From positions 1 to 33,532 of the forward strand of contig JAJVHV010000042.1 of NCBI GenBank assembly GCA_022072445.1: a stretch of DNA of 33,532 nt. Direction: 5' to 3'. Each line of letters opens with the position of its first letter. Within the stretch, counting starts at the first letter, position 1. Origin of the DNA: Phycisphaerae bacterium (GTDB taxonomy: Bacteria; Planctomycetota; Phycisphaerae; UBA1845; Fen-1342). Both the position numbers and the translations under genes were made by a program. Shown here piece after piece: positions 1 through 33,532 of the stretch. Below the pieces are notes generated by a model. That model worked only from the letters and a program-made list of their open reading frames with translations, was not told the DNA's origin and did no database searches.

Positions 1-124
1 AAGTTCCACCGCGAGCCTCCTTGCTCTGTGCGTTCTTCCTTGAACAGAACACGCATGGTGCGGGAAGCTCGTCTTTGTTTACAGGGGACTGTCCAATTCC
101 TCCAAAAAGTGCGAAAGTCGAACT
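1..124. other. Non-coding left edge
   Basis: I see no gene here. The stretch is less GC-rich than its surroundings and includes a short ggggactgtcc word near position 86, which resembles repeat debris found between the genes at 16130-16220. The tandem array starts directly after it. Confidence 0.5.
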
Positions 125-1042
125 AAGAAACCGCTCCCTGACGGTCGCGGCGCTGACCGGTGCGGGCGCTGGAACTGAGCCGCGCGCGTGAGCAAGCGGT
201 TTCCTGGCCAAGCCGGAGTGCCAGCGGCGATCGAGGGATTTTCGCGCTGGGCTGAGAAACCGCTCCGTGACGGTCGCGGCGCTGAGGTGCGGGCGCTGGA
301 ACTGAGCCGCGCGCGTGAGCAAGCGGTTTCCTGGCCAAGCCGGAGTGCGAGCGGCGATCGATGGATTTTCGCGTTGGGCTAAGAAACCGCTCCGTGACGG
401 TCGCGGCGCTGAGGTGCGGGCCCTGGAACTGAGCCGCGCGCGTGAGCAAGCGGTTTCCTGGCCAAGCCGGAGTGCCAGCGGCGATCGAGGGATTCTCGCG
501 CGGGGCTAAGAAACCGCTCCCTGACGGTCGCGGCGCTGACCGGTGCGGGCGCTGGAACTGAGCCGCGCGCGTGAGCAAGCGGTTTCCTGGCCAAGCCGGA
601 GTGCCAGCGGCGATCGAGGGATTTTCGCGCGGGGCTAAGAAACCGCTCCCTGCCGGTCGCGGCGCTGACCGGTGCGGGCGCTGGAACTGAGCCGCGCGCG
701 TGAGCAAGCGGTTTCCTGGCCAAGCCGGAGTGCGAGCGGCGATCGAGGGATTTTCGCGTTGGGCGAAGAAACCGCTCCCTGACGGTCGCGGCGCTGACCG
801 GTGCGGGCGCTGGAACTGAGCCGCGCGCGTGAGCAAGCGGTTTCCTGGCCAAGCCGGAGTGCGAGCGGCGATCGATGGATTTTCGCGTTGGGCGAAGAAA
901 CCGCTCCCTGACGGTCGCGGCGCTGACCGGTGCGGGCCCTGGAACTGAGCCGCGCGCGTGAGCAAGCGGTTTCCTGGCCAAGCCGGAGTGCGAGCGGCGA
1001 TCGATGGATTTTCGCGTTGGGCTAAGAAACCGCTCCCTGACG
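125..1042. repeat. Tandem array, seven 127/129-bp units, each an inverted pair of REP-like arms
   Basis: The word gaaaccgct recurs at 127, 256, 383, 510, 639, 768, 897 and 1026, and its reverse complement agcggtttc falls once inside each unit (the first at 195-203). Spacing is 129 bp or 127 bp; the difference is a two-base cc in ctgaccggtg versus ctgaggtg. The plus-strand arm (gaaaccgctccctgacggtc and what follows) and the minus-strand arm (gaaaccgcttgctcacgcgc) match at about 20 of 25 positions, so each unit is an inverted pair within a direct tandem repeat. The spacer holds a variable agtgcgagcggcgatcg segment. Units are near-identical, which suggests recent amplification or homogenisation. 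It is not CRISPR-like because there are no unique spacers. Open frames across it on both strands follow from the repeat and are not called as genes. Confidence 0.93.
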
Positions 1043-1122
1043 GTCGCGGCTCGGATACGCGGGTCGCGGCTCGGATCGCCCCGTCGCGGTTCGGATACGC
1101 GGGTCGCGGCTCGGACCTGGCC
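1043..1122. repeat. Mini-array, four 20-bp units
   Basis: Four consecutive 20-bp units start at 1043, 1063, 1083 and 1103, each opening with gtcgcggctcgga or gtcgcggttcgga; the first and third continue with tacgcgg. The first unit coincides with the end of the last long-array arm (gacggtcgcggc), so the mini-array seems to have grown out of that arm. It ends 10 bases before the fumC stop codon on the opposite strand. Confidence 0.9.
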
Positions 1123-1132
1123 GGGCTGACGG

Positions 1133-2554
<1,422 letters not shown>

Positions 2555-2823
2555 GCTGACTCCTCCACGTCACGGAACCGGCGGGCGGCCAACCGCGCGG
2601 GACGCCGCCGACGGGTGTCTTGTTGTCTGCCACGCCTTCACGACGCGCAATCTACACCCTTCGCGCGACGCCGACCACCCCGGTGCCCACGCGCGCCCAC
2701 GCCCCGCAGCGTAGTCCCCCGTGGCCGCGCCTTGGGCGGGCTGTCAGCCTCTCTGGGCGGACAGGAAGTTCGCCCCACCCACTGGAAGCCCGCCCCACTC
2801 TGCGTCAGGTTCGGAGCACGTCG

Positions 2824-4134
2824 CTAGCGCTTCTGAAGCAGGCGATTGGTCAAAGTGGTGAGGGCGCGATCGGTCTCGCGGTCCTGGCGGCGCAAGGACT
2901 CGATCGCGTTCTCAGCGTGCAGAACCGTCGAGTGATCCCGCCCACCGAAATGCCCGCCGATCTCCTCCAGGCTCAGGCCGGTCAGGCGCCGCGCCAGGTA
3001 CATGCCGATCTGCCGCGGCTGGGCGACCGAGCGCGTCCGCTTGCGCCCGAGCATCTCGCCCAGACGCACGCCGTAGTAGCTCGAGACCGTCTCGATGATG
3101 TCGCGGATGGGCAGGCGGCGGCGCTGCCCGTCGGATTCGTCGAGCATTTCGACGACGGCTTCGCGCGTCAACTCCTGGCCGGAGAGCTGCGCCTGCGACA
3201 CCGCGCGGATCAGGGCGCCTTCCAGCAGGCGGATGTTGCTGGCGACCCGCTCGGCGATCAGGTCGAGAATCTCGTCGGCCACGACGTAGCCGCGCAGGCG
3301 GGCCTTCTTTTGCAGGATGGCGCGGCGCGTCTCCAGGTCGGGAAAATCGATGTGTGTCACCAGGCCCCAGTTGAAGCGGCTCACCAGCCGGTCTTCCAGC
3401 GTGGGAATCTGCCGCGGGGAGACGTCGGCCGACAGCATGATCTGCTTGCGGGCCTGATGCAGCACGTTGAACGTGTGGAAGAACTCCTCCTGGCTCGTCT
3501 CGCGCTCGACGAGAAACTGCACGTCGTCGATCGCCAGCACGTCGGCCTGCCGGTGGCGGTCGCGAAACTGCTGCACGCGGCCGGATTCGATCCCGTTGAT
3601 GAACTCGTTGACGAACGTCTCGCAGGAGAGATAGACCACGGCAAAGTGCGGCCGGGCGCGCATGATCTCGGCACACGTCGCCTGCAACAGGTGCGACTTG
3701 CCCACGCCCGACGGCCCGTAAATGAACAGCGGGTTATACGCCGCGCCCGGCTCGTTCGAGACGGCCCGGCAGGCGGCGTGCGCCAGGCGGTTGGACGGGC
3801 CGACGACGAATTCGTCGAAAACGTAGTCGGCGTCGAGCGAACGCGGCCGTTCGGCCGGAGCGATTTCGCGCGGCGCCTCGAGCGGCTGCGACGACGTCTC
3901 GAAGCGCACTGTTACCAGATGTCCGGTCAGCTCGCCCGCGATCTCGGCGAACGACCCGGCGCAGCGCTCCTGAAGGTAGTGCGTCCGCCCGCGGTCGGCG
4001 CAGCGAACGACCAGCACGCCGGCGTCGAGTTCGCCCGGAACCAGATCGTCCATCCACGACCGGTAGAGGTCGGGAAAGCGCGACCGAATCCGGCCGCAGA
4101 ACGACCCCCAGAATTCCGCCCGCTCGGGAAGCAC
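2824..4134 (-). CDS. dnaA: Chromosomal replication initiator protein DnaA
   Basis: AAA+ ATPase that binds DnaA boxes and opens the replication origin. The 436-residue product has an N-terminal domain I-like segment (1-75), a short linker, Walker A GPSGVGKS (140-147), Walker B with LAIDDVQFL (200-208), and a C-terminal helix-turn-helix with the signature GGRDHSTVLHA (397-407). The length is near the lower end for the family because the linker is short. The start is GTG at 4134; there is no in-frame ATG nearby and the N-terminus aligns sensibly with DnaA domain I. It follows truD after 69 bp. Neither dnaN nor recF is adjacent, and I saw no TTATNCACA-type box in the flanking gaps, so this locus does not look like a classical oriC-dnaA region. 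A second dnaA copy elsewhere cannot be excluded. Confidence 0.95.
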   Translation of the reverse strand: MLPERAEFWGSFCGRIRSRFPDLYRSWMDDLVPGELDAGVLVVRCADRGRTHYLQERCAGSFAEIAGELTGHLVTVRFETSSQPLEAPREIAPAERPRSLDADYVFDEFVVGPSNRLAHAACRAVSNEPGAAYNPLFIYGPSGVGKSHLLQATCAEIMRARPHFAVVYLSCETFVNEFINGIESGRVQQFRDRHRQADVLAIDDVQFLVERETSQEEFFHTFNVLHQARKQIMLSADVSPRQIPTLEDRLVSRFNWGLVTHIDFPDLETRRAILQKKARLRGYVVADEILDLIAERVASNIRLLEGALIRAVSQAQLSGQELTREAVVEMLDESDGQRRRLPIRDIIETVSSYYGVRLGEMLGRKRTRSVAQPRQIGMYLARRLTGLSLEEIGGHFGGRDHSTVLHAENAIESLRRQDRETDRALTTLTNRLLQKR

Positions 4135-4203
4135 GTCAATCAGGTCGCAGTAGAGCCGGGACCGTCGGGACGTGCAGGTACGGATGACGCGAATTCCTTC
4201 GGA

Positions 4204-5457
4204 TCATTCCTCCTCCTCGCCGATCGACCACCCGGCAACGTCGGCACTGTCGTCAAAAAGCTCGCGCAGCAGCGACGTGGCGTAGCAACCTCGTGGCAAT
4301 CCGAACTCAAGATCAAGATAGTTCCCGCGCTCATCGGCGCCAAGCATAATCTGCGCGTCCATCGGCCGGAAACGCAGCGCACGCCGCGCACCCTTGATCC
4401 GCAGCGAACCGGCGCGAAACGCGTCGGCCGGCAGACCCTCGGCTGCCAGCAACGCCGCCTCTGTCTCGCCCGGCGCGCCACTCGGCTGACTCATCCGATA
4501 GCCGTACAGCGGCCCGCTTGGGCTGATCTCGAACGCGTCGGCCCGCGGCTGCTCGACCGCCGCGTCTTCCACCAGAAACACCGCGTCGCTGCGATGCACC
4601 CAAGCCAGGTCGCCGAGCTTCAGCCGCCCCAGCCCGTCGCTCATGCGCTGCGCCACGACGGCGTTGAAGAGGTGCGACTGGTACGCCGACACGTAGAACT
4701 CGCGATACGCCGGCTCGATCGAGAACAGCGCCCGGCGGCGGCTGCCCTTGGTCTTGGCCATGGTCTTCAACGCGCGGCGCTCGTTCCGAAACATCCACGG
4801 CCACAATTCGGCCGCCTCGTGATAGCGCTGCTCCTCGTACAGCCGCCGCGCCGCCAGCACGTCGCCGTAGTCGCGCTTCGACGGCCGGCCCAGAAGCTGG
4901 TCGACCGCGTCGTCGAAATCGCCGCGCAAAATAGCCCGGCCCACCATCCACGTGTCGCCGCGGTCGCCGAAGCGCTGCGCGCCGAAGTAGTTCGGCACGC
5001 CCTCGGCCGCCAGGCGCCGCAACGCGTCCTGAAGCTCGGCGAGCCGCTCCGTGTCGGTCTGCCGGACGCGGATGCGAAAGCGGTTTTCGCGCAGGTGCCC
5101 GTGCCGCAGCTTGTTGGCGTGCCGCGTCACGTCGAGCACCTTCAGCCGCGGCAGGTCGATGGCCGCGACGGCCGACGGCTCGACGTGCTCGACCGAGAAC
5201 CACTGCCGCGTCACGGCCCGCGCGTCCTTGAGACCCGCGTAGCCCACGTCGCGCATCCGCACGTTCAGCGCCCGCGCGATGTCCGCCGCCGCCTGCATCG
5301 TCGTCAGGCCGGTCTTCTCGACTTGAAAGTACGTGTGCGACCCCGCACCGCTGAACGCGTACAGCGGCACCTCGTCGACGACGAAGTCAACGTAGTCCTG
5401 CTTGATGACGCCCGGCGGCCGGCGAAAGTCCGAAAGTAGACGCGGCAGCTCTCCCAT
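4204..5457 (-). CDS. truD: tRNA pseudouridine(13) synthase TruD
   Basis: Isomerises uridine 13 of certain tRNAs to pseudouridine. The 417-residue product carries the TruD catalytic motif GYAGLKDARAVTRQWFS with the predicted catalytic aspartate D78, and the conserved VPNYFGAQRFG segment that leads into the TruD insertion domain. Length is slightly above typical bacterial TruD (about 350) because of an extended insertion and an acidic tail ending GEEEE. The start is ATG at 5457, where the aaggg of its ribosome site overlaps the stop of the upstream isomerase gene (15-bp gap). This tight spacing suggests co-transcription of isomerase, truD and dnaA. Confidence 0.94.
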   Translation of the reverse strand: MGELPRLLSDFRRPPGVIKQDYVDFVVDEVPLYAFSGAGSHTYFQVEKTGLTTMQAAADIARALNVRMRDVGYAGLKDARAVTRQWFSVEHVEPSAVAAIDLPRLKVLDVTRHANKLRHGHLRENRFRIRVRQTDTERLAELQDALRRLAAEGVPNYFGAQRFGDRGDTWMVGRAILRGDFDDAVDQLLGRPSKRDYGDVLAARRLYEEQRYHEAAELWPWMFRNERRALKTMAKTKGSRRRALFSIEPAYREFYVSAYQSHLFNAVVAQRMSDGLGRLKLGDLAWVHRSDAVFLVEDAAVEQPRADAFEISPSGPLYGYRMSQPSGAPGETEAALLAAEGLPADAFRAGSLRIKGARRALRFRPMDAQIMLGADERGNYLDLEFGLPRGCYATSLLRELFDDSADVAGWSIGEEEE

Positions 5458-5472
5458 CGCCTGCGATTTCCC

Positions 5473-6369
5473 TTACTTCGCGCCCACCGGTGCGCCGCGT
5501 CCGGCAAATCTGGGAGCGTTCTTGTCGCCCTTGTACGCCGAGAGCACGACCGGCGCGCGGGCCAGCTCCGACCGCAGGAACTTTGCGGCGGCCGGCAGGG
5601 CCGTTTCCGCCGGCGCGAGCGAGGTCTGCCACATCCGCGGCCACTCGACGCTCAGCCAGCCGTCGAACGCGATGCCCCGCAGCAACTCGATCATGCGGCT
5701 CACCTCCGCCTGGCCCTTGCCGACCTCGACGTACGAGTCGATCAGGCGGTCGTCGCGGAAGGTCGCGTCGCTGACGCGCACCATGGCGAGCTTGCGGCCC
5801 AGGCGCGGCACGGTCAGCGACGGCCGCTCGCCCACGACGCACGCGTTCACCTGGTTCAGGCACACCTGCACCGACGGCAGCCGGACCGCATCATGAACCA
5901 TCCACAGCACGCGCGACGACGCCAGGTCGCCGATGTTTTCGAGCACCAGCGTCACCTGCCGCTCCGCGGCTTCCACCGCAATCTCGCGCAGGGCGGCGAT
6001 CATCCGCTCGACGGCCCGCGCCCGGCTGGCCCGCGGGCTCAGCACGTCGCCCGCGATCACGACGTAGGGCCCGCCCAGACGATGCGCCAGCGATATGTAA
6101 CTCCGCAGCTTTTGCGCCTTGGCCGCCAGGCTCCGCGGATCGGCGTCGCACAAGGCCAGCGACGAGTGCAGCGCCACCAGCGTCAAGCCGGCGGCCGACA
6201 GCTTGCTCCGGATGCCCTCGGCGTCCGCCAGGCTGGGCGCTTCGGTCAGGTCGAAGCGCCCGTCCAGGAACTTCAGCTCGACGCCGTCGTAGCCCCACGC
6301 CTTGGCTCTGGTCAGAAGCGCGTCACGCGGCAATTCCGAGCAGGCGACGTTGCTGAACGCGATCTTCAT
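5473..6369 (-). CDS. Sugar phosphate isomerase/epimerase-like TIM barrel protein
   Basis: A 298-residue protein of the xylose-isomerase-like TIM barrel superfamily (AP_endonuc_2 type). Visible landmarks are the opening strand KIAFSN, AWGYDGVELKF in the first barrel turn, LVALHSS, YVVIAGD, LVLENIGD (a usual metal-ligand glutamate) and a closing WLSVEWPRMW. Members isomerise or epimerise sugars or cyclic polyols with a divalent metal; the substrate cannot be told from sequence alone. I chose ATG at 6369, which directly precedes the first barrel strand, over an in-frame start at 6399 that adds a poorly structured leader. It is the first gene of a likely isomerase-truD-dnaA unit. No signal peptide is apparent. 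Confidence 0.85.
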   Translation of the reverse strand: MKIAFSNVACSELPRDALLTRAKAWGYDGVELKFLDGRFDLTEAPSLADAEGIRSKLSAAGLTLVALHSSLALCDADPRSLAAKAQKLRSYISLAHRLGGPYVVIAGDVLSPRASRARAVERMIAALREIAVEAAERQVTLVLENIGDLASSRVLWMVHDAVRLPSVQVCLNQVNACVVGERPSLTVPRLGRKLAMVRVSDATFRDDRLIDSYVEVGKGQAEVSRMIELLRGIAFDGWLSVEWPRMWQTSLAPAETALPAAAKFLRSELARAPVVLSAYKGDKNAPRFAGRGAPVGAK

Positions 6370-6689
6370 GCTCACAAGCTCGACCCTCAATCCCACCACG
6401 GCGCACTGCGCCGCGGCGGCGAATCACTCGGCAGCGGCACACCACTCGGCGCCTCCGCCGCGGACGCTGCGAACGACGACGCACGCCGGTGCGGCGGCGC
6501 GCATGGAACACGGTATTAGAAAGCCCGCCACCCGGTGGCGTCAAACTGCGGTCTTGCACTTGGTCGCATGCTCTCGCCGGCAGGCGTGAGCATGCGGATA
6601 GCGTGGGCCTCAACCCACGCCGAGCCACCGCGAGATCGCGTGGCCCGTCCGCGCAGTTCGAAACCCAAGACGCCCACCGCCGCCCGCTC
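6370..6689. other. 320-bp non-coding gap with three stem-loops
   Basis: No credible gene. It contains three perfect or near-perfect inverted repeats in a row: cgccacc/ggtggcg at 6526-6540, cgcatgctc/gagcatgcg at 6565-6596 (9-bp stem, 14-base loop) and gcgtggg/cccacgc at 6601-6620 (7-bp stem, 6-base loop). It lies between the 3' end of the phosphatase gene and the 5' end of the isomerase gene, both on the minus strand, so the stems could end or process the phosphatase transcript. None has a T-tract. The last one resembles dispersed planctomycete hairpin repeats. Confidence 0.6.
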
Positions 6690-7829
6690 TCATCGCAGCT
6701 CGCTCAAGCGCAGATCATGTCGAATGAGCGGCTTACCCTCGACCGACCGAATCTCAAGCGTGAGAGCTGCATCGGCCGTCGTCCAGTCGATACTGATCAG
6801 CCCGTAATTCGGCTCAAAATACACCGCCCCGATCCGGTGAGGGTTTACCTCGTTCTGCCAGCCGCGATTCTGATTCAGCGCGCTGGAGGTCAGATCGTAG
6901 ATCGGGTACGGCGGCTCGTCGTCCGCGCCCGCGGGCCGCGCCGCCGGTCGATGGCACGAGAGTTCGGCCGAGTGCCGATCGCCGCTGATGACGATCACGC
7001 CTTTCGCCCCGCGCGCCCGAATCAGCCCATACAGCCGCGCCCACTCGCGCGGGAAGTTCATCCACTTCTCATACTGCTGCTCGCCGGCAACAAGCTGAAT
7101 GCTCGACGCGACGATCCGCACGTCGGCGTCGGTTCGCAATTGCTCGTCCAGCCAGCGCCACTGCGCCTCGCCCAGGATCGTCGCCGCGGGATCGTCATCC
7201 GCCGCGTACGGCCCCGGCCGGCCGCTGCCCGCCGGCGCCGGATCGCCGCGTTTCAGCGGGCTGCGGAAATAGCGCGTGTCCAGCAGAATGATCTGCACGC
7301 GCCGCCCCGCCGGCCCGACCGCCACCGCGTCGTAGACGCCCTCGCGCGTCCGCCGCGGCGACGTCGGCGCCACCCGCAGAAAATCGAGGAACGCCTGCTG
7401 CGACTCCGCCCGCATCGCGAAATCGGCGCCCGCGTCGTTCTTCCCGTAGTCATGGTCGTCCCACGTCGCCAGCAATGGGCAGCTCTCCGTCAGGCGGCGG
7501 AATCCCTCGACCGCCTCCAACTGCGCGTATTTCGCACGCAGCACGTTCATGTCGTCGCTGTCGCCGTAGATGTTGTCGCCGATCATCAGGAACAGTTCCG
7601 GCCGATCGTGCCCGATGGCGTCCCAGATCGGCTGCGGGCGATCCTGGCGCGCGCACGAGCCGAATGCGACCCGGCTGAGCGTCGCGTCGGGCGACAGCGC
7701 GGCCCGCGGCGAGGGCGGCGGGACCGTCTGCGGCGGCGGCGCTGACTGCCAGCTCCGCGCCGGCAGCACGAAAAACGCTGCGACGGCGATGCATCCACCG
7801 GCCCAATTGTTGATCGATCTTTTCTTCAC
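6690..7829 (-). CDS. Exported PhoD-family alkaline phosphatase/phosphodiesterase
   Basis: Predicted secreted metallophosphoesterase that releases phosphate from monoesters or diesters outside the cytoplasm. The 379-residue product begins KKRSINN followed by a hydrophobic segment (11-23), consistent with a signal peptide or anchor, then a Pro-rich linker. PhoD landmarks follow: VAFGSCARQ (55-63), LFLMIGDNIYGD, ATWDDHDYGKND, LLDTRYFRS, and ISGDRHSAEL near the end, supplying the Asp, Asn and His ligands expected for the metal centre. The start is GTG at 7829, with aggag 9 to 13 bases upstream; a much longer open frame continues upstream but runs antisense to purQ and the MFS gene and is rejected. 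It is divergent from purQ across 138 bp. PhoD homologues in planctomycetes are numerous and their substrates vary. Confidence 0.9.
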   Translation of the reverse strand: MKKRSINNWAGGCIAVAAFFVLPARSWQSAPPPQTVPPPSPRAALSPDATLSRVAFGSCARQDRPQPIWDAIGHDRPELFLMIGDNIYGDSDDMNVLRAKYAQLEAVEGFRRLTESCPLLATWDDHDYGKNDAGADFAMRAESQQAFLDFLRVAPTSPRRTREGVYDAVAVGPAGRRVQIILLDTRYFRSPLKRGDPAPAGSGRPGPYAADDDPAATILGEAQWRWLDEQLRTDADVRIVASSIQLVAGEQQYEKWMNFPREWARLYGLIRARGAKGVIVISGDRHSAELSCHRPAARPAGADDEPPYPIYDLTSSALNQNRGWQNEVNPHRIGAVYFEPNYGLISIDWTTADAALTLEIRSVEGKPLIRHDLRLSELR

Positions 7830-7967
7830 TTGCAGGTCTCTCCTCTGATGGCCGGCGTCAGCCCGCTCCCGGCGCGCCGCGGTTGGCGGTCGCCGCCCTC
7901 GCCGCATAGTATCTCCGATCATGCAGCCTCGGTCCCCGCGTCTGATCTTCGTCCGGCCGGAGCCATC

Positions 7968-8747
7968 ATGCCGCACGTCCGCGTTCTGATCCTCCGCGCC
8001 GCCGGGGTCAACTGCGACCTCGAGACCGAGCACGCCTGGCGACTCGCCGGCGCGCTGCCCACCCGCATGCACATCCGCCAGATCATCGAAAACACCGACA
8101 CCCTCGCCGATTTCCAGATACTCACGATCCCCGGCGGCTTTTCCTATGGCGACGACGTCGGCGCCGGCTCGATCCTCGCGGCTCAATTCTCGCGGCACCT
8201 GCGCGACGCCGCGTTGCGGCTGGTCGACGCCGGCGGCCTGATCCTCGGCGTGTGCAACGGATTTCAGGTGCTCGTGAAGGCCCGGCTCCTGCCAACCCCG
8301 TCCGACGATGGTTCGCCGCGCCAGTGCACGATTACGTTCAACGAGCCGGCCGGCTTCCAGGACCGCTGGGTCGCACTGCGGGCCGACGCCGAGCGCTGCC
8401 CGTTTCTGGAGCCCGGCCAGACGTACGAAATGCCGATCGGCCACGGCGAGGGGCGAATCTGCTTTTCCAGCGACGCGGCCGCCGATGAGGCGCTTCGCGC
8501 CGGTCATGGGGCGCTGCGCTACGTCAGCGCCGAGGCGACGATCGGGGCCGGGCTTCCGGCCAATCCCAACGGCAGTGCGCGCGACCTGGCCGGCCTGTGC
8601 GATGGCAGCGGGCGGATTCTCGGCCTCATGCCACACCCCGAGCGCGCCGTCGAGTGGACGCAGCATCCGCGCTGGACGTCGCTGCCGCGGCGCGACGTCG
8701 GCGACGGCCTCGCGGTCTTCCGCAACGCGGTCCGCGCGCTGCGATAG
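7968..8747 (+). CDS. purQ: Phosphoribosylformylglycinamidine synthase, glutaminase subunit
   Basis: Supplies ammonia from glutamine for the FGAM synthase step of purine synthesis. The 259-residue class I glutamine amidotransferase has the PurQ opening VLILRAAGVNCD, IPGGFSYGDD, the nucleophile elbow LGVCNGFQVL with the catalytic cysteine, PIGHGEGR, and MPHPERAVE with the catalytic His/Glu pair. It is slightly longer than the classic 225-230 residues, with added residues between the nucleophile elbow and the His/Glu motif. The ATG at 7968 has ggag 7 bases upstream; an open frame extends about 46 codons further but has no conserved sequence. No purL or purS lies in the window, so its partner is encoded elsewhere. 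Confidence 0.95.
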   Translation: MPHVRVLILRAAGVNCDLETEHAWRLAGALPTRMHIRQIIENTDTLADFQILTIPGGFSYGDDVGAGSILAAQFSRHLRDAALRLVDAGGLILGVCNGFQVLVKARLLPTPSDDGSPRQCTITFNEPAGFQDRWVALRADAERCPFLEPGQTYEMPIGHGEGRICFSSDAAADEALRAGHGALRYVSAEATIGAGLPANPNGSARDLAGLCDGSGRILGLMPHPERAVEWTQHPRWTSLPRRDVGDGLAVFRNAVRALR

Positions 8748-8777
8748 CAGCGTAGAGAATCGTGGAGAGTCGTGGGG

Positions 8778-8826
8778 AGCAGCCGCCCCCAGCCGTGGAG
8801 AGCAGCCGCCCCCGGCTGCACTCCCT
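8778..8826. repeat. Two copies of a gcagccgccccc palindromic repeat
   Basis: Two related copies sit side by side after purQ. The second is a perfect hairpin, gcagccg (8802-8808), cccc loop, cggctgc (8813-8819). The first (from 8778) has a degraded right arm (agccg). The same 18-bp palindrome with the same flanking bases occurs inside the glycosyltransferase gene at 21299-21316, so this is a dispersed repeat family. It might act as a terminator for purQ, but no T-tract follows. Confidence 0.85.
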
Positions 8827-8849
8827 GACCGATGTCCGGTTCGCGCCGA

Positions 8850-8936
8850 TGCAGCAGGTAGCAGGTAGGACTGGCCAGCCAGATACGGCCGGTCCGGGCC
8901 GCATGCTGACCTATCGGGGCGAACAGCGAATGGCAG
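8850..8936. repeat. Dispersed repeat fragment before the MFS gene
   Basis: Contains caggtagcaggtagg, a ggccggtcc segment, ctgacct and ggggcgaacagcgaatgg, and runs up to the MFS start codon. Related words in the same order and orientation (ggtagcaggtaggg, ggccgtc, gacctgccgg, gcgaatcg) follow the MFS gene at 10240-10305. The copies are diverged, so homology is likely but not certain. Confidence 0.5.
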
Positions 8937-10202
8937 ATGAGCGCGAGCCGCCCCGTGATCGAGTTCCTGTCGCTTCGCCGCAGCATGATCGGCATGCTGG
9001 TCATGGCGCTGCTGGTCACGCTTGGAGAGCGGATGGGAGACCGGTTTCTGCCGGTCTATCTCGGCGCGCTGGGCGGTGGAACTCTCGCGATCGGACTGCT
9101 CGGCTGGGCGAAGAACGCGCTTTCGGCGGTTTACGCGTTGCCCGGCGGCATGGTCTCGCAGCGGCTCGGTTACCGCCGCGCGCTGCTGCTCTTCAACGCA
9201 CTCGCGATCGCCGGCTATGCGACCGTGATCGTGGCGCCGTCGTGGCATCTTGTGCTGCTGGGCGCGGCACTGTTCATCTCCTGGTCGGCCGTTTCGCTGC
9301 CGGCGACGATGGCGCTGGTGGCGCGCGTCGTGCCGCCCGGGAAGCGCGCCATGGGCGTCTCGCTGCACTCGCTGATCCGGCGGCTTCCGATGGCGCTGGG
9401 GCCGGTGCTGGGCGGCGTGCTGATCGACCAATGGGGCCAGCAGGCGGGCATCCGCATCGGGTTCGCGATTGCGATCGGCATGGCGCTGCTGGCGATGGCG
9501 GCGCAGCAGTGGCTGATCGAGCACGTCGCCGAGCCGCCGCGAAATTCGGCCGGCGACAACCCGCGAGCCGGGCGCTCGCACGGCACGGGCGCAGCCGCGT
9601 GCGATCCGCCCCCGCAGCCGGCGCCAACGTGGATGACCGACCTGTCGCCGCCGTTGCGGCATCTGCTGGCGTCTGACGTACTGATCCGTTTCTGCGAGCA
9701 GATTCCCGACGCGTTTGTCGTGATCTGGTGCATGCAGGTCGTGCGCGCCCCGGTGAGCGCGACGCAGTTCGGCGTGCTGACGGCGATCGAGATGGCGGTG
9801 GCCGCGCTGTGCTACATTCCGGTGGCGCACTACGCCGACCGTTTCGGCAAGCGGCCGTTCGTCCTGGTGACGTTCGTCTTCTTTACGCTCTTTCCGCTGG
9901 CACTGCTGGCGGCGCAGAGCTTCTGGCTGCTGGCGGCGGCGTTCGTGGTGCGCGGGCTGAAGGAATTTGGCGACGCGACGCGCAAGGCGCTGATCCTCGA
10001 TCTGGCGCCGGAGGACCGCAGAGCGCTGACCTTCGGCACGTACTACTTCCTGCGCGACGCGATCGTCTCGCTGGCGGCGCTGGGCGGCGGCTGGCTGTGG
10101 AAGATCTCGCCGACCGCGAACCTGCTGGCGGCGGCGGCGTTTGGCGCCGCGGGGACGGCGTGGTTTGCGCTGCGCGGAAGAGATGTCGCGCGGGGCGAAT
10201 AG
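8937..10202 (+). CDS. Major facilitator superfamily transporter
   Basis: A 421-residue inner-membrane secondary transporter with about 11 to 12 predicted membrane segments in two halves. The first half begins MIGMLVMALLVTLGERMG and has the characteristic loop GMVSQRLGYRRALLL between segments 2 and 3. A hydrophilic, low-complexity central loop (about residues 200-240, rich in Pro, Gly and Ala) separates the halves. The second half repeats the signature as HYADRFGKRPFVLV. Substrate cannot be inferred. The start is ATG at 8937; no strong ribosome site is visible, possibly because a dispersed repeat runs up to it. The in-frame M at residue 17 is an alternative start. Repeat fragments lie on both sides of the gene. 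Confidence 0.9.
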   Translation: MSASRPVIEFLSLRRSMIGMLVMALLVTLGERMGDRFLPVYLGALGGGTLAIGLLGWAKNALSAVYALPGGMVSQRLGYRRALLLFNALAIAGYATVIVAPSWHLVLLGAALFISWSAVSLPATMALVARVVPPGKRAMGVSLHSLIRRLPMALGPVLGGVLIDQWGQQAGIRIGFAIAIGMALLAMAAQQWLIEHVAEPPRNSAGDNPRAGRSHGTGAAACDPPPQPAPTWMTDLSPPLRHLLASDVLIRFCEQIPDAFVVIWCMQVVRAPVSATQFGVLTAIEMAVAALCYIPVAHYADRFGKRPFVLVTFVFFTLFPLALLAAQSFWLLAAAFVVRGLKEFGDATRKALILDLAPEDRRALTFGTYYFLRDAIVSLAALGGGWLWKISPTANLLAAAAFGAAGTAWFALRGRDVARGE

Positions 10203-10347
10203 TGAATGCCGAATGAAGCGTAACGGGTTGGCATGACGCCAGTCCGGTAGCAGGTAGGGCCAGTCAGGGCCGTCTCCTGACCTGCCGGCGCGAATCGCCC
10301 AGCCCCGCTGACGCGAACTCCGTCGGCAGGGCACCCGCCGTTATTCG
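10203..10347. repeat. Repeat-bearing gap between MFS and exosortase genes
   Basis: A 145-bp gap between convergent genes. It holds gcgaatagtgaatgccgaatg at its left edge and ggtagcaggtaggg at about 10246, both echoing the sequence before the MFS gene, and ttattcgctattctgaattcg at its right edge in reverse orientation. No clear terminator with a T-tract was found. Confidence 0.5.
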
Positions 10348-11256
10348 CTATTCTGAATTCGCTCTTGCGCGGCCTACGTTTGCTCCTGCGCCCGCGACGC
10401 CATCGAGCACCCGCAGCTCAACGATCAGCAGCAGCAGCGCCAGCGGCATCATCGCCACGCCGGCCACGTCGTGAAACGTCTGCGTCAGCGCGCGGTGTTC
10501 GACGACCATGTAGAGCAGCGAGGTCGCCACCAGCCGCACGAGATTGCAGACGATCGCGATCGGAACGCTGGAGATGACCAGCGTCGCCAGCTTCCAGCGC
10601 GGCCGCTCGACCAGCAGCGCCAGCGTCGACGCGACCACGACAAACGCCGTCAGCATGCGCAGCCCGCTGCACGCCTCCACCACGCCGACCTGCGTGCGGT
10701 CGTTCAGCGTCAGCGTGAAGCCGTCCTGATCGACCGTCGCCCCCAGCATTTCGAGCGCAAAGACCGCGCCGGCGGTCGATGCTTCCTGAAGCGGCGCGGA
10801 AATGAGATTGTGAATCGTCGCCGGCAGCGGAACCATCAGCAGCAGGAACGCGATGACCCAGCGACACGCCCAGAACACTTCGCGCCCCAGCGCCAGCAGC
10901 AGCGCCCCGGCCGCCGTCACCACCAGGCTGAAGCGTTCGATCGAGTCGTAAACATAGAGCAATCCAAAAGCGCGCAGCGCCTCGCCCGCCAGAATCAGCC
11001 CCAATCCGCCCCAGAACGGCGTCACGCGGCAACCGGCCAGCGCGCCGCGCCGCCGCCAGACGACGTAGGCCGCTGCGAGCGGGACGAGCTGGCCGACCGA
11101 GTATTCAGGGTTGCGCTGCCACTCGCGGATCAAACCGCGCACCGTCGGCCAGTAGCTCCAGAGCAGCGAAGCGAACGTGCCGAGCACCAGCCACGTCTCG
11201 ACGCGCCACGCGCCGCGCCGCGCCGCGAGCGGCTCCGTCGATGCGAGCGTGTTCAT
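10348..11256 (-). CDS. Exosortase (XrtA-like protein-sorting transpeptidase)
   Basis: Multi-pass inner-membrane cysteine protease/transpeptidase thought to cleave C-terminal PEP-CTERM-type tails of exported proteins. The 302-residue product has about 8 hydrophobic segments, the early motif WQRNPEYSVGQLVP (46-59), and the three expected active-site residues in order: C196 in VEACSGLRML, R241 in CNLVRL and H262 in FHDVAGV. The start is ATG at 11256 with gaggag just upstream, overlapping the epsI stop by 4 bases (ATGA), so the two are translationally coupled. The exact exosortase subtype cannot be fixed by eye. A plausible substrate is the protein at 28070-28765. Confidence 0.95.
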   Translation of the reverse strand: MNTLASTEPLAARRGAWRVETWLVLGTFASLLWSYWPTVRGLIREWQRNPEYSVGQLVPLAAAYVVWRRRGALAGCRVTPFWGGLGLILAGEALRAFGLLYVYDSIERFSLVVTAAGALLLALGREVFWACRWVIAFLLLMVPLPATIHNLISAPLQEASTAGAVFALEMLGATVDQDGFTLTLNDRTQVGVVEACSGLRMLTAFVVVASTLALLVERPRWKLATLVISSVPIAIVCNLVRLVATSLLYMVVEHRALTQTFHDVAGVAMMPLALLLLIVELRVLDGVAGAGANVGRARANSE

Positions 11257-11978
11257 TCCTGCTCCTCGCCGTGCGGCGGCGCCGTCAGTCCGCCGTCAGG
11301 TAGCAGCTCGCGGATCGCGTCCGCCGTCGCGCGCGCGAAGTCGATCACCGTCTGCCGCGCCGCCGCCTCATTCGAGAGCCCATCGACGCGACAGTTAATC
11401 TGCACCTGCGCCATGCACTTCATGCCCGATAAGAACGTCGGCGCTTTGCTGCGCAGCAGTGTGCTGTCCGCCGAGTAACGTCCATCGACGATGTAGTAGT
11501 TCAGCACGACGACGCGTTCGCCCCCCAATCCGGCCCGCCGAAACGTCAGCAATCGGCAGTTGAGCTTGCCGGCGGCGAGCGGCAGCTCGACGAATTCGGT
11601 CTCGAGCAGCGTCCAGCCGACGCTGGTGTAGCAGATTTCGGGACGGTGCGGCATCAGGTCGCGCGGCCGCCCGCCGGCGCCGATAAACAGCGCGACGCCC
11701 TCAAGTCCGCGGCGATAGTGCCGATTGAGATGATCATCCGTGTCCGTGCGACGGATGACGTCCTTGTCGAGCGGCACCTCGACGCCGCGCCACCCGCCGA
11801 TTTCGAGCGGCAGGCGTTGCAGCGTGCCGGGCGCGATCGCCGCGGCGCTGTCGGATTTGAGCATCGCAGCCAGCGACCGATAAGCGAGCCCGCTGGCGAC
11901 AAACATCGCGATCGCGGTCAGCGCCGCGGCGCGAGTCAGATAACGAGCGCTGCGCGCTGCGTCGTCGGTTACGCGCAT
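11253..11978 (-). CDS. Exosortase-associated EpsI family protein
   Basis: A 241-residue protein of the EpsI (DUF3485) family, which accompanies exosortases either as a separate gene or fused to their C-terminus. It has one N-terminal membrane segment (about 17-40) and a periplasmic domain. Visible family marks are LPLEIGGWRG (56-65), which is close to the usual P..lg.W.g opening, and MPHRPEICYTSVGW (109-122) with the conserved His and Cys. The role is unproven; it may assist sorting or the linked polysaccharide export. ATG at 11978 has aaagg upstream. It is the first gene of a two-gene unit with exosortase and is divergent from the large lipoprotein gene across 107 bp, so the two directions may share regulation. 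Confidence 0.93.
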   Translation of the reverse strand: MRVTDDAARSARYLTRAAALTAIAMFVASGLAYRSLAAMLKSDSAAAIAPGTLQRLPLEIGGWRGVEVPLDKDVIRRTDTDDHLNRHYRRGLEGVALFIGAGGRPRDLMPHRPEICYTSVGWTLLETEFVELPLAAGKLNCRLLTFRRAGLGGERVVVLNYYIVDGRYSADSTLLRSKAPTFLSGMKCMAQVQINCRVDGLSNEAAARQTVIDFARATADAIRELLPDGGLTAPPHGEEQE

Positions 11979-12085
11979 TAGGACCTTTCGTTTGCCTCAC
12001 CCTCGCCGCAATTCGATGCTTGCTACTGGGGTAATCCAGAGAGTCTGGAGAATCCTGAGAAGCATCGTCCGTCGGCGGGGAAAGC

Positions 12086-15000
12086 ATGAGAAGGGTTAGC
12101 GGCCATGGTTGTCGTTATCGCTTGTTACGTATCGGACCATCCATGATCTGGCCGCTCGTCGTAGCACTCCACGCCGTTCTGATCGGCGGCTGCCCGCAGA
12201 GCGGCGGCGTGGACGGTGGGATCGACATCACGGTCGAGCCGAACGTCGACCTGACGGTTGATGACTCTCAATCGTCGCTTTCGGGAACTGTCGGCACGCT
12301 GGTTAACAAGCCGGTGACGGTGCGGGTTAACGGACTGCTGGCCGTGGCGGAGCCGTTCAGTACGTTTGCAATCGAACGATCGCCGACGCGCGGCGAAGTG
12401 AGTCCCATAAGCCAGAGCTCGAGTGGGTACGAGCTCACCTACACGCCGGGTGTGGATTTCACCGGAAAAGATGAAATGGTCATTCGCGCTGAAAGAAATG
12501 GCGCGGCGCCGACGCTGGTTACTCTCCGTGTAATCGTCTATCCTTCGATCCGCTTCGCGGTGGAGCCATCCGACACGTCGCGTGACGCGACGATCAGGGC
12601 TCGGGCGTTCACCTCCAACGGCGAGCCGCTTCCCGACGGTCAGTACAACTGGACCATCGGGGAGCACACGGAGAGCGGAAACGTGGCAACTCATTCGGAA
12701 TTACAGTATCGCTCTGCGCGCGGAGGTCGGCTGACGGTCGCGCTCACGATCGCACTGGCCGGCATTCCCACGCCGATCGACGCGATCTTCGGCGACTCGG
12801 GCAACGAAGCCCGCGGCAGCGTGACGATCTGGCCGATCATCAGCGGGCACATCCGCGATCAATCGGGCAATCCGATACCGGGCGTGCAGATCAGCACGAT
12901 CGGCATCACCGCGGTGACGGACAGCGATGGGCTGTACGCCGTCGCCGTGCCGTTCGGCTGGTCGGGTGCGGTGCTTCCGTGGAGCTCGGAGTACGAGTTC
13001 ACGCCTGCGGCGCGGATTTATGAGAACGTGGAAGAGGACATCGCCGAGCAGGATTTTTCGGGTGGACCGCTGACGGTGGCGGGCTTCACCATCTCGGGCG
13101 AGATTCGCGACGCGCTGGGTCACGGCGTGGCCGGGGCGCGCGTCACGTTGAGCGACGGGACGGGCAGCGTGCTGGCGGACGCGAGCGGGCACTACGAGGT
13201 GCGCGTCGCGCCGGGCTGGAGCGGGACGCTGACGCCGTGGGCGCTGGGTTATCGCTTCAGTCCGCCGAGCCGCGGTTATTCGAACGTCGCGGACGATATT
13301 CCGAATCAGTCATTTGCGGCCCAGGAGGGGACCTACAACCTGTCGGGGCTGGTGCTGGACACCGACGGGCAGCCGATCGTCAACGTGACGATCACGGGCG
13401 TCGGCACCGGCGAGAGCAGCGCATTGAATGACATACTGGCGTACACGTCGGCGAACGGCGATTATGCGCTGGCGGTGCCGGCGGGCTGGTCGGGCTATAT
13501 CTCGGCCTACCACACCGACTATCACCTGATACCCGGCATGCGCGCGTTTCAAAACGTCGCCCGGAACTACACTGAGCAGCACTTCGTCGAGGTGCTCGAG
13601 AACCACGCGCCCACGGCGAGCAATCTGAGCGCGACGACGGCCTTCAACACGCCGGCCGAGCTTTCCATCACGGCCGACGATCTGGACGAAGACCGCCTGA
13701 CTTATGTGATTGTGTCCGGTCCGGCGCACGGCAGCCTGGGAGAGGTGGACAACTCGGAGTACAGCGTCGGCAAGGTGACCTATTCGCCGGCGCCCGGCTT
13801 CAGCGGGATGGACACGTTCCGTTTCCGCGCGAATGACGGCTCGTTGGACTCCAACGTGGCGACGTTCACCGTGACGGTTTCGGCCGGCGGCGGAAACCAG
13901 CCGCCGACGGTGTCGAACCAGAGCTCCACGGTAACGACGAACAACACCGCGACGCTGACGCTGCTGGGGCAGGACGCGGACAATGACAACCTGACCTTCA
14001 GTATCGTGACGGAGCCGCGGAACGGTCTGCTGACCGGGCTGGATAACGGGCAGGTCGGCTCGGCCAGCGTGCTGTACACGCCGATTCCGGGGTTTACGGG
14101 CACGGATTCATTCACGTTCAAGGCCAATGACGGATCGGACGACTCGAACGTGGCGACGTTTTCGATCACGATCAACCAGCAGCAGAACGACGCGCCGACG
14201 GTCTCGAACCAGACCGACACGACCAATCGCGACACGGTCAAGACGCTGACGCTCCTGGGACAGGACGCGAACAACGACGATCTGACGTTCTCGATTCTGA
14301 GCGGTCCGGCGCATGGCACGCTGACCGGCATGAACAACACGGCCCGCAACTCGGCCAGCGTGACGTACACGCCGGCGGCCGGTTACGTGGGCGTCGACAC
14401 GTTCACGTTCCGGGCGAACGACGGCCGCGCGAATTCGAACACCGGGACTTTCACCATTACGGTGCAGCAGCAGACCAATCAGCCGCCGACGGTCTCCAAC
14501 CAGAGCGTGACGCTCTTCAAGGACACGCCCACGCAGCTCACGCTCAACGGGCAGGACGCCAACAACGACGACCTGACGTTTTCGGTGGTCGGCAATCCGG
14601 CGCATGGCACGCTGAGCGGGCTGAACAACTCGGGCCGCAGCAGCGCGACGATCACCTACACGCCGGCCAGCGGCTACGTCGGGGCGGATTCGTTCACGTT
14701 CAAGGCCAGCGATGGACAGGCGGAGTCGAACGTGGCGACGTTTTCCATCACGGTGAATGAGCCGCCGGCCGGCAAGATTTATTACGTGAACAACACGGCC
14801 GCCAACGCATCGGACAGCAACGCCGGCACGGAGGCGGCCCCGTTTCTGACGATCAGCAAGGCGGCGTCGATCGTGGGTCCGGGCGATACCGTCTATGTGC
14901 GCGGCAATGCCAGCAAGCCCTACAAGGAAGGCGTCGGCATCAAAAAGAACGGCACGCCCAGCGCGCGGATCACGTTCAAGGTGTATGGGACCGACACGGT

Positions 15001-16129
15001 CATCATCGACGGCGAGGAGCAGCGCGACACGTGCATCGCGATCGGACAGTCGGGAGGCGGCGTCGGCAGTTACGTGACGGTCGACGGATTCACCTGCATC
15101 CGCTCGTCGGCGAATACGGGGAATGCCGCCGGCATTCTGATGCGCAGCGCGCGCGAGAGCATCGTGCGCAATTGCCACGTCTACAACACGCGCAGTTGCG
15201 GCGTGCGCGTCGCGGGTTTGGCCGACGGGTGCGTGGTGGAATACAACATGATTCACCATTGCGACAAGGCGGGCGTGGTGGTGCGCAACACGGATACGGA
15301 AGGCCGGCCGAAGAACACCGTGGTGCGCTGGAACCACGTTCACCACAATACCGGCGCGCAGCCCGAGCACGCCGACCAGGTCGGCAACACGGGCGCCGAC
15401 AGCACGTTGATCGAGAACAACCTGCTCCACCACGCCGGCGACGACTGCATCGACAGCGTCGATTCGCTGAACACGACGATCCGTTTCAACATCCTGTACC
15501 TGGCGGACTGGGTGAAGGATCCGAACGGCGACGGGAATGGCGTGAAGCTGGGCGTAGGCGGCGGCGGCGGTCACATCGCGCACCACAACGTGAGTTTCCT
15601 GAACAACAACACCGGCATCCAGGTGAACAACCAGGGCCAGGCCGGGGCCGTCTCGTACGTCTATCACAACACGCTGTACGGAAACGGGACGAAGGGCTTT
15701 ACGACCAGCTCTGATTCGGGTGCGCGGGTATTCAACAACATCAGCCTGGCCAACCTGTCCCAAGACATCAAGTACGAGTTTCCGCCGGCCGGGGTGTATG
15801 ACTACTGCTACGTCGGTGCGAATGGCGGTTTTGAGACTAACACCAGTCCGCACAACATCGGCCACCCGGTCGACCCGCTGCTCAACAATCTCGCGCCGCT
15901 GCTGATCGACAGCGACGGCGACCGCACGCCCGACCTGTTCGAGCCGTTTGACGACCCCGGCGCGTTTCCGAACGCGGAGACGGCGATCGTGCAGGCCAAG
16001 TTGCTGGTCGAGAGCATCTTTACGATCAAGACCATCAGCCCGTGCAAGAACGCCGGCACGCCGCTGCCGGGGATCAACGACAATTTCCTCGGTTCGGCGC
16101 CGGACATGGGGGCGTTTGAAGTGCCGTGA
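12086..16129 (+). CDS. Giant surface lipoprotein with carboxypeptidase-regulatory, cadherin-like and PL9-like beta-helix domains
   Basis: A 1347-residue predicted lipoprotein. A hydrophobic stretch (20-34) ends in LIGGC, a lipobox-like site with C36 as the lipidated residue. Then come a probable cadherin-like domain with YTPGVDFTGKDE (about 70-155), three carboxypeptidase-regulatory-like domains (about 252-330, 335-415, 419-500; each has GWSG and a closing NV or QNV), four tandem cadherin-like repeats of about 97 residues (506-895; each has an FRANDG- or FKANDG-like end), and a right-handed beta-helix from about 897 opening YYVNNTAANASDSNAGT. Within it, GDDCIDS (D1119, D1120) and GDGNGVKLG (K1154) match the calcium-site region and catalytic lysine context of family PL9 pectate lyases, so polysaccharide lyase activity is possible but inferred. 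ATG at 12086 has gggga upstream; a start at 12143 would still keep the lipobox. It ends convergent with the MEMO gene. Confidence 0.9.
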   Translation: MRRVSGHGCRYRLLRIGPSMIWPLVVALHAVLIGGCPQSGGVDGGIDITVEPNVDLTVDDSQSSLSGTVGTLVNKPVTVRVNGLLAVAEPFSTFAIERSPTRGEVSPISQSSSGYELTYTPGVDFTGKDEMVIRAERNGAAPTLVTLRVIVYPSIRFAVEPSDTSRDATIRARAFTSNGEPLPDGQYNWTIGEHTESGNVATHSELQYRSARGGRLTVALTIALAGIPTPIDAIFGDSGNEARGSVTIWPIISGHIRDQSGNPIPGVQISTIGITAVTDSDGLYAVAVPFGWSGAVLPWSSEYEFTPAARIYENVEEDIAEQDFSGGPLTVAGFTISGEIRDALGHGVAGARVTLSDGTGSVLADASGHYEVRVAPGWSGTLTPWALGYRFSPPSRGYSNVADDIPNQSFAAQEGTYNLSGLVLDTDGQPIVNVTITGVGTGESSALNDILAYTSANGDYALAVPAGWSGYISAYHTDYHLIPGMRAFQNVARNYTEQHFVEVLENHAPTASNLSATTAFNTPAELSITADDLDEDRLTYVIVSGPAHGSLGEVDNSEYSVGKVTYSPAPGFSGMDTFRFRANDGSLDSNVATFTVTVSAGGGNQPPTVSNQSSTVTTNNTATLTLLGQDADNDNLTFSIVTEPRNGLLTGLDNGQVGSASVLYTPIPGFTGTDSFTFKANDGSDDSNVATFSITINQQQNDAPTVSNQTDTTNRDTVKTLTLLGQDANNDDLTFSILSGPAHGTLTGMNNTARNSASVTYTPAAGYVGVDTFTFRANDGRANSNTGTFTITVQQQTNQPPTVSNQSVTLFKDTPTQLTLNGQDANNDDLTFSVVGNPAHGTLSGLNNSGRSSATITYTPASGYVGADSFTFKASDGQAESNVATFSITVNEPPAGKIYYVNNTAANASDSNAGTEAAPFLTISKAASIVGPGDTVYVRGNASKPYKEGVGIKKNGTPSARITFKVYGTDTVIIDGEEQRDTCIAIGQSGGGVGSYVTVDGFTCIRSSANTGNAAGILMRSARESIVRNCHVYNTRSCGVRVAGLADGCVVEYNMIHHCDKAGVVVRNTDTEGRPKNTVVRWNHVHHNTGAQPEHADQVGNTGADSTLIENNLLHHAGDDCIDSVDSLNTTIRFNILYLADWVKDPNGDGNGVKLGVGGGGGHIAHHNVSFLNNNTGIQVNNQGQAGAVSYVYHNTLYGNGTKGFTTSSDSGARVFNNISLANLSQDIKYEFPPAGVYDYCYVGANGGFETNTSPHNIGHPVDPLLNNLAPLLIDSDGDRTPDLFEPFDDPGAFPNAETAIVQAKLLVESIFTIKTISPCKNAGTPLPGINDNFLGSAPDMGAFEVP

Positions 16130-16220
16130 CCAGCGGGGACACGTTCTCGCGTTCAGGGGACAAGCTTGCTTGCGCTCCACGGTAAGCGCATGCCAGCGGC
16201 CGAGAGCATGCCACCCAAGA

Positions 16221-17435
16221 TCAACTACCGCACATGACCGCCGCCGCGCAGGTCACGGTCGTGTCGTTGTCCATGTCGACAGCCTGGTGGTAGCGGAGCA
16301 GGCGGAAGCCGTGCCCCGGCAGCGTGCGGAGCGCCGCGTAGATGCAACCGACGCTGCAGATGCGCGTCGGATTCTGCGCCGCGCGGACTTCGGCGACGAA
16401 TTCGCGCTCGCGCCGCTGCTCGAGCAGTCCCAGCAGCCGGCGGTCGCTGGTCTCGACGGCGTCCAGCGAGGCGCGCGTGCTGGGCTGCGGGTCGCCGAAG
16501 CGCTGCCCGACGTGGCTCAGGTCGGCGCTGGCAATCACGACCGTTGGCGCCGGGTCGCGCGCCAGAAGTTCGCGCAGGGCATCGGCGAAGCGGTCGAGTT
16601 CGCGCTGGATGCGGTCGGGCGGATCGGCCGCTCCGGCCGGGTCGGGGCAGAGGACCGGCACGATCGAGAATGCCCGCTCCGCGCGGACGTGCTGGAGGAT
16701 GTGCACGGGCAGCTCGATCGAGTGCTCGGCGCGGTGGTCGAGCTCGTGCCCGCGGAGTGACGCACCCAGCGCGTTCTCCAGCGACGCGATCAGCTCCTCG
16801 TCCACGGGCACACGGCCCAGCGGCGTCTCAAAGGGCTTGGCCGTTGCCACCAGACCGTGGCCGCGGCCGAAGTGGTTGGTGCCGAGAATGACGTAGCGCT
16901 CCGCCGGCGTGGCCTGCGCCAGGGCGGCGAAGGCGTCGGCGTAGCAGGGTTTTCCGCGGCGGTAATCGAGGTGCGGCGCGACGATGCCGCCCACGGGGCC
17001 GGCCAGGGGCGGTGCCGCGCCGACCGCCAGCGTCGCGTCGAGTTCGCGCCGCAACTCGTCGGCCGGCGGCCAGTTGTCGCGGTTATCGCGGCATGCGGCC
17101 GCCGCGTACGCGGCGCGATGTTCGTCGTACACCTGCTCGAAGCGCGGCGTTGCGAGCAGCAGCGCCTGGTCCAGCGCGGCGACGACGCGCTCGATCTCCG
17201 CGCGGTCCACGTCGCGCCCGAATTCGCAGCGGAATTTCTCGCGGATCTGTTCGGCCGAGTGACGCCCGTCGAGATGCGCCACCACGAAGTAGCCGGGCAG
17301 CGAGATCGCGACCGGCTCGGGCGCGACCCGCGTCAGGTCGCGCAGCGCGAAGTACAGCTCGTTGTTGTGATTGTGGAAAGCGACCACGTCGACGGGGCGC
17401 ACTGCCGGCAACACCTCATCCACGCGCGATTCCAT
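16221..17435 (-). CDS. MEMO-family protein with N-terminal PqqD-like domain
   Basis: A 404-residue protein. The C-terminal part (about 148-404) belongs to the MEMO/AmmeMemoRadiSam system protein B family, related to extradiol dioxygenases: VAPHLDYRRG (H155), ILGTNHFGRGHG (H188), AEHSIELPVH (237-245), SADLSHVG (303-310) and RICSVGC with candidate metal-ligand cysteines C360 and C364. The N-terminal part (about 20-100) has SLPGYFVVAHLDGRHSAEQI followed by two helices, which resembles PqqD-type peptide-chaperone or winged-helix domains. Function of bacterial MEMO proteins is unsettled; no radical SAM or AMMECR1 partner is in this window. I chose ATG at 17435 with ggag upstream; a longer frame upstream is antisense shadow. 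It is the last gene of the glycan operon, 59 bp after a GT-C gene. Confidence 0.88.
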   Translation of the reverse strand: MESRVDEVLPAVRPVDVVAFHNHNNELYFALRDLTRVAPEPVAISLPGYFVVAHLDGRHSAEQIREKFRCEFGRDVDRAEIERVVAALDQALLLATPRFEQVYDEHRAAYAAAACRDNRDNWPPADELRRELDATLAVGAAPPLAGPVGGIVAPHLDYRRGKPCYADAFAALAQATPAERYVILGTNHFGRGHGLVATAKPFETPLGRVPVDEELIASLENALGASLRGHELDHRAEHSIELPVHILQHVRAERAFSIVPVLCPDPAGAADPPDRIQRELDRFADALRELLARDPAPTVVIASADLSHVGQRFGDPQPSTRASLDAVETSDRRLLGLLEQRREREFVAEVRAAQNPTRICSVGCIYAALRTLPGHGFRLLRYHQAVDMDNDTTVTCAAAVMCGS

Positions 17436-17494
17436 CGCTCGGCGTCTCCACGCCCGTCCCGCGCAACCTCGATCGTGGCGCGCGTGGGGCGGCT

Positions 17495-19297
17495 CTATCG
17501 ACGAATATGATACGCCCAGCGGGTCCGCGAACCCCAGAACAGGTGCACGCCGCTCTCCCCCGGCGGGCGGTCGAAGCGAAAGCGCAGGGCTCGGACTGCA
17601 TCCGGGTCGGCGTCCAGCAGTTCGACGGTCAGCCCGCCGTGAACGATCGGCTTTCCGCGGTCGATGGGAATCGGGCGATGCGTCGCGTCGCGGACCATTT
17701 TTCCGAAAGCACCGTCGAAGTAGCGGTCGGAGGCGATCTCGACGTCGATGGTGCGCTCGTCGACCCAGCGCAGTTCGGCAGGCGTCTGCATGCCGAGGAG
17801 CCGCGGCGACCAGGTCAGCGCCACGGCGTGGAGGTTTTTCAGACCGGTCCGGTCTTCGACGATCAGCCGCACGTAGTGGGCGATCAGCGGGAGGTTCGCG
17901 AAGTACAGCGTGTCGCCGTCGTGCAGCTCGGAGGCGACGGCGACGACCTCGTCGGCGACGCGATCCTCGACGTCCTGGGCTGTGTCCACCGTCAGGCTGA
18001 AAAAGTGCGTTCCGGCGCCAAAGCCCACGCCCAGGGCCGCGACGACCAGCGTCACGATCGCCACGCGGACGGTGCCCGGCGGGCGGCCGGGCGCGGCGCC
18101 GCGCAGCGCGTTGCGCCCGTGCGCCGCCAGCGTCACGAGCTGCGCGAAGACAATCGCCCAGCCGAGGCCGGGCAGATAAAGGTGGTGCGGCGATTCGAAC
18201 GCCGGCAACACCGGCAGCATGAAGAGCGAGACCCAGGCGGGTCCGAGCACGGCCCCGACACGCGGCCGGGCGCGCAGCGCGATCCACAGCATCAGCACCG
18301 CGATGATGCCGGTCGCCGGATAGAACAGCCAGGCGTTTTCGCGGCAGTAGTTCAGGCCGGTGATCGGCACGAGCGGCGCGCAGACGAATTCGCCCAGCAG
18401 GTAGTAGCAGAACTTGTCGAAGACGTAGGGAACGAAGTCGGGCTCGGTCGGCGGGACGACGTACGGGCGGCCGGGCAGGGCGGCACCGCCCAGATACGCC
18501 GACCGGACTGCGACGTAGCCGAGCGCGACGGCGGCGAGCAGGCCGTACGCCAGCAGGTTGCGCGGACGAAAGCGGTTCGTGCAGACCGTCTCGACGGCCA
18601 GGAGCACGAACGGCAGCATGATCGCGTTTTCGCGGCAACCCAGCGCGAGTCCGTAGAGCGCCGCCGTCGCCGCCAGCCAGCCCCAGTGCGGCGGTGGAGC
18701 GGGTCGCGCGTCGGCCCTGTCGGCCGCGTCGCTCCAGCGGCGGCCGGGCCAGCCGCGGAAGTTGGCGAAGCAGTGCACGGCGGCGAGCAGCAGCGTGGAG
18801 ACGATCAGTTCGCTCTGGCTGGCGATCCACTGCACAGTCGCGATCTGCCCGGGGTGGATCGCGAAGAGCGCCGCGGCCGACAGGCTGGCCAGATAGCCGT
18901 AGCCCAGCCGCCGCAGCAGGCGCATGAGCAGAAGGACGGCGGTGGCGTGCCAGACGAGCGACGCGACGTGCTGCGCGACGGCGCTCCAGCCGCTCAGCAC
19001 GTAGACGACCTTCATGCACGCGAAGGCGACCGGTCGGAAGAAGCGGATCGAGAAGTCGCGCTGCCACCAGACTTCGAGAATCTTGCCGAACAGGTCCAGC
19101 CGGCAGGCGTCCACCAGCTCGCGCAGCGACCAGCCCGACTCGCGGAGCTGCCGTGCGTGCGCGTGATCGTCCATGAACAGGCCGTATTCCAGGCTGCGGC
19201 CATGGAGGGTCGCGATCAGCGTCACGATCACAGCCAACGCGAAGGCCGCGGCGGAGAGCCGCCGCAGCCGTCGTGAAAGAGGTGCGTTCGTGGTCAT
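17495..19297 (-). CDS. GT-C-type multi-pass membrane glycosyltransferase
   Basis: A 600-residue integral membrane protein with about 10 to 12 hydrophobic segments and a C-terminal soluble domain (about 430-600). The first external loop carries MDDHAH (41-46), the acidic pair typical of GT-C enzymes that use lipid-linked sugars. FRPVAFACMKVVYVLSG and LFAIHPGQIATVQW are conserved-looking loops similar to TMTC-like and PMT-like proteins. Donor and acceptor are unknown. Its ATG overlaps the stop of the upstream flippase-like gene by 4 bases, which shows translational coupling. It may transfer a sugar from polyprenyl phosphate onto a lipid, glycan or protein outside the membrane. Confidence 0.8.
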   Translation of the reverse strand: MTTNAPLSRRLRRLSAAAFALAVIVTLIATLHGRSLEYGLFMDDHAHARQLRESGWSLRELVDACRLDLFGKILEVWWQRDFSIRFFRPVAFACMKVVYVLSGWSAVAQHVASLVWHATAVLLLMRLLRRLGYGYLASLSAAALFAIHPGQIATVQWIASQSELIVSTLLLAAVHCFANFRGWPGRRWSDAADRADARPAPPPHWGWLAATAALYGLALGCRENAIMLPFVLLAVETVCTNRFRPRNLLAYGLLAAVALGYVAVRSAYLGGAALPGRPYVVPPTEPDFVPYVFDKFCYYLLGEFVCAPLVPITGLNYCRENAWLFYPATGIIAVLMLWIALRARPRVGAVLGPAWVSLFMLPVLPAFESPHHLYLPGLGWAIVFAQLVTLAAHGRNALRGAAPGRPPGTVRVAIVTLVVAALGVGFGAGTHFFSLTVDTAQDVEDRVADEVVAVASELHDGDTLYFANLPLIAHYVRLIVEDRTGLKNLHAVALTWSPRLLGMQTPAELRWVDERTIDVEIASDRYFDGAFGKMVRDATHRPIPIDRGKPIVHGGLTVELLDADPDAVRALRFRFDRPPGESGVHLFWGSRTRWAYHIRR

Positions 19298-20505
19298 TCT
19301 CCCGGCGCCGCCACAATGGGGGCGGGCGGCAGCGGCCCAGCGGCGCGGGGGGGCGCGTCGGCCGCATCCGGCGTTTCGAGTTCTTCGAGCTCATGCCGCG
19401 TGGGCATGTGCGCCCCGAACAGCGGCACGAGCACGCCGGGCAGCGCCCAGAAGAGCTGGATCAGCCGCAGGGCCAGCGCGAAGGCCACGGCCTGCGACAC
19501 GCTGCTCAGTCCCGTGCGGGCGAAGAACAGCACGTAGAACCACTCCATGACGCCGAAGGCCTGCGGCGGAAGGATCGGGATGGCGGCGATGAGGTAGCCG
19601 ACGGGTACGTAGATCATATAGTGTGCGAGCGTGCCCTTCATGCCCATGGCCATGGCCATGAAATAGGCGCCGATCATGACGAACGACTGGAGGGCGACGG
19701 TGTTGAGCAGCGACAGCACGACCAGCGGGAGGTGACGCCGCATCGCGACGGTCGCCCGGCCGACGCGCAGCAGTTGCTGGCCGGCGGGCAGGCGCGCCAC
19801 CAGCTCCGAGAGCTTCAGCATCGCCCGCATGCGGCTGCTGAAGATCATGACCACGCCGACGGCAAGGCCGGCGACCAGCAGACCGAGGCCATACGCCATG
19901 TTGCCGAATTTCTCCGCGTCCCAGTTGAGCAGGATCATGGTCCCGGCCAGCAGTACGAGGCCGAGCAGGCCGATAGCGCGGTCCAGAAATATCGCGGTGA
20001 CCGCTTCGGTCTTGCGATGCGTGAAACGCGTGACGTAATACGCCTTGATCAGGTCTCCGCCGGTCGTGCCCGGCAGCGCGAAATTGAAGAAGTTGCCCGC
20101 GAACGAGAGCTTGACCGACTGCCAGAACGACAGCCGCACCTCCTGCATCGCCAGCATCCAGATCAGCCGCAGCGACTGAAGCATCGTGGCGGGGAAGAAG
20201 ATGGCGAACGCCAGAAAGGCATTCCACGCGTCGATGTCACGGACGACGCTGGCGATGCCGTATTCGATGTCGAGCAACTCGCCGCCGGCGACGCGCGCCA
20301 CGCGCTCGGCAGGGATGCGCTCTTCCTGGCCATGGTGCCGGATGACGACGTGGTCATCCGCGGCGCTCACCAACCGATGCCGGGCGCCGTCCGTCAGCTT
20401 GACGTAGTCGTACCACGTCACCTGGCGCACGAGAAACGCGATCGCCACGACGCACAGGCCGTAGCGCAGCAGGGCCAGGATCCAGTTCTTGCTCTTGGAC
20501 GCCAT
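19294..20505 (-). CDS. LPG-synthase-TM / flippase-like membrane protein
   Basis: A 403-residue membrane protein of the lysylphosphatidylglycerol synthase transmembrane family (UPF0104 type). An N-terminal segment is followed by a soluble insertion (about 38-85), then FPATMLQSLRLIWML and NFALPGTTGGDLIKAYYVTR, the family's most conserved stretch, and RAIGLLGLVLL. The soluble aminoacyltransferase domain of true MprF is missing, so a lipid-moving or scaffolding role in envelope assembly is more likely than lysinylation. The C-terminal tail (about 375-403) is Pro/Ala-rich and cytosolic. ATG at 20505 has agagga upstream. It is coupled to the following GT-C gene and separated by 132 bp with a hairpin repeat from the preceding GT-C gene. 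Confidence 0.88.
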   Translation of the reverse strand: MASKSKNWILALLRYGLCVVAIAFLVRQVTWYDYVKLTDGARHRLVSAADDHVVIRHHGQEERIPAERVARVAGGELLDIEYGIASVVRDIDAWNAFLAFAIFFPATMLQSLRLIWMLAMQEVRLSFWQSVKLSFAGNFFNFALPGTTGGDLIKAYYVTRFTHRKTEAVTAIFLDRAIGLLGLVLLAGTMILLNWDAEKFGNMAYGLGLLVAGLAVGVVMIFSSRMRAMLKLSELVARLPAGQQLLRVGRATVAMRRHLPLVVLSLLNTVALQSFVMIGAYFMAMAMGMKGTLAHYMIYVPVGYLIAAIPILPPQAFGVMEWFYVLFFARTGLSSVSQAVAFALALRLIQLFWALPGVLVPLFGAHMPTRHELEELETPDAADAPPRAAGPLPPAPIVAAPGE

Positions 20506-20552
20506 CGTTCCTCTGATTCAGCGCCTCAGAAGTACGCCGTATTTCAAGCGAA

Positions 20553-20604
20553 GGATGGCGCGGGCTTCCAGCCCGCCCGAGCGGCCTAGATGCCCGCTCC
20601 ATCC
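20553..20604. repeat. Hairpin repeat in the glycan operon
   Basis: Inner stem gcgggct/agcccgc at 20560-20576 with a 3-base loop, and outer arms ggatgg (20553-20558) and ccatcc (20599-20604). This is a typical dispersed planctomycete-style hairpin. It lies in the 132-bp gap between two same-strand genes and could attenuate or process the operon transcript. No T-tract. Confidence 0.7.
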
Positions 20605-20637
20605 TACGAAGCATGCGGCGTTTCTTGAGGCACTGGA

Positions 20638-22776
20638 CTAGTGCGTCACCTCGAACAGCTCCATGCCGGCCGGTGCAGGCGGCTTCGCGGCGACCCGCCG
20701 CAGGCCCGCAGTCTCCAGCGCCGCGACCCATTCTCGCGTCACGATCGGCGAAAAGCCGTACGTCCGTCGCAGACGGTCGATCTCCGACCAGGCGAACAGC
20801 ACGTGCGTCACGCCACGCTCCCGCAGCCAGGCGACAGCGCCCGGCGCATCGGCCGCAGCAGCATACTCGATCCATGGGTCGCGGTTGAAGACGACGCTGT
20901 AGTGCAACCGCCTCGGGACATAAAAGGGGGCGGCGTCGCCCACCATCCAGATGTTCGAATCGGGCGGCGTGATACGCGCAATCCAGTGATGTTCCGCCAC
21001 CGCCACCGCCGCGCCCGCCCAGTCCGCCACACGGATTCCCCGGGCGCGCTCGACCGCCCGCAGCCGCGCGACGTTCCCGCCCGCGCTCCAGGCAGCCAGA
21101 AGCACGACGACGACCGCGGCGGCGATCGCGGCGGGGCGCGGCAGCGAAAACGCCGACGCCGCGAGGAATGTGAGGGCAACCACCAGCGGGAGCACAAACC
21201 GCCCTGGCATGTGTGAGGCGCTGACCCACATCAGCACCATCAGCACACCCCAGACGGCCCACAATCGCCACGCCGTTTCCACATCGGTTTCATGTAGAGC
21301 AGCCGCCCCCGGCTGCATTTCCGCCGCCCCCGGCTGCACTCCCGCCTCGGTCGCACGCCACCCGATGACGCACCGGCCGACGATCCCCACGCCCGCTGCC
21401 ACGAAAATCGCAACGCCGAACAGCCCGCTGCCCGGCGGCGCGCCGAGCAGCTCACGCCACGCCGTGGCGAGGCGCGCTGGCAGCGGGCGCAGCTCGGGCG
21501 GAAGGGCGTGGGCGGCGGACCACTGCACCGCCTGTTGCCCACTCCAGTCGCGCCCGCCCAGCCACGCGCCAGCCAGCGGAAAGACCGGATTGCCCGTGAA
21601 CCACGCGTTGCGCACCAGCCACGGCGACATGCTCAACACTGCGCCACCCAGAATCCAGGACACGCCGTGCAGCCGCAGGCGCAGCCCACCGCGCGCCGCG
21701 ATCAGCCAGGCGGCGCTCAGACCCGCGGTCACCAGACCGATCGCGGTGTACTTGCAGGCAGATGCCAGACCGGCCATGAGCCCGGCCAGCAGAAACGCGC
21801 GGCGGCAGCCGTCGCCGCGCTGCGAATTCCGGACGGCGCGAGCCGCCGCCAGCCCGGCCAGGGCCGCGAAGTAGAGCATCGGCAGCTCGACGTACGCGAG
21901 GCATCCCAGGTAGGAGAGCCAAGGGACCGAGCCGGCCGTGACCGCCGTCAGCACGCGCGGCCAGCCTGCCGGCGCCGCCCGGTAAACCACCAGCACAAAG
22001 AGCGCGCCAAACGCCGCGTGCAGCAGTTGGGCGGCGGAAGCGGCGTTGAGCGGGCCGCCCAGCAGATGATTCAGCAGCAGGTAGAGAATCTCAACCTGCT
22101 GCGGAAACGACGCGTAGACGTTGTGCGGCAGAAACGTGATCCGGCCGGCTTGGTAATACTCGCGCGGGCATTGCAGGTGATACTCCAGCGCGTCGTAACC
22201 GCCGGCCTCGTCCGGCCAGAGCACGCCGGGCGGCGCCGCCGCCCCGACCAGCATCACGCACGCGGGCGCCAGAAGCACCAGCCACGCGACGCTGCGCGCC
22301 GCCACGTGGGTGACCGCGTCGTCCGGTGAGGTGCGGCGGCCGTCGAGCGCCACAAGCGGCCGGCCGTTATCGCCCGCCGCGTCGCGGGCCAGCCGGCTGA
22401 GGCCGGCGACCGCGCCGGCTGCGATCAGGCTCCACGCGGTAATGGTACCGAGGGCGGCGGCAAGACCCAGGGCCAGCGTCAGCAGCCCGAGAATCCCCGC
22501 GCCCAGCGCCAGCGCGACGCACGGCTCCCAGATCCCGTGTGAACCGCGGAACCAGCTCGCGGGCCAGGCGCCCCAGCCAGCCGCGCTCAGCAGCACCAGC
22601 GCGACGAAAACGCCCTCGTAGCCCAGTACCGGCCAGACGCGCGGCGCGAACACGGTCAGCGCGATCGCCAGCGACACGAAGAACAACAGCAGCGGAACGT
22701 GCCCGCGGCGGACGACGAGCAGCGCGGCGGGGGGGGACGAAAACGGTGGCTCGGGCGAAGGTCGGTCCGCCGACAC
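20638..22776 (-). CDS. Large GT-C-type membrane glycosyltransferase
   Basis: A 712-residue membrane protein with about 12 or more hydrophobic segments, a shape typical of GT-C (ArnT/PMT-like) enzymes. The external loop WPDEAGGYDALEYHLQCP, about 190 residues in, has acidic residues and the D.L.YHL pattern, and ITFLPHNVYASFPQQ follows; both recur in bacterial GT-C proteins that act on polyprenyl-linked sugars. The C-terminus is a soluble domain (about 590-712). Residues about 478-493 (QPGAAEMQPGAAALHE) are encoded by an inserted dispersed repeat and look foreign to the family. The start is GTG at 22776, 6 bp after the GT2 stop, so the two genes are almost certainly co-transcribed. Substrate unknown. 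Confidence 0.8.
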   Translation of the reverse strand: MSADRPSPEPPFSSPPAALLVVRRGHVPLLLFFVSLAIALTVFAPRVWPVLGYEGVFVALVLLSAAGWGAWPASWFRGSHGIWEPCVALALGAGILGLLTLALGLAAALGTITAWSLIAAGAVAGLSRLARDAAGDNGRPLVALDGRRTSPDDAVTHVAARSVAWLVLLAPACVMLVGAAAPPGVLWPDEAGGYDALEYHLQCPREYYQAGRITFLPHNVYASFPQQVEILYLLLNHLLGGPLNAASAAQLLHAAFGALFVLVVYRAAPAGWPRVLTAVTAGSVPWLSYLGCLAYVELPMLYFAALAGLAAARAVRNSQRGDGCRRAFLLAGLMAGLASACKYTAIGLVTAGLSAAWLIAARGGLRLRLHGVSWILGGAVLSMSPWLVRNAWFTGNPVFPLAGAWLGGRDWSGQQAVQWSAAHALPPELRPLPARLATAWRELLGAPPGSGLFGVAIFVAAGVGIVGRCVIGWRATEAGVQPGAAEMQPGAAALHETDVETAWRLWAVWGVLMVLMWVSASHMPGRFVLPLVVALTFLAASAFSLPRPAAIAAAVVVVLLAAWSAGGNVARLRAVERARGIRVADWAGAAVAVAEHHWIARITPPDSNIWMVGDAAPFYVPRRLHYSVVFNRDPWIEYAAAADAPGAVAWLRERGVTHVLFAWSEIDRLRRTYGFSPIVTREWVAALETAGLRRVAAKPPAPAGMELFEVTH
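21299..21337. repeat. Palindromic dispersed repeat inside the GT-C coding frame
   Basis: A perfect gcagccg/cggctgc hairpin at 21299-21316 and a second partial copy (gccgcccccggctgc, 21323-21337) lie within the glycosyltransferase gene. The word and its flanks match the intergenic copy at 8800-8820. Read on the minus strand, the two copies encode the near-duplicate peptides VQPGAA and MQPGAA without breaking the frame. Confidence 0.88.
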
Positions 22777-22782
22777 GCCTCG

Positions 22783-24312
22783 TCAGCTCGCCGCGGCGGC
22801 CGACCCGAGGCTGCGCCGCAGCAGCCACTGGCCGTGAAGCGTCTGCAACGCCACGTAGAGATAGCCGGCGGCGAACATGGCCAGGAACGGAATCGCCGCC
22901 GAGCCGCGCGTCAGCCACTCCTCCGACATCAGACACAGCACAATGCACGCCACCAGGTACAGCCCGATGGCCAGCTCCGCCCAGACTTGCCATGAGCCGC
23001 GAATCTTGAAATGCCGCAGACGCCCGCGCCAGTTGCCGTCGGCCCGGGCCTCGTCGCCGAACTTCGGCGTGCGGACGAACTCGCTCTGATGGCCGAAAAA
23101 GCCCTCGATCGCGCCGACGGCGTTATTGAACGCAATGCCGACGCCGATAGCCATCAGGGCCGGCACGTAGCGGATCGAATCGAACCATGAGCGGGCCGCG
23201 GCCCGCTGGCTGGCGATGTAGAAACTAAGCGCTGAGCAGGTGCCGACGATGAAGAGCACGAAGTCCACGGCCCGGTGCCAGATGGTGCGCTGCCCACCCC
23301 ACCCCAGGTTGAAGAACAGCGCCGGACCGATCAGCAGCGTCAGCAGCACGATCAGCACGTAGACCGCCCCGCTGGTCAGGTGAAAAAACGCCTCCAGCTT
23401 CACCTTCCAACTCTCATTGCTGCGCAGCACGCGCGGCAGCAGCTTCACGCAGGTCTGCGCGCCGCCCTTCGTCCAACGGTGCTGCTGGGCCTTGAAGGCG
23501 TTCATCTCGGGCGGAAGCTCGGCCGGCGAGACCACGCCCGGCAGGAAAACAAATCGCCAGCCTCGAAGCTGGGCGCGGTACGACAGATCCAGGTCTTCGG
23601 TCAGCGTGTCGTGCTCCCACCCGCCGGCGTCCTCGATCGTGCTGCGCCGCCAGACGCCCGCCGTCCCGTTGAAGCTCATGAAACGGCCGGAGCGGTTGCG
23701 GGCCGTGTGCTCGATCAGAAAGTGGCCGTCCAGCAGGATCGCCTGGGTCTGCGTCAGCAGCGACGACGCGCGATTCGTGTGCCCCCAGCGGGTCTGCACC
23801 ATGCCGATGCGCGGATCGGTGAAGTAGTGCAGCGTGTCGTGCAGGATGTCGCGCGGCGGGATGAAGTCGGCGTCGAAGATTGCGACGAATTCGCCCTGCG
23901 CCTTGCGAAGTCCGTGCTCCAGCGCCCCGGCCTTGAAGCCCGTGCGGTCGTCGCGATGCAGGTAGACGACGTTGTGCCCCTGCCGACGCATCCGCTCCAC
24001 GCAGGCCTGCGCAATGCCGCACGTCTCGTCGGTCGAGTCGTCGAGCACCTGAATCTCGAGCCGGTCGCGCGGATAATCGACCGCGCAGGCCGCCTCGATC
24101 ACCCGCTGGGCGACGAACCGCTCGTTGTACATCGGCAGTTGGATCGTGACGTGCGGCAGGGCCTGATAACGGGCCGCCGGCTGGGGATGACGACGCTTGA
24201 CCCGCCCGAATAGATAGACCAAAGTGTACCGATGAAGGCCGTAGACGCACAAAATCGCCAGGACGGTCGCGTAGGCCGCGAACCCGGTGACTGACATCCA
24301 CCCAACGTCCAT
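22783..24312 (-). CDS. Processive GT2 glycosyltransferase (cellulose/mannan synthase-like)
   Basis: A 509-residue membrane GT2 enzyme that would polymerise a beta-linked sugar from a nucleotide-sugar donor at the inner membrane. One membrane segment (about 8-30) precedes the catalytic domain, which has LPMYNE, DDSTDE (91-96), DAD (147-149), TEDLDLSYR (238-246) and QQHRW (276-280), matching the D, DxD, TED and QxxRW set. Four to five membrane segments follow, then VRTPKFG, which is common in CslA/mannan-type synthases. ATG at 24312 lies just before the first segment; longer forms starting at 24369 or 24480 are possible but the latter would overlap the divergent LOG gene. It heads a minus-strand operon with the GT-C and flippase-like genes. 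Product sugar is not determinable. Confidence 0.88.
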   Translation of the reverse strand: MDVGWMSVTGFAAYATVLAILCVYGLHRYTLVYLFGRVKRRHPQPAARYQALPHVTIQLPMYNERFVAQRVIEAACAVDYPRDRLEIQVLDDSTDETCGIAQACVERMRRQGHNVVYLHRDDRTGFKAGALEHGLRKAQGEFVAIFDADFIPPRDILHDTLHYFTDPRIGMVQTRWGHTNRASSLLTQTQAILLDGHFLIEHTARNRSGRFMSFNGTAGVWRRSTIEDAGGWEHDTLTEDLDLSYRAQLRGWRFVFLPGVVSPAELPPEMNAFKAQQHRWTKGGAQTCVKLLPRVLRSNESWKVKLEAFFHLTSGAVYVLIVLLTLLIGPALFFNLGWGGQRTIWHRAVDFVLFIVGTCSALSFYIASQRAAARSWFDSIRYVPALMAIGVGIAFNNAVGAIEGFFGHQSEFVRTPKFGDEARADGNWRGRLRHFKIRGSWQVWAELAIGLYLVACIVLCLMSEEWLTRGSAAIPFLAMFAAGYLYVALQTLHGQWLLRRSLGSAAAAS

Positions 24313-24467
24313 GTTTAACGATCCAAACAGAGCCGGTGGCCTCGCGGGCCACTGTCCAAAGAGAATCATGCTAAGGCCGGTCGGCGCCACGGTCAACGTC
24401 GCGACACGTCCGATACACTCGCGCACCTTCCGCCCGCTACCGCGCACGACGTTCTGGAGAACTCCGC

Positions 24468-25514
24468 TTGCAAGACGCACGACCCTCGACGGCTGATTCG
24501 CCCCACAAATCCGACCGCGTCCGAGCCATCGAGGAGTTTGCCGACCGATTCCTCCAGGGCCCCAATCATTCCATCTACGCCGAGATGCTCGTCACCATCT
24601 GCCGCATGGCCAACGATGGCGCCGACCGCGGCGACGTGAAGCTCGTCCACAAGGCCGTCCAGGAGCTGCGCTACGGCCTCAAGGTCTTCGCCCCATACCG
24701 CGAAACTCGCAAGATCAGCATCTTCGGGTCCAGCCGCACGCCCGAAAACGACGCCGACTACCGCCAGGCCGTCGATTTCGCGCGCCGCGTCCGCGAAGCC
24801 GGCTGGATGGTCATCACCGGCGCCGGCGACGGAATCATGAAAGCCGGCCACGGCGGCGCAGGGCCCGACGCGAGCTTCGGCGTAGCGATCCGCCTGCCGT
24901 TCGAGCAGAAGACGAATGATATTATCGCCGACGACCGCAAGTTGATTCATTTCCGCTATTTCTTCACGCGCAAGCTGATGTTCATCAAGGAAGCGTCGGC
25001 CGTCGCGCTGTTCCCGGGCGGTTTCGGCACACAGGACGAGGGCTTCGAGACACTGACGCTGGTCCAGACCGGCAAGGCGCCGCTGCTGCCGATCGTCATG
25101 ATCGAGCACCCGGGCGGGTCGTACTGGCGAGCCTGGGAGAGCTACGTCCGCGCCGAGCTGCTGGCCAAGCGGCTGATCAGCGCCGAGGACACGAACCTCT
25201 ACAAGATCACCGACAGCGTCGATGACGCCGTTCGCGAAGTGACCGAGTTCTATCGCACGTACCACTCGTCGCGCTACGTCGACGACTTCCTCGTGCTGCG
25301 GCTGAATCACGCGCTCAGCGCTGCGCTGCTCGACCGGCTCAACGCTGAATTTGCGCCCATCCTGGCCCAAGGGCCGATCGAACAATGCTCAATGCTCCCC
25401 GATGAGGGCGGTGAATATCCCGATAAGCCTCGTCTGAAGTTCATCTTCGACAAACGCAGCGTCGGACAACTCAGGCGCATGGTCAACCTGATTAACGCGC
25501 AGAGCACCCGCTAA
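24468..25514 (+). CDS. LOG-family protein, long form (putative nucleoside 5'-monophosphate phosphoribohydrolase)
   Basis: A 348-residue member of the LOG/TIGR00730 family, whose characterised members cleave cytokinin or purine nucleotides to base and ribose 5-phosphate. The Rossmann-type core (about 83-265) has ISIFGSSRT, ITGAGDGIMKAG (116-127), FFTRKLMF and the signature PGGFGTQDE (183-191). An N-terminal extension of about 80 residues and a C-terminal extension of about 80 make it much longer than plant-type LOG (about 200). Some bacterial long forms are annotated as lysine decarboxylases, which is probably wrong. The start is TTG at 24468 with ggaga 7 bases upstream. It is divergent from the GT2 gene and followed after 70 bp by the TMTC-like gene. 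Confidence 0.9.
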   Translation: MQDARPSTADSPHKSDRVRAIEEFADRFLQGPNHSIYAEMLVTICRMANDGADRGDVKLVHKAVQELRYGLKVFAPYRETRKISIFGSSRTPENDADYRQAVDFARRVREAGWMVITGAGDGIMKAGHGGAGPDASFGVAIRLPFEQKTNDIIADDRKLIHFRYFFTRKLMFIKEASAVALFPGGFGTQDEGFETLTLVQTGKAPLLPIVMIEHPGGSYWRAWESYVRAELLAKRLISAEDTNLYKITDSVDDAVREVTEFYRTYHSSRYVDDFLVLRLNHALSAALLDRLNAEFAPILAQGPIEQCSMLPDEGGEYPDKPRLKFIFDKRSVGQLRRMVNLINAQSTR

Positions 25515-25584
25515 TTCGTCGATCAGAAGGGTTGTTCGTCGCCCCGCCGGTGTGGCGGCGCGGCACCGCAGCGAGGTCCGCCGG

Positions 25585-27819
25585 ATGCGCCGTCGACCGC
25601 CAGTCCATCCGACCCCGCGCCGCGCGGCATCCGCTGACGCCGCGCGCCGCGCGTCCTCCCCGCCGCCGCCCGACGCGCACCTGGTGCGCCGCGCGCAGCC
25701 GGCGGCGGCCGTCCCGCTGCTGGGCGCTGCGGCGATCGTGCTTGCGACGCTCGTCGCATACGCGCCGCTGCACCGCGCCGGCTTCATCTGGGACGACGAC
25801 GCGTACCTCACCGAAAACCACCTCGTTCAGCGCACCGACGGCCTCGCCCGCATCTGGTTCACCACCGAGACGCCGCAGTATTACCCGCTGACGTTCACCA
25901 CGTTCTGGCTCGAACACAAGCTGTGGGGGCTGAATCCGCTCGGCTATCACAGTGTGAACGTGCTGCTGCACGCGATCAACGCGCTGCTCCTGTGGCGCGT
26001 GGCGCGCCGAGTCGGCCTGCCGGCACCGTGGTTCATCGCCGCGGCATTCGCGCTGCACCCGGCGAACGTCGAATCCGTCGCCTGGATCACGGAGCGCAAG
26101 AACACGCTTTCCGGTCTGTTCTTCTTCCTGGGAATCGACTGCTACCTCTCGTATCTCGCGCTGCGCCGCGCGCGGTCGTACCTCGCCGCGCTGGGCAGTC
26201 TGCTCGTCGGACTTCTGAGCAAGACCACGACGTCGATGCTGGCGCCGATATTGCTGTTCGTCACGTGGTATCGGCAGCAAGGCCTGCGCCGCCGCGATCT
26301 GCTCGCCTTGGCTCCGTTCTTCGCACTGGGAGCCGCGGGCGGTCTTTGGACGGCCTACCTCGAGCGCGTCAAAGTGGGCGCCGTGGGCGCGGGATTCGAG
26401 GAGCCGCTCTGGGCGCGGGCCGTGCTCTTCGCGCCGCGCGCGTTCTGCTTCTACGCCGGAAAAATCGCCTGGCCGCACCCGATCCAGTTCGTCTACGGAC
26501 GCTGGTCGCACGAGCCGCTCCAGGCGGCGATGTTCATCCCGCTGCTGATCGTGCTGCTGATCGTGACGGCCGCCCTGCTCGCCGCGCGACGCGGTGTCCG
26601 CGCGCCGCTGGCGATCCTCGGCTGCTGCGCGGCCCTCGTGTTTCCGGCGTCCACGCTGCTTTCGGTCTACGCCTTCCGCTACAGTTTCGTCGCCGACCAT
26701 TTCCAATATCTGGCGAGTGCCGCTTTCGTTGCGCTGTTCGCGCTGCTGGCGCACTGGGCGGGCGGCCAGGTCGTGCGCCTGGCGGGCGGGCCGGCCGGCG
26801 CTCAGGCGCCGCGCTACGTCGCGTGTTCGCTGGGTGGCGCGGCGCTGCTGGCATGTGGACTGCTGACCGCACGCGCGACGCTGAAATACGAGAGCGCACA
26901 GACGCTCTGGGAGACCACCCTTCGGCAGAATGACAACGCTTGGATCGCGATGGTCAACCTCGGCAACATCTACACCCGCCAGGAGCGCTTCGATGACGCA
27001 GAGAAGCTGTACCGTCGGGCGCAGGCTTACCCCCTCGGACGCGAGCTCGCGTCCGCCTGCCTCGGCCGGCTGCTCGTCCACAAGGGCGAATTCGCCGCCG
27101 GAACCGAGATCATCAGCCGCGCCGCCGCCGAACGCGGCGGCGTCCCGGCGCTGCCGGGTGCCAGCACCGCGCCGGCGATGCAGCCGACGACCCGCGCGCT
27201 CGCCCGTCCGGGCGATGCGTTTCTGAGATTGGGCCAGACGCATGTGCAGGCCGGAAAGACCGCGGAGGCGATTCGCGCGTTCGAAACCGCGCTGCGGACC
27301 GATCCGGGTCAGCCGCGTTACCGCGTCGCGCTGGGAACCGCGCTGCTGGACGCCAGGCGCGCCGCGGAGGCGGTCGAGCATTTCAAGTTCGTCTGCGACG
27401 TGTCGCCGGCGGACGTGGCGGCGCTCAACGGCTACGTGCGCAGCTTGACGGAGTCGGGCCAATTCTCCGCCGCGATCGGCGCCGCCCGTGCGGGGTTGGC
27501 GGCGGTCGATGATGCGGCGTTGCGGACGAGATTGGTGTTTCTGCTGGCGGCGGCTCCGGAAGACGGCCTTCGCGATGGCGCCCAAGCGGCGCGGCTGGCA
27601 CGCGAAGGGTTGCAGCGGCAGCCGGGAAACCTGGCCTTACTGGACGCGCTCGCCGCCGCCCTGGCAGAGACCGGCTCGTTTTCAGAGGCGGCGGAGCTGG
27701 CCGACCGGGCCGCGGAAGCGCTGCAGGCCGGCGGGGCTGCGGGGGCGGCGAACGAGGTGCGCGCCCGTGCGGCTCGCTATCGCACCGGCGAAGCGCACCG
27801 GCTGCCTGCCGGGGGCTAG
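25585..27819 (+). CDS. TMTC-like membrane glycosyltransferase with C-terminal TPR repeats
   Basis: A 744-residue protein. A cytosolic Arg/Pro-rich leader (1-38) is followed by about 10 membrane segments. The first external loop has FIWDDDAY (about 67-74), with the acidic pair of GT-C enzymes; QYYPLTF, HPANVESVAWITERKNTLSG and YRYSFVADHFQYLAS-like loops are typical of TMTC/DUF1736-type proteins. From about residue 450 there are tetratricopeptide repeats (NLGNIYTRQERFDDAEKLY is the clearest). Animal TMTC proteins O-mannosylate proteins; the bacterial role is inferred as protein or glycan glycosylation. I chose ATG at 25585 with gagg 8 bases upstream; a GTG at 25552 is also possible. The incomplete gene at 32972 is a paralogue. 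Confidence 0.88.
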   Translation: MRRRPPVHPTPRRAASADAARRASSPPPPDAHLVRRAQPAAAVPLLGAAAIVLATLVAYAPLHRAGFIWDDDAYLTENHLVQRTDGLARIWFTTETPQYYPLTFTTFWLEHKLWGLNPLGYHSVNVLLHAINALLLWRVARRVGLPAPWFIAAAFALHPANVESVAWITERKNTLSGLFFFLGIDCYLSYLALRRARSYLAALGSLLVGLLSKTTTSMLAPILLFVTWYRQQGLRRRDLLALAPFFALGAAGGLWTAYLERVKVGAVGAGFEEPLWARAVLFAPRAFCFYAGKIAWPHPIQFVYGRWSHEPLQAAMFIPLLIVLLIVTAALLAARRGVRAPLAILGCCAALVFPASTLLSVYAFRYSFVADHFQYLASAAFVALFALLAHWAGGQVVRLAGGPAGAQAPRYVACSLGGAALLACGLLTARATLKYESAQTLWETTLRQNDNAWIAMVNLGNIYTRQERFDDAEKLYRRAQAYPLGRELASACLGRLLVHKGEFAAGTEIISRAAAERGGVPALPGASTAPAMQPTTRALARPGDAFLRLGQTHVQAGKTAEAIRAFETALRTDPGQPRYRVALGTALLDARRAAEAVEHFKFVCDVSPADVAALNGYVRSLTESGQFSAAIGAARAGLAAVDDAALRTRLVFLLAAAPEDGLRDGAQAARLAREGLQRQPGNLALLDALAAALAETGSFSEAAELADRAAEALQAGGAAGAANEVRARAARYRTGEAHRLPAGG

Positions 27820-28069
27820 CTAGCTAGGGCGGCGCGGCCGCCGGGGAGCGCCCCAGAAAAAGTGTCTTCCACGCCGCAGGGACCGGAAGTCCCAGAATAA
27901 CACTGCGCGTAACAATTTGCTGTTAATGCATTTATGCCGTTTTTGTGTTGATTCGCGCCTTGTGGCAGTGTAAAGTGTGTCAAGCGACGGGAGCGATCCC
28001 GAACCGTCCACGGGGGCGGACCAGTTTGCAAGAACGCTCGTGTCAACGAACACAAGGAGAGGAATCCTC
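27820..28069. other. Leader region of the PEP-CTERM-like gene
   Basis: A 250-bp gap, noticeably AT-richer in its middle (27895-27980) than the rest of the window. It contains a ggcggc/gccgcc hairpin at 27828-27842, gggac/gtccc at 27879-27893, an operator-like taaca/tgtta inverted repeat at 27910-27925, and a promoter-like pair at 27948-27976. No gene seen. Confidence 0.6.
27948..27976 (+). promoter_or_regulatory. Sigma-70-like promoter for the PEP-CTERM-like gene
   Basis: ttgatt (27948-27953) and taaagt (27971-27976) are separated by exactly 17 bases, about 95 bp upstream of the start codon. It sits in the AT-rich patch and just downstream of the taaca/tgtta inverted repeat. Prediction only. 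Confidence 0.5.
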
Positions 28070-28765
28070 ATGAGGAAACTATGTGGAGTGCTGGCCGCCT
28101 GCGTCCTGGCGCCCATCGCGCTCGCCGGACCGCTGCCGCCCGGCACCGCGCAGTACAAAGACCTGATTCCGGGTGCGTCCTATAGCCCCGACTACACGCT
28201 CGGCTTCCCGCCGGTCGGAGCCCTGGTCGACTCGTTGTCCGCGCCGATCACGCTCGGCTTCTTCCACGGCACCGTGGAGAGCTACGTGTACGCGAACGGC
28301 CACGGCGCGCTGACCTTCGTCTATCGCATTCTGCTTGATCCCGTGACGCAGCCGATCCTCGATCGCGCGTCGCTGGCAGGCAACTGGGCCGGCTGGACGA
28401 TTTTCGACACCGGGTCCGATAGCAGCGGCGCGTCGGGTGCTATCGGCGGCGCGGTCGCGACCTGGACGGACGGCGATCCGTTCCAGATCGAACGCGGCGC
28501 CGGCGGAGCGCCCGCGGTCGAATTCGCGAACCCGATCGACGGCAGCCCGAACGGCACGATCATGGGCCCGGGCCACACGTCGGCGTACTTCTGGTTCGAG
28601 ACGGATGCCCCGAGGTACACCCGCGCGACGGTCGGTCTGCTCGACCACGGCGCTGTCGGCCTGGCCGACATCCTGGCCCCGGCCGCGATTCCGGCCCCGG
28701 CCGCCGTCCTGCTCGGCCTGCTGGGCCTGGGCGTGACGCCGCGTCTGGCCCGTCGTCGGGCGTAA
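28070..28765 (+). CDS. Secreted PEP-CTERM-like protein, candidate exosortase substrate
   Basis: A 231-residue exported protein of unknown function. A clear signal peptide (RKLCGVLAACVLAPIALAG, cleavage near 19-20) precedes a Gly/Ala-rich, beta-predicted body without cysteines. The C-terminus has the three-part sorting layout: a short PAP motif (IPAPAA, about 206-211, in place of the usual PEP), a hydrophobic stretch LLGLLGLGV, and a basic end LARRRA. That layout fits cleavage and anchoring by an exosortase such as the one at 10348-11256, although PAP is not the canonical motif. The ATG at 28070 is preceded by aaggaga with a 9-base gap. A promoter-like pair lies upstream and a terminator directly downstream, so it is probably transcribed alone. 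Confidence 0.85.
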   Translation: MRKLCGVLAACVLAPIALAGPLPPGTAQYKDLIPGASYSPDYTLGFPPVGALVDSLSAPITLGFFHGTVESYVYANGHGALTFVYRILLDPVTQPILDRASLAGNWAGWTIFDTGSDSSGASGAIGGAVATWTDGDPFQIERGAGGAPAVEFANPIDGSPNGTIMGPGHTSAYFWFETDAPRYTRATVGLLDHGAVGLADILAPAAIPAPAAVLLGLLGLGVTPRLARRRA

Positions 28766-28798
28766 GTCGCAGCAGTTCGGTTTGACACGAGTGTGCGG

Positions 28799-28829
28799 AG
28801 CCCCGCGGCCTTCACGGCTGCGGGGCTTT
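28799..28829 (+). terminator. Intrinsic-type terminator after the PEP-CTERM-like gene
   Basis: agccccgc (28799-28806) pairs with gcggggct (28820-28827), extended inward by gcc/ggc around a ttcac loop, and is followed by a short ttt. It lies 34 bp after the stop codon at 28765. The T-run is short, so strength is uncertain. Confidence 0.72.
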
Positions 28830-28851
28830 CCGCGTTTCGATGCGGTCTGCG

Positions 28852-28860
28852 TGCTACAAT
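28852..28860 (+). promoter_or_regulatory. Extended -10-like element before the 64-residue gene
   Basis: tgctacaat has the TGn extension and a good -10 hexamer (tacaat, 28855-28860) 32 bp upstream of the ATG at 28893. No convincing -35 is seen, as is common for extended -10 promoters. Confidence 0.45.
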
Positions 28861-28892
28861 TGTTATTGGCGGCCGAGGGGGAGGAGGTCGCG

Positions 28893-29087
28893 ATGAACCG
28901 GATGCGGTTTTCGGACGAGGAGCTGGCGATCCTGCGGGAGCTCGTCGACTTGCGACTCGACGAGCTGGGTCCGGAGATTCACCACACGCGCACTCCGGAT
29001 TACCACGAAGATTTGAAACAATACCGCGACGCGCTCAAGCGGCTGCGCGAACGGCTGGCGGGTGCTCCATCCGCCGCGGCACGCTAG
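28893..29087 (+). CDS. Small 64-residue protein of unknown function
   Basis: I do not recognise the family. The product is charged and predicted mostly helical: FSDEELAILRELVDLRLDELG then, after a HHTRTPDYHED turn, LKQYRDALKRLRERL, ending in a flexible Ala-rich tail. It has no signal peptide or membrane segment, so it should be cytosolic. The start at 28893 has a strong gggggaggagg ribosome site and follows an extended -10-like element; a longer open frame from 28782 runs through the terminator and is rejected. It converges on the next small gene with only 6 bases between the stop codons. The helix pair and RBS strength support a real gene; a role as an adaptor or dimeric regulator is speculation. 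Confidence 0.72.
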   Translation: MNRMRFSDEELAILRELVDLRLDELGPEIHHTRTPDYHEDLKQYRDALKRLRERLAGAPSAAAR

Positions 29088-29093
29088 CGCACG

Positions 29094-29285
29094 TCAGCAG
29101 CAGTCGTCGTCAAACCAGTCGAAGAAGAAATCGCCGAACGACCAGTCGTCGTCGCAGCAGTCATCGTCGATGACGATGATCTCGTTGTCGAACCAGCGTT
29201 CGGGCACGACGCAAGTGATGGTGGCGAACAGCGACGCACCGGCGAGGAGCGTCGTGAAGGCGAGGGTCTTGAGTCGACGTTGCAT
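29094..29285 (-). CDS. Tiny exported Asp/Cys-rich protein
   Basis: A 63-residue protein. Residues 1-25 form a signal peptide or lipoprotein-like leader (RRLKTLAFTTLLAGASLFATITC), and C25 could be a lipidation site, though ATITC fits the lipobox only loosely. The mature part is strikingly acidic and aromatic: ERWFDNEIIVIDDDCC, DDDWSFGDFF, FDWFDDDCC, with two CC pairs and about a dozen aspartates. This suggests metal (for example calcium, copper or zinc) binding or a role in an acidic surface layer; both are inference. ATG at 29285 has gggag upstream. It is convergent with the 64-residue gene. I do not recognise the family. Confidence 0.72.
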   Translation of the reverse strand: MQRRLKTLAFTTLLAGASLFATITCVVPERWFDNEIIVIDDDCCDDDWSFGDFFFDWFDDDCC

Positions 29286-29374
29286 GTCTGAAGTCTCCCA
29301 GTGGCCCGAGCGTAGACACGCGCCGCGCGGTGCTGGTTAGTGCTTTCGGTGGGGCGGAGGATCCCGCGCCGAGT

Positions 29375-29446
29375 GTGCTGGCCGCGCCGGAGCCGACTGT
29401 GCTGGCCCCGCCGGAGCCGATGGCGCTGGCCCCGCCGGACTCGATC
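29375..29446. repeat. Three 24-bp tandem units upstream of aroC
   Basis: Units begin at 29375, 29399 and 29423, built on gtgctggccccgccggagcc with one or a few changes each. They lie in the 205-bp gap before aroC, which holds no other gene that I can support. A 60-residue frame through them is low complexity and rejected. Confidence 0.75.
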
Positions 29447-29461
29447 GACCGCGCGCGGCTC

Positions 29462-29477
29462 GGCGGTACAATCCGCC
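29462..29477 (+). promoter_or_regulatory. Palindrome around a -10-like hexamer before aroC
   Basis: ggcgg (29462-29466), tacaat (29467-29472), ccgcc (29473-29477): perfect 5-bp arms flank a -10-like hexamer 18 bp before the aroC ATG. It could be an operator over the promoter or chance in GC-rich DNA. No clear -35. Confidence 0.35.
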
Positions 29478-29490
29478 CCGAGGTGTCGCC

Positions 29491-30645
29491 ATGAGCCAGC
29501 TCGATTATCGAACCGCCGGTGAATCGCACGGACGCGCGCTGACGATCCTCGTGGAGGGATTGCCCGCCGGGCTGCGCGTCGAGGTCGAGCGGATCAACCA
29601 TGAGCTGCATCGCCGGCAGGGCGGCTACGGCCGCGGCGGGCGGATGCGGATCGAGAAGGACGCCGTCGAGCTGCACAGCGGCGTGCGGCGCGGCGTGACG
29701 ATCGGGTCGCCGCTGGTGATGCAGATCGCCAATCGCGATGTCCGTATTGATGACGCGCCGCCGATCCATCGCCCGCGGCCGGGACACGCCGACCTGGCCG
29801 GCAGCCTGAAATGGCTGGCGACCGATTGCCGCGAGACGCTGGAGCGGGCCAGCGCGCGCGAGACGGCGGCGCGCGTCGCGGCTGGCGCACTGGCCGCCGG
29901 CCTGCTGGCGGAGTTCGGCGTGCGCTGCGTGGGGTTCGTGTCGTCGATCGGCACGGCAGCGGCGCACGTGGCTGATACCGCCGCGCCCGACGAACTGATC
30001 GCAGCGCGCGACGCGAACGAGGTGTATGCGCCCGATCCGGCGGCGGTCGAGCCGATGGTGGCGGCGATCCGGGCGGCCAAGCAGTCGGGCGACACGATCG
30101 GCGGGATCGTCGAGGCGCGGGTATTCAACGCGCCGCCCGGGCTTGGTTCGTGCATGCGCTGGCAGGACAAGCTGGACGGGCGGCTTATGCAGGCGGTCGG
30201 GTCGATTCAGGCGATCAAGGGGGTCGAGATCGGGCTCGGCTTCGACGCCACGCGCCGCCCGGGCAGCCAGGTGCACGACGCGATTCACTTCGACGCGGTG
30301 CAGCGCGGCGGGCACAACCTCGGGTTCGTGCGGCCGACGAACCGCGCCGGCGGGCTGGAGGGCGGCATGTCGAACGGGGCGACCGTCGTCGTGCGGGCCG
30401 CGATGAAGCCGATCAGCACGCTGATGCAGGGCATGGACAGCGTCGATCTTCAGACGCTCCAGCCACAGCGCAGCGACTACGAGCGCAGCGACGTGTGCGC
30501 CGTTCCGGCGGCGAGCGTCGTGCTGGAGAACGTGGTGGCGTTCGAAATCGCCCGCGCCTGGCTCGCCAAGTTCGCCGGCGACACGCTGGGCGAAGTCAAA
30601 GCGGCGTATGAGCACTATCTTGCCGCCGTACGCGGGTTGGCGTAA
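29491..30645 (+). CDS. aroC: Chorismate synthase
   Basis: Converts 5-enolpyruvylshikimate-3-phosphate to chorismate with reduced FMN, the last step of the shikimate pathway; cytosolic tetramer. The 384-residue product has normal length. Family signatures are all present: RTAGESHGRAL near the N-terminus, RPGHADLAGSLKW, the RASARETA motif, and in the C-terminal half QRGGHNLGF, GGLEGGMSNG and a DVCAVPAASVV segment. ATG at 29491 has gagg 7 bases upstream. No other shikimate gene lies in the window. The next gene begins 93 bp downstream with its own promoter-like element, so aroC is likely monocistronic. Confidence 0.97.
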   Translation: MSQLDYRTAGESHGRALTILVEGLPAGLRVEVERINHELHRRQGGYGRGGRMRIEKDAVELHSGVRRGVTIGSPLVMQIANRDVRIDDAPPIHRPRPGHADLAGSLKWLATDCRETLERASARETAARVAAGALAAGLLAEFGVRCVGFVSSIGTAAAHVADTAAPDELIAARDANEVYAPDPAAVEPMVAAIRAAKQSGDTIGGIVEARVFNAPPGLGSCMRWQDKLDGRLMQAVGSIQAIKGVEIGLGFDATRRPGSQVHDAIHFDAVQRGGHNLGFVRPTNRAGGLEGGMSNGATVVVRAAMKPISTLMQGMDSVDLQTLQPQRSDYERSDVCAVPAASVVLENVVAFEIARAWLAKFAGDTLGEVKAAYEHYLAAVRGLA

Positions 30646-30653
30646 GGCTCGCC

Positions 30654-30684
30654 TTGACCCGCAACGCTTGCTGCGCGGTAGAAT
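30654..30684 (+). promoter_or_regulatory. Promoter-like pair before the kelch/dockerin gene
   Basis: ttgacc (30654-30659) and tagaat (30679-30684) with a 19-base spacer, in the 93-bp gap after aroC. Both hexamers are good but the spacing is longer than ideal. Confidence 0.4.
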
Positions 30685-30738
30685 CGCCCTGGTAGCGTAT
30701 TCCAAGCCAACCCGTACGGACATGTCGGGGTACGAGTC

Positions 30739-32922
30739 ATGAGACAAGTGTCATTTGCCGCCGCGATCGCTGTCGGCTTCGCGGCATCGCTTTGCGTCGC
30801 CGCAGCGCAAGCGTCTTCCCAGGACTGCATCCGCTGGATCGATCGCACGCCCCCGCCCGAAACGCTCACAAACACCTGGCTGATGTACGACACGACGCGG
30901 CGAACCACGGTGCTCGCTGCGGCCGGCGGCGAAGGTACGTGGTCGTGGGACGGATCGAGATTCGCGCGCATTGGAGACGGGGTCGTCGGCAATCCAGTCG
31001 GAGGCGTCCCAGCCACTGCGTTCGACTCGCGGCGCGGAGTCGGCGTTTACTACTCGCCCGATGGCGAAACGTGCGAATGGAACGGGGTGTCCTGGATTCA
31101 GCGCTGCGTCGCCGACCCGGGGCCGCGAAAGTTCGCCGCGCTGGCCTACGACTCGCATCGTGGCGTGGTTGTGCTCTTCGGGGGATACAGCCAGCAGCAA
31201 CAGCAGTTCTTGGCCGACACGTGGGAGTGGGATGGCCAGACGTGGGAACTGAAGGCAACGGGCGGTCCACCGCCACGCGGAAACCACGCCCTGGCATACG
31301 ACAGCAACCGCGGCGTGACGGTGCTGTTCGGCGGTGCCGCGGGTGGCAGCATGGTATTCGGCGACACGTGGGAATGGGACGGCTCCAACTGGACGCAGCG
31401 CGACAATAGCGGACCGGCTCGATCATCCCCGCTCATGACGTACGATTCTGTGCGGCACGTGACACTTGTGACAGGAGGCTCTGACGACCCCGCCGAAACG
31501 TGGGGCTGGGACGGGACAAGTTGGGCCTTGCTGGCAGTCGGCGGCCCGACCCCCGAATCTCCTGACTCGCGAAAGGCAATCACCTTCGACGCCCTACGCG
31601 GGGTTGCGGTGCTTCTCCTTACGATCGACGGAACCACAATCTGGGAATGGAACGGACTCGGGTGGCAATGGCGCTACTCGAATCGGCCGGCAGTCCTGTG
31701 TGCGGCGTTCGACAGTGCGCGCGGTGTCGTTGTACTCGTTGGAAATGCAACTTTCGAGTGGGACAGCGATCGCTGGGCGCTGCGCGGACCGCGTCTACCA
31801 AACCTTAGCGCTCAAACGGCCATGGCGTTCGACGAACGGCGCGGCGTGTGCGTGCTCTTCGGCGGTTTCGACACCTCGCTGGGCGACACCTGGGAGTGGA
31901 ACGGAAGCGAATGGTCACTCCGTGCGACAACCGGCCCACCGCCGAGGTCCTCTCACGCCATGGCCTACGACGCGGCGCGCGGTGTGACGGTGCTCTACGC
32001 TGGCGGAATCGCCACCGTGCCGAACGTGATCGGAGACACGTGGGAATGGGATGGCATCACGTGGACTCAAAGGACCGAGCCGGCGCCGCCGGCGCGCGCG
32101 TACCACGCCATGACCTACGACGCGGCGCGGCAGGTCACGGTGTGTGCCGGGGGTTCTTTGGGTAGTCCGAGTCAGATTGAGCCCTACAGAACACACGAAT
32201 GGACGGGCGCGCATTGGCGAACGCTATTGATGAACGAGCAACCGGCCACATGGGTCCAGGCAATGACCTACCGCTCCGGTGAACAGGACTGCCTCGCTGT
32301 CGATTACGACGGCGTCGGTGGGCTCTGGCTGAGGCGATTCGATGGCGCAACCTGGCAGACTCTCGGCGCAGCGCCCAATGGCGCTGACTTTCTATGGTAC
32401 GATCCGTTCCGCGACCGAACGTACTGCCTGGCGATCAACCGCGTTTTCGAACTCGCGCCCGGGGGACCTGATGTGACCCAATACCCGGTCGTGCAGCGCG
32501 TTTGTCCGGGGAGATCGGCGTGGTTCTCGGCTGCCGCCGACGGCCGATGGCCGTTTAGCTATCAGTGGCAGAAGGACGGCGTACCCCTCGTTGACGGCCC
32601 TAACGTTCAAGGGGCGACCGAGGCCGGCCTGACGATTCTCCAAGCCACTGGCGACGATGCGGGAGAGTACCAGGCAGTTGTCACGGACGCATGCGGAACG
32701 ACGGTTGGCGCTGCCTCCGTTCTGATCGTCGCGGGCGACGCGTGCGACGTGAATTGCGACGGCGCCGTCGATGGCTTCGATATCGATCCGTTCCTCGAAC
32801 GCCTGGCCGGCTGCTACCCGGCGTGCAGTTCGTGCGCGGGAGACGTCGATGGCGACGGCTACGTCACAGGGTTCGACATTGACGGTCTGCTGACCGCGAT
32901 CCTCGGTGGCGACTGTCCGTGA
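30739..32922 (+). CDS. Secreted kelch-like repeat protein with Ig-like and dockerin-type C-terminal modules
   Basis: A 727-residue exported protein. A signal peptide (1-25, ending AAAQA) precedes about ten kelch-like repeats of roughly 50 residues (about 30-590), each with a pattern such as HAMAYDAARGVTVLF, GG and GDTWEWDG..W, which should fold as one or two beta-propellers. An Ig-like domain follows (about 600-665; YQWQKDGVPL, DAGEYQAVV). The last 60 residues have two dockerin-type calcium loops, DVNCDGAVDGFDI and DVDGDGYVTGFDI, with cysteine pairs around them. This end is typical of planctomycete surface proteins and may mediate attachment; cellulosomes are not implied. The ATG at 30739 has cgggg upstream. 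The ligand is unknown. Confidence 0.9.
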   Translation: MRQVSFAAAIAVGFAASLCVAAAQASSQDCIRWIDRTPPPETLTNTWLMYDTTRRTTVLAAAGGEGTWSWDGSRFARIGDGVVGNPVGGVPATAFDSRRGVGVYYSPDGETCEWNGVSWIQRCVADPGPRKFAALAYDSHRGVVVLFGGYSQQQQQFLADTWEWDGQTWELKATGGPPPRGNHALAYDSNRGVTVLFGGAAGGSMVFGDTWEWDGSNWTQRDNSGPARSSPLMTYDSVRHVTLVTGGSDDPAETWGWDGTSWALLAVGGPTPESPDSRKAITFDALRGVAVLLLTIDGTTIWEWNGLGWQWRYSNRPAVLCAAFDSARGVVVLVGNATFEWDSDRWALRGPRLPNLSAQTAMAFDERRGVCVLFGGFDTSLGDTWEWNGSEWSLRATTGPPPRSSHAMAYDAARGVTVLYAGGIATVPNVIGDTWEWDGITWTQRTEPAPPARAYHAMTYDAARQVTVCAGGSLGSPSQIEPYRTHEWTGAHWRTLLMNEQPATWVQAMTYRSGEQDCLAVDYDGVGGLWLRRFDGATWQTLGAAPNGADFLWYDPFRDRTYCLAINRVFELAPGGPDVTQYPVVQRVCPGRSAWFSAAADGRWPFSYQWQKDGVPLVDGPNVQGATEAGLTILQATGDDAGEYQAVVTDACGTTVGAASVLIVAGDACDVNCDGAVDGFDIDPFLERLAGCYPACSSCAGDVDGDGYVTGFDIDGLLTAILGGDCP

Positions 32923-32971
32923 CGATCTCCAGTCTCACCAGCGGTGGGTGCCGCGGGAGTCGACGGCCCCG

Positions 32972-33532
32972 ATGAGCACACTGCTGCGCTGCGCCGTGCT
33001 GTTGAGCGCCGTGCTCGTCGCGTACATCCCGGCGTACCGGGCCGGGTACATCTGGGACGATCTGGATCATCATCTGCCGGTGAGGCCGCAGGATCGGACT
33101 GTGGCCGGGCTGGCGCGGTACTGGTTTGAGCCCGGCGCGACGCCGCAGTATTACCCGTTGACGCACACGGCGTTCTGGCTGGAGTCGCAGCTCTGGGGGC
33201 TGGAGCCGCTGGGGTATCACGTGGTCAACGTGGTGCTGCACGCGCTGAACGGCGTGCTGCTGTTTGTGCTGCTCCGCCGGCTGGGGCTGCCGTTTCCATT
33301 CGTCGCGGCGCTGCTCTTTGCGCTGCACCCGGTGCATGTCGAGTCGGTGGCGTGGGTCAGCCAGCGCAAGAACACGCTCTCGGGGCTGTTCTACCTGCTG
33401 GCGCTGCTGTGCTATCTGCGCTTTGACGCGCCGGATCGGTCGCGGAGCGCGGCGGCGGACGCAGGGACGGATGCGTCGCCGGACGGGGCGCGGCGTGCGG
33501 CGCCCGGCGCGGCGGCGGGCGGGGCGCAGGGT
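32972..33532 (+). CDS. TMTC-like membrane glycosyltransferase, 5' part only
   Basis: An open frame from ATG 32972 reaches the window edge without a stop (187 codons visible). The product starts with a membrane segment (LLRCAVLLSAVLVAYIPAY), then GYIWDDLDHH with the GT-C acidic pair (D29, D30), QYYPLTHTAFWLESQLWGL, and HPVHVESVAWVSQRKNTLSGLFYL. These match the gene at 25585-27819 almost motif for motif (QYYPLTF, VESVAW, RKNTLSGLF), so it is a paralogue. It lacks that gene's 38-residue Arg/Pro-rich leader and has an Ala/Asp/Gly-rich insertion beginning at about residue 155. An in-frame GTG at 32948 is an alternative start. It lies 49 bp after the kelch/dockerin stop and may be co-transcribed. 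C-terminal TPRs are expected but not visible. Confidence 0.88.
   Translation, partial: MSTLLRCAVLLSAVLVAYIPAYRAGYIWDDLDHHLPVRPQDRTVAGLARYWFEPGATPQYYPLTHTAFWLESQLWGLEPLGYHVVNVVLHALNGVLLFVLLRRLGLPFPFVAALLFALHPVHVESVAWVSQRKNTLSGLFYLLALLCYLRFDAPDRSRSAAADAGTDASPDGARRAAPGAAAGGAQG

Follow-up and report, generated by a model that had tools for sequence, protein, structure and literature searches.

A tandem array beside fumC in a Phycisphaerae bacterium is probably a cluster of REPINs, with candidate transposase partners in frame within alaS

The array on the 3' side of fumC

The window, by which we mean the whole stretch of 33,532 bp that was analysed, is contig C38 of a Phycisphaerae assembly of 5.25 Mb in 50 contigs. 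It opens with the end of an insertion sequence (IS), followed by a tandem array that starts about 125 bp from the contig end and then by fumC, which is encoded on the minus strand with the array on its 3' side, directly after the gene as an earlier note on this DNA had placed it. Relatives of fumC with up to 77% identity were present in the genome contigs searched, and by these the bacterium belongs to Planctomycetota, closest to MAGs of Phycisphaerae type. Scans of the window against Rfam and for tRNA and tmRNA genes gave no match. The features, named in the terms developed below, are as follows.

1-122, no strand assigned: end of a multi-copy IS, inserted at CTAAG (123-127) in a REPIN spacer (shared contig ends)
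127-155, minus: orphan A-type REP arm, right half of an IS-cut REPIN (arm match, immediately preceded by the spacer end CTAAG)
175-284, plus: REPIN 1, core 179-280, feet CTGA and GCTG (B arm, 54 bp, A arm; 78-bp spacing)
302-411, plus: REPIN 2, core 306-407 (element alignment)
429-538, plus: REPIN 3, core 433-534 (element alignment)
558-667, plus: REPIN 4, core 562-663 (element alignment)
687-796, plus: REPIN 5, core 691-792 (element alignment)
816-925, plus: REPIN 6, core 820-921 (element alignment)
945-1054, plus: REPIN 7, core 949-1050 (element alignment)
1042-1115, no strand assigned: short tandem repeat, 20 bp x 3.7, of the foot-proximal half of the A arm, GGTCGCGGCTCGGATACGCG (TRF, sequence)
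1133-2554, minus: fumC, class II fumarate hydratase, with the array 3' of it (473-aa ORF)

TRF delimits the array as a 129-bp tandem repeat at 123-1050, with 7.2 copies and 96% matches. Two sequences that within the window are confined to the array alternate strictly along it, namely GAAACCGCT, in eight copies starting at 127, 256, 383, 510, 639, 768, 897 and 1026, and AGCGGTTTC, in seven copies starting at 195, 322, 449, 578, 707, 836 and 965. Successive units are 129, 127, 127, 129, 129, 129 and 129 bp long, and the two arms of a unit are identical at 21/27 positions. The TRF limits and the arm positions agree with the original description of tandem 127/129-bp units that hold inverted arm pairs.

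Variation among the seven units is mosaic, with 12 variable columns, and 20 site pairs fail the four-gamete test, which argues for exchange between units rather than plain stepwise duplication. This pattern supports homogenisation of the units by recombination as their probable history. Exact repeats inside the array reach 125 bp, and stretches of up to 126 bp recur without change at several contig ends, which suggests a short-read assembly, so that the count of seven units is provisional; the array itself is real, and doubt is limited to the exact number of units. Short tandem repeats of about 20 bp, made of the foot-proximal arm half as at 1042-1115, are also found beside REPs at another locus (L119:1190-1340).

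The REP arm and its copies

Arm structure was studied on stretches chosen for holding arms, and copy numbers were taken from genome-wide pattern searches. The arm pattern AAACCGCTNNCTNACGNNCGCGGC has 321 matches in the genome (163 + 158) and 0 in a reversed control, and a sister family with CCCC/GGGG stems has 248 (135 + 113), again with 0 in the control. The repeat had been read as REP- or BIME-like from the window, and the 321 dispersed copies confirm that it is no local satellite. The first form of the arm is unevenly distributed among 30 relatives: six genomes have 269, 241, 74, 59, 53 and 20 copies, eight have at most 10, and the others have none.

Read 5' to 3', the arm runs CnGA-GCCGC-nn-nC-GTnA-Gn-nn-GCGG-TTTC, its outer stem being CCGC/GCGG or CCCC/GGGG and its inner pair C-G or G-C. 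Most of 245 arms have CnGA as their foot (CCGA in 213, CTGA in 9, CAGA in 5 and CGGA in 3), in place of the GTAG or CGTC end tag of the REP super-families of those names. In 20 distinct arms, 96.7% of cells are paired as against 83.9% in shuffles (0/500), with a covariation score of 0.27 as against 0.07. Across 99 doublets, the stem pairs within arms are Watson-Crick in 1176/1188 cases, whereas corresponding positions between the two arms match in only 944/1188, and the inner pair 7-14 differs between the arms in 96/99 doublets, with both arms still paired in each of them. Conservation therefore concerns a small hairpin in each arm and not a long arm-to-arm pairing. Single-arm DNA folding energies are unexceptional against shuffles (z -1.2 and -0.5), so that it is covariation which argues for the hairpin. 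By this measure each arm forms a REP hairpin in which changes are compensated, with CnGA as its 5' foot.

The putative mobile unit

The spacing of arm pairs was measured among 319 arms in fetched stretches. Neighbouring pairs with their feet outside number 119, with 99 of them at 76-79 bp and 82 at exactly 78 bp, the spacing of REPIN 1, whereas the 94 neighbouring pairs with feet inside lie at scattered distances; the isolated doublets are feet-outside in 6/6 cases. Fixed spacing in the one phase and scatter in the other identify the dispersed, putatively mobile unit as a doublet of about 110 bp with its feet outside, which is a REPIN.

Its layout is a CnGA foot, a B-type hairpin, TTTC, a spacer of about 54 bp, GAAA, an A-type hairpin and a TCnG foot, and it is nearly always an A/B heterodimer of arms. 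The 99 aligned elements contain 79 distinct cores; most share a related spacer (cctggccgagcgggagtgcgagctgcggtcgagggattctcgcgcggggctaag) and some have other spacers. Among the seven in the window, only REPIN 7 has the canonical right foot TCGG (CCGA). The family thus combines what characterises REPINs: a REP with more than 100 copies, an inverted doublet with fixed spacing and a conserved spacer, and the same REPs flanking a REP-associated tyrosine transposase (RAYT). In the earlier note each unit could fold as a 77-base stem-loop; that fold exists (RNA -43 kcal/mol; DNA -23.1, z -2.3), but the unit had been drawn in the wrong phase, the 77-mer being the junction between neighbouring elements.

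The insertion sequence at the contig end

Five contig ends (C38, C19, C18, C32 and C12) carry the stretch at 1-122 with 100% identity over 118-126 bp, each time with CTAAG or CTTAG directly after the IS end, and a related inverted IS end, AAAGTGCGAAAGTCGAG, is present on contigs C49, C32, C20, C1 and C8. This IS has the terminal inverted repeat AAAGTGCGAAAGTCGA and the target CTWAG, and its interior is not assembled beside the window. In the window it has entered a REPIN spacer at CTAAG, so that the A arm at 127 is all that is left there of an eighth REPIN, and the window holds seven whole REPINs and one cut by the IS at the contig end. That IS elements can target REPs is generally known (PMC1525189); the present IS is not strictly REP-specific, as it also has flanks of unrelated sequence.

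Two RAYTs in frame within alaS

Y1 transposase domains (PF01797) number ten in this genome. Two of them, 60% identical to each other, share a single open frame of 1686 aa on the minus strand of contig C11 (68779-73836; L109:2280-7337), which is an alanyl-tRNA synthetase with the Pfam domains tRNA-synt_2c, tRNA_SAD and DHHA1 and an NCBIfam alaS score of 758 bits, besides the two stretches matching PF01797. This frame is the sole alaS in the assembly, and it carries the two RAYTs with flanking REPs at two sites. A RAYT gene had been suggested as something to look for in the complete genome, and the search has yielded these two class-3-like Y1 RAYTs, both flanked by inverted arms.

One of them (C11:69571-70050) lies between two inverted arms of the array's own REP family, matched with zero mismatches, and the other is flanked by arms of the CCCC/GGGG sister family, so that each RAYT appears to be paired with its own REP family. 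The CCGA foot is present on all four nearest flanking arms. Unlike the A/B REPINs, these RAYTs are flanked by A/A arms, and no RAYT flanked by B arms was found in this genome. The array is intergenic and the RAYT-flanking arms are intragenic, being translated on both sides of the resident RAYTs as PSRDRKGAV and PLPHGRGSD or similar. Repeats resembling the ~20-bp repeat at 1042-1115 are likewise translated next to a RAYT in alaS.

Both RAYTs carry NHVH and YVLEGQ, and so come near the class-3 signature of NHVH and Y....Q, the fuller consensus YV[VI][AENY]EQ being matched only in part. A structural model (pLDDT 76) matches 2f4f, the TnpA proteins of IS200, ISDra2 and IS608, and the RAYT-REP hairpin complex 4er8, which suggests a Y1 domain with the predicted fold of IS200/IS605 TnpA. 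Against the NCBIfam model REP_Tyr_transpos (NF047646), the class-3-like domain scores 33.3 bits, below the curated cut-off of 80 bits; with the same cut-off the Y1 domain resident in ileS passes at 85.2 and that in purH scores 77.9. Viral contigs searched for RAYT relatives contained none. Across 392 genomes of the phylum, class-3 RAYTs were detected in 13/23 genomes with the REP pattern and in 39/369 of the others (Fisher P 4e-7, uncorrected for phylogeny). No class-3 RAYT was detected in G302 and G307, genomes that are 77% and 86% complete and have 53 and 89 REP matches, and some RAYT genomes contain no arm matching the array's REP pattern.

RAYTs within essential genes of relatives

An order-wide scan of 114 genomes found class-3 RAYTs in 52, with about one-third of the hits in open frames longer than 600 aa. 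GC-rich DNA can give long open frames by chance, and for this reason only confirmed host genes were counted. Class-3-like Y1 domains are in frame, with Pfam confirmation, within alaS (G029), valS (G015, G019 and G228), leuS (G019) and purH (G007, G013 and G024); the RAYT loci in valS, alaS, purH and leuS of relatives are L139, L141, L152, L154, L156, L161, L162, L172 and L173. In alaS the insertion sites recur: site alpha, before DVSYRVIADH, is occupied in nine genomes, site beta, before DAFxLHDT, in three, and site gamma in one, the alpha site of G026 being judged from its left side because the frame stops soon after the RAYT, near a contig edge. The NHVH and Y....Q motifs are kept in 13/13 alaS-resident RAYTs.

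Several related observations can be set beside these. In the present genome, class-2-like Y1 domains are in frame in purH (C22, L110:1869-4763) and ileS (C27, L113:1867-6801), and a tandem peptide repeat in the same frame, GSIGVPPVSSAQSP, lies around the ileS insert. Two RAYT classes have made repeated use of the purH loop before CFIKHTN, and in relatives the loop that precedes RDWCISRQ in valS has also been used repeatedly. A class-3-like RAYT is also in frame in an Eco57I-type restriction-modification methylase (G321:C1:7397701-7398162; L169).

The persistence of RAYTs was raised as a question by Bertels & Rainey, who put forward addiction or a function for the host as possible answers (PMC3116915). 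We consider it an evenly balanced proposition that the transposase serving this REPIN family is translated in frame as part of an essential enzyme (AlaRS here; ValRS, LeuRS or PurH among relatives), in permissive loops that are used again and again, and that this physical linkage would be the addiction by which RAYTs survive without having to transpose often. If so, a frameshift or stop in the resident transposase would also destroy the host enzyme, and in-frame residence in essential enzymes could explain the persistence of RAYTs; residence in alaS is in this respect a concrete and testable form of the addiction idea. It would also affect the annotation of aminoacyl-tRNA synthetase genes in such genomes. 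At the alpha site, distances between alaS genes and between their resident RAYTs do not correlate (Mantel r 0.10, P 0.38, n=8), which leaves long vertical residence of the RAYT in alaS unsupported and makes repeated insertion or exchange as likely as old residence. A literature search, partial in its coverage, returned intragenic REPs only, and no case of a RAYT that shares the reading frame of a tRNA synthetase.

Origin of the array

The array is best explained, with a probability of roughly 0.88, as a tandem cluster of seven REPINs, non-autonomous elements of about 110 bp that would have been spread by a RAYT and then amplified in tandem. The dispersal in many copies, the compensated hairpins of the arms, the class-3 foot and the inverted arms of the same family around a class-3-like Y1 domain are direct observations. 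On this basis the RAYT would act on single-stranded DNA in the manner of IS200/IS605 TnpA and so spread the REPINs, one REPIN near the 3' end of fumC would have been amplified in tandem through slippage or unequal recombination, and exchange between units would then homogenise the array. Most likely the REPIN array has no dedicated function at fumC.

A function there would be expected of a co-opted RNA element of the fumC transcript, whose minus-strand copy folds strongly and might serve as a terminator or shield the 3' end. The array ends about 80 bp past the fumC stop codon, REPs in other species are mostly downstream of genes (PMC3733652), and the minus-strand RNA has a fold of -458.7 kcal/mol for 1008 nt, a value given without a shuffle control and owed in large part to GC-rich inverted repeats. 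The fumC neighbourhoods of 12 relatives, however, contain no array of this REP, the nearest approach being one pair of divergent arms in G013, which makes a conserved role at fumC unlikely, and we judge an RNA element to be an unlikely reading overall. Rather more doubtful is an element of chromosome architecture, such as a site for gyrase or a nucleoid protein, which is argued by analogy with BIME-2 of Escherichia coli, described as binding gyrase in work cited in PMC2817692. The gross layout is that of BIMEs, with alternating REPs in tandem modules, but the foot of the arm differs from that of GTAG REPs.

A MITE derived from a conventional DDE transposon that ends in inverted repeats would account for terminal inverted arms around a conserved internal spacer, and a genuine IS with terminal inverted repeats adjoins the array; it is nevertheless highly improbable, as the arms fold separately with differences compensated within each arm, the A and B arms are systematically different, arms of this family stand on either side of a Y1 transposase, and the ends of the neighbouring IS are unrelated. 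Least probable of all is a local satellite or assembly artefact, for although the position at a contig end, the 125-bp longest exact repeat and the contig ends sharing up to 126 bp fit a short-read assembly, it is contradicted by hundreds of dispersed copies in the genome, by the many in some relatives and by the mosaic of 12 columns that differ among the units.

Comparison with known systems

Taken alone, the REPIN array adds a long example from Planctomycetota to an arrangement already known, tandem REPIN clusters having been described in Pseudomonas. In P. fluorescens SBW25 such clusters include the flanking sequences, and the largest consists of four REPINs and one REP (PMC3116915). The two systems share an inverted REP doublet of preferred spacing, its dispersal, a RAYT flanked by the same REPs, and ordered tandem clusters of near-identical REPINs that extend to the flanks. 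They differ in the REP sequence, with a CnGA foot here and not GTAG, and in cluster size, with seven REPINs here and at most four there; the systematic A/B heterodimer of arms and the RAYTs in frame inside an essential gene are likewise features of the present system. E. coli BIME-2 is similar in its tandem modules of alternating REPs, and is distinguished by GTAG-tagged REPs, a class 2 RAYT and known gyrase binding. The Rickettsia palindromic elements and intragenic REPs (PMC3733652) are also palindromic mobile repeats within coding genes, including tRNA synthetase genes, but only short repeats are inserted there, whereas here whole RAYT domains and their flanking REPs are in frame.

Also among the closest known systems are the class 3 TnpA Y1 proteins, for which passages of Quentin et al. 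2018 (PMC6006769) describe flanking structures with a 5' CnGA foot together with NHVH and Y....Q motifs, the atypical structures having been found by manual inspection. Those passages and the present system have in common PF01797, both motifs, occurrence in Planctomycetota, 5' CnGA flanks and a high copy number in the host. The tyrosine motif is YVLEGQ here and YV[VI][AENY]EQ there, and A/B doublets, tandem arrays and residence in host genes are reported here and not in the passages concerned. What is new, as far as a partial literature search extends, is a CnGA-foot A/B REPIN system with RAYTs in frame inside an essential gene. The system behind the array matters more than the array itself, as it ties the class-3 Y1 proteins to a defined REP and to a REPIN marked by strong covariation of structure, and locates their genes in frame within essential ones.
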